From the NCBI RefSeq assembly GCF_008180865.1, contig NZ_VTEX01000002.1:992001-1056000 (forward strand): a stretch of DNA of 64,000 nt, in the 5' to 3' direction. The notes beneath the pieces are model-generated. The model saw nothing but the letters and a program-made list of their open reading frames with translations. It made no database searches and had not been told where the DNA came from. The position numbers were made by a program, and so were the translations under genes. Below are positions 1 to 64,000 of this stretch, one piece after another. The first letter of the stretch is position 1; every line of letters begins with the position of its first letter. The DNA is from Rossellomorea aquimaris. GTDB taxonomy: Bacteria > Bacillota > Bacilli > Bacillales > Bacillaceae_B.

Positions 1-260
1 CGCACCTACAACGAAATGTCCTAATTACTCTTTATAACAGCTTGATTGCCCGATTTCCCCGTCCCCCCCCCTTAACTGTAAATATTAGTCGTTTCACTAA
101 CTCAAATGGTTTCAATTTCACTATTAAAAAAAGTGCCGTTTCAAAACAGCCCTTAATTTTATGTGTTTCACCACATGACGTAATATTACGGTCTTAAACA
201 ACCGTTTAACCCTTTCTACCTTGTCAGACCAACAACTTTCTCTCTTAATCAAACGTTTGT
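1..260. other. Edge intergenic stretch, no gene recognised
   Basis: No convincing gene is seen. A 5-prime-truncated plus-strand reading frame could end at 22-24, but too little is visible to call it. The stretch holds a run of nine C residues near 64-72 and a 12-bp perfect palindrome, CGTAATATTACG, at 179-190. That palindrome loosely resembles half-sites of Zur-type operators but lacks the central spacer base and does not precede a gene in this window. Confidence 0.4.
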
Positions 261-587
261 TTAGTTGTCTAACATCTTCACCAGACGGGACAACTGGCTA
301 TGTAACTCGTCAATTGGAACGAACCTGGCCTTCCTGAACATTTCTTTACCATCTACAAAAACGATGACGACCGGGACAGTGAAGATGGAGAATTCACCTG
401 CTATTTCCGGTATTTCTTCTGCATCCGCATGAATGGACCTCACATCTTGAAACTCTTCCAATACTCCTTTCACTTGTGGCAAAAGAGAGTGACAAACAGA
501 GCAATTGGGTCTTGAAATGTATAGTAAACTCAGCTTTTCTGCAGCAAGTGTAGCATTGATGGATTCTAAAGAATGAACTTCTTCCAT
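261..587 (-). CDS. Thioredoxin-like family protein
   Basis: A 108-residue protein about the size of a single thioredoxin fold. A CSVC dithiol (CxxC) motif lies at about residues 29-32 after a hydrophobic beta strand (LLYISRPN). The later segment IFTVPVVIVFVDG carries the cis-Pro (TVP) and the following strand typical of thioredoxins. No signal peptide is visible, so it probably acts in the cytoplasm as a disulfide oxidoreductase or redox partner; the substrate is unknown. ATG start with an AAGGAGAT ribosome site about 8 nt upstream. It is divergent from the YflT-like stress gene, and a GGGTAT sigma-B-type -10 element faces it, so it may also be a stress gene (inference). Confidence 0.8.
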   Translation of the reverse strand: MEEVHSLESINATLAAEKLSLLYISRPNCSVCHSLLPQVKGVLEEFQDVRSIHADAEEIPEIAGEFSIFTVPVVIVFVDGKEMFRKARFVPIDELHSQLSRLVKMLDN

Positions 588-629
588 ATCTTGAGATCTC
601 CTTTCTTGGATTACACATTACTAATAGGT

Positions 630-653
630 ATACCCACATCTCCACAGGTTTAC
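630..653 (-). promoter_or_regulatory. Possible sigma-B promoter for the thioredoxin-like gene
   Basis: On the minus strand a perfect GGGTAT -10 (plus 630-635) lies 12 nt downstream of GTAAAC (plus 648-653). The -10 matches the sigma-B consensus but the -35 only 3 of 6. The same six bases act as the -35 of the better plus-strand promoter, so the two would share one element. Confidence 0.35.
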
Positions 654-673
654 CATTGCTAATCCATGGGAAA
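648..673 (+). promoter_or_regulatory. Sigma-B type promoter of the YflT-like gene
   Basis: GTTTAC at 648-653, a 14-nt spacer, then GGGAAA at 668-673 matches the general-stress sigma-B consensus (GTTTAA-N12-15-GGGWAW). It lies about 43 nt before the TTG start of a family (YflT) known in B. subtilis as a general stress protein, which supports the call. Confidence 0.65.
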
Positions 674-715
674 AGATAAACGACAGTACAATTTAAATGA
701 TGGAGGAGACCTGAA

Positions 716-1039
716 TTGAAACCGACTGTTAAGGAATTTTATGACGATAAGGAATTAATTACAGAAGTTGAAAAGCTTTCTTCTCAAGGTATCGATAAAC
801 ATAATCTTTATGTATTATCCCATGATGATGACCGGACGGACAGAGTAGCTGATCGCGCTGACGCCAATGAAATTGGTGTAAAGGAAACAGGGATAGGGAC
901 TGCAGTAGGGAACATGATCCTGAAAAAAGGTGACGAACTCCGAAACAAGCTGATGGAAGTTGGATTTTCTCACGAAGAAGCGGATCAGTACGAAGAAAAG
1001 CTCGATGAAGGAAAGATTTTATTGATTGTTAAAAACTGA
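716..1039 (+). CDS. General stress protein, YflT family
   Basis: A 107-residue acidic soluble protein resembling the heat-induced stress protein YflT family. The N-terminal half has the pattern VKEFYDDKELITEVEKLSSQGI followed by a strand (NLYVLSHDDDRTD), and the C-terminal half has a helix ending in GKILLIVKN. Its biochemical role is unknown. The start is TTG at 716, chosen because GGAGGA lies 8 nt upstream and no ATG fits. It is a monocistron with its own sigma-B-like promoter (648-673) and a hairpin terminator at 1059-1084, consistent with the general stress regulon. Confidence 0.8.
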   Translation: MKPTVKEFYDDKELITEVEKLSSQGIDKHNLYVLSHDDDRTDRVADRADANEIGVKETGIGTAVGNMILKKGDELRNKLMEVGFSHEEADQYEEKLDEGKILLIVKN

Positions 1040-1058
1040 CCTGATAGAGAAATGACTT

Positions 1059-1084
1059 AGGATGATTCCCAGGAATCATCCTTT
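1059..1084. terminator. Bidirectional hairpin terminator
   Basis: AGGATGATTCC (1059-1069) pairs with GGAATCATCCT (1072-1082), followed by a short T run. It sits between converging genes and overlaps the last codons of the phosphatase gene. Confidence 0.65.
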
Positions 1085-1618
1085 TCTGTCTTGAAATACA
1101 TATAGCTTCCCGTTTGAAGGTCTTCTAAACTTAGGGCCTCTAAACCCACGTTTTATAAGCTCTTTTCTCATAAATATCATAATCCCGCCATGGCCTACAA
1201 TGAGAACGTCCTCACCCTCTTGTATGATCGCATCGACAATCGCGTTGATTCTTTTAAGGATCTCTTTCTTACTTTCAGGCTGAGAACGATGATTAAACCA
1301 ACAGGCTACTCTGATCATAAATAAATGTAAAAACAGTGGAAGCTTTCTCCTGGAACTGAATAAGGGAGATAGCCTGATTTCACGCAGTTCCTTCAACGAT
1401 ACGATATCCCCTGCATAGACTTCTCGTGCGGTTACTTCTGCCCTGGCTAAGTCACTTGCATAGCACTTCTTCCATTCAATATCATGAAGATCCACCTCGT
1501 TCTCTTCTACATCAGACTCATCGTACTCTTCTACCCACTTCATTAATTCTTCGGATGTCACAAATCTATCAGGATATCCTCTTGTTACTTTAAAGTGTCT
1601 CACAAGCCCAATCTTCAC
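1076..1618 (-). CDS. Histidine phosphatase superfamily protein
   Basis: A 180-residue protein of the phosphoglycerate-mutase-like histidine phosphatase fold. The N terminus has the catalytic RH motif (LVRHFKV, His at about residue 8; the usual RHG is RHF here) and the C-terminal third has VLIVGHGGIM, supplying the second catalytic His. The residues between (YASDLARAEVTAREV) match the usual phosphate-pocket helix. The substrate cannot be told from sequence. The start is GTG at 1618, preceded by GGGGG. It converges with the YflT-like gene and shares its terminator region. Confidence 0.8.
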   Translation of the reverse strand: MKIGLVRHFKVTRGYPDRFVTSEELMKWVEEYDESDVEENEVDLHDIEWKKCYASDLARAEVTAREVYAGDIVSLKELREIRLSPLFSSRRKLPLFLHLFMIRVACWFNHRSQPESKKEILKRINAIVDAIIQEGEDVLIVGHGGIMIFMRKELIKRGFRGPKFRRPSNGKLYVFQDRKG

Positions 1619-1660
1619 ACTTTCGCCCCCTTCACTACCATTATACTATTTTTGGAAATA

Positions 1661-1688
1661 AAAAAAGCATGCGATCTAAGCCGCATGC
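1661..1688 (-). terminator. Terminator of the ZIP transporter gene
   Basis: On the minus strand GCATGCG and CGCATGC (plus 1682-1688 and 1667-1673) pair around an 8-nt loop and run into a T tract (plus 1661-1666), directly after the stop codon of the upstream gene. Confidence 0.75.
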
Positions 1689-1697
1689 TCACTTTTA

Positions 1698-2513
1698 TTA
1701 ACCTAAAGATACGTCCAGAATCATCATCACTACAAATCCAAGCATGAGTCCCAGTGTGGCCAAGTCTGTACTTCCAGAGGATTGAGACTCCGGGATCAGC
1801 TCTTCTACTACCACGAAAATCATGGCACCTGCAGCAAATGCCAGTGCGTAAGGAAGCAACGGCTGCACTAATAGGACAGCAGCTGCACCAATTACGGCAG
1901 CAATGGGTTCAACGATGGCAGAAAGCTGACCATAGTTGAAGGACCTCAGACGTGACATTCCTTCTCCGCGCAATGGAATGGACAGTGCTGCCCCTTCAGG
2001 CATGTTCTGAATTCCAATTCCGATTGCAAGCCCGATCGCCCCTACCAATGTTGCGTCACCAAGTCCCATAGACGCAGCCCCAAAAGCCACACCGATGGCT
2101 AAACCTTCAGGAATGTTATGAAGGGTGATTGCAAGAAATAGTAGGGTTGATTTTTTAAATTTAGTAGGAGGTCCCTCGGCTTTTTCCGCTGAGTTCCCGA
2201 GATGCAAATGAGGTACTACAAAATCCAGCAGTCTAATAAAAAGGCCGCCAAGTAAAAAGCCGATAGCAGGGGCGAGCCAAGGAATCTGACCATTTTGCTC
2301 ACTGAACTCTATAGAAGGAGCAAGAAGTGACCAAAACGATGCCGCTATCATGACACCTGCGGCAAACCCGAGCATCATATTCAATGTATGTTTTTCAATT
2401 TTGGTAAAGAAAAAAACCGATGCCGCCCCCAGCGCGGTTAACCCCCAGGTTAGCGTACCTCCAAACAGTGCCTGCACAGCTGGATTGAATCCACTTAACC
2501 AATCTATGAACAT
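1698..2513 (-). CDS. ZIP family divalent metal transporter
   Basis: A 271-residue integral membrane protein with about eight hydrophobic segments and the ZIP signature: HNIPEGLAIG at residues 132-141 (TM4) and NMPEGAALS at 170-178 (TM5), the two helices that build the binuclear metal site. A further acidic motif, EELIPE, is near residue 237. The short loop after TM3 carries PHLHLG (101-106), a possible cytosolic metal-binding loop. It probably imports Zn or another divalent cation across the plasma membrane; this subgroup (GufA/ZupT-like) is broad in specificity. ATG start after GGAGGAGAGGG. Single gene with its own terminator. No Zur or MntR box was identified upstream. Confidence 0.88.
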   Translation of the reverse strand: MFIDWLSGFNPAVQALFGGTLTWGLTALGAASVFFFTKIEKHTLNMMLGFAAGVMIAASFWSLLAPSIEFSEQNGQIPWLAPAIGFLLGGLFIRLLDFVVPHLHLGNSAEKAEGPPTKFKKSTLLFLAITLHNIPEGLAIGVAFGAASMGLGDATLVGAIGLAIGIGIQNMPEGAALSIPLRGEGMSRLRSFNYGQLSAIVEPIAAVIGAAAVLLVQPLLPYALAFAAGAMIFVVVEELIPESQSSGSTDLATLGLMLGFVVMMILDVSLG

Positions 2514-2693
2514 GCAAACCCTCTCCTCCGATCAACAATTTTGAATACTACCATCTTGCATCAAGGAAACTTTCTTTGTCAAAGGAAATGTCATACTACC
2601 TATTATCATAGCCCATCATTTTTCTATATATATGTCATTCATATCAAATTGTGTATTCATCATTTATACTTCCAAACTTCCATACAGGGTATA

Positions 2694-3034
2694 CCCAAAA
2701 GCGGAGGCGGCTCGTTCAGCCCCGACAAGCATAAGGTGAATGGGCCTGGAAGGCGGCCTTTGCCTTCTTGGTCCATTTATCTTATGACCTCGAGGGGCTA
2801 GCCGCCGGAGCTGGATGAACCCAAAAGCGGAGGCGGCTCGTTCAGCCCCGACAAGCATAAGATGGATGGGCCTGGAAGGCGCCCTTTGCCTTCTTGGTCC
2901 ATTTATCTTATGACCTCGAGGGGCTAGCCGCCGGAGCTGGATGAACCCAAAAGCGGAGGCGGCTCGTTCAGCCCCGACAAGCATAAGATGGATGGGCCTG
3001 GAAGGCGCCCTTTGCCTTCTTGGCCATTTATCTT
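2694..3034. repeat. Tandem array, 2.7 copies of a 126-bp palindromic repeat
   Basis: Units begin with CCCAAAAGCGG at 2694, 2820 and 2946, an exact 126-bp period; the third unit is truncated at about 3034. Copies are nearly identical. Each unit folds on itself: AGCCCCGACAAGCATAAGAT pairs with the later segment starting ATCTTATGACC and ending GGGGCT, the outer GGCGGCT pairs with AGCCGCC, and an inner GGAAGGC pairs with GCCTTC. The GC-rich composition differs from the flanks. Because 126 is divisible by three, spurious long open frames cross the array on both strands. Similar GC-rich palindromes are dispersed in Bacillaceae genomes as I recall. The remaining gap from 2514 to 3159 holds no gene. 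Confidence 0.9.
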
Positions 3035-3134
3035 AATTTTTGCACTGCATCCCATATCAAATATTTTTCATTTCCCCTCTTCCCAAATTGCCAGAAGTTG
3101 TTATATACTTTAACTGTATTAAGACACATAGTAC

Positions 3135-3146
3135 ACTGTATACAGT
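3135..3146. promoter_or_regulatory. Palindromic candidate operator before the GntR gene
   Basis: ACTGTATACAGT is a 12-bp perfect palindrome just upstream of the ribosome site of the GntR-type regulator. YtrA-type GntR proteins bind such inverted repeats in their own promoters, so autoregulation is likely. No experimental support is available from sequence alone. Confidence 0.45.
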
Positions 3147-3159
3147 TGGGAGGGTGGAT

Positions 3160-3555
3160 ATGTTTGAGCTTGATTTAAGAAGTCGAAAGCCCATTTATGA
3201 ACAATTAGTCGAGAAATTAAAAGAGTTAATCATTAATGAGGTGTTGAAGCCTGACGAACAATTGCCTTCCGTTCGTGCCTTGGCTCAGCAGCTGACCATA
3301 AATCCAAACACAATCCAAAAAGCTTATAGGGAACTTGAAACCCAAGGGTACATTTATTCTGTGAAAGGACGGGGGAGCTTTGTTAATCCATCAAGTCACA
3401 TTCGAAACGCGGAGAAAATCATGAAAGTAAAAGAAGAGTTGTCTAAACTATTGTCTGAAGCACTGTATTTAGGAATCACGCCTGAAGATTTAAAGCAGAT
3501 GATTGCTGACATCGAGGCATCGGTAGGAGGGAATCAAGCTGATGATAGAGATTAA
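3160..3555 (+). CDS. GntR family transcriptional regulator, YtrA subfamily
   Basis: A 131-residue regulator. Residues 1-70 form the GntR winged helix-turn-helix (PIYEQLVEKLKELI, LPSVRALAQQLTINPNTIQKAYRELE, then the wing GYIYSVKGRGSFV). The short C-terminal tail of about 50 residues, with no large effector domain, is typical of the YtrA subfamily that controls adjacent ABC transporter genes. ATG at 3160 was chosen over an earlier in-frame start because GGGAGGGTGG precedes it. It overlaps the next gene by 14 nt, so regulator and transporter are co-translated. A palindrome at 3135-3146 is the likely operator. Confidence 0.88.
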   Translation: MFELDLRSRKPIYEQLVEKLKELIINEVLKPDEQLPSVRALAQQLTINPNTIQKAYRELETQGYIYSVKGRGSFVNPSSHIRNAEKIMKVKEELSKLLSEALYLGITPEDLKQMIADIEASVGGNQADDRD

Positions 3556-4444
3556 ATCATTAAGTAAATCCTTTGAAGGTACTAAAATCATTCATGACGT
3601 TTCCTTCTCTGTTCAAAAAGGATCAATCTATGGATTGCTCGGATCGAATGGTGCAGGAAAAACGACACTACTCAAATCCATTTCCGGGGTTCTCAAGCCC
3701 GAAAGCGGTGACATTTATTTAAAAGATCAACCGGTCTTTGAGAATGTCCCAACGAAAGAAACCTTGGTATTCATTCCTGATCAACCATTTTTCTTTGCTC
3801 ACTATACCTTAAATCAAATGGCAAAATTTTATCAAAACTCCTATAGCCGTTGGGATGAGCATCAATATAAATCACTAACCGGCCTATTTGGGGTAGATCC
3901 TCACAAAAAGCTGCATAAATTTTCGAAAGGCGTCCAACGTCAAGCAGCTTTCATTCTTGCATTATCAACTCAGCCGGATGTGCTCATTATGGACGAACCC
4001 CTAGACGGATTAGACCCTGTCGTTCGTAAGAAGGTAAAAAGCGTACTGATCACAGAAGTTGCAAACCGGGAGATGACTTTACTTATCTCCTCTCATAACC
4101 TGCGTGAAGTGGAAGATATTTGTGATCATATCGGAATTTTGCATCAAGGAAGATTTTTACTGGAGAAAGAGCTTGATGATTTGAAATCCGGGATTCATAA
4201 GATTCAGTTGGCCTTCAAAGGCGAGATGCCTCAAAAGATCTTTACTGAGCTTGACCTTCTGCACGAAGAGACCAGGGGAAGCGTGTCCCTCTGCATCGTA
4301 AGAGGTGACGAACAACATGTGAGAAGCATGATCCAGCCTTATCATCCGGTGATTTTCGATATGTTACCATTGACCCTTGAGGAAATATTTGTTTATGAAA
4401 TGGAGGACGTCGGATATGCCATCCAAAACATCATGGATCAATAA
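3542..4444 (+). CDS. ABC transporter ATP-binding protein
   Basis: A 300-residue ATPase. Walker A is GSNGAGKTT (about residues 34-42), the signature is a degenerate FSKGVQRQ in place of LSGGQ, Walker B plus catalytic Glu is VLIMDEPLDGLDP, and the switch His is in SSH. The last 80 residues are an extra C-terminal domain of unknown role. With the GntR regulator upstream and the membrane protein downstream (29-nt overlap), it forms a YtrABC-like cassette. Such cassettes in Bacillus respond to cell-wall antibiotics or export unknown substrates; the substrate here is not known. Confidence 0.88.
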   Translation: MIEIKSLSKSFEGTKIIHDVSFSVQKGSIYGLLGSNGAGKTTLLKSISGVLKPESGDIYLKDQPVFENVPTKETLVFIPDQPFFFAHYTLNQMAKFYQNSYSRWDEHQYKSLTGLFGVDPHKKLHKFSKGVQRQAAFILALSTQPDVLIMDEPLDGLDPVVRKKVKSVLITEVANREMTLLISSHNLREVEDICDHIGILHQGRFLLEKELDDLKSGIHKIQLAFKGEMPQKIFTELDLLHEETRGSVSLCIVRGDEQHVRSMIQPYHPVIFDMLPLTLEEIFVYEMEDVGYAIQNIMDQ

Positions 4445-6386
4445 GGAAGTCATCATTCAAAGCCTTCGGAATGTTGGGTGGGTAGGGATCGTTTACTTTA
4501 TCGGACTTCTCTTTTCTTTGCCAGTTGACGTTATCGGTAAACTATCTAACGACAATCAGCCCTATCCGGTTGCCATTTATGAAAACCTGTTTAAAATGCA
4601 ATACCCGATACAAATGGGTTTGATGCTGTTCGTTCCAGTCATTCTATCTCTTTTCCTTTTCCGATATTTACATGTAAAGCAGGCTGCAGACTTCATGCAT
4701 AGCCTTCCACTGACACGCAGCAAATTATTTTTTCATTTTACCGTTACAGGATTCGTCATTCTCATCCTGCCAATTGTACTGAATACAGCGATTTTACTTT
4801 CCCTTTATTCATTTACGGATCTTCAGCAATTTATTGATGTTCAAGATATTTTCATCTGGTGCGGCATCACGATCCTAATGAACATCCTTCTGTTCACAGC
4901 CGCTACCTTTGTAGCCATGATAACAGGACTGACAGCTGTACAGGGAGCTATGACTTACATCCTGCTCTTATTACCAGCTGGAATGTTTATGCTCGTATGC
5001 TTTAGCCTGAAAAATCTTTTATACGGTTTTCCAGAGGATTATTTTTTCAATATCAAAATTGAACAATATTCCCCTGTCATCAAGGCCGTATATCTTGAGA
5101 ATAAAATCTTTGCCGGATTAGATGTGACACTGTTCATAGCTATCACTCTCCTACTCTATGTTTTATCGTATGTATTGTATAAAACGAGAAAAGTAGAAGC
5201 AGCGTCACTTGCCATTGTATTTCCTGTCCTCCGCCCCCTGTTCAAATATGGAGTCGCTTTCTGTTTCATGCTGGTCGGCGGCATGTACTTTAATGGAATC
5301 TATCAAGAGACGGGATGGACCATATTCGGCTATTTTATAGGATCATTCATTGGCTATTATCTTGCAGAAATGGTTTTACAAAAACATTGGAGAGTGTTCC
5401 GCCATTGGAAGGGCTTTGCCGGGTTTGCCGTGGCCATCTCTCTTATCGGTTTATTCATTCAGTTCGATTTATTTCAATATGAAAAGAAGATTCCTGAATT
5501 GGAAGATATAGGAAAAGTTCATGTGAGCCCAAGCTATTATTCCTTGACGGACAATCCAGAATCACTCATTGAAGAACCATTTATAAGCAAACCTAAAACA
5601 ATTGAAGCGGTTCTGAATCTTCATGAAGAAATCGTTAACAACCAAGATCAGAACAAAGCAACTCCTGAGGATAGCGAGCAAATCTTTTTCTATTACAAAA
5701 TGAAAGATGGCAGTAAGCTGGTGAGGAACTATCAAGTGAATATAGACAAATTCAAACCCCAGTATGCTTCACTTTATGAAATGAAAAATTATAAAGAAAC
5801 GACGGAGCAGATCTTCTCAGTTAATTCAAGCAAGGTAGACAAACTATCGATATATTCTGATATGGGAAATAGACAGAGTATTAGCATTGTCGATCCGGAA
5901 CAAATCAATGAAGCCATCGGGATTTTAAAAGAAGAAACCTATAATGATACGTTTGATGACCGTGACAGAGTGAACCTCTATAACGTTGAATTACTTCTTT
6001 CAGAGAATCAATGGATCCATGTCGGGGTACGTAATAACGATAAGAAATTCGAATCCTGGCTACAGGAGAATGGTTACCTGGAAGATATAAGGATGGCTGC
6101 ATCTGATGTTGAGTGGATGTACGTGATCGATCAAGAGCGTTACCGTAACCGTCTGTTCAACGTCATGGATCCAGATACCGAAGCCCTGGAGTTAAAGAAA
6201 GAAAACAAAGGAATTGAAATAGAGGATCCCACACACGTTGAAGCCATCATGGATCAACTCGTATACAACCAGATGACCAATGAATATATGGTGCTCATCA
6301 AGTATAAAACCCACGGAAATGTCGAAGTGCGAGGGTTAAAGTCTGAAGATACCCCTTCATTCCTGAAGAGTAAAACGAAAAATTGA
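4416..6386 (+). CDS. ABC-2 type membrane protein with large C-terminal domain
   Basis: A 656-residue partner of the preceding ATPase. The first 350 residues contain about nine to ten hydrophobic helices, beginning VGWVGIVYFIGLLFSLPV and ending near GFAGFAVAISLIGLFIQF. The remaining 300 residues are hydrophilic, rich in Tyr, Glu and Lys, and probably face outward as one or two soluble domains. The architecture resembles Bacillus permeases annotated with a DUF6449-type domain (from memory). ATG 4416 is chosen because GGAGG lies 9 nt upstream; an earlier in-frame ATG lacks such a site. The gene is followed within 25 nt by an ECF sigma factor. Confidence 0.75.
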   Translation: MPSKTSWINKEVIIQSLRNVGWVGIVYFIGLLFSLPVDVIGKLSNDNQPYPVAIYENLFKMQYPIQMGLMLFVPVILSLFLFRYLHVKQAADFMHSLPLTRSKLFFHFTVTGFVILILPIVLNTAILLSLYSFTDLQQFIDVQDIFIWCGITILMNILLFTAATFVAMITGLTAVQGAMTYILLLLPAGMFMLVCFSLKNLLYGFPEDYFFNIKIEQYSPVIKAVYLENKIFAGLDVTLFIAITLLLYVLSYVLYKTRKVEAASLAIVFPVLRPLFKYGVAFCFMLVGGMYFNGIYQETGWTIFGYFIGSFIGYYLAEMVLQKHWRVFRHWKGFAGFAVAISLIGLFIQFDLFQYEKKIPELEDIGKVHVSPSYYSLTDNPESLIEEPFISKPKTIEAVLNLHEEIVNNQDQNKATPEDSEQIFFYYKMKDGSKLVRNYQVNIDKFKPQYASLYEMKNYKETTEQIFSVNSSKVDKLSIYSDMGNRQSISIVDPEQINEAIGILKEETYNDTFDDRDRVNLYNVELLLSENQWIHVGVRNNDKKFESWLQENGYLEDIRMAASDVEWMYVIDQERYRNRLFNVMDPDTEALELKKENKGIEIEDPTHVEAIMDQLVYNQMTNEYMVLIKYKTHGNVEVRGLKSEDTPSFLKSKTKN

Positions 6387-6411
6387 CAATGGAAAGTCGA
6401 GGTGAAGCCAT

Positions 6412-6945
6412 ATGGACACATTAAAAATGCAATCATCTCCTCTCACATTAGAGGAGATGTATGAACAATTTCATACACTGATCTATCATATCGCTTATAC
6501 GATTACAAAGGACGCTCACCTATCACAGGATATCGTTCAAGAAACCTTTCTTAAGGCCTACATCAAGATGGATACTTTACTCGATGTGACGAAAACGAAG
6601 CCCTGGCTAACTTCAATCGCAAGATGTACAGCAATCGATTTTATCCGAAAAGAATCGAAACGCAATGAAGTCTGCATGGAAGATGATGAACAGGTTCATT
6701 CCATACAGGGCGATAACCCTCTGGAAATGGAAATTGAGGCACAGTTTCTTAAGAGCAGCATCCAGGAAAATATTAAGAGGCTACCACTTTCTCAGCAGGA
6801 AGTCATGTCATTGAAAGTGGCACAGGATCTTAGTGATGGGGAGATTGCTTTAAAGCTGAACCTCTCTCCTTCTACCGTCAAAACCCGTTTTCACCGGGCA
6901 AGAAAGCAGTTGTACTCGATCGTTTATGCAAAACATACCGCATAG
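6412..6945 (+). CDS. ECF-type RNA polymerase sigma factor
   Basis: A 177-residue sigma-70 family protein with only regions 2 and 4. Region 2 covers about residues 15-80 (LIYHIAYTITKDAHLSQDIVQETFLKAY, then PWLTSIARCTAIDFIRK). Region 4 covers about 110-165 (LPLSQQEVMSLKVAQDLSDGEIALKLNLSPSTVKTRFHRARKQL). It sits 25 nt after the permease gene with GAGGTGA before its ATG, so it is probably the last gene of the GntR-ABC operon. No anti-sigma gene follows; a terminator does. How it is held inactive is unclear; control by transcription of the operon, or by the membrane protein itself, is inference. Confidence 0.85.
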   Translation: MDTLKMQSSPLTLEEMYEQFHTLIYHIAYTITKDAHLSQDIVQETFLKAYIKMDTLLDVTKTKPWLTSIARCTAIDFIRKESKRNEVCMEDDEQVHSIQGDNPLEMEIEAQFLKSSIQENIKRLPLSQQEVMSLKVAQDLSDGEIALKLNLSPSTVKTRFHRARKQLYSIVYAKHTA

Positions 6946-6947
6946 GA

Positions 6948-6975
6948 AAAGGAGCCTTGATTAAGAGGCTCCTTT
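6948..6975. terminator. Bidirectional terminator between converging operons
   Basis: AAAGGAGCC (6948-6956) and GGCTCCTTT (6967-6975) form a 9-bp stem with a 10-nt loop between the stop codons of the ECF gene and the amino-acid transporter ATPase. Confidence 0.8.
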
Positions 6976-6988
6976 AATTGTTCACCTA

Positions 6989-7711
6989 TTATAGTACCTT
7001 ACTTAAAAACGCCTGGGTTCGTTCATGTTTTGGATTACCAAAAAGCTCAGACGGTCTGTTCTCCTCCACGATATATCCGCCGTCCATAAAGATGACCCGG
7101 TCCCCGACTTCTCTGGCGAATCCCATTTCATGGGTTACGACCACCATGGTCATGCCTTCCTTCGCCAGTTGTTTCATTACTTCCAGCACCTCTCCCACCA
7201 TTTCGGGATCCAGGGCTGAAGTCGGCTCATCGAAGAGCATGATTTCAGGCTCCATGGCAAGTGCCCTTGCAATGGCGACGCGCTGCTTCTGCCCGCCTGA
7301 TAAGGAGTCAGGGTACACGTACGCTTTTTCTTTGAGTCCCACCTTATCAAGTAACTCTAATGCCTTCATCTCCGCCTTTTCCTTTTGCCACTTTCTTACC
7401 TTCATCGGTGATAGCATAATGTTCTGGATCACGGTTTTATGAGGGAAAAGGTTAAATTGTTGAAAAACCATTTCCACATGCGTTCTTACTTTATTGATAT
7501 CTGTTTGTTTGGCCGTTATATCCCGGTCTTTAATATAGACATGACCATCGGTAATCGATTCTAAAAGGTTCAAGCAACGCAGAAACGTTGATTTCCCTGA
7601 ACCCGATGGCCCTATTACTACAACTACTTCTTGAGGTTCGATATTGACGTTAATATCTTTCAATACTTCTAATTCTCCAAAGGACTTCTTAAGATTCACT
7701 GCTTTAATCAT
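6989..7711 (-). CDS. Amino-acid ABC transporter ATP-binding protein
   Basis: A 240-residue ATPase of the polar amino-acid uptake family (GlnQ/TcyC/ArtM type). Walker A is GPSGSGKST (about residues 34-42), Q-loop [10 protein letters not shown], signature [15 protein letters not shown], Walker [16 protein letters not shown], switch His in VVVTHEM. The length is normal. It is the last gene of a substrate-binding protein, permease, ATPase operon on the minus strand. Its ATG overlaps the permease stop codon (ATGA at 7708-7711), so it is normally translationally coupled to a permease gene that is frameshifted here. The amino acid transported cannot be named with certainty. Confidence 0.93.
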
Positions 7712-8361
7712 TCGGTTGCCATCCTCAGCTCAATATAGTTTAGTAGATACGTAAGAGATAGAGTAAGGATTAAGTAGATGATAGCGACTGCCAGGTACGG
7801 TTCCCATACACGATAATATTGCCCCTGCATGGCCCGTCCCCAGTACATTAACTCTGGAGCGGCAATGACCGCTGCCAGGGAAGAGTCTTTCAATAACACG
7901 ATAAATTCATTTCCGTGGGATCATTCGCTTAAATGCCTGAGGGATGATGATGTACCTCATAGCCTGGATATTGGTCATCCCCAAAGATCTGGCTGCTTCC
8001 ATCTGCCCCCGGTCAATGGATTGAATGCCCCCACGGAAGATTTCGGCGATATACGCAGTGGCATTCAACGATAGAGCCACTAATGCAGACACAGCCGGAT
8101 TAATTTCCGACATGAGCATTGGCATCACACCAAAGTGAATGAGCAGGATCTGTACGAATAATGGCGTACCTCTAAAAAAGTTTATGTCCAAATGAAAGGT
8201 GTTCGAACGAGAAGGTAAGGGGAAATTCTGAATATCCCCATCAGCAGTCCGAAGATTAAGCCTAAAAAGATGGCTCCCACCGATAAACCGATTGTTAATA
8301 GTGCTCCCTTCAGAAAAAAAGGTAAGTATTCCCCAATAATGTCCCATCTGAAATTCAGCAT
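7708..8361 (-). pseudogene. Amino-acid ABC transporter permease, two frameshifts
   Basis: Three minus-strand segments together spell a normal His/Glu/Gln-type permease of about 219 residues. The first starts at ATG 8361 (AAAGGAG upstream) with MLNFRWDIIGEYL and stops at 8182-8184 after RTPFIWT. The middle resumes in another frame with INFFRGTPLFVQIL and contains the EAA loop (QMEAARSLGMTNIQAM) before stopping near 7907 after KRMIPRK. The third resumes with GNEFIVLLKDSSLAAV and ends at 7708. The first break looks like loss of one T in a Trp-Tyr context; the second like loss of five bases where relatives read IPPLGNEF. The two losses add to six, so the ends share a frame, but the stops intervene. 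Either a true pseudogene or a sequencing error. Confidence 0.85.
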
Positions 8362-8458
8362 ATCACGACTCCTTTTGTCCCGGTAACGGCGTGAGGCCGC
8401 TTCCCTTCTCAATAGTAGTAAATAGACTCATATAAAAGGGGCAGGAGAAGAATGAACC

Positions 8459-8485
8459 ATCCTCTTTAAAATCGATAAAGAAGAT
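8459..8485 (-). other. Intercistronic hairpin between binding protein and permease
   Basis: ATCCTCTTTA (8459-8468) and TAAAGAAGAT (8476-8485) pair at 9 of 10 positions (the tenth is a possible wobble). No long T run follows. Stems at this point in binding-protein operons commonly protect the upstream message so that the binding protein exceeds the membrane parts (known of such operons; inferred here). Confidence 0.45.
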
Positions 8486-8516
8486 CATCCAAACTTTCAC
8501 TACGCCCCTTGTTCCC

Positions 8517-9326
8517 TTATTCTGCTTGCTCTAATAAAGCGTCAGTGTTCGGTTCTGTACCAAACCATTCTTTGTAAATCCCAGCATAAGTACCATTTTC
8601 AATCACTTCTTTAACCGCTTTATCGAAATCAGCTTTCAGCTCACTGTCTTTAGGGAACATTAAGCCATAAAATTCAGATTCGAAGTTTTCAGGATCTTCA
8701 ACTGTATTGAAATTGTCATCCGGATTATTTTTCACATATTCATTTACAACCGTATTATCCGTTACAACGGCATCGACTTGACCTTGCTTCAATGCTGTAA
8801 TGGCAACTACATTGTTTTCGCATTTAGAGATATCAGGGCTGCTCTGCCCAACTATTTTCTCTGCTGCCGCTTGACCGGTCGTTCCATTTTGAACCCCGAT
8901 TTTCAGCCCTTTCAGGTCCTCTGCACTTTTGATATCCACACCTTCACCAAACATGATCATGTGAGTGGATTCAAAGTAAGGATTGGAAAAATCAAACGTT
9001 TCTTTGCGGTCATCATTGATGGTGATCCCGGAAATCCCCATATCGACTTCCTTTCCACCTTGAACTGCTGCAAATAACGGATCCCATCCAATGTTCTTTA
9101 CTTCGTACTCAAAGCCGGCTTCTTTCATGACGGCCTCTAAAAAGTCGATATCAAAACCGACGATTTCCCCTTTATCCATATATTCAAATGGAGCAAAGGC
9201 TGCATCGGTGCCCACTACAAGCTTTTCTTTTTTATCTCCGCTTGCTTCTTCACTTCCACAGGCAGTCATGATTGCTGCCAATCCAATCATTAATACTAGA
9301 AATAATCCTCTTACTTTCTTCTTCAT
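8517..9326 (-). CDS. Amino-acid ABC transporter substrate-binding lipoprotein
   Basis: A 269-residue extracellular lipoprotein of family 3 solute-binding proteins. A lipoprotein signal peptide ends in MTAC with the acylated Cys at residue 23. The mature part begins with an acidic linker, then LVVGTDAAFAPFEYMD, the first ligand-binding strand, and GFDIDFLEAVMKEAG, the family signature. It would capture a polar amino acid and feed the permease encoded downstream, which is frameshifted here. ATG start with a Shine-Dalgarno-like GGGGCCAAGGATG context. A good sigma-A promoter lies at 9367-9395. Confidence 0.92.
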   Translation of the reverse strand: MKKKVRGLFLVLMIGLAAIMTACGSEEASGDKKEKLVVGTDAAFAPFEYMDKGEIVGFDIDFLEAVMKEAGFEYEVKNIGWDPLFAAVQGGKEVDMGISGITINDDRKETFDFSNPYFESTHMIMFGEGVDIKSAEDLKGLKIGVQNGTTGQAAAEKIVGQSSPDISKCENNVVAITALKQGQVDAVVTDNTVVNEYVKNNPDDNFNTVEDPENFESEFYGLMFPKDSELKADFDKAVKEVIENGTYAGIYKEWFGTEPNTDALLEQAE

Positions 9327-9366
9327 CCTTGGCCCCTAAAATAGTTTTTATTTTCTGATAATTATA

Positions 9367-9395
9367 ATTATACATATATTTTACTAGAAAACCAA
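9367..9395 (-). promoter_or_regulatory. Sigma-A promoter of the amino-acid transporter operon
   Basis: On the minus strand TTGGTT (plus 9390-9395), an exact 17-nt spacer, then TATAAT (plus 9367-9372). It lies 41 nt before the binding-protein start codon. Confidence 0.7.
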
Positions 9396-9522
9396 TGAAT
9401 TTTAGAAGATTTACAGTATTCAGACTAATCATTATCTACTAGTAACGATTTTTTTGTGTATTTTTTGCATATCAAAAGAAGTATTTAATTTATATGTTTT
9501 TTTGTCATTTCTATCTTTAACA

Positions 9523-9551
9523 TTGACAGTCTCCACTATAGGTTTCAAAAT
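9523..9551 (+). promoter_or_regulatory. Sigma-A promoter of the RsbR-like gene
   Basis: Perfect TTGACA at 9523-9528, 17-nt spacer, then CAAAAT at 9546-9551 (4 of 6). The ATG of the STAS-domain gene follows at 9584. Confidence 0.55.
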
Positions 9552-9583
9552 AAGAGTATAAGCCAAGTTTAAAGGGAGAGTTT

Positions 9584-10447
9584 ATGGATACACATTCGTC
9601 TGATTTATATAAATACTTAGTTGATCATGCCTTAGATTTCACTGAAGACTGGTTGAAGTTCCAGAATTTAAAATCCGGATCTCACTATTCTCCTGATTCT
9701 CCGACAGAGGTACTCAACAAAATAAAAGAACAAAACTCTAATTATGTGAAGATCATCGCCAAGTGTCTGTTACTTTCTCAAGAAGAATCAAAGGAAGTGA
9801 TCTATAACTGGACCCGGGAAACCGCTGCCCATCGCAGTAAATCCAATACGTCCTTGGATGAGGTTGTTCGTAACTCTGGTGTGTTCAGAAGAGTGTATTG
9901 GACGTATGTCGAAAAGTTTGTGGAAGACTCGAACGTAAACATCCCGTTGAAAGAAGTATTTGAGTGGGAACGAAAGATCAATTTCGCATTGGATTATGTG
10001 TTAGAAACGTTCACTTCCACGTTCTTGAACATATTAATGAATCGACTCCAGGCACAGTCTACCCTGATTAAGGAATTAAGTACACCGGTCATTTCTTTAA
10101 CTTCAGAGGTAGGACTTCTGCCTATCATTGGAGATATTGATACGACACGTGCCCGTACGATATTAGAATCAACCCTTCAACAAAGTGCCGATGCCCATTT
10201 ATCCATGTTGATCATCGACTTATCCGGAGTGGTATTGGTTGATACCATGGTCGCCCAGCAAATCTTCCATCTCATCGATGCCTTAAATCTACTTGGAGTG
10301 AAGAGCGTCATCACCGGGATTCATCCGGAAGTAGCTCAGACAGCCATCCATTTAGGATTGGATTTTTCCAATATCCATACTGAAAATTCCCTCGAGCGAA
10401 TCATTGCAGATGTAATTCAGGAAAATAGCGAATTTTTGCATGTGTAG
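9584..10447 (+). CDS. RsbR-family stressosome protein (STAS domain)
   Basis: A 287-residue protein with an N-terminal non-heme globin-like sensor domain (about 1-150) and a C-terminal STAS domain (about 165-280). The STAS part keeps both threonines that RsbT phosphorylates in RsbR proteins: the one in LSGVVLVDTMVAQQ and the one in GIHPEVAQTAIHLG. Together with RsbS and RsbT such proteins form the cytosolic stressosome that starts the sigma-B response. It most resembles the unlinked RsbR paralogues of B. subtilis (YkoB, YojH, YqhA); which one cannot be decided. ATG with GGGAGAG upstream. Single gene. No other rsb gene is in the window. Confidence 0.85.
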   Translation: MDTHSSDLYKYLVDHALDFTEDWLKFQNLKSGSHYSPDSPTEVLNKIKEQNSNYVKIIAKCLLLSQEESKEVIYNWTRETAAHRSKSNTSLDEVVRNSGVFRRVYWTYVEKFVEDSNVNIPLKEVFEWERKINFALDYVLETFTSTFLNILMNRLQAQSTLIKELSTPVISLTSEVGLLPIIGDIDTTRARTILESTLQQSADAHLSMLIIDLSGVVLVDTMVAQQIFHLIDALNLLGVKSVITGIHPEVAQTAIHLGLDFSNIHTENSLERIIADVIQENSEFLHV

Positions 10448-10504
10448 GAAGGTGGACGCAAAATAAAAGGCTCATTTCATAATGTATGTTGCTATTGTAG
10501 AAGA

Positions 10505-10630
10505 GAAAGTAATAGTTGATTTCCGCTACAGGATGCTCGCTTTCCGCGGGGCTGGCGGTGAGCCTCCGGGGTCTCACCTGTCCAGCTATTCCCGCAGGAG
10601 TCGAGCCTCCTTCCGCTCCAATCAACTTTC
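10505..10630. repeat. Palindromic dispersed repeat of about 125 bp
   Basis: AGTTGATT (10514-10521) and AATCAACT (10620-10627) close the element. Inside, TTTCCGC/GCGGAA-type and CGCGGG/CCCGCA-type segments pair, and GGCGGTGAGCC with GGGGTCTCACC form further stems. The GC-rich body lies in AT-rich flanks. Sequences with this layout (AGCGGAA, CTCCTGCGGGA, GTGAGACCCC blocks) recur in many Bacillaceae genomes as I recall. It can look like a short ORF but has no coding features. Confidence 0.8.
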
Positions 10631-10766
10631 TGAGCATGTATCCTTAATGGAAAACAATAAAAACAAGAATTTTAGCAAACAATCTCATTTAAGGTAAGTA
10701 GAGATTGATTTACCTTTTAAGAAAGAAGAATTTTTTTGGCTTCTTTGTTTTCTTGCACACCTCGAA

Positions 10767-10932
10767 GCTCTGTCAAGAAATTCGGTTAAATATGGTGAGG
10801 GGAACTGCGCAGACTCCGGCGGATTTTGGGCGTGCCGAGACCCCGTTCGGCTAAGCTGAGGAGGCTCGGCCGAACGCTAGCTGCAAGCGGAGCAGTTCCC
10901 CTCACCATCGAGCACACACTAATAGACAGAGC
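10767..10932. repeat. Second, unrelated long inverted-repeat element
   Basis: A 17-bp perfect stem, starting ATGGTGAGGGGAACTGC at 10792-10808 and closing at 10892-10908, encloses about 83 nt. CGTTCGGC (10844-10851) pairs with GCCGAACG (10869-10876) inside. An outer 8-bp pair, GCTCTGTC (10767-10774) and GACAGAGC (10925-10932), flanks it. It differs in sequence from the element 140 bp upstream. With it, and the terminator that follows, the 10448-11032 gap is explained; no gene is seen there. Confidence 0.8.
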
Positions 10933-10982
10933 CTTGCAGAGCTTATGTTAAAAAACAACAATCATTGCGAAAAGGGCAATAT

Positions 10983-11029
10983 AAAAAGACTGATTCTCGC
11001 AGGGCACCCCCTTCAGAATCAGTCTTTTT
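10983..11029. terminator. Terminator of the TPR-GTPase gene
   Basis: AAAAAGACTGATTCT (10983-10997) pairs perfectly with AGAATCAGTCTTTTT (11015-11029) around a 17-nt loop, with T runs on both strands. It immediately follows the minus-strand stop codon at 11033. Confidence 0.85.
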
Positions 11030-11032
11030 TTA

Positions 11033-13777
11033 TTATGAATAATGATGTGAAGCTTTATAACTCGCTTTCACCATATATTCATGTTGAAGCAGTTTCACTT
11101 CGAATAAAGTGATCGGGTCGAAATATCGCTCCGGATTTGCTTTCATTTTCTTTAACGTTTCTTTGTCGCTTGCAATATCTGTTTCTGTATCTTTAATCGT
11201 GACGCCCAATTGTTTAAATGGCTCTGCGAAGAAAGAGTGAACATCCTGCTGCAGTGATTTTTCGAACAAATCAAACTGAAGGAAAAATTTATTGACGACA
11301 GATGCCGTGATATCCTGGTAATCTTCGTTCTCCAGGTAGCGCTTGTATTGATTGTAGAGTAACGACTTATTCTGAGGCAATACACCTAAGAGCTTTCCGG
11401 CACTTTTTAATAGGAACTGAGCCGGTTTAAAGCGCAAGAGAATATTCTCTTTATCAATCTGGGCTCTCGTTCCCATTCGGTTTACATCCCGGCGCCAGTC
11501 GTCCATTACTTGGAAATCACATTGTAAAATGACTTTATCCTTCCCGAATAACTCGTTGAAGGTTTCACTCATCTCATTTAAATAGTTCTGACTGTCTTGA
11601 AGCTCCTGCTTTGAAAAGCCAAGCCACTCCTCAAGGGATTTGACATAACGGGGCATGAGATCATCTTGGATATACCCTTGAATCCGCGTATTCATCGCTT
11701 CATTTAACTCTGTATGGATCTGTTTGAAATCACTTTCTTCACTGATCAGATCAGAACAGCCGCTAAGGATACCGGGGATTTTCTCAGAGATTTCCTTCTT
11801 CATCGCTTCTTTCTTCTTATGGAAAGAATCCTTAATGACTGATACCTTATCGCTTTGCATGTCACTTAAGTAGTTTTCAAAGCCGTTCAAACGTGTCAGG
11901 ATATCTTCATTCTTCTCTATAGTCTCTTTCAGTTCATTTTCACGATTCTTACGTTTTGAGTAAAGATCTCTTAAAGTTTTTCTGACCAGATAAAATAACT
12001 TGGCCCCACGTTCCCCTTTGAGCACGTTTCCATTCACCATATACTGTTTCTTCAGGAAGGACTGAACATCCTGTCGCTGCAAATGAACGGCTTCCAGGGA
12101 TGAATATGGTAGCACCTCTGCGTCCGGGAACCATTCCCGGGCTTTGTTTCGTGCTGATTCAATAATCTCTTCTGTACGGTCAGAGTGAGATACCTTGTCC
12201 ATCTTATTTAATAAGAAATGTACGTTCACAGGCTGTCCGATCTCCGTTAATTTTCTTAAGGTTTGTCTGTCCTCTGTATTAAACGGGGCATCGGCATTCA
12301 ATACATACAGTAATCCATCAGCTACAGGATAAAAGGCTGTCAGATCATCCAGATGCCTTTGGCCGGTTTGAACGTCAATGATGGCACTTCTGTTTTTCTT
12401 AAGGAACTCAGACGGGAGTTTATATTCCACGAATGCTTCTCTTTGCATCAGTTCTTCAAAATCAGCGATGCTCTCTACTTTGTGAACTCCATGATCGTGA
12501 ATCTCCTTCACTTCTACCTGCTGATCATGATAGCTATAAATGATGGTGGAGTCTTCAGCCTCACCGACGCTCTCACCTAAAACGGATTGAACGAAGGAAG
12601 ACTTTCCGCTTGAGCCACTCCCTGCGATTAATAAATGGTGTTCACTCAGATCCATTAACTGCTCCGCAATCCATTTTGTTTTATACCCTACAGAAGCATC
12701 ATTTCGTTCTGACCAATCAATAATTTTATTTAAGAACAGGATAATGTCTTCAAAGCGGGCTTGATAGGAATCTCCTTCAAGCAGGATCATTTCCGCTTCA
12801 TCCGTCACCATCTGTTCAATGCTGTACGAAAAGACATCGTTCCAGGCTAAAACGGCAGCTGCCGGGAAAAGTGGTTGATGATCCCTGCTCACTTTGAGCC
12901 AATTGCTCAGCATGCTTGGCATAAAGCCTTCCAGGTCTTTCACTAAGTAGTTGCCTTCAAGGAATCCTACGTATGCTTCCTGGAATTGGGATAGGATGTC
13001 CTCCCATGATTCGTTCGGGAGTATTTCTACATATTCAAAGATTGTATTTACCGTCAGCATCCATTCAATATGGGCGACCGGATTGCTTCTGTAACTTGTC
13101 CATAGAGAAGACACGAGATCCTTGAATTGTTTACGATCCTTTTCATAAACCGCAATCAATAAATCGTAGAAATAGGTAGGCGCAAAGGATGTTGTGTAAC
13201 CTTGATCCCCGTATTCCCTCAGAATCTTGAACCAAGCGGGATCCTGGGTCCGGATCGATTCCTGAACCGCCAGTTCCACGGCTTTATTCCAGTCCTCTTG
13301 TTCTTCATAAAAAGTCCGGGCGAGTTCAGTTACGTTGGGATAGTCCGGATCGATCGTCAATGCTTTGTCGATGGTACGATATGCTGACTGGATCTTATTT
13401 CGTTCGATATAAAGAGAGAATAGCTGCAGGGATACTTCCAGCGTTAAAATCGTGCTTTCCGTTTGGATAGCTGTATAGACATCCTCAGCTGACGATAACA
13501 ACCCAAGCTCATAGTAAGAATCCGCGATATTCTTCTTTGCCCAAGGTTCTAATTCGTTCTGGATGCTTTCCCATTTGAAAATAGCCGCTTCATAGTCCTT
13601 GCTATGAAAATAGACCTCACCCTGTGCATAGCGAATGAACGTTAAATCATACGGTTCATTTTGCTGCTCTTCTACAAAAGCTTGACCAAGCACTTCAATT
13701 GGATGACGGTTCGTGTCATAGTCTACTAAAAAAGTTCCATAGAATGACTTTTCCATTAGTAATTTTTCTTCTGTCAT
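11033..13777 (-). CDS. Large TPR-GTPase (dynamin-like) protein
   Basis: A 914-residue soluble protein that I do not recognise as a named gene. Residues 45-190 look like TPR helices (YAQGEVYFHSKDYEAAIFKW, YYELGLLSSAEDVY, IQSAYRTIDKALTIDPDYP). A GTPase follows: P-loop GSGSSGKSS at 386-394, a G3-like IIDVQTG near 468, and NKMD (G4) at 524-527. Residues 590-680 are strongly helical and charged (RKNRENELKETIEKNED), as in dynamin-like stalks, and the rest is helical. This combination suggests a membrane-remodelling or stress GTPase, which is inference. ATG 13777 is chosen because GGAGG lies 5 nt upstream. Single gene between an RsbR paralogue and an MFS gene. Confidence 0.75.
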   Translation of the reverse strand: MTEEKLLMEKSFYGTFLVDYDTNRHPIEVLGQAFVEEQQNEPYDLTFIRYAQGEVYFHSKDYEAAIFKWESIQNELEPWAKKNIADSYYELGLLSSAEDVYTAIQTESTILTLEVSLQLFSLYIERNKIQSAYRTIDKALTIDPDYPNVTELARTFYEEQEDWNKAVELAVQESIRTQDPAWFKILREYGDQGYTTSFAPTYFYDLLIAVYEKDRKQFKDLVSSLWTSYRSNPVAHIEWMLTVNTIFEYVEILPNESWEDILSQFQEAYVGFLEGNYLVKDLEGFMPSMLSNWLKVSRDHQPLFPAAAVLAWNDVFSYSIEQMVTDEAEMILLEGDSYQARFEDIILFLNKIIDWSERNDASVGYKTKWIAEQLMDLSEHHLLIAGSGSSGKSSFVQSVLGESVGEAEDSTIIYSYHDQQVEVKEIHDHGVHKVESIADFEELMQREAFVEYKLPSEFLKKNRSAIIDVQTGQRHLDDLTAFYPVADGLLYVLNADAPFNTEDRQTLRKLTEIGQPVNVHFLLNKMDKVSHSDRTEEIIESARNKAREWFPDAEVLPYSSLEAVHLQRQDVQSFLKKQYMVNGNVLKGERGAKLFYLVRKTLRDLYSKRKNRENELKETIEKNEDILTRLNGFENYLSDMQSDKVSVIKDSFHKKKEAMKKEISEKIPGILSGCSDLISEESDFKQIHTELNEAMNTRIQGYIQDDLMPRYVKSLEEWLGFSKQELQDSQNYLNEMSETFNELFGKDKVILQCDFQVMDDWRRDVNRMGTRAQIDKENILLRFKPAQFLLKSAGKLLGVLPQNKSLLYNQYKRYLENEDYQDITASVVNKFFLQFDLFEKSLQQDVHSFFAEPFKQLGVTIKDTETDIASDKETLKKMKANPERYFDPITLFEVKLLQHEYMVKASYKASHHYS

Positions 13778-13940
13778 AATGTCCTCCGTTATATGTGGAT
13801 CCCCCTGTTCAAGGAACCTCACAGACTAGTCTATTTCTATCATTCTAACAGAATTTCCTTGGGATAAAATTTCATTTCCTTTTCAATTTCCGATTGATAC
13901 TTTCTGCCGTGATGCTTAGGGATCACTTCCGTTACAGAAG

Positions 13941-13995
13941 AAAGGACTACCCGTTACTAAAGGCGGCATGCGCCCTCAAAAACAGATAGTCCTTT
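13941..13995. terminator. Terminator after the MFS gene
   Basis: AAAGGACTA (13941-13949) pairs with TAGTCCTTT (13987-13995). The loop holds a second GC-rich stem (GGCG with CGCC around 13962-13974). It lies between the tandem minus-strand MFS and TPR-GTPase genes, so it separates their transcripts. Confidence 0.7.
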
Positions 13996-14024
13996 TTACT
14001 TACCACCATTGTTCAGCCATCAAA

Positions 14025-15218
14025 CTAGGCGGATGTCTGGTGAACAAACTTTTTTTGTTTGCGTCCTTCCAGTATCGCTACAACTAAAGCAATGAGCAGG
14101 AATAAGCTTGAGATCTGGAATAAAACACCCGTCTCAACATATTGTGCAAGCACTCCGAATACTAAGCCGCTTAAGCCGATTCCAAGATCAATGGACGAGA
14201 AGAACATCCCATTGGCCACTCCCCTTCTATTGTCAGGAGTTAATGACAAAGTCCAGGATTGGAGTGTTGGAATAAGAGATCCAAATCCAACTCCAAACAA
14301 AATACCTGATACGATGATGAGGAAATCAGAATGAGCATAGGATAATACCCACATACCGATAAAGGTAATCACGATACAAAAGAGAACAAGCCCCTTAGGT
14401 CCGCGTTCATCAAACCATTTCCCGGCAATCGGTCGTGATAGGGACGCCATGATTGCATTACATAAATAGAATAAGAAGATATGCTGGATTCCACGTTCTT
14501 CCCCAAAGATGACGATAAAGGTAACGATCGACCCGTAACCAAAGGTCACCATGATCGTAATGAACGCTGGAAACCAGCTGGATTTTTCAACTAATGAACC
14601 CAGATAGGAAAACTTCAAGTCTTCCTTTTTCGTTTCTTTGACGACTTGAGGTGTACGGTAATGAACGACACCTAACAAGATAACCGCGATAACACCCAGT
14701 GCACTGGAAGTAATGATCAGGTTTGTGAAGGTCGTTACCTGGAATAAATATATCCCGAGACTTGGAGCTATAATCATTCCAATCGTAATCGACAATCCGT
14801 AATATCCCATTCCTTCACCTAAACGTGATTTCGGCACCACATCCACGGCTGCCGTCCCATTCACCGTTGTAGACCATCCCCATGCCAACCCGTGTACAAA
14901 CCTGAATAAAAGAAAGATGAATACCACACTGGACAATGGATAAATCACCGTGATCAATAATAACGAGATTCCACCTATTAATACAAGAGGTTTCCTGTCC
15001 CTGTATTCAAGCATAAACCCAATGAACGGCCTGCTTAACACTGCACCTATCGAAAATAACGTCGTCACTAATCCAATTTCCAAACCTGAAGCCCCGATCG
15101 ACTTTATATAAGGCGGAAGCGTCGGTATCAGCATTTGAAACGACATAAACACAAACAAGTTTCCTACCATCAACATAATAAAAGACCTCGTCCATAAAGG
15201 ATCCTTTACCTTATCCAT
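14025..15218 (-). CDS. MFS transporter
   Basis: A 397-residue major facilitator with about twelve hydrophobic helices. The loop between helices 2 and 3 carries the MFS motif A variant (SRPFIGFMLEYRDRKPLVLIGG), and helix 4-5 has the pattern HGLAWGWSTTVNGTAAVDVVPKSRLGEGMGYYGL, typical of drug/proton antiporter-like carriers in Bacillaceae. The second half repeats the motif (SRPIAGKWFDERGPKGLVLF). The substrate is unknown; efflux is the usual guess for this group. The start is ATG 15218, with AAAGGGGG upstream, rather than an in-frame start seven codons earlier. Monocistronic, with a terminator at 13941-13995. Confidence 0.85.
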   Translation of the reverse strand: MDKVKDPLWTRSFIMLMVGNLFVFMSFQMLIPTLPPYIKSIGASGLEIGLVTTLFSIGAVLSRPFIGFMLEYRDRKPLVLIGGISLLLITVIYPLSSVVFIFLLFRFVHGLAWGWSTTVNGTAAVDVVPKSRLGEGMGYYGLSITIGMIIAPSLGIYLFQVTTFTNLIITSSALGVIAVILLGVVHYRTPQVVKETKKEDLKFSYLGSLVEKSSWFPAFITIMVTFGYGSIVTFIVIFGEERGIQHIFLFYLCNAIMASLSRPIAGKWFDERGPKGLVLFCIVITFIGMWVLSYAHSDFLIIVSGILFGVGFGSLIPTLQSWTLSLTPDNRRGVANGMFFSSIDLGIGLSGLVFGVLAQYVETGVLFQISSLFLLIALVVAILEGRKQKKFVHQTSA

Positions 15219-15429
15219 AAGAAAACCCCCTTTCACCATCTATCAATAATCCTCCCAATACATTAAGGAGGATAATATTTCGCATTACTAAATAATAGCA
15301 CATAAAACACAATTGCGATACGATTTACAACCCGTGAAAACATGCTAGTTTTTTACAAATATTGCACAATGTAACGCGTGATTTTCTTATGATTGAATTT
15401 AAGTGAATATAGGGAAAGTAATACTGACT

Positions 15430-15574
15430 GTTTTTTTGGCTCATTCCGGGTAGAGAAGGACAGGCGATAGAGCAAATTCATTTGCTCCTAGCGCCTGTCC
15501 TTCTCTATCCGGCCTTTCAGCGTCCGCTGAAAGGCGAGTGAAACGAACGTTTCACTCGAACGAGCCAAAAAAAC
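15430..15574. repeat. 145-nt element folding as a closed three-hairpin junction
   Basis: A perfect 13-bp outer stem (15430-15442 with 15562-15574, G-T7-GGCTC) encloses three hairpins. The first is a 21-bp arm (15446-15466 with 15492-15512, one G-T wobble), topped by GAGCAAA/TTTGCTC with a TTCA loop. The second is CCTTTCAGC/GCTGAAAGG (15513-15521, 15526-15534). The third is CGAGTGAAAC/GTTTCACTCG (15535-15544, 15549-15558). Nearly every base pairs. The outer T7 and A7 tracts could make it a bidirectional terminator between the divergent MFS and pxpB genes, or it may be a mobile palindromic repeat or structured RNA. I see no gene in the rest of 15219-15772. Confidence 0.85.
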
Positions 15575-15642
15575 AAATGCAGAATAACCAGTCCCCCACA
15601 CACCATAATTCTTGGAATAACCATCTAATTCCCAACCTTTTA

Positions 15643-15670
15643 TTGAAAAGACAAAGAATTATACTATAAT
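15643..15670 (+). promoter_or_regulatory. Sigma-A promoter of the pxpBC operon
   Basis: TTGAAA (15643-15648), a 16-nt spacer, then a perfect TATAAT (15665-15670), about 100 nt upstream of the TTG start of pxpB. Confidence 0.65.
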
Positions 15671-15772
15671 AACAACATGGCTTAAATTTCTGAATAATCT
15701 TATTTGCACGCCTACTCATACATAATTATTTTTTATTTTTTATAATCATACAAGACGAATGGAGGTAGTTCT

Positions 15773-16492
15773 TTGAATTATACGTTACGACCATTGGGCG
15801 ATCATGCCGTCGTTATACAATTAGGAAATTCAATTCAGCAAGAAACACACGAAAAGGTTAAAGCAGTCACCACCTTTTTTGAAACCCGGACAATCGACTG
15901 GCTTGTTGAATACATACCGGCATTTACAACCGTCACACTTTATTACGACCCAATCAGAATCATAGAATCTTACAAACCTTTTCAGAGTACATTACCGTAC
16001 AAAATTGTCTGTTCAGAAATTGAACATATACTTTCCCAACTTACAACCTTAGAACAATCAGATTCCCGAATCGTCGACATTCCCGTCTGCTACGGTGGAG
16101 AATTCGGACCAGACCTTGAAGATGTCGCGAACCACAATCACATGTCTATCGAAGAAGTCATCGCGAAACATTCCAATGGTGACTACCTCGTATACATGAT
16201 TGGATTCGCCCCGGGGTTCCCTTATATCGGAGGCATGTCCCCGGATATTGCGACACCGAGAAGGGAATCACCCCGCCTCAAGATCCCGGCTGGCTCAGTT
16301 GGAATTGCCGGAGAACAAACAGGCGTATACCCGATTGAAACACCAGGAGGGTGGCAGCTGATTGGTCGAACCCCCTTAAAATTATTCAAACCAAATAATG
16401 ACGACTCACCAAGCTTACTAAAAGCAGGTGATCGAATTCGTTTCACTCCCATTTCATTTGAAGAATATAAAGCATTGGAGGAGGAACAATGA
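15773..16492 (+). CDS. pxpB: 5-oxoprolinase subunit PxpB (KipI-like)
   Basis: A 239-residue member of the KipI/PxpB family. Its C-terminal half has the family block YMIGFAPGFPYIGGM, then PRRESPRLKIPAGSVGIAGEQTGVYPIETPGGWQLIGRTP, the cyclophilin-like domain. With PxpC and PxpA it forms the cytosolic 5-oxoprolinase that hydrolyses 5-oxo-L-proline to glutamate using ATP; in B. subtilis KipI was also described as an inhibitor of the sporulation kinase KinA. TTG start chosen because GGAGGT lies 7 nt upstream. It overlaps pxpC by 4 nt. The third subunit, pxpA, is absent from this cluster. Confidence 0.93.
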   Translation: MNYTLRPLGDHAVVIQLGNSIQQETHEKVKAVTTFFETRTIDWLVEYIPAFTTVTLYYDPIRIIESYKPFQSTLPYKIVCSEIEHILSQLTTLEQSDSRIVDIPVCYGGEFGPDLEDVANHNHMSIEEVIAKHSNGDYLVYMIGFAPGFPYIGGMSPDIATPRRESPRLKIPAGSVGIAGEQTGVYPIETPGGWQLIGRTPLKLFKPNNDDSPSLLKAGDRIRFTPISFEEYKALEEEQ

Positions 16493-17490
16493 TTAATGTA
16501 ATGAAACCGGGCCTCCTTTCAACGATTCAGGACCTTGGAAGGTATGGCTATCAAAAATATGGCGTCATCGTGAGTGGAAGTATGGATCCACTTGCCCATA
16601 AAATCTCTAACCTGCTGGTAGGGAATGATGAAAACGATGCCACTCTTGAAATGACACTTATGGGTCCAATGCTTGAGTTCCAGGAAACCTGCCTTATATC
16701 GATTTGTGGAGGGGACTTATCCCCAACCATAGACGGGAAGCCGGTTCCTTTAAGGAGATCACTATTGATCAAAGCTGGAAGCATTCTTAAATTCGGGGCA
16801 TGCAAGAGCGGCTGCCGCAGTTACCTTGCAATTGCAGGTGGATTCAATGTAGCAACGGTGATGAACAGCAAGTCAACTTACGTAAGAGCAGGGATTGGAG
16901 GATTGAATGGTCGTTCTTTAAAAGAAGGTGACAAACTGAAATCCGGAAGGCTTTCGAAGGAATCTGAAAATATGATCGACTATTTACTTCCCTATTTAGA
17001 GAACAATGATTTCACGGAAATTGATTGGTCGATTTCTTCTGAATTCATCTCGGCTTATCAACAGAAGAAAACGATTCGAGTGATGACCGGGTCCGAGTAC
17101 GATTCATTTTCAGCAGAAAGCCGGGAACACTTTTTCAATGAACCCTTTAAAGTGTCTGCTCAATCAGATCGCATGGGCTACCGTTTGGAAGGTCCGTCCC
17201 TCCATCTTGAGAAGGATTTTGATATGATTTCAGAGGCGGTTGCCTTTGGGACGATTCAGGTTCCTTCGAATGGGAAGCCGATTGTTCTGTTAGCGGATCG
17301 GCAAACGACTGGAGGCTACCCAAGAATCGGTCAGATTGCGTCAGTGGATCTTCCTTTGATTGCTCAGGCAAAGCCTGGAGAAGAGTTGACCTTTACGATG
17401 ATTTCTCATGAAAAAGCCCAGGAACTCTACATAGATCGCGAACGGCAACTAAGGCATTTAAATCAAGGGATCGCCTTGAAATTCAACTAA
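16489..17490 (+). CDS. pxpC: 5-oxoprolinase subunit PxpC (KipA-like)
   Basis: A 333-residue protein of the biotin-dependent carboxyltransferase-like family. The opening MKPGLLSTIQDLGRYGYQKYGV with SGSMDPLAHKISNLLVGN is the family signature, and the later block QSDRMGYRLEGP precedes LLADRQTTGGYPRIGQI. It forms a complex with PxpB. The ATG overlaps the pxpB stop, with GGAGGA upstream. The codons for GPSL near 17190 happen to contain an exact copy of the 12-mer repeat found elsewhere in the window; reading frame and family alignment are not disturbed there. Confidence 0.93.
   Translation: MINVMKPGLLSTIQDLGRYGYQKYGVIVSGSMDPLAHKISNLLVGNDENDATLEMTLMGPMLEFQETCLISICGGDLSPTIDGKPVPLRRSLLIKAGSILKFGACKSGCRSYLAIAGGFNVATVMNSKSTYVRAGIGGLNGRSLKEGDKLKSGRLSKESENMIDYLLPYLENNDFTEIDWSISSEFISAYQQKKTIRVMTGSEYDSFSAESREHFFNEPFKVSAQSDRMGYRLEGPSLHLEKDFDMISEAVAFGTIQVPSNGKPIVLLADRQTTGGYPRIGQIASVDLPLIAQAKPGEELTFTMISHEKAQELYIDRERQLRHLNQGIALKFN
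17190..17201 (+). repeat. 12-mer repeat copy inside pxpC
   Basis: Exact AGGTCCGTCCCT within the coding sequence, translating as part of EGPSL in a conserved segment of PxpC. This is the leftmost of the 19 exact copies in the window. Confidence 0.7.
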
Positions 17491-17525
17491 GCAGCAATTC
17501 ACATGACAGCAAAGGAGCGAATTTC

Positions 17526-18716
17526 TTGAAGAAAAAATCAAATTTCAGCGTATTGTTGGGAGCTGCGTTCTTAATGGCTACATCCGCCATCGGTCCAGGC
17601 TTCCTGACTCAAACAACCGTATTTACCCAAACCCTGGCGGCAAGCTTTGGTTTCGTCATTCTTGTTTCAATCCTCATTGACATTGGTGCCCAGCTTAATA
17701 TATGGCGCATCATTGCCATTTCTGAAAAAAGGGCTCAGGATATTGCCAACGATGTCTTGCCGGGATTAGGCTACTTCCTTGCCATCCTAATTGTGCTGGG
17801 CGGATTGGCCTTTAATATTGGAAATATTGCCGGAGCTGGACTAGGTACGAATGTCCTGTTTGGTATTTCACCTGAAATGGGCGCATTATTCAGTGGAATT
17901 GTCGCAGTAGGAATCTTCCTGGTGAAAGAAGCCGGTAGATTAATGGACAAGTTCGCCCAGATCCTCGGGTTACTCATGATTATCCTTACAGTGTACGTGA
18001 TGTTTACAGCAAATCCTCCTGTAGGAGAAGCTGTTACGAAAACATTTGCACCAGACACCATTGATTTTCTAGCCATCATTACGCTCGTAGGCGGAACCGT
18101 TGGTGGATATATCACATTCGCCGGTGGTCACCGGTTACTAGAAGCCGGAATAACAGGGAAACAGGCACTTCCTGAGATCACGAAAAGCTCAGTATCCGCC
18201 ATCGGTATCGCATCCATCATGCGTATCTTCCTTTTCCTTGCTGCTTTAGGAATTGTGTCACAAGGTCTGCAATTGGACTCTTCCAACCCGCCAGCCTCTG
18301 TATTCCAACTGGCTGCAGGTGATATAGGGTACAAGATGTTCGGGATTGTCATGTGGTCAGCTGCTGTTTCATCCGTTGTGGGCGCTGCATATACATCGGT
18401 ATCCTTCATTCGAACGTTCAGCCCACTATTGGAGAAATATCATAAGTGGCTAATTGTGGGGTTCATTACCGTTTCAACACTAGTATTCGTCATTGTAGGT
18501 AAGCCTGTTGCGATTTTAATCCTTGTGGGTGCACTCAATGGATTGATTTTGCCAATAGCACTAGGAGTTATGCTTATCGCCGCTCATAAAACCAAAATCG
18601 TCGGTGATTACAAGCACCCGATCTGGATGACCATTTTCGGTGGATTGATTGTCATGGCCATGTCTTACATGGGTGTATACTCATTAATTAAAGGCATTCC
18701 ACAATTGTTTAGTTAA
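17526..18716 (+). CDS. Nramp-related transporter, YcsG-like
   Basis: A 396-residue protein with about eleven hydrophobic helices and the Nramp/LeuT fold layout. The helix-1 metal motif DPGN of true Nramp proteins is replaced by the GPGFL of SAIGPGFLTQ (about residues 21-30), and the helix-6 MPH motif is missing; that helix reads TVGGYITFAGGHR. Divalent metal transport is therefore unlikely. B. subtilis ycsG, next to kipI and kipA, is the obvious relative; a role in 5-oxoproline or related uptake is inferred from the neighbours. TTG start, with AAAGGAG 8 nt upstream, 35 nt after pxpC. Confidence 0.85.
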   Translation: MKKKSNFSVLLGAAFLMATSAIGPGFLTQTTVFTQTLAASFGFVILVSILIDIGAQLNIWRIIAISEKRAQDIANDVLPGLGYFLAILIVLGGLAFNIGNIAGAGLGTNVLFGISPEMGALFSGIVAVGIFLVKEAGRLMDKFAQILGLLMIILTVYVMFTANPPVGEAVTKTFAPDTIDFLAIITLVGGTVGGYITFAGGHRLLEAGITGKQALPEITKSSVSAIGIASIMRIFLFLAALGIVSQGLQLDSSNPPASVFQLAAGDIGYKMFGIVMWSAAVSSVVGAAYTSVSFIRTFSPLLEKYHKWLIVGFITVSTLVFVIVGKPVAILILVGALNGLILPIALGVMLIAAHKTKIVGDYKHPIWMTIFGGLIVMAMSYMGVYSLIKGIPQLFS

Positions 18717-18728
18717 GTGTAAAGGAAG

Positions 18729-18755
18729 GACCTCGATCCGTTTTGGGTCGAGGTC
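18729..18755 (+). terminator. Terminator of the pxpBC-Nramp operon
   Basis: GACCTCGA (18729-18736) pairs with TCGAGGTC (18748-18755), extended by TCC/GGG, and is followed by CTCTTTCTT. Confidence 0.75.
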
Positions 18756-18813
18756 TCTTTCTTAACCCATGTTGTGGATACGCCCTTTGTACCTCCATCA
18801 ATAGAAAACTAAA

Positions 18814-18840
18814 TAAAAAAAGAGACCCCAAAAGGCCTCT
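18814..18840 (-). terminator. Terminator of the rlmCD-ywbE operon
   Basis: On the minus strand AGAGGCC pairs with GGTCTCT (plus 18834-18840 and 18821-18827, one G-U) and runs into a T tract (plus 18815-18820), 10 nt after the ywbE stop. Confidence 0.75.
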
Positions 18841-18849
18841 CTCCTTACA

Positions 18850-19044
18850 CTACTGAATAATATTCTTCACTCGCCCAACTTGTCCATCTTCTAACCGGAC
18901 TTTGATGCCGTGGGGATGATTCGGTGAATTGGTTAAAATCTCTTTAACAATCCCACGTGTAAGCTTGTTTGTTCTTTGGTCTTTTTTCAGGACGATATCC
19001 ACTTCAAGACCCTGTTTGATATTGGATCGTTGTTGTCCGCTCAT
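18850..19044 (-). CDS. ywbE: YwbE family small protein
   Basis: A 64-residue basic protein matching B. subtilis YwbE in length and pattern: NIKQGLEVDIVLKKDQRTNKLTRG then ILTNSPNHPHGIKVRLEDGQVGRV. The fold is a small beta-barrel typical of possible RNA-binding (KOW-like) proteins; its function is unknown. ATG 19044, with ACGGGGAAA upstream, is preferred to an in-frame start six codons earlier because it gives the family length. It is the last gene of the rlmCD operon, 36 nt after the small excisionase-like gene, which fits an RNA-related role (inference). Confidence 0.85.
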   Translation of the reverse strand: MSGQQRSNIKQGLEVDIVLKKDQRTNKLTRGIVKEILTNSPNHPHGIKVRLEDGQVGRVKNIIQ

Positions 19045-19080
19045 TGTATTTCCCCGTTTCATTAGGTGTTTTCCGGAAGG

Positions 19081-19311
19081 CTAGTCTTCATCCTTCACAT
19101 CTATATCTTCCGGAATCGGTTCACTTAAGTATTCAGCAAGCTGACGCTTCATTTTTTCCATTTGCTCCAGATGCTGATTGAATTGGTCCCGGTATATTAA
19201 ATATTGATCTCCGTCGTGGACCGCCCGTATTCTATTTTGCTGAATGAGGCTTTCAATATACGATTCCGGCAGTGACAGATATTCGGCTGTTTCTTTAATT
19301 GTGAGATACAT
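19081..19311 (-). CDS. Small excisionase/MerR-like DNA-binding protein
   Basis: A 76-residue protein with a winged helix-turn-helix of the excisionase family (MYLTIKETAEYLSLPESYIESLIQQNRI, then a hairpin wing AVHDGDQYLIYRD). The C-terminal third is a charged helix ending in an acidic tail. It lies 16 nt after rlmCD and before ywbE on the same strand, so it is an operon member rather than part of a phage. Targets are unknown. Confidence 0.8.
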   Translation of the reverse strand: MYLTIKETAEYLSLPESYIESLIQQNRIRAVHDGDQYLIYRDQFNQHLEQMEKMKRQLAEYLSEPIPEDIDVKDED

Positions 19312-19327
19312 CGGCTTTCTTCCTCGC

Positions 19328-20704
19328 TTATTCTACTAACTCAATCTTCGCAACGGCTTCACAGTGCATCGTTTGCGGAAACATATCAACAGGCTGGACC
19401 TCGATTGTCTTGTACCCGCCATCCTCTAAAATTCTAAGATCACGGGCAAGTGTTGCAGGGTTACAGGATACATAAACCACCCGTTTTGGTTTCATTGCCA
19501 GTATGGTATTCAGAAGCGCTTCATCGCAGCCCTTTCGTGGAGGATCCACTACCAGGACGTCGGCTCTGATTCCATCTTTATACCATGTGGGAATGACGAC
19601 TTCTGCAGGTCCTGCTTCAAACTCTACATTGGTCATGTCATTTAACTCGGCATTCTTCTTCGCATCTTCAATCGCCTGTGGGACGATTTCAACTCCATAT
19701 ACCTTCTTAGCCTTTTGGGCAAGGAATAAGGATATCGTTCCAATCCCGCAATACGCATCAATGACCGTTTCTTCTCCTTGTAAATCGGCATACTCCAAAG
19801 CTTTTTCATAAAGTACCTTCGTCTGCTCAGGGTTAACCTGATAGAAGGATCTTGCCGAAATCGCAAACTTCACGTCCCCGATATAGTCATGGATCACTTC
19901 TTCCCCCCACAGGACGCGTGTAGAATCTCCCATGATGACATTTGTTTTTTTAGGATTCACGTTATGAACAATCGATTTTAATCCTTCAATATTCTCGACA
20001 AGCGCTTCGGTGATTGCATTCTTATGAGGAAGTTCCGGCGTACGAGTGACCAATACGACCATCACTTCTCCCGTCGTATACGCCGTCCGGGTCATAATAT
20101 GACGAAGAGTCCCCTTATGATTTTTCTCATCATAGGGACGGACCTCCAGTTTCTCGCATATATCCTTCACATGCTGAATCACTTCATCATTTTTTTCATA
20201 CTGGATGATACATTTATCCATATCGATGATTTCATGGCTTCGTTTTTGATAGAAGCCAGCTACAAAGCGTCCGTCCTTTTCCCCTACAGGCACTTGGGCT
20301 TTGTTGCGGTAGCGCCATGGTTCTTCCATTCCGAGAACCGGGTGAACGCTTACGTCATGGAGCTTTCCGATGCGTTGCAAGACATCATGGACATTTTTTT
20401 CTTTTGCCTGCAGCTGTCCTTCATAGGTCATGTGCTGAATTTGGCAGCCACCGCATTCTTTGTAGATCGGGCATGGAGGCTCCTGGCGAAACGGGCTTTC
20501 CTTGGTTCGCTCTGTCAGACGACCAAATCCATAGCCTTTACCCGGTTTCACGACTTTAACCTTCCCTTCCTCACCAGGTAGGGCATTGGGGACGAATAAC
20601 GGATAACCATCAACCTTCATCACGCCATTCCCATCATGGGTTAAGTCTTCAAATACTGCTTCATCTATATAATCATTTTTTTGAACTGGTGCTTTTTTAC
20701 TCAC
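19328..20704 (-). CDS. rlmCD: 23S rRNA (uracil-C5)-methyltransferase RlmCD
   Basis: A 458-residue TrmA/RumA-family enzyme, close in length and map position to B. subtilis YefA, which methylates U747 and U1939 of 23S rRNA. An N-terminal TRAM domain (about 10-65) is followed by the [4Fe-4S] cysteines C78, C84, C87 and C165 ([10 protein letters not shown] and DKC). The SAM site is [14 protein letters not shown], and the catalytic Cys414 lies in [13 protein letters not shown]. Codons for LEVRPY near 20134 carry an exact copy of the 12-mer repeat. First gene of an operon with the excisionase-like gene and ywbE. Confidence 0.93.
20134..20145 (-). repeat. 12-mer repeat copy inside rlmCD
   Basis: The exact 12-mer on the minus strand, in frame as EVRP. 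The match extends to 20 nt (TAGGGACGGACCTCCAGTTT on plus, 20133-20152), identical to the intergenic copy at 56375-56394. Confidence 0.75.
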
Positions 20705-20782
20705 GTATATCTTCCTTTACGAATTCCTTTTTAAGACTCTACTGATTGTACCATAAATGGAGGTGGAGAATGAAATGACTGG

Positions 20783-20794
20783 AGGTCCGTCCCT
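20783..20794 (+). repeat. 12-mer repeat copy, intergenic
   Basis: Exact AGGTCCGTCCCT between the rlmCD start and a terminator. Its 5-prime flank ACTGG matches the copies at 20134 and 56376. Confidence 0.85.
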
Positions 20795-20804
20795 CTCTAT
20801 ATAA

Positions 20805-20835
20805 AAAAGCATCGCCCCCTGTGGATCGATGCTTT
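20805..20835 (-). terminator. Terminator after the 123-residue gene
   Basis: AAAGCATCG (20806-20814) pairs with CGATGCTTT (20827-20835); on the minus strand the stem runs into a T6 tract, 6 nt after the stop codon. Confidence 0.8.
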
Positions 20836-20840
20836 GACGT

Positions 20841-21212
20841 TTAGTTTGACGGCATGTTTTCCCGATCTGCCTTTTGAATGGACTCGATTGCTTCATTCAG
20901 GTAAAGTTTGAAGTCTTCACCCTTTTCAACACCGCTCATTTCAAGAGATTCGATGATACATCTGAAATTATCAATGAGGTGATCTGATTTCATGCCTCTG
21001 CTCACCAACACGCTGTTCAACCAAAGGGCATAGTCGGAAAAAACGTTTGATTCCCTGACATCAGATGCCGATTCCAGATAGCTAAAGTGGTGAACATTGT
21101 CTTCATAGCATTTCTTTCGTCCGGCCTCACCGTACTTAACATCTAATTCAGGGTATCGTTCGTACAATCTTTCAACTGCTTCATCTATGACACTCTTATA
21201 CTTATTTTCCAT
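20841..21212 (-). CDS. Conserved-looking hypothetical protein, helical
   Basis: A 123-residue soluble, almost entirely helical protein that I do not recognise. A striking segment is RLYERYPELDVKYGEAGRKKC followed by EDNVHHFSYLESA; the paired His and regular aromatic spacing would suit a helical bundle sensor or cofactor-binding domain, which is speculation. The ATG shares one base with the stop codon of the monooxygenase-like gene upstream (TGATG at 21210-21214), so the two are translationally coupled. A terminator follows. No signal peptide or membrane segment. Confidence 0.65.
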   Translation of the reverse strand: MENKYKSVIDEAVERLYERYPELDVKYGEAGRKKCYEDNVHHFSYLESASDVRESNVFSDYALWLNSVLVSRGMKSDHLIDNFRCIIESLEMSGVEKGEDFKLYLNEAIESIQKADRENMPSN

Positions 21213-21517
21213 CAGTAAGCCACCACCTTAAAGCGATCAATTGATGGAATAATGGATGCGAGCTCCTGGTCCGGATATTTCTTCTCAAGTTCGTGAATCC
21301 GTTTATAGTCGTCACCTTGCACCCATGTCATGAAGTACTCCTTCGAATCCCATTCCATATGAACAGTGATTTCTCCCGGCTTTTTCTCATTTTGCAAGAG
21401 GAGGAATCGTTGAAACCCTTCCGCCTTGTCGACTATTCCTGAACGGGAATGGTAGATTGAAATCACTTCATCAGCCTTCTCATCAGGAACTACAAATGTT
21501 GAATGTACGATATACAC
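21212..21517 (-). CDS. ABM-fold heme-degrading monooxygenase-like protein
   Basis: A 101-residue protein of the antibiotic biosynthesis monooxygenase (ABM) fold, resembling HmoA/HmoB and IsdG-type proteins. It opens with the beta strand MYIVHSTFVVP, then KADEVISIYHSRSGIVDKAEGFQRFLLLQ, and ends with EYFMTWVQGDDYKRIHE. IsdG-type enzymes bind heme through a His and an Asn; His at about residue 86 is a candidate but the catalytic Asn is not obvious. GTG start with AAGGGTG upstream. Coupled to the 123-residue gene downstream. Confidence 0.7.
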   Translation of the reverse strand: MYIVHSTFVVPDEKADEVISIYHSRSGIVDKAEGFQRFLLLQNEKKPGEITVHMEWDSKEYFMTWVQGDDYKRIHELEKKYPDQELASIIPSIDRFKVVAY

Positions 21518-21707
21518 TTGAATTCACCCTTCCAGTGGCACTGTTTGTCCGACATGCTTTTTATCCACTGTATCATAGTCGTGGAATGGTGGGGAATACA
21601 AAATTTAACAGGGGGATACTTCCCTGCATTATTTTCTAAGCGATTCTCTCCCAACCCATTTATATGAATATTATATATTTTATAGGTGGGTTGTTAAAAC
21701 TTACCTC

Positions 21708-21732
21708 GTTTCAGACGATGAACAAAGGGTAC
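21708..21732 (+). promoter_or_regulatory. Sigma-B type promoter of the small membrane protein gene
   Basis: GTTTCA (21708-21713), a 13-nt spacer, then GGGTAC (21727-21732), close to the sigma-B consensus and 43 nt before the ATG. No better sigma-A pair fits this position. Confidence 0.55.
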
Positions 21733-21774
21733 AATGGTATGTGCAACAAATCTAGAAAGAGAAGGTAGATAAAT

Positions 21775-22125
21775 ATGAACCCAGACTTCTTAGTAAACCT
21801 TATCCTCGTAGGAAATGTTTTTCTTGGAGTGTTATTCGCTCTCAAGTCAAGAAGGTGGTGGCTACCCTACATCTTTATTGCAGTCACTTTTTTAACCTTG
21901 ACCTTTGGTTTTGGGATTTCCCTCTTACTAAATAAAGAATCCATCCTAGCTTATTTATTTGTGTTTGTGGTGGGACAACTCATCTGGGTCTTTATTTTTG
22001 TGATTGTGGCCCACATCCTGTCCTGGATTGTGAGAAAAGTTCCTTTCCGTCATAAACAACAGATCGGATGGGGTTTTCTAATTGGTTTCCCATTGACTTT
22101 TAGTGTGTATTTGTTAGTTAACTAG
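21775..22125 (+). CDS. Small integral membrane protein, unknown function
   Basis: A 116-residue protein with four hydrophobic helices (starting NLILVGNVFLGVLFAL, YIFIAVTFLTLTFGFGISLLL, YLFVFVVGQLIWVFIFVIVA and IGFPLTFSVYLLV) joined by short basic loops (KSRRW, RKVPFRHKQQ). I do not recognise the family. ATG follows GAAGGTAG. It is a single gene between a sigma-B-like promoter (21708-21732) and a strong terminator (22140-22170), so a membrane-level general-stress role is a fair inference. Confidence 0.7.
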   Translation: MNPDFLVNLILVGNVFLGVLFALKSRRWWLPYIFIAVTFLTLTFGFGISLLLNKESILAYLFVFVVGQLIWVFIFVIVAHILSWIVRKVPFRHKQQIGWGFLIGFPLTFSVYLLVN

Positions 22126-22139
22126 AGAATCAAATATAC

Positions 22140-22170
22140 AAAAAGGAATGCCACCACGGCATTCCTTTTT
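22140..22170. terminator. Strong bidirectional terminator
   Basis: AAAAAGGAATGCC (22140-22152) pairs perfectly with GGCATTCCTTTTT (22158-22170) around a 5-nt loop, between the converging small membrane protein and dagK genes. Confidence 0.9.
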
Positions 22171-22174
22171 ATCA

Positions 22175-23089
22175 TTATTCAGCTTTATCTTCAGGGCGAA
22201 TCTTATCAAGAGGGACAAAGACCTGCAAATGACGGTAAAGGTTTTCGAATTCTGCAGGAAGGACTCCTCCCAGCTCACCATCTACATTCAGTTGTACCTT
22301 TTCTTTTGCTTTGATTTTGATTCGATTGGCCTGTGTGTAAATGACGTTGGGATCATTTACATGCTCACCTCGAACGGCCAATGTCGCAATGCGGATAAAC
22401 TCGGCCAAATTTGTTTTCTTTAAAATTAAAAGCGAGAATAAGCCATCATTAATTGAGGCATCCGGAGCCAGCCTTTCAAATCCTCCAACTGAGTTGGTTA
22501 AACCGATCAGGAATAGCATTGCTTCCCCTTCAAACAGCTTTCCATCATACTCGATGGAAACGTCCGTCGGCTTGATGGATGGAAGCATTTCAATTCCTTT
22601 TAAATAGTAGGCAAGCTGCCCCATCATCGTTTTTAGCTTGCTTGGCACTTCATAGGTTAATTCGGTTATTCTTCCTCCACCGGCAATGTTAATGAAGTAT
22701 CGTTCATTCATGCGCCCGATATCGACAGGAATGGATTCACCCTTTGTGATGACATCAATGGCTGATCCAATATCCTTTGGAATATGAAGCGCCCGTGCGA
22801 AGTCATTCGTTGTCCCCATTGGAACGATTCCAAGCTTAGGTCGGTAATCCTGTTCGGCTAATCCGTTGACTACCTCATTTAACGTACCATCTCCACCAGC
22901 AGCGACAACGATATCGTATTTACGTTCTACAGCAATCCGTGCCGCTTCTGTTGCATCTCCTTCGCAAATGGTTGCGTGAACGGAGGTTTCATATCCCGCT
23001 TGTTCTAATCTGATTAATACTTCTGCAAGGTGCTTTTTGAATAGCTCTCGACCAGAAGTAGGATTATAAATAATTCTTGCTCGTTTCAT
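22175..23089 (-). CDS. dagK: Diacylglycerol kinase DagK/DgkB
   Basis: A 304-residue soluble lipid kinase. The NTP-binding motif is GGDGT at residues 65-69 (VVAAGGDGTLNEVVNGL), after the opening RARIIYNPTSG, and PMGTTNDFARAL supplies the second conserved block. It phosphorylates diacylglycerol released during lipoteichoic acid synthesis and returns it to phospholipid synthesis. Length and position beside the RlmCD gene match B. subtilis dgkB (yerQ)-yefA. ATG start; the promoter region is shared with a divergent DUF2269-type gene. Confidence 0.93.
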   Translation of the reverse strand: MKRARIIYNPTSGRELFKKHLAEVLIRLEQAGYETSVHATICEGDATEAARIAVERKYDIVVAAGGDGTLNEVVNGLAEQDYRPKLGIVPMGTTNDFARALHIPKDIGSAIDVITKGESIPVDIGRMNERYFINIAGGGRITELTYEVPSKLKTMMGQLAYYLKGIEMLPSIKPTDVSIEYDGKLFEGEAMLFLIGLTNSVGGFERLAPDASINDGLFSLLILKKTNLAEFIRIATLAVRGEHVNDPNVIYTQANRIKIKAKEKVQLNVDGELGGVLPAEFENLYRHLQVFVPLDKIRPEDKAE

Positions 23090-23366
23090 ACCCCATCATC
23101 CTAATCTGTATTAATTCCAAAGACTCGTCCTTTTATATTCCATCTTTTAACATCATATACTTATTATTTTTATTCATGCAATTTTTATTCTGCAGGTTAT
23201 TTATTATAAAGCGTCTACCGGTCAATATCATAACTCTTTTCGCTGGAAAAATCTAATGAAAAATGAAAATTGTCAAGCACATCCCTCGTATTGTTGTTAT
23301 AAATAATACATAAATCGGCACTCCCCTTCGTAATCTTTATAGATTACTCATCATGGAGGTGCTCAG

Positions 23367-23822
23367 ATGGAATGGTTGATTCTTTTACATGTGCTGTCTG
23401 CCATTATTGGGGTTGGGCCTACTTTCTTTGCTCATGTTTTGAACAGGCCTGACAAAAGCATTGAACAATTAAAGGTTACGACGGAATTGAATAAACGATT
23501 GGAATACTTCCCTAAAATCGGCGGAAGCATTGCCGTGTTAACGGGGTTAATCCTTTTTTATACAGGGGACTATGGCAGCTTTTCACAGTTGTGGATTCTG
23601 GGGTCTGTCCTACTTTATATTTTCATTCAAATCATTTTCATCGGCTTCATCACACCTGTCTCTAAAAAAATCAACGAATGGATATCCTTACCGGAAAATG
23701 AACATCTCACAGGAGCCCCCCCTGAAGAAATCCAACGACATCTGGTGACCATGGATCGTTACTTTTATCTTGCATCCTCTTTAGGTGTGCTCTTATTTAT
23801 TTTTATGATCATGAAGCCTTAA
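23367..23822 (+). CDS. DUF2269 family membrane protein
   Basis: A 151-residue protein with four hydrophobic helices, starting WLILLHVLSAIIGVGPTFFAH. His7 and His24 in the first helix and Met/Phe-rich later helices are typical of DUF2269, a family sometimes suggested to bind heme. The function is not known. ATG with TGGAGGTG upstream. Monocistronic and divergent from dagK. Confidence 0.75.
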   Translation: MEWLILLHVLSAIIGVGPTFFAHVLNRPDKSIEQLKVTTELNKRLEYFPKIGGSIAVLTGLILFYTGDYGSFSQLWILGSVLLYIFIQIIFIGFITPVSKKINEWISLPENEHLTGAPPEEIQRHLVTMDRYFYLASSLGVLLFIFMIMKP

Positions 23823-23858
23823 ATAAAGTAGTCCGAATGAATGATTTCACGTATATAC

Positions 23859-23899
23859 AAAAAAACCCATCCAGAATATCAACACGATATTCCAGACGG
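23859..23899 (-). terminator. Terminator of the methyltransferase-NAT operon
   Basis: GAATATC (23874-23880) pairs with GATATTC (23886-23892), extended by TC/GA and CC/GG pairs. On the minus strand it runs into a T7 tract (plus 23859-23865). Confidence 0.65.
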
Positions 23900-23900
23900 C

Positions 23901-24707
23901 CTATGGGAACAGCTTGATATTCCGTTGTTGTAAAAACCGGATGGACTCCTGCAGGGATGTCGCATCAAAGTGGTAAACTTCCCCGACGATATCTTTCCAC
24001 TTATCAAAATCTTTCATTTGATATTCACGGATGTTTCGGTAGGTCATCACTTTCAAGGTCCGATTGCGGAGGAAGTAGCATTGATTGCCCTGGAAGCGGA
24101 CTGCCGTGATTCTTCTCATTGTAATGTTGTCATCAGAATCCAAGTAAGATGCTTCTATATCGGACTCTAATTCTTCTTCCTCTAACGGGATCCACTCTAT
24201 GGTTTTTTTTACAAAGGATTTGCCATTTGAACGTCGATCCACTTCAAATTCACGAATGTCTTTCTGGGTAAAAATGATTTCTTCCCCGAAACCGTGAAGA
24301 AGGTGCTTCTGCCTCGCCTCAAGCTCAACAGGCTTCATGATCGGGGATCCATATCCAACATCCACATAAAGCTTACGATTATCAATGGTAATCATTAAAC
24401 CAAGATGACCCGGTTGCACTCTGACAAACTGACAATGGAAGCCTAACTGTTTCAGCAGTCTTCCAAAGTTGATGTTTAATGTGAAACAGGTGCCTCCCCA
24501 CCCTTTAGAGTGGAGGTTTTCTGCGAAAGTGTACAAGGAAGGCACAAAGGAATCACCTTGAGAAAAGTAATAGAATTTACTAAAGGTCTCATACGGGATC
24601 CTGATCAAGTGCTGCCCGATAAGTCGTTGCAAATAGTTTAATGTAGGCGGCTCTATATCCATATTTAAATAGTTTACATATTTTTTTACTGCTTCCAATC
24701 CGATCAC
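23901..24707 (-). CDS. Arylamine N-acetyltransferase (NAT)
   Basis: A 268-residue NAT with the complete catalytic triad: Cys74 in GGTCFTLN, His101 in PGHLGLM, and Asp116 in DVGYGSP. These cytosolic enzymes move acetyl from acetyl-CoA onto aromatic amines and hydrazines and serve in detoxification or in secondary metabolism. The N-terminal helical domain (PPTLNYLQRLIGQHLIRIPYE) is normal, and the C-terminal beta domain is full length. It follows a methyltransferase gene by 5 nt, so the two are one operon; a joint xenobiotic or small-molecule modification role is inference. Confidence 0.9.
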   Translation of the reverse strand: MIGLEAVKKYVNYLNMDIEPPTLNYLQRLIGQHLIRIPYETFSKFYYFSQGDSFVPSLYTFAENLHSKGWGGTCFTLNINFGRLLKQLGFHCQFVRVQPGHLGLMITIDNRKLYVDVGYGSPIMKPVELEARQKHLLHGFGEEIIFTQKDIREFEVDRRSNGKSFVKKTIEWIPLEEEELESDIEASYLDSDDNITMRRITAVRFQGNQCYFLRNRTLKVMTYRNIREYQMKDFDKWKDIVGEVYHFDATSLQESIRFLQQRNIKLFP

Positions 24708-24712
24708 TCTTT

Positions 24713-25492
24713 CTACTTTTTCATCAGGCAGACTGTAAACTGGTGCTGAAGAGTAAACTCATGAAGAGCATCGTAACGCCCGGACAGGAACGTATGTAAT
24801 GATTGCAGTAGTCCCTCTTTCTCACTATCTTCTAAATGAGTGAGCCAGGACAAGGAACCTACTCGCTCACACCAGGACTGTAACGTAAAGTCGACTGCAT
24901 AATAAAATGTGTAAAAATCTTTCAAGTTAAAGTCAGCTTCCTGCCATTCTAACAGCCATTCCACAGGAATTCCATTCAATTGATTCTCTGAATCGGCTTT
25001 TAATCCCGGTGGGGTCATATCTATATATTCATTTATAAACGTCATCGTATCCTTTGCCACTTCATGATCAGGAACGAAGCTTGAATCACTCACAATGAAC
25101 GTCCCTTTTTCCTTCAATATCCGCTTCATTTCACTGATCGCTTTTGGACGGTCGAATAAATGCCAGCTTCTGTGAATCATCGTGATATCATAGTACTGAT
25201 CTGGCAGATTCGTAGATTCAGCTGTACCTGTAAGATATGGGATGTCCAAGTATTGCTTACTCTCTAATGCCTTCGCAGCTTTCCTAAGCTCAATGGACGG
25301 CTCGACCCCGATCACTTCTGCCCCACGCTTGTGCAGCTTTCGTGTCAAAGCACCGGTACCCGAACCAATTTCAGCTACTTTTCTTCCCTCCCACACAATT
25401 CCCCTAACCTTTAACGTATCAAAAAATTGATGCGGAATATCATCACAAGACGCAGCATAACGAGAGGTCACATGACCAAAATTAACTTCCAT
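24713..25492 (-). CDS. Class I SAM-dependent methyltransferase
   Basis: A 259-residue methyltransferase. Motif I is IGSGTGALTRKL with the acidic end of strand 2 in GVEPS. Motif post-I is followed by YDITMIHRSWHLFD (motif II), then RILKEKGTFIVSD. The C-terminal cap, rich in aromatic residues, likely binds a small molecule. The substrate is unknown. ATG preceded by GGAAG. First gene of the operon with arylamine N-acetyltransferase. The upstream gap (25493-25847) holds two copies of the 12-mer repeat and a terminator but no gene. Confidence 0.85.
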   Translation of the reverse strand: MEVNFGHVTSRYAASCDDIPHQFFDTLKVRGIVWEGRKVAEIGSGTGALTRKLHKRGAEVIGVEPSIELRKAAKALESKQYLDIPYLTGTAESTNLPDQYYDITMIHRSWHLFDRPKAISEMKRILKEKGTFIVSDSSFVPDHEVAKDTMTFINEYIDMTPPGLKADSENQLNGIPVEWLLEWQEADFNLKDFYTFYYAVDFTLQSWCERVGSLSWLTHLEDSEKEGLLQSLHTFLSGRYDALHEFTLQHQFTVCLMKK

Positions 25493-25633
25493 TTACTCTC
25501 TTCCCCTATCATAATTGAATTTCCCTCAAATGAGCATTACGATTTCATGTCAACTCCATCACAAAACCCTGCCAACAACACCATACCTACTACATTCTGT
25601 ACCCTCTGCCAAAACTCCTGCCAGGGACACTGC

Positions 25634-25645
25634 AGGGACGGACCT
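25634..25645 (-). repeat. 12-mer repeat copy, intergenic
   Basis: Exact minus-strand copy. A partial echo, CCAGGGACACTGCAGGGACGG, lies across it (two GCAGGGAC-like blocks in 25621-25641). Confidence 0.8.
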
Positions 25646-25785
25646 TGACGATTTTTATATCGTAATAATTAAAAATCTTCTAAATAAACTCTTACTTTAT
25701 GGAATTATCCTGTTTTGCCTCGTTGTAAACCTTGAGTTTATATTATATTTCTAACATTTGATAGGGGAATATGGATAAGAAATAG

Positions 25786-25797
25786 AGGTCCGTCCCT
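25786..25797 (+). repeat. 12-mer repeat copy, intergenic
   Basis: Exact plus-strand copy 140 bp after the opposite-strand copy at 25634, just before the terminator of the XRE-type gene. Confidence 0.8.
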
Positions 25798-25807
25798 AAC
25801 CTAAAAA

Positions 25808-25832
25808 AAACGGTCATCAGGAATGACCGTTT
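25808..25832 (-). terminator. Terminator of the XRE regulator gene
   Basis: AAACGGTCAT (25808-25817) pairs with ATGACCGTTT (25823-25832); on the minus strand it runs into T8 (plus 25803-25810), after the stop codon at 25848. Confidence 0.85.
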
Positions 25833-25847
25833 GAGGTGGAATGGTGT

Positions 25848-26228
25848 TTAGTTGTTTGCTCCAGCTGCGATTCGCTTTACGTTTGTTTCAGCGGTTTTTG
25901 TCAGGTCTGGAGTAAATCCATTTTTCATTCGTTGGTTTTCTTCATTGAAATAGTCTTGAACTTCTTGATCAAATTCTATTTCGATGAGATCACGAATGTC
26001 TGTAATTCTAAGGGCGATCATAATGGAAACAAGATGAGCCACCGTTAAGGATTTCTTCTTGAAATTCACTAGCTCATTGATCGTAGCCACTCTTAGCCCG
26101 GTTAAGCGATGAAGATCGCCTTGTGTCAATCCTCGTTCACGCAGGATTTCTCCCAGTTTAATGTGAATTTTATGGGGAAATTTATTTAGCGCTTCTATAA
26201 CAATTGTATTTGTCTTTTGGTGAATCAT
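25848..26228 (-). CDS. XRE-family helix-turn-helix protein
   Basis: A 126-residue DNA-binding protein. The Cro/C1-type domain covers about residues 20-85 (LGEILRERGLTQGDLHRLTGLRVATINELVN, then LTVAHLVSIMIALRITDIRDLIEIE). The C-terminal 40 residues are helical and charged, probably for dimerisation. No partner gene is adjacent, so it is not an obvious toxin-antitoxin pair. ATG start with AGGAGTTGAAGC upstream. Confidence 0.8.
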   Translation of the reverse strand: MIHQKTNTIVIEALNKFPHKIHIKLGEILRERGLTQGDLHRLTGLRVATINELVNFKKKSLTVAHLVSIMIALRITDIRDLIEIEFDQEVQDYFNEENQRMKNGFTPDLTKTAETNVKRIAAGANN

Positions 26229-26363
26229 GATGCTTCAACTCCTCATCCTATACCATATTAACGCGAATTCCGTCATTCGTGAACCGGCAAAAAATCCCAT
26301 GCCCACGGGTACTTTTTACCATTCAATTTTGAGTGAGTAAGAAGCCATCATGCCCTAAAGAAA

Positions 26364-26395
26364 AGAAGACTCCAGTAACCGACCGGATGTCTTCT
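26364..26395 (-). terminator. Terminator of the thioredoxin-like gene
   Basis: AGAAGAC (26364-26370) pairs with GTCTTCT (26389-26395), with TCC/GGA extending the stem, followed on the minus strand by TTTCTTT. Confidence 0.65.
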
Positions 26396-26410
26396 ACTAT
26401 TCGTTTCGTT

Positions 26411-26977
26411 TTACATCAGTACATTCTGGACAAGACTCGTTTTCAAGCTTTCATACACTTCCTGCCATATTTCTTTATCTGTCGTATATTGAGAGGTTAA
26501 GCGTTGTATCATTTCCTTCTGCTTTTCCGGGAAAAGCTCATGATCCTTCGGTGGCAGCTTCGCCCGTTCGTCGTCCACGATCTTCTTTACCATTGGAGCT
26601 CTTGGCCCCCATACCAGCTTTTCATTCCCATCACGATCGATGAAAATGAAAATGGGAATCGCTCTCGATATACCATTCGTTAAGTATTGATCCATCAGAT
26701 CAAGGTTTTCATCCCGTAAAATCATGCGAACGTCCATGCCAGCGGATTTTGCGACTTTTAACAGAATGGGGATATTCAGCATTGCGTCTCCACACCAATC
26801 CTCCGTGATGGCAATTACCCGTAAAGAGTGGTCTCCAAGTTTATTCAATACCTCTATGTCATCCTGTGGGATCGTAAAGTTTCTCTTGATTGCTTCCGTA
26901 TTTTCTTTATGTACACTCATATATTCCAAGTAATCTTCAGGTGTCATCCCTTTAGTGAACCATTGTTCCAAGTTCAT
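26411..26977 (-). CDS. Thioredoxin-like protein with single active-site Cys
   Basis: A 188-residue protein with a central thioredoxin fold. The active-site region reads AITEDWCGDAML, so the usual CxxC is CGDA with only one Cys (residue about 63). The cis-Pro region is SRAIPIFIFIDRDGNE. Extra helices are present at both ends. Single-Cys relatives (often annotated thioredoxin family) are common in Bacillaceae; a dithiol exchange role is unlikely. ATG 26977 was chosen because GGAGGAGGAAG precedes it; the longer frame upstream lacks a site. Its own terminator follows. Confidence 0.8.
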   Translation of the reverse strand: MNLEQWFTKGMTPEDYLEYMSVHKENTEAIKRNFTIPQDDIEVLNKLGDHSLRVIAITEDWCGDAMLNIPILLKVAKSAGMDVRMILRDENLDLMDQYLTNGISRAIPIFIFIDRDGNEKLVWGPRAPMVKKIVDDERAKLPPKDHELFPEKQKEMIQRLTSQYTTDKEIWQEVYESLKTSLVQNVLM

Positions 26978-27210
26978 ATTTCTTCCTCCTCCAGCGCCAC
27001 ACATTCCAGTGAAGCACAAACAACTTTTCTCTTAAATTCTCTTTATAGCATATTCATGTTTGTCGTATTCCACAAGGAAAATATACTTTTCATTCTATTC
27101 AAAATTTCAATTGTACGATTATGCCTGTAGGAATATAATATAAGAAAAGCACCGTAATGGACAGGTTTACAGGTTCTTATGAACTTCCTTTTGTTTTTAT
27201 CCTTTAATCT

Positions 27211-27238
27211 AAAAAAAGGAATAGCATACTGCTACTCC
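27211..27238 (-). terminator. Second minus-strand terminator
   Basis: GGAGTAGC and GCTATTCC on the minus strand (plus 27231-27238 and 27218-27225) pair fully with one G-U around a 5-nt loop and run into T7 (plus 27211-27217). Confidence 0.6.
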
Positions 27239-27320
27239 CGGACTATTATTTTTCCAGAGGGGGATGGAAAACAAATAAGTATGCGAAGAGAAGTATCTTT
27301 CATACATCTTTCCTTTACAG

Positions 27321-27344
27321 AAAAAAAGCTGACTCAATTGTCAG
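27321..27344 (-). terminator. Terminator of the DUF4257-small gene operon
   Basis: CTGAC and GTCAG (plus 27329-27333 and 27340-27344) form a short stem followed on the minus strand by C and T7 (plus 27321-27327), about 65 nt after the small gene. Confidence 0.55.
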
Positions 27345-27407
27345 TTTCATCCTTACACTTTTTGGTTAAATTAGATAGGTATAGGACTACTCTTCAATTG
27401 ACTCATC

Positions 27408-27572
27408 TTAAACATCTTGTGATTTCTCAATTATTTTTGCCACTTTATTATAGTAGTAGTTCAGCTCGACTAGGCTATCTGCCTCCTTCAGTCTTTTTAG
27501 ATACTGATTTGCTTTTTCATAGTCTTCTGGTGGCAGTTCAACCTTGATTCTTTTTTTCTTCCACTTCGCCAA
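27408..27572 (-). CDS. Small helical protein (54 aa) overlapping the DUF4257 gene
   Basis: TTG start at 27572 with GAGGTGA 6 nt upstream, stop at 27408-27410; too short for ordinary ORF cut-offs. The 54-residue product begins LAKWKKKRIKVELPP and continues EDYEKANQYLKRLKEADS then LVELNYYYNKVAKIIEKSQ. It overlaps the 3-prime end of the DUF4257-type gene by 35 nt in another frame, so it is translationally coupled. Its helical region aligns with the 51-residue protein encoded at 28068-28223 (pattern YxxxLKxAxSxVExxxYY). Function unknown. Confidence 0.7.
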   Translation of the reverse strand: MAKWKKKRIKVELPPEDYEKANQYLKRLKEADSLVELNYYYNKVAKIIEKSQDV

Positions 27573-27966
27573 CAGGTTTCACCTCATTATGGTTTGGAGA
27601 TCCTCCCTTAGAGGTCGGTTCGAGCTGATAATGAGATAGCTCTTGGATATAAGACGCTTTGGTGCTTGCTAAATTTTGTTCGATTTTTCGTGTGATGACG
27701 GAACTTCCCCCGATACCTGATAATAAACTAATATAGATGACATACCAGATCGGGACCGTTTCAACAACCGGTAATACTGACAGATACCCTGCTAGAATGC
27801 CTATGATAATATCCTTTGTTGAGCCAAAAAGATAGTGCTTCTCACCTTGGTCATCGATAAATTTTCGCGGAAAAGTGAAATGACCATTTTTGAAAACCAG
27901 AATATGTCCTAAGCCTCCAATACCACCCATTAACATTGGCAACAAGATCACTTCGAATAAGGACAT
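27538..27966 (-). CDS. DUF4257-type membrane protein
   Basis: A 142-residue protein. Two hydrophobic helix pairs (VILLPMLMGGIGGLGHILVF and IIIGILAGYLSVLPVV, then VIYISLLSGIGGSSVI) are followed by a hydrophilic tail of 40 residues. It resembles the Bacillus DUF4257 family; no function is known. ATG 27966 is chosen because AGAGGG lies 8 nt upstream; a GTG three codons earlier sits on the ribosome site. The 3-prime end overlaps the 54-residue gene, and a related small gene is divergent just upstream. Confidence 0.75.
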   Translation of the reverse strand: MSLFEVILLPMLMGGIGGLGHILVFKNGHFTFPRKFIDDQGEKHYLFGSTKDIIIGILAGYLSVLPVVETVPIWYVIYISLLSGIGGSSVITRKIEQNLASTKASYIQELSHYQLEPTSKGGSPNHNEVKPVGEVEEKKNQG

Positions 27967-28067
27967 TCTATCCACCCTCTGGAATCATTTACTATTATTA
28001 TACATTATTTACAGAAAATTCAGAATAGATAATTGGACGCAATTTTGTCCACTAAAGGAGTGCCAAA

Positions 28068-28223
28068 ATGAGGAAAATTGTGATGAAAGTCTCGTCAGTC
28101 GACAAACTTCGATTCCAAAACTATATGATGCAGCTTAAGAGAGCTGAATCAAAAGTAGAAGCGGATACGTATTACCGCCTGGCCAAACAGATTTTGGAGA
28201 GAGCAAAGAAGAAACAAATGTAG
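28068..28223 (+). CDS. Small helical protein (51 aa), divergent from DUF4257 gene
   Basis: ATG at 28068 with AAAGGAG 7 nt upstream, stop TAG at 28221-28223. The product opens MRKIVMKVSSVDKLRF and continues QNYMMQLKRAESKVEADT then YYRLAKQILERAKKK. It is basic, helical and without a membrane segment. The middle is similar to the 54-residue protein at 27408-27572, suggesting a duplicated family of tiny proteins flanking a membrane protein gene. No clear terminator follows. Function unknown. Confidence 0.7.
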   Translation: MRKIVMKVSSVDKLRFQNYMMQLKRAESKVEADTYYRLAKQILERAKKKQM

Positions 28224-28318
28224 CTTTCAATGCGGGAGTGCCGAAAAAATGCCTTCTGTTCATGCACGTCCCACTGTACCTAAAATAAGGATCAGACAAC
28301 TTTTATATAACAACGAAA

Positions 28319-28341
28319 AGAAGAGCCATTACAGCCCTTCT
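28319..28341 (-). terminator. Terminator of the M4 protease gene
   Basis: On the minus strand AGAAGGGC and GGCTCTTCT-side bases form an 8-bp stem with one G-U around GTAAT, then TTTT, 16 nt after the stop codon. Confidence 0.55.
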
Positions 28342-28356
28342 ATTCAATCAGTCTAT

Positions 28357-30024
<1,668 letters not shown>

Positions 30025-30201
30025 TTACAACACCTCTTTATAAGAATTTTCTAACTATTAAAAACATTAGATTCACTATAGTACAAGCCCTATCCACAAC
30101 GAATGAGTTAATAGACCTGCATCTTTTCTTTTTCAACATCAGGTTAAAATACCTACACAAAACACAGGGAAAGCATACTCTTCAGGAAAACTTGAACTAA
30201 A

Positions 30202-30244
30202 AAGAGGGACGGACCTTGAATTTAGTATAAGGTCCGTCCCTCTT
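30202..30244. repeat. Inverted pair of 12-mer repeats forming a hairpin
   Basis: A 16-bp arm, AAGAGGGACGGACCTT (30202-30217), pairs perfectly with 30229-30244 around an 11-nt loop. It contains 12-mer copies at 30205-30216 and 30230-30241. It precedes a second, ordinary terminator and may act as one itself. Confidence 0.9.
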
Positions 30245-30254
30245 GCATATAAAA

Positions 30255-30289
30255 ATAGCCCCTGGGAATATAAGGTTCCCAGGGGCTAT
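30255..30289. terminator. Terminator of the gatCAB operon
   Basis: ATAGCCCCTGGGAA (30255-30268) pairs perfectly with TTCCCAGGGGCTAT (30276-30289) around 7 nt, with T runs on both strands. It follows the gatB stop at 30300. Confidence 0.92.
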
Positions 30290-30299
30290 GCTTTTTTTA

Positions 30300-31730
30300 T
30301 TAACGTTTTTGAATTTCTTGAAGCAGCAGCTTGTTAACAAGCGGCGGGTTAGCCTGTCCTTTTGTTGCTTTCATGATTTGACCAACCAGGAAGCCGATGG
30401 CACGGTCTTTCCCGTTTTTGTAATCTTCGATGGATTGTGGATTGGCATCCAGCGTCTCCGTCACAATCTTGAGTAAGGCACCTTCGTCAGAAATTTGAAC
30501 AAGACCCTTATCTTTTACGATTTGTTCCGGATCTCCACCGTTTTCCACTAGTTCTTTGAACACTTTCTTCGCAATCTTGGAAGAAATCGTTCCTTTTTCG
30601 ATTAACTCGATCATGCCTGCCAGTCCTTGAGGAGTCAATTTAACATCTTCAAGTTCTTTTTGCCCTGCATTTAAGTAAGCTGAAACTTCCCCCATCAGCC
30701 AGTTTGATGCTAGCTTCGCATCCGCTCCAGCCTCAACGGTTTCCTGGAAGAAATCAGACATTTCTTTCGTTAATGTCAGAACCATGGCATCGTACGCAGG
30801 TAAGCCTAGATCTTCTACATAGCGCTTTTTTCGCTCATCCGGAAGTTCAGGAATCTCTGCACGGATGCGGTCCATCCACTCTTGATCGATGTGAAGGTTT
30901 AATAAATCAGGTTCAGGGAAGTAGCGGTAATCATCTGATCCCTCTTTTACACGCATGAGAATCGTTTTACCTGTTGATTCATCGAAACGAAGCGTTTCCT
31001 GTTGGATCATTCCTCCGGATAAGAGAACCTTCTCCTGACGGACGATTTCATACTCCAATCCTTTTTTAACAAAATTAAAGGAGTTCAGGTTTTTAAGTTC
31101 AGCTTTCGTTCCGAACTTTTCCTGGCCGATTGGACGTAGGGAAATGTTAGCGTCACAACGAAGCGACCCTTCTTCCATCTTACAATCAGAAACCCCCGTA
31201 TATTGAATGATGGATTTCAGTTTCTCAAGATACGCATACGCTTCTTCCGGTGTGCGGATGTCCGGCTCAGATACAATCTCAATAAGAGGAGTACCTTGGC
31301 GGTTATAGTCGACAAGTGAATAACCGTCGCCTGAGTGCGTCAGCTTTCCAGCATCTTCTTCCAGGTGAAGGCGAGTGATTCCGATGCGTTTCTTCTCACC
31401 ATTAACTTCAATTTCGATCCACCCGTTTTCACCGATCGGCTTGTCAAATTGAGAAATCTGGTACGCTTTCGGGTTATCCGGATAGAAATAGTTTTTACGG
31501 TCAAACTTCGTATCCGTTGCGATTTCACAGTTCAATGCGATCGCAGCTTTCATACCGAATTCAATGGCACGCTTGTTCACCACTGGAAGTACACCAGGAT
31601 ACCCAAGGTCGATTACGTTCGTGTTTGTGTTTGGCTCTGCTCCGAAATGGTTCGGTGCCGGAGAAAACATCTTACTGTCCGTTTTTAATTCTACGTGGAC
31701 TTCTAGTCCGATTACTGGTTCAAAGTTCAT
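30300..31730 (-). CDS. gatB: Asp-tRNA(Asn)/Glu-tRNA(Gln) amidotransferase subunit B
   Basis: A 476-residue subunit that activates Glu-tRNA(Gln) for amidation. The opening [15 protein letters not shown] is the family signature; the cradle domain carries the tRNA and ATP sites ([27 protein letters not shown]), and the C-terminal YqeY-like helical tail ends at the terminus. ATG 31730, with AAGGGGTG upstream, gives the same length as B. subtilis GatB. It is the last gene of gatCAB, 12 nt after gatA. Confidence 0.97.
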
Positions 31731-31742
31731 TGATTTCACCCC

Positions 31743-33203
31743 TTACAGTTGTGGTCTTTTTGTATGGAAGTCTGTAGCTTGCTCATACGCATGCGCTACG
31801 CGATAAATCGTACTTTCGTCAAAATGCTTCCCGATGATTTGCAATCCAAGCGGCAATCCTGTTGAAGAGAATCCACAAGGTACAGAGATTCCCGGCACAC
31901 CTGCAAGGTTTACTGGGATCGTTAAAATATCGTTTGCATACATCGTTAATGGATCATCAATTTTCTCTCCGATTTTGAAAGCCGGAGTTGGTGTTGTTGG
32001 CCCAATAATGACATCATACTTCGCAAACACATCTTCAAAGTCTTTTTTGATCAGTGTTCGGGCCTGTTGTGCTTTTTTGTAGTAGGCATCATAGTATCCA
32101 GAACTTAACGCAAATGTTCCAAGCATAATACGACGCTTCACTTCGTCCCCGAATCCTTCTGCACGGGTTTTCTTGTAAAGATCAAGAAGGTTCTCTGCGT
32201 TCGGAGTGCGGTAACCGTAACGGACACCATCGAAACGTGCAAGGTTGGCAGATGCTTCAGACGATGCTAATAGGTAGTACGTTGAAACACCAAATTTAGA
32301 GTGAGGGAGAGAAACTTCTTCCCATGTAGCTCCCATGCCTTCCAATACTTTCAATGAAGCGAGCACTGCTTGCCGAGCTTCCTCCCCGACACCTTCACCT
32401 AAATATTCTTTTGGCACAGCAATCTTTAAGCCTTTCACATCACCTGTCAGAGCTGCCGCGTAGTTCGGAACCTCAACATTCGCTGAAGTGGAATCATTCG
32501 GATCAAGACCAGCGATCGCTTGCAGTAAGTATGCATTATCTTCTACGTTACGAGTGATCGGTCCGATTTGATCCAGTGAAGAAGCGAATGCTACAAGACC
32601 GAAACGGGATACCCGTCCGTACGTAGGTTTTAAACCGACAGTACCGGTGAATGCTGCTGGCTGGCGAATCGATCCGCCTGTATCTGAACCAAGTGAGAAA
32701 GGTACTTCTCCAGCTGCAACAGATGCTGCTGAACCACCTGAAGATCCACCCGGAACCGTTTCCAGATTCCATGGATTGCTCGTCTTTTGGAAACCGGAGT
32801 TCTCAGTAGATGAACCCATTGCGAACTCATCCATATTCAGTTTTCCGATCGTAATCGTATCGGCACTATGTAATTTATTGATAACCGTAGCATCATAAAT
32901 CGGATTGAAGTTTTCAAGGATTTTACTGGCACATGTTGTACGGAGTCCTTTTGTGACGATATTATCTTTAATCCCGATCGGCATTCCGAAAAGAAGACCT
33001 TTGCTTTCGTCTGTACCAAGCTTTGCATCCATTTCTTTAGCTTTATTGCGGGCATTTTCTTCATCTAATGTTAAGAATGCCTTTACTTTATCTTCAACCG
33101 CATCAATACGTTTGTATGATTCGTCGACTAGATCTGTGACAGATACTTCTTTCTTATGTAAAAGCTCATGAAGCTCTGATAATTTATGGTCAAATAATGA
33201 CAT
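31743..33203 (-). CDS. gatA: Glutamyl-tRNA amidotransferase subunit A
   Basis: A 486-residue amidase-signature enzyme that releases ammonia from glutamine for GatB. The Ser-cisSer-Lys triad is visible: Lys in [10 protein letters not shown], and the Ser pair in [15 protein letters not shown] followed by [15 protein letters not shown] preceded by GGAGGGGACC. It lies between gatC (12 nt upstream) and gatB. Firmicutes lack glutaminyl-tRNA synthetase, so this operon is essential in relatives. Confidence 0.97.
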
Positions 33204-33215
33204 GAGGTCCCCTCC

Positions 33216-33506
33216 TTAGTCCAAGATCGATGGAACGCGTACTTGTCCATCTTGTTTGTCTGGTGCGTTCTTTAATACTTCTTCACGTGGCAGTCCTTCA
33301 ACAGGCTTATCTTCACGCATAACGTTCTTCATATCCAACACATGACTCGTCGCTTCCACATTTGAAGTATCCAATTCATTCAGCTGCTCGGCAAACCCGA
33401 TGATCGCATCTAATTGAGTTGTAAACTTTTTCGCTTCATCCTCTGTGATGGCTAGTCGTGCAAGGTGGGCAACATGCTTTACTTGCTCTTCAGAAATTCT
33501 AGTCAT
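33216..33506 (-). CDS. gatC: Glutamyl-tRNA amidotransferase subunit C
   Basis: A 96-residue belt subunit that stabilises GatAB. Pattern [25 protein letters not shown] and the tail with [14 protein letters not shown] are typical. ATG 33506 is chosen because GGAGGTGA precedes it and the length equals that of relatives; an in-frame start eleven codons earlier lacks a site. First gene of the operon. Confidence 0.95.
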
Positions 33507-33677
33507 CTTCTTCACCTCCGTATATGTTCGAACACTCACAATACTATTGATAATACCAAAATTCGCTTCATTAAAGCAACTATGATAAGAGATAACGATT
33601 GTTAGGAGTATGGCTGATTCTTGTCCATACCTCCATTCATTCTACCACGAATTAGGGCTAGGATGTGCCATTTTATG

Positions 33678-33689
33678 AGGGACGGACCT
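33678..33689 (-). repeat. 12-mer repeat copy, intergenic
   Basis: Exact minus-strand copy (plus GAGGGACGGACCTT at 33677-33690) between the gatC promoter region and the divergent AbrB-type gene. Confidence 0.85.
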
Positions 33690-33752
33690 TGGGTGGGGGT
33701 ATCACGTGGTCAAATTATAGTTAACGCATTCCATTTGCTTCCTCTCCTCCAA

Positions 33753-33782
33753 TTGATTACCTTTAAGTAGAGTACTTATAAT
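33753..33782 (+). promoter_or_regulatory. Possible promoter with almost no leader
   Basis: TTGATT (33753-33758), 18-nt spacer, perfect TATAAT (33777-33782). Transcription would begin only about 8 nt before the ATG at 33798, cutting into the GAGAGG ribosome site. Either the message is nearly leaderless or the match is fortuitous. Confidence 0.35.
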
Positions 33783-33797
33783 GAGAGGATTTTTAGA

Positions 33798-34865
33798 ATG
33801 CACCCTATTTTATTAGCCTTTGTCGTTGGAGTTGCCGGCGGTGGAGTATTTACACTTCTACACCTCCCCCTGTCCTGGCTTCTCGGTTCTATGACTTCAG
33901 TCTTCTTCATCAATAAATGGACGAAGCTCGATTTAGCATGGCCCTCTTATTTCAGAGATCTTGGATTGATCATTGTTGGCTATGCCATTGGCCAAACCTT
34001 TAGTCAGGAAACTATGATTGAAATCTTCAATCAGCTCCCGTCCATGCTGACGATGACAATAGCCATCATTATCTTTAGCATGGTGCTCGCCTATATCACA
34101 TCGAAAATGACGGGGATCGGTCTTTCCTCAACCATTACAGGGAGTATACCGGGCGGACTTTCGCAAATGGTGGCTCTTGGAGAAGAAATGAAGAATATAG
34201 ACTTAACGGTTGTGACAGTCCTGCAGGTGATACGCTTATTATCGGTCATCTTCGTTGTACCGTTTCTTGTGTTCAGTCCCCTTTTAAAAGGCGGTGGTGG
34301 ATCCAGTTCCGGGAATGCTTCACTACCATTCGAAACACCCCCATTCCAGTGGGTCTTTATTTTATTCCTCATCATTGCCCTTCTATCTGGGATTGTGGCT
34401 AAAAGAATCCATTTACCCACCCCTGCAATGCTGGGACCGATTTTAGTCATTGGCGGCTTCATGGTGGCTGGGTTTTCTGTACCCCAAATGCCCGATCCGT
34501 TAATAATTCTTGCTCAATTATCCCTCGGAATCTACTTTAGTTTCATGATGAATTTCTCTTCATCTAGAGAGTTGTCCAAGTTCATCCTTTGGTCTTTGTT
34601 TACTTCCGTCTGCCTGCTATTATGCTGCGCAGGCCTGAGCTTTGTATTAAGTCGCTGGCATGACATAACATTTCTTACTGCCTTTATTAGCTTGGCTCCC
34701 GGGGGAATGGCTGAAATGGCCTTAGTGGGACAAGCCGTCAACGCGGACCTTTCCATCATTACCGGATATCACTTATTTCGGATATTATTTATTCTGTTTA
34801 TCATCCCAGCGATTTTGAAAGGGCTGTTCAAACTCTCATTTTTCAAAAAAGGCGCACAGTATTAA
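33798..34865 (+). CDS. AbrB-family (duplicated domain) membrane protein
   Basis: A 355-residue membrane protein with about ten helices arranged as two repeats, each with the block seen in PLSWLLGSMTSVFFINKW and LPTPAMLGPILVIGGFMVAG, and the paired STITGSIPGGLSQMVALGEE and SLAPGGMAEMALVGQAV. This is the AbrB duplication family (named for E. coli AbrB, not the Bacillus regulator AbrB), of unknown transport role. ATG with AGAGGA upstream. Its stop overlaps that of the convergent yueI-like gene by 4 nt. Confidence 0.8.
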   Translation: MHPILLAFVVGVAGGGVFTLLHLPLSWLLGSMTSVFFINKWTKLDLAWPSYFRDLGLIIVGYAIGQTFSQETMIEIFNQLPSMLTMTIAIIIFSMVLAYITSKMTGIGLSSTITGSIPGGLSQMVALGEEMKNIDLTVVTVLQVIRLLSVIFVVPFLVFSPLLKGGGGSSSGNASLPFETPPFQWVFILFLIIALLSGIVAKRIHLPTPAMLGPILVIGGFMVAGFSVPQMPDPLIILAQLSLGIYFSFMMNFSSSRELSKFILWSLFTSVCLLLCCAGLSFVLSRWHDITFLTAFISLAPGGMAEMALVGQAVNADLSIITGYHLFRILFILFIIPAILKGLFKLSFFKKGAQY

Positions 34866-35311
34866 AAAAGCTTGTTTTTAATTGATGAAAATAGGCTTTT
34901 CTTTGGCTTTTGTTTCGTTTTGGCTTCAGAGTTCTTTTCATTTTTTTTCTTCACATAGATTTCCTCTTTATCAATGGCATGATCATAAGCGAGGACGAGG
35001 CCTATATCGGTTTCGATCTCCTTATTTGTCACCATTGAAAACGAGACATGATACGTATCAGCGAGCTTGATGTATTTAGATAAAAAGGAATAGCTCATAT
35101 TACCATTTAATAAAAGCTTCGCCTCAGGATGCTTCTTCAGACATTCCTGAACTTCCTTGTATACTCCCTTTTCCCTTACCTGACTCTGAGTCAGGGCAAT
35201 GACGATTCGTTCCCGCAGGCTCCCTAGAAACTTTCTTCTTTCATCAGGCTTCGTTTGCTTCTGGCCATATATTCCATTATCCAGGTAATCATCAATCGTT
35301 GGTTTACTCAA
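34862..35311 (-). CDS. YueI family protein
   Basis: A protein of about 149 residues of the YueI (DUF1694) family: IDDYLDNGIYGQKQTKPDERRKFLGSLRERIVIALTQ at the start, then a strand/helix pattern, ending in a Lys-rich tail (KQKPKKSLFSSIKNKLF). The function is unknown. The start is uncertain: TTG at 35311 lies 10 nt after GGAGGT, while GTG at 35317 is only 4 nt away. Convergent with the AbrB-family gene, the two stop codons overlapping. Confidence 0.8.
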   Translation of the reverse strand: MSKPTIDDYLDNGIYGQKQTKPDERRKFLGSLRERIVIALTQSQVREKGVYKEVQECLKKHPEAKLLLNGNMSYSFLSKYIKLADTYHVSFSMVTNKEIETDIGLVLAYDHAIDKEEIYVKKKNEKNSEAKTKQKPKKSLFSSIKNKLF

Positions 35312-35423
35312 AACCACAAGCACCTCCAAAACGGTCTAATTACAGTTTCTCCTACACTATATGTTTACATGTGTTTGTTTGGTTCAGTCTTATTTTCTCT
35401 TATGGAAATGCTTTCAGGCAACT

Positions 35424-35457
35424 AAAAGGTCCGCCTCCATCCAGAAGCGGACCTTTT
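35424..35457 (-). terminator. Terminator of the arginine operon
   Basis: AAAAGGTCCGC (35424-35434) pairs perfectly with GCGGACCTTTT (35447-35457) directly after the argF stop. It resembles but does not contain the 12-mer repeat. Confidence 0.9.
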
Positions 35458-35462
35458 TAACT

Positions 35463-36416
35463 TTATACAAACAGTGATTGCAATATAGCCTTCTGTACAT
35501 GTAGTCGATTTTCCGCTTGCTGAAAAACGGCAGAACATGGTCCGTCAATGACAGCCGCTGTCACCTCTTCTTCACGATGTGCCGGAAGACAATGGAGAAA
35601 TTTCACTTGTGGTGCAGCATGGTGAAGCAACTGTTCATTCACTTGATATGGTTTGAAGTCTTTAAGACGCTTAACCGCTTCTTCCTCCTGCCCCATACTT
35701 GCCCATACATCGGTATATACGATATCCGCGTTCTTAACCGCTTCAACCGGATCGTAATAAAGAGTAAAGCTTCCGCCGTTCATTCCGGCAAGCTCCACCG
35801 TCTTCCCGACAATTTCTTTATCGGGTTCATATCCTTCAGGACAAGAAACGACAACATCCATACCAAGCTTCGCACATAGAATCATAAAGGAGTGTGCCAC
35901 ATTATTCCCGTCCCCTGTATACACAACCTTCAATCCTTTTAGCGTTCCCGCAAGCTCCAAAATTGTGAGAACATCCGCCAATGCCTGACAAGGATGGTAC
36001 GTATCGCAAAGCCCGTTGATCACTGGCACACTCGCGTACTTGGCAAGTTCTGTAACCTTCTCAGTTTCAAACGTACGGATCATGATTCCATCCACATAAG
36101 AAGAAAGGACCCGTGCCGTATCTGCGATCGACTCTCCTCTTCCCAGTTGTATATCACGTGCATTCAAGTAGATGGCATGACCTCCCATCTGGAGCATTCC
36201 CGCTTCAAATGAGACCCGCGTTCTTGTGGACGACTTTTCAAAAATCATCCCAAGTGTCTTTCCTTCCAACACCTTTGAATAAGGATTTTTCTTCAAGTAC
36301 TGAGCAAGTGATAAAAGCTCATGTACTTCTTCCGTTGAGTAATCCAACCACGTGACAAGATCTCTCCCTTTCAAGGAAACCTTTACCGGCGACGTCGAAA
36401 CAATTGAATTCATCAT
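35463..36416 (-). CDS. argF: Ornithine carbamoyltransferase
   Basis: A 317-residue transcarbamylase that joins carbamoyl phosphate and ornithine into citrulline in the cytosol. The carbamoyl-phosphate site is STRTR at residues 63-67, the signature continues FEAGMLQMGGHAIYL, HPCQALADVLT follows, and the ornithine-loop HCLPAHR is near the C terminus. The start overlaps the carB stop (ATGA), the seventh and last gene of argCJBD-carAB-argF. Confidence 0.96.
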   Translation of the reverse strand: MMNSIVSTSPVKVSLKGRDLVTWLDYSTEEVHELLSLAQYLKKNPYSKVLEGKTLGMIFEKSSTRTRVSFEAGMLQMGGHAIYLNARDIQLGRGESIADTARVLSSYVDGIMIRTFETEKVTELAKYASVPVINGLCDTYHPCQALADVLTILELAGTLKGLKVVYTGDGNNVAHSFMILCAKLGMDVVVSCPEGYEPDKEIVGKTVELAGMNGGSFTLYYDPVEAVKNADIVYTDVWASMGQEEEAVKRLKDFKPYQVNEQLLHHAAPQVKFLHCLPAHREEEVTAAVIDGPCSAVFQQAENRLHVQKAILQSLFV

Positions 36417-39400
36417 ACTCTGCTCACTCCCTGTACGGATTTTGATTGTGTCAATGGAATGGGGTTCACTTTATTCACTTTCATACTTCGAATAAAAGCC
36501 AACAGGGTCTCTGCTTCTGTTAAAACGGTGATCCCTGCTTCTAAAGCAGCAATTCTTCTATTCTTCATTTCGTCCGTTTCTTCATGACTGAAATATACAG
36601 AAGCATCGCTTGTTTTAATCCAGTCACTAAACGACGATTCCGTAGAAGTTTGATACTGTTTTAATTCTTTCTGGTCACTATCGATATAAACCGTCCCACC
36701 AGTTTCTACAGCTTCATGCAGCCCTTCAAATACTTTATACAGGGCTTCTTCAACCGTCTTACCAAGACATAATCCTTCTCCCGTTGATTTCATATTGGCC
36801 CCGAGTGTTTGATCGATCTCCGGCAGGGCATGTGATGAAAATACAGGATATTTCACTCCTACAACGTCTATTTCTGAAGGAGGGCTAAAGGCGTCTATCT
36901 TCAACGTCTCATCGCACATGATGTCTGTGGCCATATCGATTAATGAGTATCCAAGAACCTTGCTGACCACCGGAACCGTCCGGCTTGCTCTCGGGTTCAC
37001 TTCCAACATGAATACTTCTTCATCCTGCACCAAAAATTGAATATTTATGATCCCTTTGTAATGTAGGGAAGACACAATTTCCCCTGCGTATCCTTCAATC
37101 TTTCTCTTGATTTCATCTGACAGGGATTCAGAAGGGAAAATAGACATGCTGTCCCCTGAATGGACACCTGCCCGTTCAACATGTTCCATGACTCCGGGAA
37201 CGTACACTCCATCCCCGTCACCCACCAAGTCAACTTCGATTTCCTGACCTTCTTTGAATTCATCCATTAAAATAGGAAAGTACTCTGCATCCGCTTCCTG
37301 TATGAACTTCTGCATTTCGGGTTGTGTCGTTACTTTCACCATCCCTTTCCCTCCAATTACATAGGATGGACGGCAAAGAAGTGGAAAGGTTAAATGCTGT
37401 GCTACTTGTAAAGCTTCCTCCTTACTGTGGCAGATATCCCCCTTCACACGTGGTATCTCCAGTTCATCCAGCAGTTGATAAAAACGTTCGCGATCCTCTA
37501 CACGGTCAATGGTATCTGAAGATGTACCAAATAATTGGATGCCCTTCTTCTCTAAAAAAGAAGCCAGGTTTAAGGCCGTTTGTCCGCCGAATTGAACGAG
37601 TACGGTATCGACTTTCTCGTGCTGGATAATGGAAAGAACCGATTCTTCCGTAATAGGTTCAAAGTACAATCGATCTGCCGTCTCATAATCCGTGCTCACA
37701 GTTTCGGGGTTATTATTCACCATGATGGTCGTGTATCCATGCTCTTTCAATCGGTGGATCGCCTTAACGGAACTGTAGTCGAACTCGACTCCCTGACCGA
37801 TTCGAATCGGTCCCGCTCCAACAATCAGGACCTTCTTCTCTCCTTGTAACGGTTGAATCTCATTGTCTCCATAATAAGTAGAGTAGGCATAATTGGTGAT
37901 CGCTTCGAATTCACCTGCACATGTATCCACCATTTTAAAGGCGGGCACAATCCCTTCCTCCATTCTCATTTTTTCTATTGACGCTTCCGGTTTCCCCATT
38001 AATCCGGCAATGGTTTTATCCTCAAACCGGAATTGCTTTGCTTCTTTCAAAAGATCAGAAGTGAAGTCGGATGTTCTCAGCTTATTTTCCATAAAAACTA
38101 AGTTATTCATGATAGACAAGAACAGCTTATCGATTCCTGTCTTTTCATGAAGTGTGTAAATAGAATGGCCTCGTTTCAACAATTCCAGCAGTTCAAAAAA
38201 GCGAAGATCCGTTGGTATTCCAATCCTTTTTTCCAGCTCTTCATGAGATAAGCCGGCCAGTTCGTTATATATGTTTTCTAAGGACAGATCCAACGACTGA
38301 AGAGCTTTATGAAAAGCAGCCTCTAACGAACGCTCAATCGCCATCACTTCACCCGTTGCTTTCATCTTCGTTCCGAGCACCCGATTCGCCTCTGGAAATT
38401 TATCGAATGGCCATCTTGGAAACTTGACCACAACGTAATCAAGAGCCGGTTCAAAGCTTGCAAAAGTAGTTCTCGTCAGCGGATTGATAATTTCGTTCAA
38501 CGTATAGCCAACAGCAAGCTTAACCGCTATTTTGGCGATGGGATAGCCTGTTGCCTTCGATGCCAAAGCAGAAGACCTGCTTACCCTTGGGTTCACTTCA
38601 ATCACATAGTATTGGTTACTGTTAGGGTCTAAAGCAAATTGTATATTGCATCCTCCCACCACTTCCAGCGCACTGATAATATTAAACGCCGCTGTACGCA
38701 GCATATGAAACTCTTGATCTGTCAGAGTTTGAGACGGAGCGACGACGATGGAGTCACCCGTATGGACACCAACAGGGTCGAAATTTTCCATATTACAGAC
38801 GGATATACAATTTCCTTTCGAATCTCTCATGACTTCATACTCAATCTCTTTGAACCCGGCGATGCTTTTTTCCACCAGTACTTGATGAATCGGGCTCGCG
38901 TTTAATCCGGTTTGAACGAGTTTACTATATTCCTCCATGGTAGAAGCTATGCCGCCGCCTCTTCCCCCCAATGTATAAGCCGGGCGCACAATGATCGGGA
39001 AGGAAATCTTTTCAGAAAAAAGGATAGCCCCTTGAAGATCGTGTACGATAGCACTTTCTGCCGTTGGATGTCCCAATGTGTTCATCAAGGTTCGAAATTT
39101 CTCTCTGTCTTCCCCTTTTTGAATCGAATCCACAGAGGTCCCAAGCAGTGTCACTCCATACTTCTCAAGAACCCCTCTTTCATCCAGCTCCACTGCAAGA
39201 TTCAGAGCGGTTTGACCTCCAAGATTTGCGACGATTCCATCAGGACGTTCACTAGCGATAATCGCAGTTAATGTTTTGACCGTTAAGGGCTCGCAGTACA
39301 CTTTGTCGGCGTAGGTCGTATCTGTCATGATCGTCGCCGGGTTATGGTTCACGAGAATCACTTCATACCCTTCATCTTTCAGGGCAAGGCACCCTTGTGT

Positions 39401-39490
39401 ACCTGAGTAATCAAACTCTGCCGCTTGCCCGATGATGATGGGCCCTGATCCGATTATGAGGATTTTTTGAATACTGAAATCTTTAGGCAT
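36413..39490 (-). CDS. carB: Carbamoyl-phosphate synthase large chain, arginine-type
   Basis: A 1025-residue enzyme with two ATP-grasp halves. The first opens KILIIGSGPIIIGQAAEFDYSG and the second KVLIVGAGPIRIGQGVEFDYSS, the internal duplication of all CarB proteins. A shortened allosteric MGS-like C terminus follows, consistent with the arginine-specific type being shorter (about 1030) than the pyrimidine enzyme. ATG 39490 overlaps carA by 8 nt and has AGGGAGAGAG upstream; an earlier in-frame start is less likely. It makes carbamoyl phosphate with carA-derived ammonia for argF. Confidence 0.95.
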   Translation of the reverse strand: MPKDFSIQKILIIGSGPIIIGQAAEFDYSGTQGCLALKDEGYEVILVNHNPATIMTDTTYADKVYCEPLTVKTLTAIIASERPDGIVANLGGQTALNLAVELDERGVLEKYGVTLLGTSVDSIQKGEDREKFRTLMNTLGHPTAESAIVHDLQGAILFSEKISFPIIVRPAYTLGGRGGGIASTMEEYSKLVQTGLNASPIHQVLVEKSIAGFKEIEYEVMRDSKGNCISVCNMENFDPVGVHTGDSIVVAPSQTLTDQEFHMLRTAAFNIISALEVVGGCNIQFALDPNSNQYYVIEVNPRVSRSSALASKATGYPIAKIAVKLAVGYTLNEIINPLTRTTFASFEPALDYVVVKFPRWPFDKFPEANRVLGTKMKATGEVMAIERSLEAAFHKALQSLDLSLENIYNELAGLSHEELEKRIGIPTDLRFFELLELLKRGHSIYTLHEKTGIDKLFLSIMNNLVFMENKLRTSDFTSDLLKEAKQFRFEDKTIAGLMGKPEASIEKMRMEEGIVPAFKMVDTCAGEFEAITNYAYSTYYGDNEIQPLQGEKKVLIVGAGPIRIGQGVEFDYSSVKAIHRLKEHGYTTIMVNNNPETVSTDYETADRLYFEPITEESVLSIIQHEKVDTVLVQFGGQTALNLASFLEKKGIQLFGTSSDTIDRVEDRERFYQLLDELEIPRVKGDICHSKEEALQVAQHLTFPLLCRPSYVIGGKGMVKVTTQPEMQKFIQEADAEYFPILMDEFKEGQEIEVDLVGDGDGVYVPGVMEHVERAGVHSGDSMSIFPSESLSDEIKRKIEGYAGEIVSSLHYKGIINIQFLVQDEEVFMLEVNPRASRTVPVVSKVLGYSLIDMATDIMCDETLKIDAFSPPSEIDVVGVKYPVFSSHALPEIDQTLGANMKSTGEGLCLGKTVEEALYKVFEGLHEAVETGGTVYIDSDQKELKQYQTSTESSFSDWIKTSDASVYFSHEETDEMKNRRIAALEAGITVLTEAETLLAFIRSMKVNKVNPIPLTQSKSVQGVSRV

Positions 39491-40547
39491 ACATCTTCTC
39501 TCTCCCTGGTTGTTTAATCGTTTGATAGAATTGTTGGAATATCCACGAAGCATCTTCCGGACCCGGACGCGCTTCAGGGTGAAATTGAACTGAAAGGATA
39601 GGCTTGCTTATATGTTGAAGCCCTTCAAGGGAACCGTCATTGACGTTCATAAAACGCGGTTCCAACCCGGTTCCTGTTAAACTGGCCCCGTTCACGACGT
39701 AATTATGATTTTGTGATGTGATAAACACCTCTCCGGTTTGGTTGTCTATGACAGGATGATTCGCTCCTCTATGACCGAATAATAATCGTTCGGTATTTCC
39801 TCCGAGTGCCAGAGCGATTAATTGATGCCCTAAACAAATTCCAAGGGTCGGAAGCTCCATGATTTTCTCCTTCAGTTTAGGTAAAAGACTCATCAATTCT
39901 TTTGGATCTCCCGGGCCGTTCGACAGCACCATTCCGTCAACATTCATTTGATCCAGAAGCTCAAGCTGATGATAGGGAATGACGGTAACAAGACAATCCA
40001 TCTTTACCAGACTGGATACAATCGATTTCTTCACACCGAAATCGACGACGGCTATGTGCTTGTTTCCACTACCCATCTTGCGGATCTGAGAAAAGGCTAC
40101 CTTTTCGATTTGACCTGTAAGCTTTTCTTTCGAAGGAAGCACTTCTGTATAAGAGATACACGCATTTTGAGTTCCAACATCTCGGATCGCCTTCACTACC
40201 TGCCTCGTATCCACACCTGTCATGAATGGGATCTTCCACTTTTGGAGATAGTCTTTAAGGGAAGAAGAGGCATGATAATGGGAATACAGCGCCGGTGATT
40301 GGAGCATGATGACTCCTTTCACCTGCGGCTGTGAGCTCTCGAAGTCATCCTCGTTCACGCCATATTGACCGATGAGCGGATACGTGAAAACAACGATTTG
40401 ATCTTTGTAGGAAGGATCGGTCAGCACTTCCTGGTATCCCGTCATTCCCGTGAAAAACACAATCTCACCCTGAACGGGATCTTCTTCATCCATTGTGATT
40501 TCACCTATAAAGGTCTTTCCGTTTCCTAAACATAAGTAACCTGTCAT
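39483..40547 (-). CDS. carA: Carbamoyl-phosphate synthase small (glutaminase) chain
   Basis: A 354-residue subunit that hydrolyses glutamine. N-terminal CPSase domain [21 protein letters not shown]-like, here [20 protein letters not shown]. The class I amidotransferase triad has Cys in [12 protein letters not shown] and His plus Glu in [16 protein letters not shown] follows GGAGGCGATCTC. Overlaps carB by 8 nt. Part of the arginine operon, so the enzyme is the arginine-regulated isoform. Confidence 0.95.
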   Translation of the reverse strand: [354 protein letters not shown]

Positions 40548-40622
40548 GAGATCGCCTCCTACAATTGAATTTTTATTTATATTAAGGTATTTTTATACAT
40601 TCATTCCTAAAAGAAAAATAGA

Positions 40623-41783
40623 TTAGTAGACACGGGCTGATTGATGTTGTTTTAGCGTTTCCCCCAGTATGTGAAGTGCCTGATCCAGCTCTTCATAGGT
40701 GACCGTTAAAGGTGGTAATAGACGGATCACTTGAGAACCTGCCGGAAGAGTCAATAATCCATTGTTCCGCAGCTCATCGATGATTTCTTTTACTTCCATA
40801 TCCAATTGGATGCCTATCATAAATCCGATCCCTTTTACCTCTTTTACGCTCCGGCATTCCTGTAGTTGATTCTTCAGCTTCTGCATAAAGTACTCAGATT
40901 TACTTTGCACTTCTTGCAGGAACACTTTATCGAAAATCGTTTCAAGAGTCGCTTTCACTGCTGCCATCGCTAATGGATTACCTCCGAATGTCGACCCGTG
41001 AGTTCCTGGCGAAAAGGAGGAAACAAGATTTTTTTTACCAATCATCGCACCTACGGGGAAACCACTTCCCAGTCCTTTAGCCGTCGTGACGATATCCGGT
41101 TGCAGGGAATAATGCTGATAAGCAAATGGAGCTCCCGTACGACCGATCCCTGTTTGGACTTCATCGACAATGAGTAAAGCATCCATCTCCTTGCACAACG
41201 TTTCTACTGCCTGTAAAAAGGAAAGAGTAGCAGGGTTCACCCCTCCTTCCCCTTGAATCACTTCCACCATGATGGCCGCAACGTCTTTTCCTTCCACGTT
41301 CGATAGAGCCTGTTCATCGTTATAAGGAAGATAGTCAAAGGTTGGAACCAACGGACCGAAGCCGCTATGAATCTTTTCCTGCCCCGTTGCGCTCATGGTC
41401 GCAAAGGTCCGGCCATGAAATGATTGCTTGAAGGTCAGGATCGTCGTTTTACCCGTATGCTTTTTGGCTAGCTTAATCGCTGCTTCGTTCGCTTCAGCTC
41501 CACTGTTACAAAAGAAGACTGAGTCCAAGCCACTTGCGGAAGCAAGAAGTGAAGCTGCTTCTTCCTGTAGCGTAATCGGAAACAGATTGGATACATGCCA
41601 AAGTTTATCCAACTGTTTTTCAAGAGCCTCTTTAACAACATAAGGAGAGTGACCTAAATTACAAACCGCTATACCTGAAATGAAATCCAAATAGGATTTC
41701 CCATTTTGATCTTGAACAACCGTGCCTTTTCCTGAAACCAATTCAATATCCAACCGATTATAAGTAGGAAATAAATGACTCAT
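40623..41783 (-). CDS. argD: Acetylornithine aminotransferase
   Basis: A 386-residue PLP enzyme of class III that converts N-acetylglutamate semialdehyde to N-acetylornithine. The PLP lysine is in [15 protein letters not shown], with the Asp in [15 protein letters not shown] and [13 protein letters not shown] binding the cofactor phosphate. ATG 41783 overlaps the argB stop (ATGA); the longer in-frame extension upstream reads through argB sequence and is rejected. Confidence 0.95.
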
Positions 41784-42589
41784 ACTGCCTTGACCCCTCC
41801 TCCTTCTGTTATACGTGTGCCCAGCATCTCTCCGTCTTGAATGATTGTGTCCTGACACCCGACGATCATTACTTCTTTAATGTTAAGCTGCAGAACCGAC
41901 AGGGCTGCTTGCACCTTTGGAATCATTCCGCCATGGATGATTCCGGTTTCTATATAATTAAGGATCTCTTCCTTTGTTACACGTGAAACAATTTCCCCTT
42001 CTTTTAAAATTCCGGGAACGTCTGTGACAAAGACCAGTTTCTCTACTTCCAGGGCTTCTGCTATGGCTGATGCAGCCAGGTCTGCATTCACATTCAGCTT
42101 TTCACCATTATTTGTAGTGGCTAGGGGAGCGATAACAGGCACGTAGTTCAGAGAAAGCAGATTATTTAACAGGGTGAGGTTAACTTCTTCAATTTTGCCT
42201 ACATAACCTAGAGATCCTTCATCCAGGATGCTGGCCTTTAACAAATGGGCATCGTATCCGCTTAATCCGATTGCGTTTATCCCTGCCAGATTGAGTTGAT
42301 GGGTTAACTCGCTATTCACCTTGCCTTTCAGCACTTGTTCAACGACTCCAAAAACCTTTTTGGTGGTTTTTCGATGGCCATTGATGAAGGTGGATTCGAT
42401 GGCCAGTTTGTTCAGCATAGCCGTAATCTCAGGACCTCCTCCGTGAACAAGTACTACATGGTAGTGTTGCTGAAGATCTTTTATACTTTTATAGAAAAGG
42501 GATGAGAGCTTAGAAAGGACACTTCCTCCCAGTTTGATTGCAATCACTGGCTTATGTTCGATAACTTGCATTGATTTTGACGTAATCAT
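41780..42589 (-). CDS. argB: N-acetylglutamate kinase
   Basis: A kinase of about 269 residues of the amino-acid kinase fold. [11 protein letters not shown] and [12 protein letters not shown] are the nucleotide and substrate loops, and [11 protein letters not shown] and GGMIPKV complete the family pattern. It phosphorylates N-acetylglutamate. The start is uncertain: ATG 42589 lies inside the 3-prime end of argJ (38-nt overlap); a second ATG at 42571 is also possible but has no ribosome site. Confidence 0.92.
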
Positions 42590-43781
42590 ACGTAAGATCG
42601 CACCCCCAGGCTTTTCCTTTTCCTTCTCCTCCATGCAATCCGACAGATATGATCACATGTTCAGCTTGCATATACTGACTTACACCTTCTTGATTGAATG
42701 GCTGAGGAGTACCATTCGAAAACACGAGTGTCTCTCCAATATAAATGTCACATTGATGGGGCTCAATCGTCACCTCACTGTGTCCCATGGCACCGACGAT
42801 CCTTCCCCAGTTTGGATCCCTGCCAAAGAGTGCCGTTTTGACTAAATTGGATCCGACGATTTTTTTTGCCAAGATATTGGCGTCTTGATTGGACTGAGCA
42901 CCTGTGACGTTCACTTCTACGAGTTTGGTTGCTCCTTCACCATCCCGGGCAATCTGTTTGGCCAGATCTTGACATACGTGAATTAATCCCTCTTGAAAGT
43001 GATTCCAATCAGGATGGTTCTCATGCAATGTGTCATGCTCTACCATCCCGTTTGCCATCGCAATGACCATATCATTCGTAGACGTTTCTCCATCTACAGT
43101 GATTTGATTAAAGGATTGATCGATCGCTGTTTTAAGTGCTTTTTGCAGGACGGTGGATGAAATCGATGCATCCGTTGTAATGAATCCAAGCATCGTCGCC
43201 ATATTTGGATGAATCATGCCTGATCCCTTCGCACATCCTCCGATCGTGACCGTTTCTCCGTCTATTTTCACTTCATAGCATGAAGTCTTTTCGATAAGAT
43301 CCGTCGTTAGGATCGCCAGTTGAAAAGATTGGGCACTCTCCTCTGTTGAATCGACCTCGATTTCGTTGCAGCCCTTTTCAATCTTCTCCATAGGAAGCCA
43401 CTCACCAATGACACCTGTCGAAGCAACGGCTACGTACTCTTCCGGAATTTGAAATCGTTTGGCCGTCCACTCCCTTGTTTGATATGCATCTTTTAATCCT
43501 TGTTCACCCGTACAGGCATTTGCGATCGCACTGTTCACCACAATCGCTTGCAGAGTGTGAGATTTCAAGATGCTTTCTTGTGTGACCTTTAGGGGAGCAG
43601 CCTGAAAGTGACTTTGCGTATAAACCGCTCCGACTTGTGCAGGCTTTTCACTGTATATGACCCCGAAGTCTTTCTTAGCGTATCGAAGACCGGTATGCAT
43701 CCCCCCTGCCTTATACCCGAGAGGTGAAAGAATCGTTCCTCCCGCTATGTGTTGAATAGCCTTTTCTTTTACTAGTTTCAT
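42552..43781 (-). CDS. argJ: Bifunctional ornithine acetyltransferase/N-acetylglutamate synthase
   Basis: A 409-residue Ntn-type enzyme that recycles the acetyl group between acetylornithine and glutamate. Self-cleavage occurs before the nucleophile Thr in HPNMATMLGFITTDA. The oxyanion pair is near GVIGEWLPM, and TSTNDMVIAMANG is conserved. It overlaps argB and follows argC by 14 nt. ATG preceded by GGGGGAGAATCA. Confidence 0.95.
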   Translation of the reverse strand: MKLVKEKAIQHIAGGTILSPLGYKAGGMHTGLRYAKKDFGVIYSEKPAQVGAVYTQSHFQAAPLKVTQESILKSHTLQAIVVNSAIANACTGEQGLKDAYQTREWTAKRFQIPEEYVAVASTGVIGEWLPMEKIEKGCNEIEVDSTEESAQSFQLAILTTDLIEKTSCYEVKIDGETVTIGGCAKGSGMIHPNMATMLGFITTDASISSTVLQKALKTAIDQSFNQITVDGETSTNDMVIAMANGMVEHDTLHENHPDWNHFQEGLIHVCQDLAKQIARDGEGATKLVEVNVTGAQSNQDANILAKKIVGSNLVKTALFGRDPNWGRIVGAMGHSEVTIEPHQCDIYIGETLVFSNGTPQPFNQEGVSQYMQAEHVIISVGLHGGEGKGKAWGCDLTYDYVKINASYRT

Positions 43782-43795
43782 TGATTCTCCCCCTC

Positions 43796-44830
43796 TTATG
43801 GATAAATTGGATAGTGATAGAGTCCTGTCGTTTCGTCCAACCCCAGCATGATATTCATATTTTGAACCGCCTGGCCGGCAGCTCCTTTTAGCAAGTTATC
43901 GATCACAGACACAATCGTGACCCGATTCGTCCGCGAATCCACTTTTATCGCGATATCGCAGAAATTCGTCCCGAACACTTCTTTTGTACTTGGGAACTGG
44001 CCAACAGGACGAATCCTGATGAAAGGATGTTTCTCGTAATAGTCCTGGTAGATGTTGTGCAACTGAGCAGTGGTGTATTTGCTTTTCAATTCCGTATACA
44101 TCGTAGCCATAATCCCACGGGTCATGGGAATAAGGTGTGTCGTAAAGGTAATCGGTCCCGCTTCGCTGCTCCATTCCTGCAATTGTTGCTCTATTTCAGG
44201 AGTGTGCTGGTGTTGATGAACCTTATAGATTCGTAGATTCTCCTGAGTCTCTGAAAAGTGACTGGATTGAGTCGCTTTTCTCCCTGCTCCCGATAATCCC
44301 GTTTTGGCATCGATAATGATGGAATGGGGTTCTATAAGCTCATGATGGAAAAGCGGAGCCAATCCCAGTAGGGTGGCTGTCGGAAAGCAGCCTGGGTTCG
44401 CGATCAGTTCCGCCTCTTGAATGGATTGTCGATTGCATTCTGTGAGGCCATACACCGCTTTCTGTAGAATATCTGTAGATGCAGATTCCCCTTTGTACCA
44501 CTCTTCATATTCTTGAGGCTCCTTCAAACGCAAGTCCCCTGAAAGATCGATCACTTTCGCCTTTTCACCGAGAAGCTTATGGGATAATTCCTTCGATACA
44601 CCGGAAGGAACAGCCAAAAAAACAAAATCAAGCTGCTTCATTTCCTCGATATTAATAGGATTCACTACTTCATGTGACAGGTTAAAGAGGTGTGGATATT
44701 GATTTGCATATGGTTCCCCATCCAATGAAGATGAATACAAAATACAATTATCTACATTCGGATGATTTGATAACAATCGATGCAACTCCACTCCACCATA
44801 ACCCGTACTACCAACAATACCAACATTCAT
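43796..44830 (-). CDS. argC: N-acetyl-gamma-glutamyl-phosphate reductase
   Basis: A 344-residue NADPH enzyme and first gene of the arginine operon. The Rossmann motif GSTGYGGVELHRLL opens the protein, the catalytic Cys is in NPGCFPTATLLG, and the catalytic His is in the HQHTPEIEQ region. A good sigma-A promoter lies at 44869-44897, with a possible ArgR/AhrC box next to it. Confidence 0.95.
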   Translation of the reverse strand: MNVGIVGSTGYGGVELHRLLSNHPNVDNCILYSSSLDGEPYANQYPHLFNLSHEVVNPINIEEMKQLDFVFLAVPSGVSKELSHKLLGEKAKVIDLSGDLRLKEPQEYEEWYKGESASTDILQKAVYGLTECNRQSIQEAELIANPGCFPTATLLGLAPLFHHELIEPHSIIIDAKTGLSGAGRKATQSSHFSETQENLRIYKVHQHQHTPEIEQQLQEWSSEAGPITFTTHLIPMTRGIMATMYTELKSKYTTAQLHNIYQDYYEKHPFIRIRPVGQFPSTKEVFGTNFCDIAIKVDSRTNRVTIVSVIDNLLKGAAGQAVQNMNIMLGLDETTGLYHYPIYP

Positions 44831-44868
44831 AACTAATCACCACACAGATTAAATTTAAATTAGCTCTA

Positions 44869-44897
44869 ATTATAGGTATGTATATTAATAAAATCAA
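44869..44897 (-). promoter_or_regulatory. Sigma-A promoter of the arginine operon
   Basis: On the minus strand TTGATT (plus 44892-44897), exactly 17 nt, then TATAAT (plus 44869-44874), 38 nt before the argC start codon. Confidence 0.75.
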
Positions 44898-44904
44898 TAG
44901 TATA

Positions 44905-44922
44905 TTTATAAATAAATTCTAT
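44905..44922 (-). promoter_or_regulatory. Degenerate ARG box candidate
   Basis: The minus-strand 18-mer ATAGAATTTATTTATAAA agrees with the ArgR/AhrC consensus (AWTGAATWWWWATTCANW) at about 14 positions but lacks the second ATTCA half. It lies just upstream of the -35. The local AT richness makes chance matches likely. Confidence 0.3.
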
Positions 44923-44980
44923 AAAGTTAAACTATTCACAAATTTGCATCGATAGTACTACATTGCGGATCACCTAAAGA

Positions 44981-45025
44981 AAGGTCCGTCCCTCGGGGTA
45001 TAGCAACACCCGAGGGACGGACCTT
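44981..45025. terminator. aceA terminator built from two 12-mer repeats
   Basis: AAGGTCCGTCCCTCGGG (44981-44997) pairs perfectly with 45009-45025 (17 bp, 11-nt loop), 12-mer copies at 44982-44993 and 45013-45024. It lies 28 nt after the aceA stop; on the minus strand it leads into TTTCTTT. Confidence 0.88.
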
Positions 45026-45052
45026 CATTTATATTTTTATGCCATTTAATTT

Positions 45053-46333
45053 TTAGAATTGAGCAGCCTCTGTTGAACCTTTAAGGGCTGTCGTAGAGGA
45101 TGTTCCACCTGAAATCACCATCGATACTTCGTCAAAATAGCCTGTTCCTACTTCGCGCTGATGTCTCGTAGCTGAATAGCCATATTTCTCGCTGGCGAAT
45201 TCCGCTTCTTGAAGCTGGGAATAAGCAGCCATCCCGCGCTCTTTGTACCCTCTCGCAAGCTCGAACATGCTATGGTTCAGGGCGTGGAATCCTGCAAGCG
45301 TTACAAACTGGAACTTATAGCCCATTTTCCCAAGCTCCTTTTGGAACTTAGCGATCGTTTCATCGTCCAGTTTCTTCTTCCAGTTAAAGGATGGCGAGCA
45401 GTTATACGCCAATAATTTCCCTGGATGTTCAGCATGAATCGCCTCAGCAAATTGACGGGCTTCTTCAAGACTCGGTTCAGATGTTTCACACCACACAAGA
45501 TCTGCATAAGGAGCATAAGCCAAACCCCTTGCAATCGCCTGATCCAAGCCCGCTCTTGTACGGAAGAACCCTTCAGGAGTGCGTTCCCCTGTAATGAACT
45601 GCGCATCGTACGGATCAACATCGCTCGTAATTAAATCTGCGGCATTCGCATCTGTACGGGCTACGATTAATGTTGGTACACCCATTACATCTGCCGCCAG
45701 ACGTGCTGAAATTAAATTCTTCACTGACGTTTGTGTCGGCAGTAATACTTTACCTCCCAAGTGTCCGCACTTCTTCTCAGAAGAAAGCTGATCTTCAAAG
45801 TGGACGGCTGAAGCCCCCGCTTCGATCATACCCTTCATGAGTTCAAATACATTAAGCTGTCCTCCAAAGCCAGCTTCTGCATCGGCTACAATCGGGACAA
45901 ACCAATCGATCGATTCATCACCTTCAACATAGTGAACCTGATCAGCACGTTGAAGAGCCTGGTTGATTCTTTTCACGACGGATGGTACAGAGTTCGCCGG
46001 GTACAGACTTTGATCGGGATACATTTGCCCGGCAAGGTTAGCATCCGCCGCTACCTGCCATCCGCTTAAGTAGATCGCTTTCAAACCGGCTCTGACTTGT
46101 TGGACAGCCTGGTTTCCTGTCAAGGCACCAAGTGCATTGATATAATCTTCTTTGTGAAGAAGATTCCATAGCTTTTCAGATCCGTGCCGGGCAAGAGTAT
46201 GCTCTATATCAATTGAACCTCTTAAACGGATGACATCTTCAGCTGAATAAGGTCGAGATACCCCTTGCCATCTTTGATCCATCTCCCAATTCTCCTGTAG
46301 TGCTTTCACGCGCTCGTTATTTGCTTTTACCAT
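45053..46333 (-). CDS. aceA: Isocitrate lyase
   Basis: A 426-residue enzyme that splits isocitrate into glyoxylate and succinate. The catalytic loop KKCGHLGGK is at 187-195 (Cys189), and [10 protein letters not shown] provides Mg-binding Asp residues. With malate synthase upstream it forms the glyoxylate bypass for growth on acetate or fatty acids. ATG with AAGGGAGAG upstream. The 197-nt gap after aceB contains two copies of the 12-mer repeat. Confidence 0.97.
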
Positions 46334-46428
46334 TAATAATCTCTCCCTTTTGTTTTTTTGGTTTTGATTCTAAGCATTAAGCGAATTTCTTTGGTGAAGT
46401 TGTATTTATCCGATGTGCAGTTAGTTTG

Positions 46429-46440
46429 AGGTCCGTCCCT
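46429..46440 (+). repeat. 12-mer repeat copy between aceB and aceA
   Basis: Exact plus-strand copy, flanked as TTTGAGGTCCGTCCCTCTAT, 95 nt upstream of aceA. Confidence 0.85.
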
Positions 46441-46518
46441 CTATTCACTGCAGAGGTGATTAAATATAGTAATCAGGCTTGTGTATACAACCTATTTTGC
46501 TTTGACGATGCTTTTTGC

Positions 46519-46530
46519 AGGTCCGTCCCT
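46519..46530 (+). repeat. 12-mer repeat copy abutting the aceB stop codon
   Basis: Exact plus-strand copy ending one base before the aceB stop (46531). Same orientation as the copy 90 bp away, so these two cannot pair. Confidence 0.85.
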
Positions 46531-48123
46531 CTAAAGGATTCGGTAGCCCGGGATCGTGAGGAAGTCTGTGAATTGTTCGTTCTGGATGAGTTGATCGAAT
46601 AGCTGGACGGCTTCTGAGAACCGGCGATTTTTGTACTGTTCTTCTCCCAATTGGCTTTTGAGTTTGGTCAGTTCTTCTTGCTTCAGCTGCTCATAGAGAT
46701 CGATGGTGATGTTTCGCCCGTCGTCTAGTATTCCTTTCGGATGACGGATCCATTGCCATAACTGAGCCCGGGAAATTTCAGCCGTTGCCACGTCCTCCAT
46801 TAAGTTGTGGATCGGTGCTGCCCCTTGCCCGCTCAACCAGGAAGATATATATTGAATACCGACGTTAATGTTTAATCGGACACCTTCTTCTGTTATCGTC
46901 CCTTGAGGAACTTCAAGAAGATCCTGATCAGACACTTCCAAATCATCTAATGTTTTCTCTGCAATTTGGTTATCATGTTTCATTTCCTGATTGAAAACGT
47001 CCATGGCAACAGGTACGAGACCAGGATGAGCTACCCATGTGCCATCATGACCATCCCGCGCTTCTCTTTCTTTATCTGCTCTCACCTTGTTAAACGCTTC
47101 TTCGTTTTTAACAGGATCATTTTTAACAGGGATCTGAGCTGCCATTCCTCCAATTGCTGGTGCACCTCTCCTGTGACAGGTCTTAATCGTGAGCAAAGAA
47201 TACGATCTCATGAATGGTGCTGTCATCGTCACCGTTGAACGGTCAGGCAGGATCACATCTTTTTGTTCCCTAAGTTTTTTAATATAGCTGAAAATATAAT
47301 CCCATCTTCCACAGTTCAATCCTGCCGAATGCTCCTTTAATTCATAAAGGATTTCATCCATTTCAAATGCCGCTGTGATGGTTTCAATCAGGACCGTTGC
47401 TTTGATCGTTCCTTGAGGAATCCCGATATATTCCTGAGCAAATATAAACACGTCATTCCAGAAGCGCGCTTCCTCGTGACTTTCTAATTTAGGTAAGTAG
47501 AAATAAGGGCCTTTGTTCGTTGAGGTTAAATGAGTTGCATTATGAAAAAAGAATAATCCAAAGTCGACAAGGCTTGCTGATATCGATTTCCCATCCAATT
47601 CGATATGTTTCTCTTCCAGATGTAATCCTCTGGGCCGAACAATTAGTACGGCATGTTCTTTGTTTAATTCATAACGCTTCCCATTCGGATTCGTGAAGTC
47701 AATTGTTTGATGTACTGCATCTCTGAGGTTGATTTGTCCTTCAATGAGGTTCGTCCATGTAGGTGAAGTGGCATCTTCAAAGCATGCCATGAAACATTTT
47801 GCGCCTGAGTTCAATGCGTTAATGACCATTTTCCGGTCAACAGGTCCAGTGATCTCTACTCTTCTATCCTGTAAGGCTTGAGGAATCGGACTCACTTTCC
47901 ATTCACTTTGTCGAATCGAATCTGTTTCAGTTAAGAAGCGAGGAAGTTCCCCTCCATTGATCCGTTCCTGCAGTTTCTCTCTGTTGTGTAACAGCTCTCT
48001 CCGTTTTGCTCCGAATCGGCGCTCCAGTTGTTCTAGAAACTGCAATGCTTTCTGGGATAAAATTTCATCAAAGCCTGGCTGAAGTTCACCAGTTACCTTG
48101 ATACCAACCATTTTTGTAGACAT
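46531..48123 (-). CDS. aceB: Malate synthase A
   Basis: A 530-residue single-domain-type malate synthase that condenses glyoxylate and acetyl-CoA. The signature around the catalytic Arg and Glu/Asp is present (LIVRPRGLHLEEKH, LIETITAAFEMDEILYEL, GLNCGRWDYIFSYIKK), and the C-terminal catalytic Asp region NVGIQYISSWLSGQGAAPIHNLMEDVATAEISRAQLWQW is intact. ATG with AAGGAG 12 nt upstream (long spacing). Upstream are palindromic sites (48165-48206) and a possible small ORF. Confidence 0.95.
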   Translation of the reverse strand: MSTKMVGIKVTGELQPGFDEILSQKALQFLEQLERRFGAKRRELLHNREKLQERINGGELPRFLTETDSIRQSEWKVSPIPQALQDRRVEITGPVDRKMVINALNSGAKCFMACFEDATSPTWTNLIEGQINLRDAVHQTIDFTNPNGKRYELNKEHAVLIVRPRGLHLEEKHIELDGKSISASLVDFGLFFFHNATHLTSTNKGPYFYLPKLESHEEARFWNDVFIFAQEYIGIPQGTIKATVLIETITAAFEMDEILYELKEHSAGLNCGRWDYIFSYIKKLREQKDVILPDRSTVTMTAPFMRSYSLLTIKTCHRRGAPAIGGMAAQIPVKNDPVKNEEAFNKVRADKEREARDGHDGTWVAHPGLVPVAMDVFNQEMKHDNQIAEKTLDDLEVSDQDLLEVPQGTITEEGVRLNINVGIQYISSWLSGQGAAPIHNLMEDVATAEISRAQLWQWIRHPKGILDDGRNITIDLYEQLKQEELTKLKSQLGEEQYKNRRFSEAVQLFDQLIQNEQFTDFLTIPGYRIL

Positions 48124-48164
48124 TGAACACCATCACTCCTTAGCAGTATTAAACAAATCACTAT

Positions 48165-48206
48165 TGTTATAATACAGATTATTTAGCATGTTTGTATTAT
48201 ATAACA
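48165..48206. promoter_or_regulatory. Paired dyad sites before aceB, overlapping the -10
   Basis: TGTTATAATACA (48165-48176) and TGTATTATATAACA (48193-48206) are inverted copies apart from two extra bases. The second covers the -10 of the aceB promoter. Such paired sites suggest a repressor operator controlling the glyoxylate shunt; the factor is unknown. Confidence 0.35.
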
Positions 48207-48224
48207 GAGTATTTTAATTTGGAA
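48196..48224 (-). promoter_or_regulatory. Possible sigma-A promoter of aceB
   Basis: On the minus strand TTCCAA (plus 48219-48224), 17 nt, then a perfect TATAAT (plus 48196-48201). The -35 is only 3 of 6. Confidence 0.45.
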
Positions 48225-48283
48225 CAACTTTCTGATAATTTTCTTTCGACAAATTTCGTAACACTATCAAAGAGGACATTCAT
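48197..48283 (-). CDS. Candidate 28-residue small ORF upstream of aceB
   Basis: ATG at 48283 with AAAGGAG 8 nt upstream, stop TAA at 48197-48199. The predicted peptide starts MNVLFDSVTKFVERKLSE and ends SCSKLKYSVI, an amphipathic helix. It lies just after the opuE terminator and ends on the putative aceB -10. It could be a leader peptide, a small toxin-like peptide, or chance. I see no homologue to support it. Confidence 0.35.
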   Translation of the reverse strand: MNVLFDSVTKFVERKLSESCSKLKYSVI

Positions 48284-48324
48284 CACAATTTCTCCTTTCT
48301 TTAAAAAAATAAAGCACAACAAAA

Positions 48325-48373
48325 AAGAGGTCCGTCCCTCAGCCACTTTTAAGTGACGAGGGACGGACCTCTT
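48325..48373. terminator. opuE terminator built from two 12-mer repeats
   Basis: AAGAGGTCCGTCCCTC (48325-48340) pairs perfectly with 48358-48373 (16 bp); the loop has an inner CACTT/AAGTG stem. 12-mer copies at 48328-48339 and 48359-48370. On the minus strand it leads into T6, after the opuE stop at 48387. Confidence 0.9.
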
Positions 48374-48386
48374 ATCGATATTGTCA

Positions 48387-49895
48387 TTATTTTACGATGT
48401 CTTTGGCAACTGCTTCGTCGAATTCAGCTTGGATCTCAGCACTTGGTTGTGGTCCAACCTTACTGAAGATCACGATTGCCAGCATAGCAAGGAAGAATCC
48501 TGGAACAATTTCATACAGTTCGAATGGAATAACTCCCGCTGCAGTCAGCTGTTTCCAAACAACGACTGTTATAGCACCAGTGATCATACCAGCTAAAGCA
48601 CCGTTTCGTGTCATACCTTTCCAGTAAAGTGACAACAGGATGATTGGTCCGAATGCGGCACCGAATCCGCCCCAAGCGTAACTTACCAGATCTAGAATCT
48701 TCGTACCGCCGCCATTGGCAGGGTTACCTTGAATGGCAAGCACGATCGCGATGAATGCGATTAGAAGCACTCCGATACGACCTACCCATACAAGCTCGTT
48801 GTCAGAAGCATTCTTACGGATGATCGCTTTATAGAAATCCTCCGCTAGTGCACTGGAAGAAACGAGTAATTGGGAATCAATTGTACTCATGATAGCAGAT
48901 AGAATCGCTGCTAACAGAATTCCGGATACCCACGGGTTAAATAGAACATCTGTAAAGAAGATGAATACTTTCTCAGAATTATCAACATCACCTGTGATTA
49001 ATGGCATATCAGCGAAATAGGCGATACCAGAGAAACCGACCAGTACAGCACCAATCATTGATAACGTCATCCAGCTCATACCAATCCAACGTGCCTTTGG
49101 TACATCTTTAGTGGATTTAAGTGCCATAAAGCGGGTAATGATATGCGGCTGACCGAAGTAACCAAGTCCCCATGCAAGGAGTGAAATGACTCCCATAACC
49201 GTCATCGTGTTCATTGTGTCCAGATTCGCCGGGTCTACAGAACGAACGGCATCAACTGTAGCATTCCATCCACCTAACTCTGCGATCGCAACGATTGGTG
49301 TAATGATCAATGCAAGGAACATTAGAATACCTTGTACGAAGTCAGTCCAACTTACTGCTAAGAATCCTCCAAGGAATGTGTAAGAAATGATTACTGCTGC
49401 ACCAATCCAAAGTGATTGATTGTAAGACATTCCGAACGTTTCCTGGAATAATAGCGCTCCGCCTACAAGACCTGAAGATGTGTAAAAGGTAAAGAATACC
49501 AAGATGATAACTGCTGAAATGACACGAAGGAGACGGGAACCATCTCTAAAACGATTTTCAAAGAAATCCGGAACCGTAATAGAATCGTTTGCTACCTCCG
49601 TGTAAGCGCGTAGTCTTGAAGCAACGAATCTCCAGTTTAAATAAGCACCAATTACTAACCCAATACTTAACCAGATCGACCCTAAACCAATTGCATAAGC
49701 AAGGCCGGGCAGTCCCAGTAATAACCATGAACTCATATCTGAAGCACCAGCACTTAATGCTGCTACCCCCGGTCCTAAACTACGTCCTCCAAGAACGTAA
49801 TCCGATAAATTACTTGTTAATTTGTAAGAAATAATACCGATTGCGAGCATTCCAACTAAATATACGATAAAGGTGACTAAAGTAGCTATATCCAT
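48387..49895 (-). CDS. opuE: Sodium/proline symporter, OpuE/PutP type
   Basis: A 502-residue Na+/solute symporter with about 13 helices. The SSS-family signature is visible (LSAGASDMSSWLLLGLPGLAYAIGLG, and GRIGVLLIAFIAIVLAIQGN). It imports proline with sodium. I prefer OpuE (osmoprotective proline uptake) to PutP because the gene sits by the camS/yerH-ligA cluster as in B. subtilis and has a sigma-B-like promoter (50007-50032), as opuE does. No put catabolic genes adjoin. ATG start. Confidence 0.85.
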   Translation of the reverse strand: MDIATLVTFIVYLVGMLAIGIISYKLTSNLSDYVLGGRSLGPGVAALSAGASDMSSWLLLGLPGLAYAIGLGSIWLSIGLVIGAYLNWRFVASRLRAYTEVANDSITVPDFFENRFRDGSRLLRVISAVIILVFFTFYTSSGLVGGALLFQETFGMSYNQSLWIGAAVIISYTFLGGFLAVSWTDFVQGILMFLALIITPIVAIAELGGWNATVDAVRSVDPANLDTMNTMTVMGVISLLAWGLGYFGQPHIITRFMALKSTKDVPKARWIGMSWMTLSMIGAVLVGFSGIAYFADMPLITGDVDNSEKVFIFFTDVLFNPWVSGILLAAILSAIMSTIDSQLLVSSSALAEDFYKAIIRKNASDNELVWVGRIGVLLIAFIAIVLAIQGNPANGGGTKILDLVSYAWGGFGAAFGPIILLSLYWKGMTRNGALAGMITGAITVVVWKQLTAAGVIPFELYEIVPGFFLAMLAIVIFSKVGPQPSAEIQAEFDEAVAKDIVK

Positions 49896-50435
49896 TGTGT
49901 AGTTAGCATTCTCCTTTCAATAAATTTGTATTGCTTTTCGTTAGGTGCTTAATCTAACTTTCGAACCATGCTAAAAGACATGTCGAATTGTAAGTCCAAC
50001 AGTTCTTTACCCCATGCATACGGGTTGTAAACTTATTCACTCAATAATGTTTGAAAAAGTTTATTCTGCGAAGCGACGTTCCGTAACAAGTTCACAACGT
50101 TATTAATAGTAACATACATTCACAAGGTTAACAGACAGAATTTTCTAAATACATTTACCTATATGAATAATTATTTATATTAAGTGCATATATTTTTATA
50201 AAAGCGCTTTTTTAGCTATATCTATTCATAAAAATTTATAAAATTAAGTTACTTTTTGTTCACAAATCCGTCGAGATTACAGTTATTTCACTAACGTTAG
50301 CATCATTATTTTGCAACAAATGATACATTCATATACATGATGAGACGGTGGGGAATAGAAAATTTCATGGATGGCTTTTTGAAACTGGTTAATTGTCGCT
50401 GATGCAGATAGGTCATTTCTCTGTAAAAGCCAAAC
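49896..50435. other. Long opuE upstream region, no gene
   Basis: About 540 bp with a sigma-B promoter (listed separately) and AT-rich sequence. AAAAGCGCTTTT at 50200-50211 is a 12-bp palindrome whose core AAGCGCTT fits the centre of a catabolite-responsive element but whose outer bases do not. No coding region is seen. Confidence 0.5.
50007..50032 (-). promoter_or_regulatory. Sigma-B type promoter of opuE
   Basis: On the minus strand GTTTAC (plus 50027-50032), 14 nt, then GGGTAA (plus 50007-50012). The implied leader is about 105 nt. B. subtilis opuE is known to have a sigma-B promoter besides a sigma-A one, which supports both the promoter and the gene name. Confidence 0.65.
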
Positions 50436-50460
50436 AAAAAAGCCTGAGATTCCCCAAGCT
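50436..50460 (-). terminator. Terminator of the 37-residue membrane protein gene
   Basis: On the minus strand AGCTTGGG pairs with CTCAGGCT (two G-U) around GAAT, then T6 (plus 50436-50440 and neighbours), 10 nt after the stop codon. Confidence 0.65.
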
Positions 50461-50469
50461 TTTTACCGA

Positions 50470-50583
50470 TTACATTTTGTCCTCCAATTTCTTCACTCTC
50501 TTTTCTAATTTCTTGTTTTGTTCAAGAAGGATCATGACAATCGAGAAAGCCCCTCCGGCTAAAACAAATGCGATTATTTCCAT
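50470..50583 (-). CDS. 37-residue single-helix membrane protein
   Basis: ATG at 50583, preceded by GGGGAAAAGG, stop at 50470-50472. The product has a hydrophobic N-terminal helix (MEIIAFVLAGGAFSIVMILL) followed by a charged coiled helix (EQNKKLEKRVKKLEDKM), a layout typical of real small bacillar membrane proteins. A terminator follows directly. Located between opuE and camS, where B. subtilis has small genes too. Function unknown. Confidence 0.65.
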   Translation of the reverse strand: MEIIAFVLAGGAFSIVMILLEQNKKLEKRVKKLEDKM

Positions 50584-50797
50584 CAGCCTTTTCCCCTTTC
50601 CTGTCTTCAATCTATATATGCATTACGTATATCCGTCACACTTGGTTTCGTTTTTTGTAAATATCGTGAAGTACATGACGATGGGAGGATCAGGTTTATC
50701 GACCGTTATTGAAATTTATCAACCTTTTTTTCATTTTATGAACCGTTCTACAGGATCCGACTAATTTCTGTGACACCTCTACAGCCCTATCCCTCAA

Positions 50798-50826
50798 CAA
50801 AAAAAGAACTAACCTATAAGATTAGT
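50798..50826 (-). terminator. Terminator of the pcrB-pcrA-ligA-camS operon
   Basis: ACTAACC (50808-50814) pairs with GATTAGT (50820-50826), one G-U; on the minus strand T8 follows (plus 50798-50805), 13 nt after the camS stop. Confidence 0.7.
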
Positions 50827-50838
50827 CCTTTTCCTCTT

Positions 50839-51990
50839 TTATTCATAAATGTGCAAATACGTTTCTTTACTTCCAGGCTTCTTCACGATCAGAGCTTCCG
50901 GTCCATAGGACGATGACACGAGGAGTTCCACATCCCAGGTGTCTGGCGTCTGCTTGCTGATCATGCCGGAAAGATGCTGTGCAAATCCGATGGTTTCAGC
51001 TTTTCCTTGGAAGGACAGTGCTACCTCGAATTTCATATTGGACAGCTTTTGGTTTTGGTATAGTGCTTGTCCCGTCAGACCCGTGTAAACAGGAAAATAT
51101 TTTTCGATATCCGTTTTCAGCTCGTTAAATACTTTGTAATCGTTTGGATGATTCTCCTGTGCTTCCGGAGAAGGGAATAAGTAGAAATCTTCATTGATTC
51201 CTTCCCAGTTTTGGATGCTGCTTTCGTTTGCTTCAACGGTTGTGTAGGCGAAGAAATGGCCAGGGACGACCTGTTCTTTTGGAGCCTGTTTATAAAGCGA
51301 GATCATGATCGGAACGTTTTGAAGTTCTTTTTTCTGACGAAGACGTTTGAGGACTTCGTCGGCAATTCTCGCTCCTTGTTCCTTTAAGGCTTCATTGCTA
51401 ATGTTTTTGACTGTTCTTGTGCCAGATGAAAGATTGGTTTCATACTGAACAGAATTCAACGACAGCGCGATTGCTACTCCACCCAGATGGACCTTGTTGT
51501 CTTCTTTTTTCATTAAGTAATTATGTTCAATCACATGGGCTAAGTAGATTGGTGCGTTCTCACCCTTTGTCTGGACAGGGTTAAGCCCCACATTCTCAGA
51601 TTCTTGAAGTCCTTTTTCTTCCAGCTGTTCGCTTGTATATTTTCGTTGAAGCCAGCTATCAACTGTTTTCTTCGTGAGGAATTGGCCCTCTTTGAAGAAG
51701 TATTCATCCGTTGAGAAGCGATTTTGGGCTACCCTTAGCAAGCCCGTTTCAATTTCATTGATATCATATCTTGATCCTAAATCATTGACGACGACTCCAC
51801 GGGTTTTACTCGTTTCATACGGAAGCATCGTCTTGTAGTATTCCTTGGATATCTGGAAGCTTGGAATGATCGCTTTTTTTGCTTCGCTATCTTGGTTTTC
51901 CTGAACGACCTGATCCTGCTTCTCAAATGTCGGAGCACAGCCCCCTAATAACAATAATGCGGAGAGAGCGACCGAAATCCCTTTTTTCAT
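50839..51990 (-). CDS. camS: CamS family lipoprotein (YerH)
   Basis: A 383-residue surface lipoprotein: signal peptide MKKGISVALSALLLLGGC, lipidated at Cys18. It belongs to the CamS/YerH family, whose enterococcal and staphylococcal members release sex-pheromone peptides from the signal sequence; in Bacillus the role is unknown. Family blocks such as GENAPIYLAHVIEHNYL and VELLVSSSYGPEALI are intact. It follows ligA by 15 nt, as yerH does in B. subtilis. Confidence 0.9.
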   Translation of the reverse strand: MKKGISVALSALLLLGGCAPTFEKQDQVVQENQDSEAKKAIIPSFQISKEYYKTMLPYETSKTRGVVVNDLGSRYDINEIETGLLRVAQNRFSTDEYFFKEGQFLTKKTVDSWLQRKYTSEQLEEKGLQESENVGLNPVQTKGENAPIYLAHVIEHNYLMKKEDNKVHLGGVAIALSLNSVQYETNLSSGTRTVKNISNEALKEQGARIADEVLKRLRQKKELQNVPIMISLYKQAPKEQVVPGHFFAYTTVEANESSIQNWEGINEDFYLFPSPEAQENHPNDYKVFNELKTDIEKYFPVYTGLTGQALYQNQKLSNMKFEVALSFQGKAETIGFAQHLSGMISKQTPDTWDVELLVSSSYGPEALIVKKPGSKETYLHIYE

Positions 51991-52005
51991 TACTGGTTAC
52001 ACCTC

Positions 52006-54030
<2,025 letters not shown>

Positions 54031-54092
54031 CTAAAGTGTTCAGATTGATTGAGTTTAAGCCGGGAGTGAACTACCCACCCGACTTTAGATTG

Positions 54093-56315
54093 TTACGCTT
54101 TTTCTATAGGAGCGAATTTGGCAAGCAGACGTTTGATTCCCATCGGACTCGGGAACGCAATGTCGAGCTCTACGCTGTCTCCGGATCCTTTCACACTAAC
54201 AACCGTCCCTGTACCCCATTTCTTATGCTGTGCTTTGTCCCCTACTTGCCATGCAACAGACTCACCACCGGTTGTCGTTTGAACCGGTCGTGAAACAGGC
54301 TTACGCGGGGCAGGACGAGTTGGTGCTTTCGCTGATTTCCCTAAAGGTGTGAAGGCACTCTTCTTCTCTGCCATCACGTCATCCAGCAATTCAGCTGGAA
54401 TCTCCTGAATGAATCGGGACACAGGATTCATCTTCGTTTGCCCGAAGAGTATTCTCATTTGAGCATTTGTTAAATAGAGCTGTTCTTCTGCACGGGTGAT
54501 CCCTACATAAGCCAGACGGCGTTCTTCTTCCATCTCATCTTCTTCCATAAGGGAACGACTGTGTGGGAAAACCCCTTCCTCCATCCCCATCAGGAACACG
54601 ATAGGGAACTCAAGACCTTTTGCAGCATGAAGGGTCATCAGAATGACCGAGTCTTTTGGCTGATCATCTTCATCAAGCTTATCAATGTCCGCTACCAATG
54701 CCAGATCCGTTAAAAATGCGACAAGACTCTTGTCATCGTTGGACTGCTCGAAGCTTTTGGTTACAGACAGGAACTCGTCCAAGTTCTCCAAGCGACTTTG
54801 AGACTCAATCGACTTTTCTGCTTTTAACATATCGATGTAACCGGATTTCTCCAGTATTTCTTCTACGAGCTCGGTTACGGACAAATATTCCTGCATGGCC
54901 GTATAGCCTTTCACCATTTCCTTGAATTCTATGACAGCTTTCGTTATTTTCGGACTGAGCCCGATAAAGTCCGCTTCTTCCAACGTTCTGAACATGGAAA
55001 TATCATGATCCTGTGCATAACGGGCAATTTTGTCTACAGAGGTTGCCCCTACGCCCCGCTTCGGAACATTAATGACACGTATTAGGCTGATGTCATCATC
55101 CGGATTCGAGATGAGTCTCAGGTAAGCTAATATGTCTTTGATCTCTTTACGGTCATAGAACTTGATGCCGCCGACGATGGAGTATTCAATATTTGATTTT
55201 AAAAGAACTTCCTCCATCACACGGGACTGGGCGTTTGTTCGATAAAGGATGGCGAAATCGGAATATTTCCTCTTACCGCTTTCCGTCATTTCTTTGATTT
55301 TACCTGTCACAAATTGAGCTTCGGTCTGCTCGGTATCCGCTCTGAAATACGAAATCTTTTCACCATCATGATTTTCTGTCCAAAGATTCTTCGGTTTACG
55401 ATTCGAGTTCTTTTGGATCACTTCATTCGCCGCCTGCAGGATCCTCTTCGTTGAACGATAGTTTTGTTCAAGGAAAATAACGGTTGCTCTTGGATAATCC
55501 TTTTCAAAAGAAAGGATATTGGCAATGTCCGCACCGCGCCAGCGATAAATCGATTGATCGGAATCCCCGACTACACACAAGTTCTGAAAGCGGGAAGCCA
55601 GCAGTTTCACGAGCATATATTGAGCTCTGTTCGTATCCTGATACTCATCGACATGGATGTATTGGAACTTCCTTTGATAGAACTCCAGGACTTCCGGTAC
55701 ACGCTGAAACAGTTGAATCGTCGTCATGATGAGATCATCAAAATCCAACGCCTGATTCTTACGTAAACGCTTCTGATATTCTGTGTACACATCAGAGACA
55801 ACTTGATCGTAATATCCCCCTACCTGTTTGGATAATTCTTCGGGAGTCGTCAGCTCATTCTTCGCAGAGCTGATGGATCCCAAAAGCGAACGGGGATCAA
55901 ATTTTTTCGGATCAATATTTTTTTCTTTTAAAATCGCTTTGATCACCGATTGCTGATCGGTAGAATCAAGAATCGTAAAATTACGGTTCATCCCGATCCG
56001 GTCAATATCACGTCGCAGGATTCTGACACACATGCTGTGGAAGGTCGAGATCCAGATGTTATCAGAAGCACCGCCCAGTATGTTATGAATACGATCCTTC
56101 ATCTCTCTCGCTGCTTTATTTGTAAAGGTAATCGCTAAAATATTATAAGGATTGACCCCTTTTTCCACCATCAGATACGCTATTCGATGCGTCAATACTC
56201 TTGTCTTACCGGAGCCTGCCCCTGCCATGATCAGCAACGGCCCTTCTGTCGCCTTCACAGCTTCTGCCTGCTCAGGATTCATTCCATTCAACAATCGATC
56301 AGTCAAAAATTGCAT
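54093..56315 (-). CDS. pcrA: ATP-dependent DNA helicase PcrA
   Basis: A 740-residue UvrD-family 3'-5' helicase for repair and removal of RecA and transcription complexes. Q motif and Walker A are near the start ([26 protein letters not shown]), [11 protein letters not shown] is Walker [17 protein letters not shown] motif [11 protein letters not shown] motif [16 protein letters not shown] motif V and [13 protein letters not shown] motif VI. A Tudor-like RNA-polymerase-binding domain ends the protein ([18 protein letters not shown]). ATG start. Between pcrB and ligA. Confidence 0.97.
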
Positions 56316-56375
56316 ACTCTCACACCACCATAACGAACGTACGTTCTATATTTGTATTCCATTATATCCCACTTA

Positions 56376-56387
56376 GGGACGGACCTC
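56376..56387 (-). repeat. 12-mer repeat copy between pcrB and pcrA
   Basis: Exact minus-strand copy within the pcrB-pcrA gap, so inside a transcript. The match to the rlmCD coding copy extends to 20 nt. Confidence 0.85.
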
Positions 56388-56398
56388 CAGTTTAATCC

Positions 56399-57085
56399 TT
56401 ATCCCTTCACTGCTTTTACTGTTTTTAACGCTTCCTTCAAATTGTCATATACAGCATTTCCTATTACGACAACATCTGACACCGCAGCCATTTCCTTCGC
56501 CTGTTGGACGGTTTTAATACCGCCACCGTAGAATAATGTTGTGTTTTCCAGTGAATCTCTTACCTCTTTCACCGTTTCAACATTCCCATATGTACCACTG
56601 TACTCCAAGTAAAAGATTGGCAGGTTGAACATTCTTTCTGCCATCATGGCATATGCTGCCGCGTCTTCACTTGAAATATCTGTATCGGCCTCCGTAACCT
56701 GTGCCGCCTTACAGTCTTTGTTTAATATACAATATCCTTCTACAAGGATTTCATCCCAATTCATGATTTCCCCATATTCCTTTACAGCCTGGTGATGCAA
56801 TCCTGTCACCCAATTCATGTTCGAACTGTTCATCACCATCGGAATGAAATATAAATCGAAGCCCGGAGTAATCGACTCCAAATTAGATACCTCCAGAATA
56901 CAAGGAACAGTATATCGTCTCACCCGTGCCATCAAATCAAGAACCTTTTCAAGGGTTACACCGTCCGTTCCCCCTACAATAATGGCGTCAGTCCCTGATT
57001 CACATACAGCTTCTAAATCTCCATCATCGATTGTCTTATTCGGATCTAGTTTAAATACATGGCTCCACTTTTGGACATCATACAT
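56399..57085 (-). CDS. pcrB: Heptaprenylglyceryl phosphate synthase
   Basis: A 228-residue TIM barrel that adds heptaprenyl diphosphate to glycerol-1-phosphate, an archaeal-type ether lipid step in Bacillaceae. Family blocks [43 protein letters not shown] and [16 protein letters not shown] (phosphate loop) are present. ATG 57085 with GGAGGAACAAAGC upstream; the length equals that of B. subtilis PcrB. First gene of the pcrB-pcrA-ligA-camS operon. Confidence 0.95.
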
Positions 57086-57218
57086 GCTTTGTTCCTCCAT
57101 TCATACATCCATCTAACGTATTATATCATTTGTAAGAAGGAGCCGCATCACCTCGTCTATTGTTAAAGTTTGTATGAGTCGAAGGAGCAGACAGATGAAA
57201 TCCCCACACAAAAACAAA

Positions 57219-57244
57219 GACCGCTCATCATGATGACAGCGGTC
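57219..57244 (-). terminator. Terminator after yerC
   Basis: GACCGCT (57219-57225) pairs with AGCGGTC (57238-57244), with an inner TCATCATGATGA palindrome; on the minus strand TTTGTTTTT follows. Confidence 0.8.
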
Positions 57245-57251
57245 CCTTCTA

Positions 57252-57551
57252 TTATTTTTCTCCCTGATGCACACGATCCAATACCAGTTCGTAGGCATCA
57301 TTTCCGTAGTTTAAGCAACGCTTCACACGAGAAATGGTTGCGGTGCTTGCACCAGTTTCTGTTTCAATCTTATGATAGGTTTTCCCATCCTGCAGCATGC
57401 GAGCTACTTCAAGGCGCTGAGCAAGAGATTGAATTTCATTGATTGTGCAAAGGTCATCGAAGAAACGATAACATTCTTCAAGATCTTGTAGAGATAGAAC
57501 AGCATTGAATAACTGATCCAGCTCCTTGCCTCTTAGTTTATTTATTTGCAT
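57252..57551 (-). CDS. yerC: YerC/YecD family TrpR-related regulator
   Basis: A 99-residue helical DNA-binding protein of the TrpR-like YerC/YecD family. LQDLEECYRFFDDLCTINEIQSLAQRLEVARML is followed by the helix-turn-helix DGKTYHKIETETGASTATISRVKR. Its regulon is unknown. ATG start after AGGAGT. It lies between yerB (upstream on this strand) and pcrB, as in B. subtilis. Confidence 0.92.
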   Translation of the reverse strand: MQINKLRGKELDQLFNAVLSLQDLEECYRFFDDLCTINEIQSLAQRLEVARMLQDGKTYHKIETETGASTATISRVKRCLNYGNDAYELVLDRVHQGEK

Positions 57552-57570
57552 AAAAAGACTCCTTTTTCAT

Positions 57571-58608
57571 CTATTCTTGAAATGATACAGACCCGGCCAA
57601 GCCTTCAGAACTTGGAATGATATTGATCCACGTAGATCCTTTTCGCAAACTGACAGGTTTATTATTTTCAAAAGGAAGGATTCTGCCATCTACGTTCTTC
57701 CACTGAACTTCCCGGAGTTTTCCTTCTTGGATCAGGTACGCATTCCCGCCTGATTCAAAATCAATGTTTCGTCTGCCTGCATCGTCGACTATTTTATGAG
57801 ACGCTTCCACTATAAAGAGATTTTCTACTAAAACAGGGTCTTTGGAATCGTAATCGATGGTCTGTTCACCATTTGAGTAACGCTCGTATTTGCCCTCTTC
57901 TTCGTTGAAATCATACACTACGTTAAACAGCGGATTATTGTTATATGAAATCATGACAGATCGGGATACTTCTCCGCTTATCGGCCCCTTATCACTAAAG
58001 TTTAATGATTCCGGCGGACGTGCCATATCAAAGTCGTTCTGCTCCGCTCCCTCTTTGATATGCTCAAAGGAGATATAGGAATTATGAGGAGCCTTACGGA
58101 AGCTTGCACGCTTGAACAGCGTTCCATCATATTTCATGCCGTTTAAATTGTCAATGAAACCGCTGGTCAGCATTTCCTGTGCTTCTGGACTATATCCATG
58201 GGCAACATATAGACTATCATATCCTTTGGCAAGCTCCACATAGTAATCTCTGGCACTTCGTACAGGACCGATTTCTTCAGGCTTTTGGCTTTGATATATG
58301 GCCAGGAATCGAGTGACATCCCCTTCTGCCAGGACTTCATACACAATGTCTGCTTTTGAAAGGCCTGATTGGGGACGCGCCTTAGGGTGATTATTCACCA
58401 TGACAGCAACCGCTCGCGCCGTGGATTCTTTCTCTTGTACCTCACCTGTTAACGGTGATTGGTTTTTCTCTTCCGTTTCTACGTCTGTCTCTTCTTTCAC
58501 AACTGGAGTTGCAGCTTCTTTATCAGATTCTTTCTTTATCTCTTTATCTGAACTACATGCGACAAGTGTAAACGAGCTTAAAGCAATGATCAAAGCTCTT
58601 TTCAGCAT
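57571..58608 (-). CDS. yerB: DUF3048 lipoprotein (YerB)
   Basis: A 345-residue lipoprotein. Signal peptide MLKRALIIALSSFTLVAC, lipidated at Cys18, then an acidic linker. The DUF3048 blocks are clear: AVMVNNHPKARPQSGLSKADIVYE and IGPVRSARDYYVELA, then a C-terminal domain with VLVENLFIVE and GSTWINIIP. Function unknown; probably cell-surface. ATG 58608 gives a proper signal peptide; the GTG four codons earlier overlaps the ribosome site. Confidence 0.92.
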   Translation of the reverse strand: MLKRALIIALSSFTLVACSSDKEIKKESDKEAATPVVKEETDVETEEKNQSPLTGEVQEKESTARAVAVMVNNHPKARPQSGLSKADIVYEVLAEGDVTRFLAIYQSQKPEEIGPVRSARDYYVELAKGYDSLYVAHGYSPEAQEMLTSGFIDNLNGMKYDGTLFKRASFRKAPHNSYISFEHIKEGAEQNDFDMARPPESLNFSDKGPISGEVSRSVMISYNNNPLFNVVYDFNEEEGKYERYSNGEQTIDYDSKDPVLVENLFIVEASHKIVDDAGRRNIDFESGGNAYLIQEGKLREVQWKNVDGRILPFENNKPVSLRKGSTWINIIPSSEGLAGSVSFQE

Positions 58609-58661
58609 GTTTTTAGACACCCCTATTTATATAGAAATCTTTTTCCTTATACTTTACTATT

Positions 58662-60401
58662 TTAACGCATTATCGTTGGAAAGAGTACCGTTTTCTTCAT
58701 TACATCATAGATTCCCTTTTGTGTCATCCGTATATAAGGTAGATGAGTCGACTGAAGGAACAGTAAGGTATAAATGGGATCCGAGAATCGATATCCTCTT
58801 TCTTTTAACAAACCTTTAAGTGTTTTTTCTTCTTCAATAAGCTCCGGCATCTCTTTATGAGAGAGCAGGCCGCTTAATGGAAGTGGTATTTCGTGAATGA
58901 CTTCACCCTTCTCTGTCAAAACAATTCCGCCTCCGATTTCCTTCATCCGTTTAAAGGCAGCTATCATATCAGACTTGTTCTTACCAATTAGAATGATGTC
59001 CCCTGTATTTGAATAGGAGGAAGCAAAGCCCATGACACCCGTTGAGAATCCTTTGATCATTGTGCTGATTCTCCATTCTCCCTTTCGATCCAGCAGCATG
59101 AGGAACGATTGATCGTGATTAAGATCCTGCTCCTCCGTAGATGGATTGATGGATATGGAATAAGGCTTGGTAATGACATCGTTCACCATTTCAATTCCAA
59201 AGGGCATGGAAAACTGAAGATCATCGTGGCCCACTTCCCAATTCAGGGATAATGGTTTAAATCCGTTTGTTTCCCAATTTATTTCAGTGGAATCTTCTAT
59301 TTGCTCCCCATCTCTCTGTACCCACTCCCCTTTTGAGAGGACGGACTTAGGAGTTGGGTCATCTATTGCCGAAAGGAAGTTAATATTAGCCACTCTGCCT
59401 GTAGCGATCATCCCATGCAAATGAGTGATGTGATAGTAATTGGCGACGTTGTAGCTAGCCATATTATATGCTTCGATTGGGGGTATGCCCTTATCGATCG
59501 CCATTTTTATCATGAAATCCAATACACCTTGTTCATAAAAGCCTGGTGTCGATCCGTCCGTTGTAAACAGTAATGAATCATACGAATCGATGCCCTTTTC
59601 TTTTAACCCGTCTAATAGAACCGGCAAATCCGGCCGGATGGAGGAATGACGCAATGTGACGGTCAGCCCTTGAATAAGCCGCTTATAGACGTCTCCTCCG
59701 GTCATGGCTTCATGATCACCATCGATCCCCAGTAAGCCAAGCTTGGCAATGGTTTTGTCAGATGCTCCTGGCAGATGTCCTTCAACGACCTTGCCCATTC
59801 TCTTCGCTTCCTGCATCCAGTGGAGAATCAGATCATCTCCCTGAAGCAGTCTCGGCCAGGCGGTCAACTCTCCTCCTTGAAGCACGGAGTCATGTTCCAG
59901 CCATGATTTTACTTCACCATTTGAAAAGGTTACCTCTTCATTCTCCATCTCCGTTTGAGAATCGAATCTTGTCCACCAATACATAGTGACGGGCATTTTA
60001 TTAAAATCTCCCAATAAAGAAAACGCTTTCTTTTTTTCCAATTGCAAAAACATCATCAGGTTATCATTTACGAATGTCGTTGTACCGGTTTGGGATGCAT
60101 ACTTGGAAAAGGATTGGGGATTATAAAGCTGAAACGGATGTACATGCGGTTCGATATATCCGGGAACGAGGTACTGTGAGTCACAGTCCACTATCTCGCA
60201 ATTCTCAAGGTTTTCCGGGAGCTGATCGCCTGTATAAACAATTCGATCACGGTAAACCCAAATGTGTCCCTGCACCCATTTCTTTAGAGTCGAGTGAAGG
60301 TACGTTGCATTCTTTAAAAGGATGCCCGGAGAAATTTCTCCGTTCAGTACTTGTACATGTTCTCTTAGTTGTTTGTTCTTCCATCTGTAGCGCTGTTCCA
60401 A
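58662..60401 (-). CDS. yerA: Adenine deaminase-family amidohydrolase (YerA)
   Basis: A 579-residue amidohydrolase with an N-terminal composite domain, a metal-dependent barrel (YIEPHVHPFQLYNPQSF, then VEGHLPGASDKTIAKLGLLGIDGDHEAMTG, and FTTDGSTP) and the adenine deaminase C-terminal domain. The first metal motif is HVHP rather than the HxHxES of classical adenine deaminases, so activity on adenine is uncertain. TTG start at 60401, 8 nt after GAGGAG, gives the B. subtilis YerA length. Confidence 0.88.
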   Translation of the reverse strand: MEQRYRWKNKQLREHVQVLNGEISPGILLKNATYLHSTLKKWVQGHIWVYRDRIVYTGDQLPENLENCEIVDCDSQYLVPGYIEPHVHPFQLYNPQSFSKYASQTGTTTFVNDNLMMFLQLEKKKAFSLLGDFNKMPVTMYWWTRFDSQTEMENEEVTFSNGEVKSWLEHDSVLQGGELTAWPRLLQGDDLILHWMQEAKRMGKVVEGHLPGASDKTIAKLGLLGIDGDHEAMTGGDVYKRLIQGLTVTLRHSSIRPDLPVLLDGLKEKGIDSYDSLLFTTDGSTPGFYEQGVLDFMIKMAIDKGIPPIEAYNMASYNVANYYHITHLHGMIATGRVANINFLSAIDDPTPKSVLSKGEWVQRDGEQIEDSTEINWETNGFKPLSLNWEVGHDDLQFSMPFGIEMVNDVITKPYSISINPSTEEQDLNHDQSFLMLLDRKGEWRISTMIKGFSTGVMGFASSYSNTGDIILIGKNKSDMIAAFKRMKEIGGGIVLTEKGEVIHEIPLPLSGLLSHKEMPELIEEEKTLKGLLKERGYRFSDPIYTLLFLQSTHLPYIRMTQKGIYDVMKKTVLFPTIMR

Positions 60402-60526
60402 TGTGAACACTCCTCTAGTGGAATGGTATTAGTTTAAGTTTCATTTTATGTTAACATATTTTACTATTTAACGCATTAACGGTTTACAACAATTATGTGA
60501 ATTTTCTATTAAGGAGGAGTTTACAA

Positions 60527-60982
60527 ATGAAAGTATCATCAAACATCGGGATTATCAATGCCCTTATCCGCATCACAGTTGGTTTCACGATTCTTGCCTG
60601 GAGCACATCAAAGCTTGCAAGACGTCCTTGGAGGGACTCTTATCTCGTGATGGCAGTGATCGGTGCCATGAAAGTAGGAGAAGGAATTCTTCGCTACTGC
60701 CCTGTTACAGCCCTATTTGAAAAAGGCGAAGAGGGAAATGGTGGAAGCGGAGGATTTGCAGGATTCAAAGCGAAGGATATGATGAACTTTAAAGACATGC
60801 TGAAATCCGACAAATCAACAGATCACAAAGATCACCACCCAACAAACGAACACAAACAAGCCCCCCTGGACAATACCAAAAAAGAAACTAACTTCAATCC
60901 CGAAGAACTCACCAACAAAGAAGTCCAGTCAGCATTGAATGGTGACAACATGGGTGACAAAGGGACGGACCTTCTTTCTTAG
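60527..60982 (+). CDS. DUF2892-type protein, 3-prime end inside a repeat
   Basis: A 151-residue protein. Two membrane helices lie in the first 60 residues (INALIRITVGFTILAWS and YLVMAVIGAMKVGEGILRYCPVTALF), the DUF2892 inner-membrane unit. A hydrophilic Gly/Lys/Asp-rich tail of 85 residues follows. The last ten codons (MGDKGTDLLS) include an exact copy of the 12-mer repeat at 60961-60972, so the natural C terminus has been replaced or extended. ATG 60527 with AAGGAGGAG upstream. Function unknown. Confidence 0.8.
   Translation: MKVSSNIGIINALIRITVGFTILAWSTSKLARRPWRDSYLVMAVIGAMKVGEGILRYCPVTALFEKGEEGNGGSGGFAGFKAKDMMNFKDMLKSDKSTDHKDHHPTNEHKQAPLDNTKKETNFNPEELTNKEVQSALNGDNMGDKGTDLLS
60961..60972 (-). 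repeat. 12-mer repeat copy in the 3-prime end of a coding sequence
   Basis: Exact minus-strand copy read in frame as KGTDL at the end of the DUF2892-type gene. Confidence 0.85.
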
Positions 60983-61070
60983 GGATATTAGGATTGTAAT
61001 GGAGCAGTTATTCCCTTCCGTTCCCTTATTTAAAGACATTTTCACCAGATTTAAATTCCGTTTATAGCAA

Positions 61071-61115
61071 GAGTGCCGAGGTCCGTCCCTCGAAAAGGGG
61101 TGAGACCTGGCACTC
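61071..61115. repeat. Hybrid hairpin: 12-mer joined to another repeat
   Basis: GAGTGCC (61071-61077) pairs with GGCACTC (61109-61115). The 5-prime arm contains the 12-mer at 61079-61090. The 3-prime arm reads AGGGGTGAGACCTGGCACTC, a different repeat (GAGTGCCAGGTCTCACCCC type) that I recall as dispersed in Bacillaceae. The arms still pair partly (AGGTC with GACCT, CCCT with AGGGG). Confidence 0.75.
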
Positions 61116-61153
61116 ATGATTAATACATTTATGAATAAAGGAGTTGCTCATTT

Positions 61154-61267
61154 ATGTTTTGGGAATATTTAACGGACATGTCGTATGTGTTGTTTTCCCT
61201 GATTGGCGGCATTATTGCCATTGCTTTTGTTTATGTTCGCAGAACTAGGAAGAGACGTGTTCGATAG
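61154..61267 (+). CDS. EYxxD motif small membrane protein (37 aa)
   Basis: ATG at 61154 with AAAGGAG 10 nt upstream, stop TAG at 61265-61267. The product MFWEYLTDMSYVLFSLIGG has the EYLTD motif that names this small-protein group, one membrane helix (VLFSLIGGIIAIAFVYV) and a very basic tail RRTRKRRVR. Its 3-prime end overlaps that of convergent purD by 23 nt. Function unknown. Confidence 0.75.
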   Translation: MFWEYLTDMSYVLFSLIGGIIAIAFVYVRRTRKRRVR

Positions 61268-62519
61268 CTTTCTTCCCTATATCTCTTCTGTAGAACAACC
61301 CATTCCAATCCACCTTATCTAATTCTTTATACACTTTAGCCTGGGCTTTTTCCACAGATGGTGCAGAAGAAGCTACAAGTAACACTCTCCCACCAGTTGA
61401 AACAAGGGCAGCCTCTGTATTCTGCTCGGTTCCGGCATGGTATACGAGGGTTTCTTCATCCAATGACTCTTCAAGGTTCGGAAGGGCGATTCCTTTTGCG
61501 TATTCACCCGGATAGCCATCAGCCGCTAATACAACACCCAGAACAGCCTCTTGTGACCATTCTAATTGCACAGGGTTCCCTTCGATCATGTTCTTCACAA
61601 CAAGACCAAAGTCAGAAGTCAAACGCGGCAGTACAACCTGGGTTTCAGGATCGCCAAATCGGGCATTGAATTCGATGACCTTTGGACCTTCACTTGTGAG
61701 CATCAGCCCTGCATAAAGAATGCCGGTAAACGAACGATTCTCCTTAACCATCGCTTTAGCCGTGGGATGCAGAACAGTTGAAATCGCTTCTTGTATGACA
61801 TCGTCCGAAATATGAGGTACCGGTGAATACGCACCCATTCCGCCTGTATTCGGTCCCTGATCTCCGTCAAAGGCACGCTTATGGTCCTGTGCAATCACCA
61901 TTGGATAAACGGATTCACCATGTACAAAGGCCATCAAAGAAAACTCTTCCCCAAACAGACACTCTTCAACTACCACTTTAGAAGAAGCATCACCAAACTT
62001 TTCATCAAGAAGCATTTCTTCCAGTGCGCTGATCGCTTCTTCTTCCGTTTCAGCAACCACAACGCCCTTTCCAGCTGCCAACCCATCCGCCTTTACAACA
62101 ATAGGAGTCCCTACCTCTTTTACATATTCGATTGCTTTCTCAACGCTTTTGAACACTTCATATTTAGCCGTTGGAATGTTGTACTTTTTCATTAATTCCT
62201 TAGAAAACGATTTGCTTCCTTCTATGATGGCCGCTTCTTTGGTCGGTCCAAATATGTGCAGGCCTTCTTCTTGGAAACGATTTACGATACCATCCAATAA
62301 TGGGTTTTCAGGACCTACAAAGGTATAAGCGATATGCTCTTTTTTGGCAAAAGCAATAAGATCATTCACATCGGATTCACTGTATGGAAGATTCGTCGCA
62401 ACGCTTGCAATACCTGCATTTCCGGGTGCACAGAACACTTCTGTCACACTTTCACTTCCCGCTAACTTCTTACATATGGCATGCTCGCGACCACCGCGAC
62501 CGATAACAAGTACTTTCAT
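61245..62519 (-). CDS. purD: Phosphoribosylamine-glycine ligase
   Basis: A 424-residue ATP-grasp enzyme for the second step of purine synthesis (GAR formation). It opens VLVIGRGGREHAICKKL; the ATP-grasp core has PIVVKADGLAAGKGVVVAET and FNARFGDPETQVVLPRL. ATG start. It is the last gene of the pur operon. In B. subtilis it closely follows purH, but here 246 nt with two repeats and a hairpin separate them. Confidence 0.97.
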   Translation of the reverse strand: MKVLVIGRGGREHAICKKLAGSESVTEVFCAPGNAGIASVATNLPYSESDVNDLIAFAKKEHIAYTFVGPENPLLDGIVNRFQEEGLHIFGPTKEAAIIEGSKSFSKELMKKYNIPTAKYEVFKSVEKAIEYVKEVGTPIVVKADGLAAGKGVVVAETEEEAISALEEMLLDEKFGDASSKVVVEECLFGEEFSLMAFVHGESVYPMVIAQDHKRAFDGDQGPNTGGMGAYSPVPHISDDVIQEAISTVLHPTAKAMVKENRSFTGILYAGLMLTSEGPKVIEFNARFGDPETQVVLPRLTSDFGLVVKNMIEGNPVQLEWSQEAVLGVVLAADGYPGEYAKGIALPNLEESLDEETLVYHAGTEQNTEAALVSTGGRVLLVASSAPSVEKAQAKVYKELDKVDWNGLFYRRDIGKKAIEHVSS

Positions 62520-62543
62520 CTTGAAAAGCCCCCTTTTTAAGAA

Positions 62544-62579
62544 AACCTCTCCTACCTGAGTTGAAGATGAGGAGAGGTT
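62544..62579 (-). other. Hairpin in the purH-purD gap
   Basis: AACCTCTCC (62544-62552) pairs with GGAGAGGTT (62571-62579) around 18 nt, 25 nt upstream of the purD start. No long T run follows on the minus strand beyond TTTTC, so it may modulate purD translation or be a weak attenuator. Confidence 0.45.
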
Positions 62580-62644
62580 GTATGTGGAATGGATCTATGG
62601 TTAGGTGAGGTTAGAGGATATGGTAACGGGTAAGAGCTTGGCTG

Positions 62645-62656
62645 AGGTCCGTCCCT
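62645..62656 (+). repeat. 12-mer repeat copy in the purH-purD gap
   Basis: Exact plus-strand copy (GAGGTCCGTCCCTC at 62644-62657) between two cotranscribed genes. Confidence 0.85.
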
Positions 62657-62749
62657 CAATCCTCACTCTGACTAATCACCCAGTTCCCAACAAACCGTTT
62701 CCCCACATGGTTTATGAGTAATTTCACAAAAACTTCTTTCAATGATTGG

Positions 62750-62761
62750 AGGTCCGTCCCT
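62750..62761 (+). repeat. 12-mer repeat copy abutting the purH stop
   Basis: Exact plus-strand copy ending 4 nt before the purH stop codon; same orientation as the copy 105 bp away. The AAATTA between it and purH is the stop. Confidence 0.85.
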
Positions 62762-62765
62762 CAAA

Positions 62766-64000
62766 TTAATGTTTGAAGTGGCGGATTCCGGTGAAGACCA
62801 TGGTGATGCCGTGTTGTTCGGCTTTTTTGATGGAGTCTTCGTCCCGGATGGAGCCTCCTGGCTGGATGATGGCTGTAATGCCCGCTTTGGCTGCTGCTTC
62901 TACGGTGTCGTCCATTGGGAAGAATGCGTCAGATGCCATGGCGGCCCCTTTTGCTTTTTCACCTGCCTGCTCGATTGCGATGTTTGCGGCACCTACCCGG
63001 TTCATTTGTCCTGCCCCTACTCCAACCGTCATTTGAGCATCCGTTACAACGATTGCGTTGGATTTCACGTGCTTTACAACTTTCCATCCCAGTTTCATGC
63101 TTGCCCACTCTTCATCTGTCGGCTCACGTCTGGTTACCACTCTCAGATCTGCATCATCGAGGGTAAATGTGTCATCTGCCTGAACAAGCAACCCACCTTC
63201 AACGGTTGTTAATTTACGTTCAATTTTGTTTGTGGATTCAAAAGGAATCGTCAATAAACGGATATTCTTCTTGCTTGAAAGAATCTCAAATGCTTCATCG
63301 CTAAAAGCAGGAGCAATGACAATCTCCAAGAAGATTTCATGAAGCTGCTTGGCTGTTTCTTCATCCACGATGCGGTTTAGAGCCACTATTCCACCAAAAA
63401 TAGATGTAGAATCGGCTTCATATGCTTTAGAGAACGCTTCATGAATCGTCGTACCAACTCCAACACCACATGGATTCATATGCTTTACCGCAACTGCCGC
63501 TGGTTCCGTAAATTCTTTCACAATTTGAAGAGCCGCATTCGCGTCATTGATATTATTATAAGAGAGCTCTTTTCCGTGGAGCTGTCTTGCCATGGCTACA
63601 GAGAATTCAGAGCCAAGTGGTGCACGGTAGAAAGAAGCCTGCTGATGAGGATTTTCCCCATAGCGCAGTGTTTGTTTTAACTCGTACGTTCTTGTAAATC
63701 GCTCAGGATTTTCTTCCCCTGAAATGTCTGTCATATATTCAGCAATGAACGCATCGTAAGCAGCCGTATGACGGAACACCTTAGCCGCCAGCTTACGGCG
63801 TTTTTCTAGGGATAGTTCCCCTTGAAGCTTTAACTCATTGATGACTTCATCGTAGTCAAGCGCATCGACTACCACAGTGACATACTGATGATTTTTTGCT
63901 GCCGCCCTCAGCATCGTCGGACCGCCGATGTCAATATTCTCAATCGCTTCTTCTACACCGACATTCGGTTTAGCGATGGTTTGTTGAAACGGATAAAGGT
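62766..64000 (-). CDS. purH: Bifunctional AICAR transformylase/IMP cyclohydrolase (partial)
   Basis: The 3-prime part of purH; the frame stays open to the window edge, so the 5-prime end lies outside. The visible 411 codons start [18 protein letters not shown] then [19 protein letters not shown], the IMP cyclohydrolase C-terminal edge, followed by the AICAR transformylase domain ([40 protein letters not shown], and the end [32 protein letters not shown]). It makes IMP, the last steps of purine synthesis. Confidence 0.97.

What the first reader, a model, noticed from the sequence alone, without database searches (positions are those of the whole stretch)
15430..15574. 145-nt element folding into a closed cloverleaf-like junction
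A 13-bp perfect outer stem encloses three hairpins of 21, 9 and 10 bp with almost no unpaired bases, between divergent genes. Such complete pairing with a U/A-tract outer stem could be a bidirectional terminator, a structured RNA, or a MITE-like palindromic element.
Basis: seen in the sequence. Interest (0 to 1): 0.65.

Follow-up and report, generated by a model that had tools for sequence, protein, structure and literature searches.

The report
Self-mending palindrome from a transposon family
The 145-base stretch is one settled copy of a repeat family of bacilli, related to a small transposon, that folds into a cloverleaf whose arms stay matching and whose loops flip over evolutionary time, which points to copying errors in the DNA rather than to a working RNA.

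Summary
The fold is real: 64 pairs in 145 nt, z about -17.6. It is not unique. Relatives occur in 29 of 36 genomes of the window's genus (Rossellomorea, inferred) and in 65 of 397 genomes sampled from the order; I collected 90 copies in the genus.

In Alkalihalobacillus macyae and other bacilli the same core sits inside a roughly 195-bp MITE with GGCTATGTTA-like ends and 8-bp AT-rich target duplications. Those ends resemble IS1595-family insertion sequences, one of them in the window's own genome. Rossellomorea copies lack the ends (0 of 90 have both) but 87 of 90 sit at sites shared by at least two genomes: they are settled.

Covariation is overwhelming (734 two-sided against 31 one-sided changed cells), yet lacks an RNA signature: G.T and A.C mismatches are equal overall (107 against 100), hairpin loops are often reverse-complemented between species, and elements have flipped in place at four sites. 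Template switching at DNA palindromes predicts this.

Terminator and RNA-gene readings are not supported here. Hairpins 2 and 3 and the outer stem are somewhat more conserved than the flanks; a DNA-level function is possible but unproven.

The parts
15430..15446 (.). outer stem, 5' arm (13 perfect pairs, an A.C mismatch, 3 more pairs)
15447..15511 (.). hairpin 1, long; sequence varies between copies while the arms stay complementary
15512..15535 (.). hairpin 2, TTTCAGC/GCTGAAA-type stem found across genera
15536..15557 (.). hairpin 3, GTGAAAC/GTTTCAC-type stem found in most but not all genera read (not in L287-L290)
15558..15574 (.). outer stem, 3' arm
15643..15670 (+). promoter-like site (TTGAAA-16-TATAAT) of the KipI/PxpB-like gene, pointing away from the element; context, not part of it
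   Evidence: 3 promoter-like sites found, 2.2 expected; this one matches 11 of 12
14025..15239 (-). MFS transporter gene, left neighbour (context)
   Evidence: PF07690
15773..16492 (+). KipI/PxpB-like carboxyltransferase-domain gene, right neighbour (context)
   Evidence: PF02682

Best explanation
The stretch is a settled, immobile copy of a non-autonomous transposon family of bacilli. SHOWN: elsewhere the same cloverleaf core lies inside a MITE (full unit 195 bp) with terminal inverted repeats and 8-bp target duplications, and IS1595-family insertion sequences have similar ends; copies in the window's genus lack those ends and mostly sit at shared sites. INFERRED: the genus copies descend from such MITEs, lost the ends, and were once moved by the transposase of such an IS. 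The core is a nest of DNA palindromes. INFERRED from sequence signatures: when a strand folds back during replication, polymerase switches template between the arms and copies one arm onto the other. This keeps arms complementary while their sequence drifts, and sometimes inverts a loop or the whole element. So the perfect cloverleaf and its covariation need no RNA function. Hairpins 2 and 3 and the outer stem change less than hairpin 1 and the flanks, so some added constraint at DNA level is possible, but what it would serve is unknown; at the kipI site the element is dispensable, since many species of the genus have none or only remains.
For: MITE form: of 44 two-ended elements (ends with at most 1 mismatch each, 30-260 bp, from loci and the A. 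macyae loci), 26 have a perfect 8-bp duplication and 7 one mismatch; offset controls reach this in 0 of 132, a one-base-shift control in 2 of 44 (both with one mismatch). IS1595 link: of 18 loci with a PF12762 match (examined), four have ends of this kind and a perfect 8-bp duplication: L146, L148 (a match with one stop inside; ends GGCACTGTTA/GGCTCTGTTA), L199, and the window's own genome (L252:1329-2914). Settled copies: 0 of 90 Rossellomorea elements have both ends; 87 of 90 lie at sites shared by at least two genomes. DNA-level evolution: 116 unique elements, 6382 Watson-Crick, 107 G.T, 100 A.C, 63 other, P 0.68 for G.T against A.C; 12 tRNAs through the same code give 28 G.T and 8 A.C. 11 of 19 variable loop groups contain a reverse-complement pair, null mean 2.7, maximum 7 of 2000. 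Flips in place between the outer-stem arms at site pairs 3/7, 4/17, 11/14, 2/18. 734 cells changed on both sides, 31 on one; 41 of 43 pairs covary. Template switching with these outcomes is described in PMC8604942 (abstract and one results section read) and PMC8794818 (passages read).
Against: No Rossellomorea copy keeps both ends, and no duplication was sought or seen there, so descent from the MITE is inferred; the reverse (a MITE captured an older core) is open. Elements were collected with a model made from the consensus, which favours well-kept copies, so the conservation of hairpins 2 and 3 is partly ascertainment. Loop and pair counts and the loop null are not corrected for phylogeny. 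Pairwise, reverse-complement loops are common only in hairpin 1 (41 against 41 same and 33 other); in hairpin 2 they are 6 against 30 same and 43 other, in hairpin 3 6 against 56 same and 29 other. Template switching was not observed, only products it predicts. The outer-stem flips (about 130 bp) are much longer than the spacers of the yeast cases; another recombination route could make them. Per-site mismatch counts are uneven (site 0: 25 G.T, 15 A.C; site 3: 22, 5; site 2: 7, 13; site 4: 10, 17). A. macyae has no PF12762 match.
Confidence: 0.66

Rival explanations
1. Domesticated DNA-structure element: the cloverleaf or cruciform is bound by a host protein that reads hairpins 2 and 3 and the outer stem and acts in either orientation (for example as insulator or nucleoid landmark).
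For: Mean pairwise identity at six sites: outer stem .71-1.0, hairpin 2 .87-.94, hairpin 3 .83-.94, against .54-.86 for the adjacent 100-bp flanks and .57-.84 for hairpin 1. Copies without ends at recurring sites in other genera: upstream of sufC (g62; 8 genomes with one match each, gene context read in 2), upstream of nuoA (g86 and g77, read in 4 loci), ileS-lspA (2 loci) and rnpA-dnaA (1 locus) in g39 (gene names recalled from the translations, no family search run). Flips are tolerated, which suits an orientation-free role.
Against: At the kipI site 13 of 30 read loci show no element and 4 have lost parts; 7 of 36 genus genomes have no match. Margins are small at places: hairpins 2 and 3 .87 against the right flank .86 at site 0; hairpin 3 .86 against hairpin 1 .84 at site 4 and .83 against .82 at site 5; coding sequence 300-600 bp away is as conserved or more at sites 0, 4. 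Ascertainment inflates conservation. No binding protein known.
Confidence: 0.21
2. Structured RNA (sRNA or leader) selected for its fold.
For: Very stable fold and extreme covariation; at site 3 G.T exceeds A.C 22 to 5.
Against: G.T equals A.C overall; at site 0, where tig and clpX both imply transcription of the element's minus strand, the wobble usable by that RNA is the rarer (15 against 25). Loop and whole-element inversion. No Rfam gathering match to the element; the relaxed hits on the element are mostly animal miRNA hairpins, all below their cut-offs. Here both neighbours are transcribed away from it.
Confidence: 0.08
3. Bidirectional transcription terminator.
Against: 0 terminator-like sites in the region; the T-run precedes and the A-run follows the outer stem; divergent genes here; settled copies occur in divergent, convergent and co-directional gaps.
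Confidence: 0.05

Closest known systems
MITEs mobilised by IS1595-family insertion sequences (class recalled; ISs identified here by PF12762)
   Same: Short, no coding capacity, in several genera terminal inverted repeats and 8-bp duplications with ends like those of IS1595-type ISs
   Different: The window copy and the 90 collected Rossellomorea copies lack a complete pair of ends; the interior is a four-way nested palindrome kept after mobility
Template-switch (quasipalindrome) mutation products, PMC8604942 and PMC8794818
   Same: Arm homogenisation, multi-base compensatory changes, loop or spacer inversion
   Different: Here on a dispersed bacterial repeat over many genera, with in-place inversion of the whole 130-bp unit
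bcr1-bcr18 repeats of the Bacillus cereus group (PMC6542083, passages read)
   Same: Short dispersed repeats (100-400 bp) of bacilli, some with mobile features
   Different: bcr mobility is linked there to a TTTAT motif; the present family has GGCTATGTTA-like ends; sequences were not compared
Minute inversions at chloroplast hairpins (Kelchner and Wendel 1996, recalled; only a search listing of other papers seen)
   Same: Loop inversion at hairpins
   Different: Different genome, no repeat family

Membership tests
IS1595-type MITE (the family) | terminal inverted repeats like those of an IS of the family | tested here: met
   Met by mobile relatives (26 of 42 named-genome cores have both ends) and by four ISs
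IS1595-type MITE (the family) | 8-bp target duplication | tested here: met
   33 of 44 two-ended relatives with at most 1 mismatch
IS1595-type MITE (the window copy itself) | complete element with ends and duplication | tested here: not met
   no pair of ends (0 of 90 genus copies); filed as a settled relative of the MITE, not as a complete MITE
IS1595-type MITE (the window copy itself) | no transposase of its own | tested here: met
   no listed ORF of 60 aa or more overlaps 15430-15574
IS1595-type MITE (the family) | moved in trans by an IS1595 transposase | not testable with these tools
   needs an assay
Structured RNA gene | wobble pairs favoured on the transcribed strand | tested here: not met
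   107 G.T against 100 A.C overall; uneven per site, site 3 in favour of G.T
Structured RNA gene | discrete transcript | not testable with these tools
   no expression data
Known Rfam family | match at gathering score | tested here: not met
   10 loci holding the element: only BsrC elsewhere on L093; window 15000-16000: all relaxed hits below their cut-offs
Intrinsic terminator | GC stem followed by a T-run | tested here: not met
   0 found, 0.7 expected by chance
bcr repeats | TTTAT motif / sequence match | not tested
   reference sequences not held
REP/REPIN | GTAG or CGTC tag and RAYT partner | not tested
   not examined

The most novel reading that the evidence does not exclude
A four-way DNA palindrome, carried between sites by a transposon and then kept for genus-level time at fixed sites without mobility, is a domesticated, orientation-free DNA-structure signal read by an unknown host protein; its sequence is free to drift and flip because only the shape plus the hairpin 2 and 3 motifs matter.
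Probability: 0.2. Interest if true: 0.75.

Novelty: new variant of a known kind. Interest (0 to 1): 0.52.

Why it matters
Covariation is usually taken as proof of RNA structure. This family has near-perfect covariation with signs that it arises at DNA level, so it warns against calling such elements ncRNAs. It also offers many natural replicates for measuring template-switch inversion in bacteria, and asks whether bacilli have adopted a transposon core as a DNA-structure element.

Tried and rejected
Rfam with a relaxed cut-off gave hits on the element that are mostly animal miRNA hairpins, all below gathering scores. ISL3 (PF01610) was tested as the mobilising family because of its 8-bp AT-rich duplications (recalled): no match in A. 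macyae, and the seven ISL3 loci of other genomes showed no matching pair of ends with a duplication. No IS1595 transposase was found in A. macyae itself. Of the nine PF12762 loci, two more had perfect duplications but GGCTCTTTTC ends (L195, L196), one had related ends with a one-mismatch duplication (L200) and two gave none (L147, L197); eight others gave no such pair. The pattern was absent from viral contigs, the window element from plasmids, the A. macyae unit from phages. Hits in a Bacteroidaceae and a Lachnospiraceae MAG (L038, L047) lack hairpin 2 and the outer stem and were dropped. Alignment A2 mixed both strands and was not used; A3 replaced it. Left out of the 90 genus copies: L015, L021, L023, L025, L033, L034, L193, and whatever the capped list did not show. 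Paper searches for IS1595 MITEs in Bacillus, Rossellomorea repeats, bcr repeats, MITEs and palindromes in Bacillaceae, cloverleaf MITEs and the end sequence gave no listing that describes this family; these are listings of an open library, not full readings.

Full report
OBSERVATION. The stretch 15430-15574 folds as described: 64 pairs in 145 nt on the + strand, -98.4 kcal/mol, z -17.6 against shuffles, and z -15.2 on the other strand. It lies between an MFS gene and a KipI/PxpB-like gene that point away from each other. A promoter-like site of the latter is at 15643-15670, and no terminator-like site is found in 15200-15800.

FAMILY. A search of the window's own genome found two further full copies, after an S8 peptidase gene and between tig and clpX (gene names from the translations), and a model later found a degenerate fourth (L250). 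Of 101 genomes, own included, 27 matched by sequence. A pattern scan of named genomes gave 79 stretches, many in Alkalihalobacillus macyae and others in Rossellomorea, Robertmurraya, Peribacillus and further bacilli. That the window's genus is Rossellomorea is inferred: contigs of its unnamed relatives have the same lengths as Rossellomorea records (e.g. 68,384 and 479,888 bases). A covariance model from 30 copies finds the element in 29 of 36 genus genomes at E up to 0.001 and in 65 of 397 genomes drawn from the order, 17 of 135 genera, at E up to 1e-6. The printed lists of both calls were capped. I collected 90 genus copies and fetched 60 stretches from the order list.

MOBILE FORM. In A. 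macyae and others the core is nested in a unit ending in GGCTATGTTA ... TAACATAGCC. Of 44 such two-ended elements, 26 have a perfect 8-bp duplication, 7 one mismatch, 6 two and 5 three or more; offset controls have at most one mismatch in 0 of 132 and a one-base shift in 2 of 44. Size variants from 35 to 195 bp carry duplications. This suggests that the cloverleaf is not needed for movement, though deletion after insertion would leave the same picture. IS1595-family ISs (PF12762) in Peribacillus loiseleuriae (L146), B. methanolicus (L148, one stop inside the match), genome G010 (L199) and the window's own genome (L252) have ends of this kind and perfect 8-bp duplications. The own-genome IS is G000:C13:399328-400913; its left end AGCTATGTTAATGTTCAATGTTGATATTTG resembles the MITE end GGCTATGTTAATGAACAGTGTTGATTTTTG. 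Of the other PF12762 loci examined, two had perfect duplications with GGCTCTTTTC ends (L195, L196), one a one-mismatch duplication (L200), and the rest none found. Only 5 of 36 genus genomes have a PF12762 match, and A. macyae has none.

SETTLED FORM. None of the 90 Rossellomorea elements has both ends; 7 have one by a loose criterion, against 20 with at least one in shuffled flanks. They fall into 19 flank clusters, six of them with 7 to 20 members; joining mirrored clusters leaves 15 sites, and 87 of 90 copies lie at sites with at least two genomes. At the kipI site, all 36 genomes have a homologue of the gene. Of the 30 loci read (560 bases upstream scanned), 13 have the element (one, G016, with a rearranged hairpin 1), 2 have lost hairpin 1 (G012, G006), 2 keep scraps (G005, G004) and 13 show none. 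Other genera have copies without a pair of ends, some at recurring sites (g62, g86, g77, g39, part of g21). Descent from the mobile form is inferred: P. hwajinpoensis L107 has a decayed left end at the right distance, and some Rossellomorea copies keep GTTGATTTTTGG or AATCAAC beside the core (read by eye). Capture of an old core by a MITE is not excluded.

RNA OR DNA. On an alignment of 79 matches from 80 loci that I chose (L303 fell below the threshold), 96.6% of cells pair, 41 of 43 pairs show two-sided change, and 734 cells are changed on both sides against 31 on one side; shuffles and slid structures come nowhere near. The alignment was fitted to the model, which favours the structure. Normally this would be read as RNA. 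Three tests say otherwise. First, if an RNA were selected, G.T should exceed A.C on its strand. In 116 unique elements there are 107 G.T and 100 A.C (some genus elements may enter twice with different borders), while 12 tRNAs through the same code give 28 and 8. Per site the counts differ (site 0: 25/15, site 2: 7/13, site 3: 22/5, site 4: 10/17). At site 0, where both neighbours imply transcription of the element's minus strand, the wobble that RNA could use is the rarer (15). Second, loops with identical arms are often reverse complements between orthologs: 11 of 19 variable loop groups (15 more are invariant), against a null mean of 2.7 and a maximum of 7 in 2000 (null not corrected for phylogeny). 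Pairwise and non-independent: hairpin 1 same 41, reverse-complement 41, other 33; hairpin 2 30, 6, 43; hairpin 3 56, 6, 29. Third, at four sites the whole element is inverted between its outer-stem arms relative to the flanking sequence.

MECHANISM. Template switching between inverted-repeat arms homogenises arms and inverts spacers in yeast (PMC8604942, abstract and one results section) and gives multi-base compensatory changes and loop inversions in rRNA genes, a Firmicutes example among them (PMC8794818, passages). The same process explains arms that drift together, flipped loops and flipped elements here. That it acts here is inferred; its expected products are shown.

FUNCTION. Among orthologs at six sites the mean identities are: outer stem .71-1.0, hairpin 2 .87-.94, hairpin 3 .83-.94, hairpin 1 .57-.84, adjacent 100-bp flanks .54-.86, shuffled left flanks .50-.53. 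Hairpins 2 and 3 exceed hairpin 1 and both flanks at all six sites, but narrowly in places (.87 against .86 at site 0; hairpin 3 against hairpin 1 .86/.84 at site 4 and .83/.82 at site 5). Since hairpin 1 is equally palindromic it is an internal control, and the difference suggests added constraint; but the search model selects for it, and short segments align differently from long ones. Sites occur in divergent, convergent and co-directional gaps, and loss is tolerated. I therefore rate a relic maintained by its own mutational behaviour as most likely, and a domesticated DNA-structure signal as the main rival.

KNOWN OR NEW. No Rfam family matches the element at gathering score (relaxed search of the window region), and six paper searches gave no listing that describes the family. 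Prokaryotic MITEs with stable folds are well known (PMC10969869, passages). The new part is the nested, flipping, self-mending core and its persistence without mobility.

CHANGES AT CHECKING. The odds of the best explanation were lowered from 0.68 to 0.66 and two rivals raised by 0.01 each, because the size variants prove less about movement than first written, and because the loop-inversion excess is strong pairwise only in hairpin 1.

Noticed in passing
G000:C13:399328-400913 (L252:1329-2914): An IS1595-family insertion sequence in the window's own genome with a perfect 8-bp duplication and ends like the MITE's: a candidate mobilising partner.
   Followed up: partly
L051:2216-2450 and 4598-4832, L074:2461-2695, L060:7535-7709: A second MITE with a different interior (235 bp, a 175-bp variant) and GGCTCTGTTAAA ends in Bacillus sp. 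CECT 9360, with 8-bp duplications (one with a mismatch).
   Followed up: no
L030 about 1415-1510: What looks like a partial tandem duplication of one end of the element with its flank in genome G053.
   Followed up: no
L021 about 1500-1565 (G012) and L025 about 1490-1575 (G006): Orthologs of the window copy that lost hairpin 1 but kept hairpins 2 and 3 and much of the outer stem.
   Followed up: partly
L093:2297-2383: BsrC sRNA match (Rfam, 80 bits) in A. macyae, not connected with the element.
   Followed up: no
G000:C13:2210-2343 (L004) and orthologs: In the tig-clpX gap hairpin 1 resembles a bidirectional terminator in some species; its arms differ wholesale between species yet stay complementary.
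   Followed up: partly
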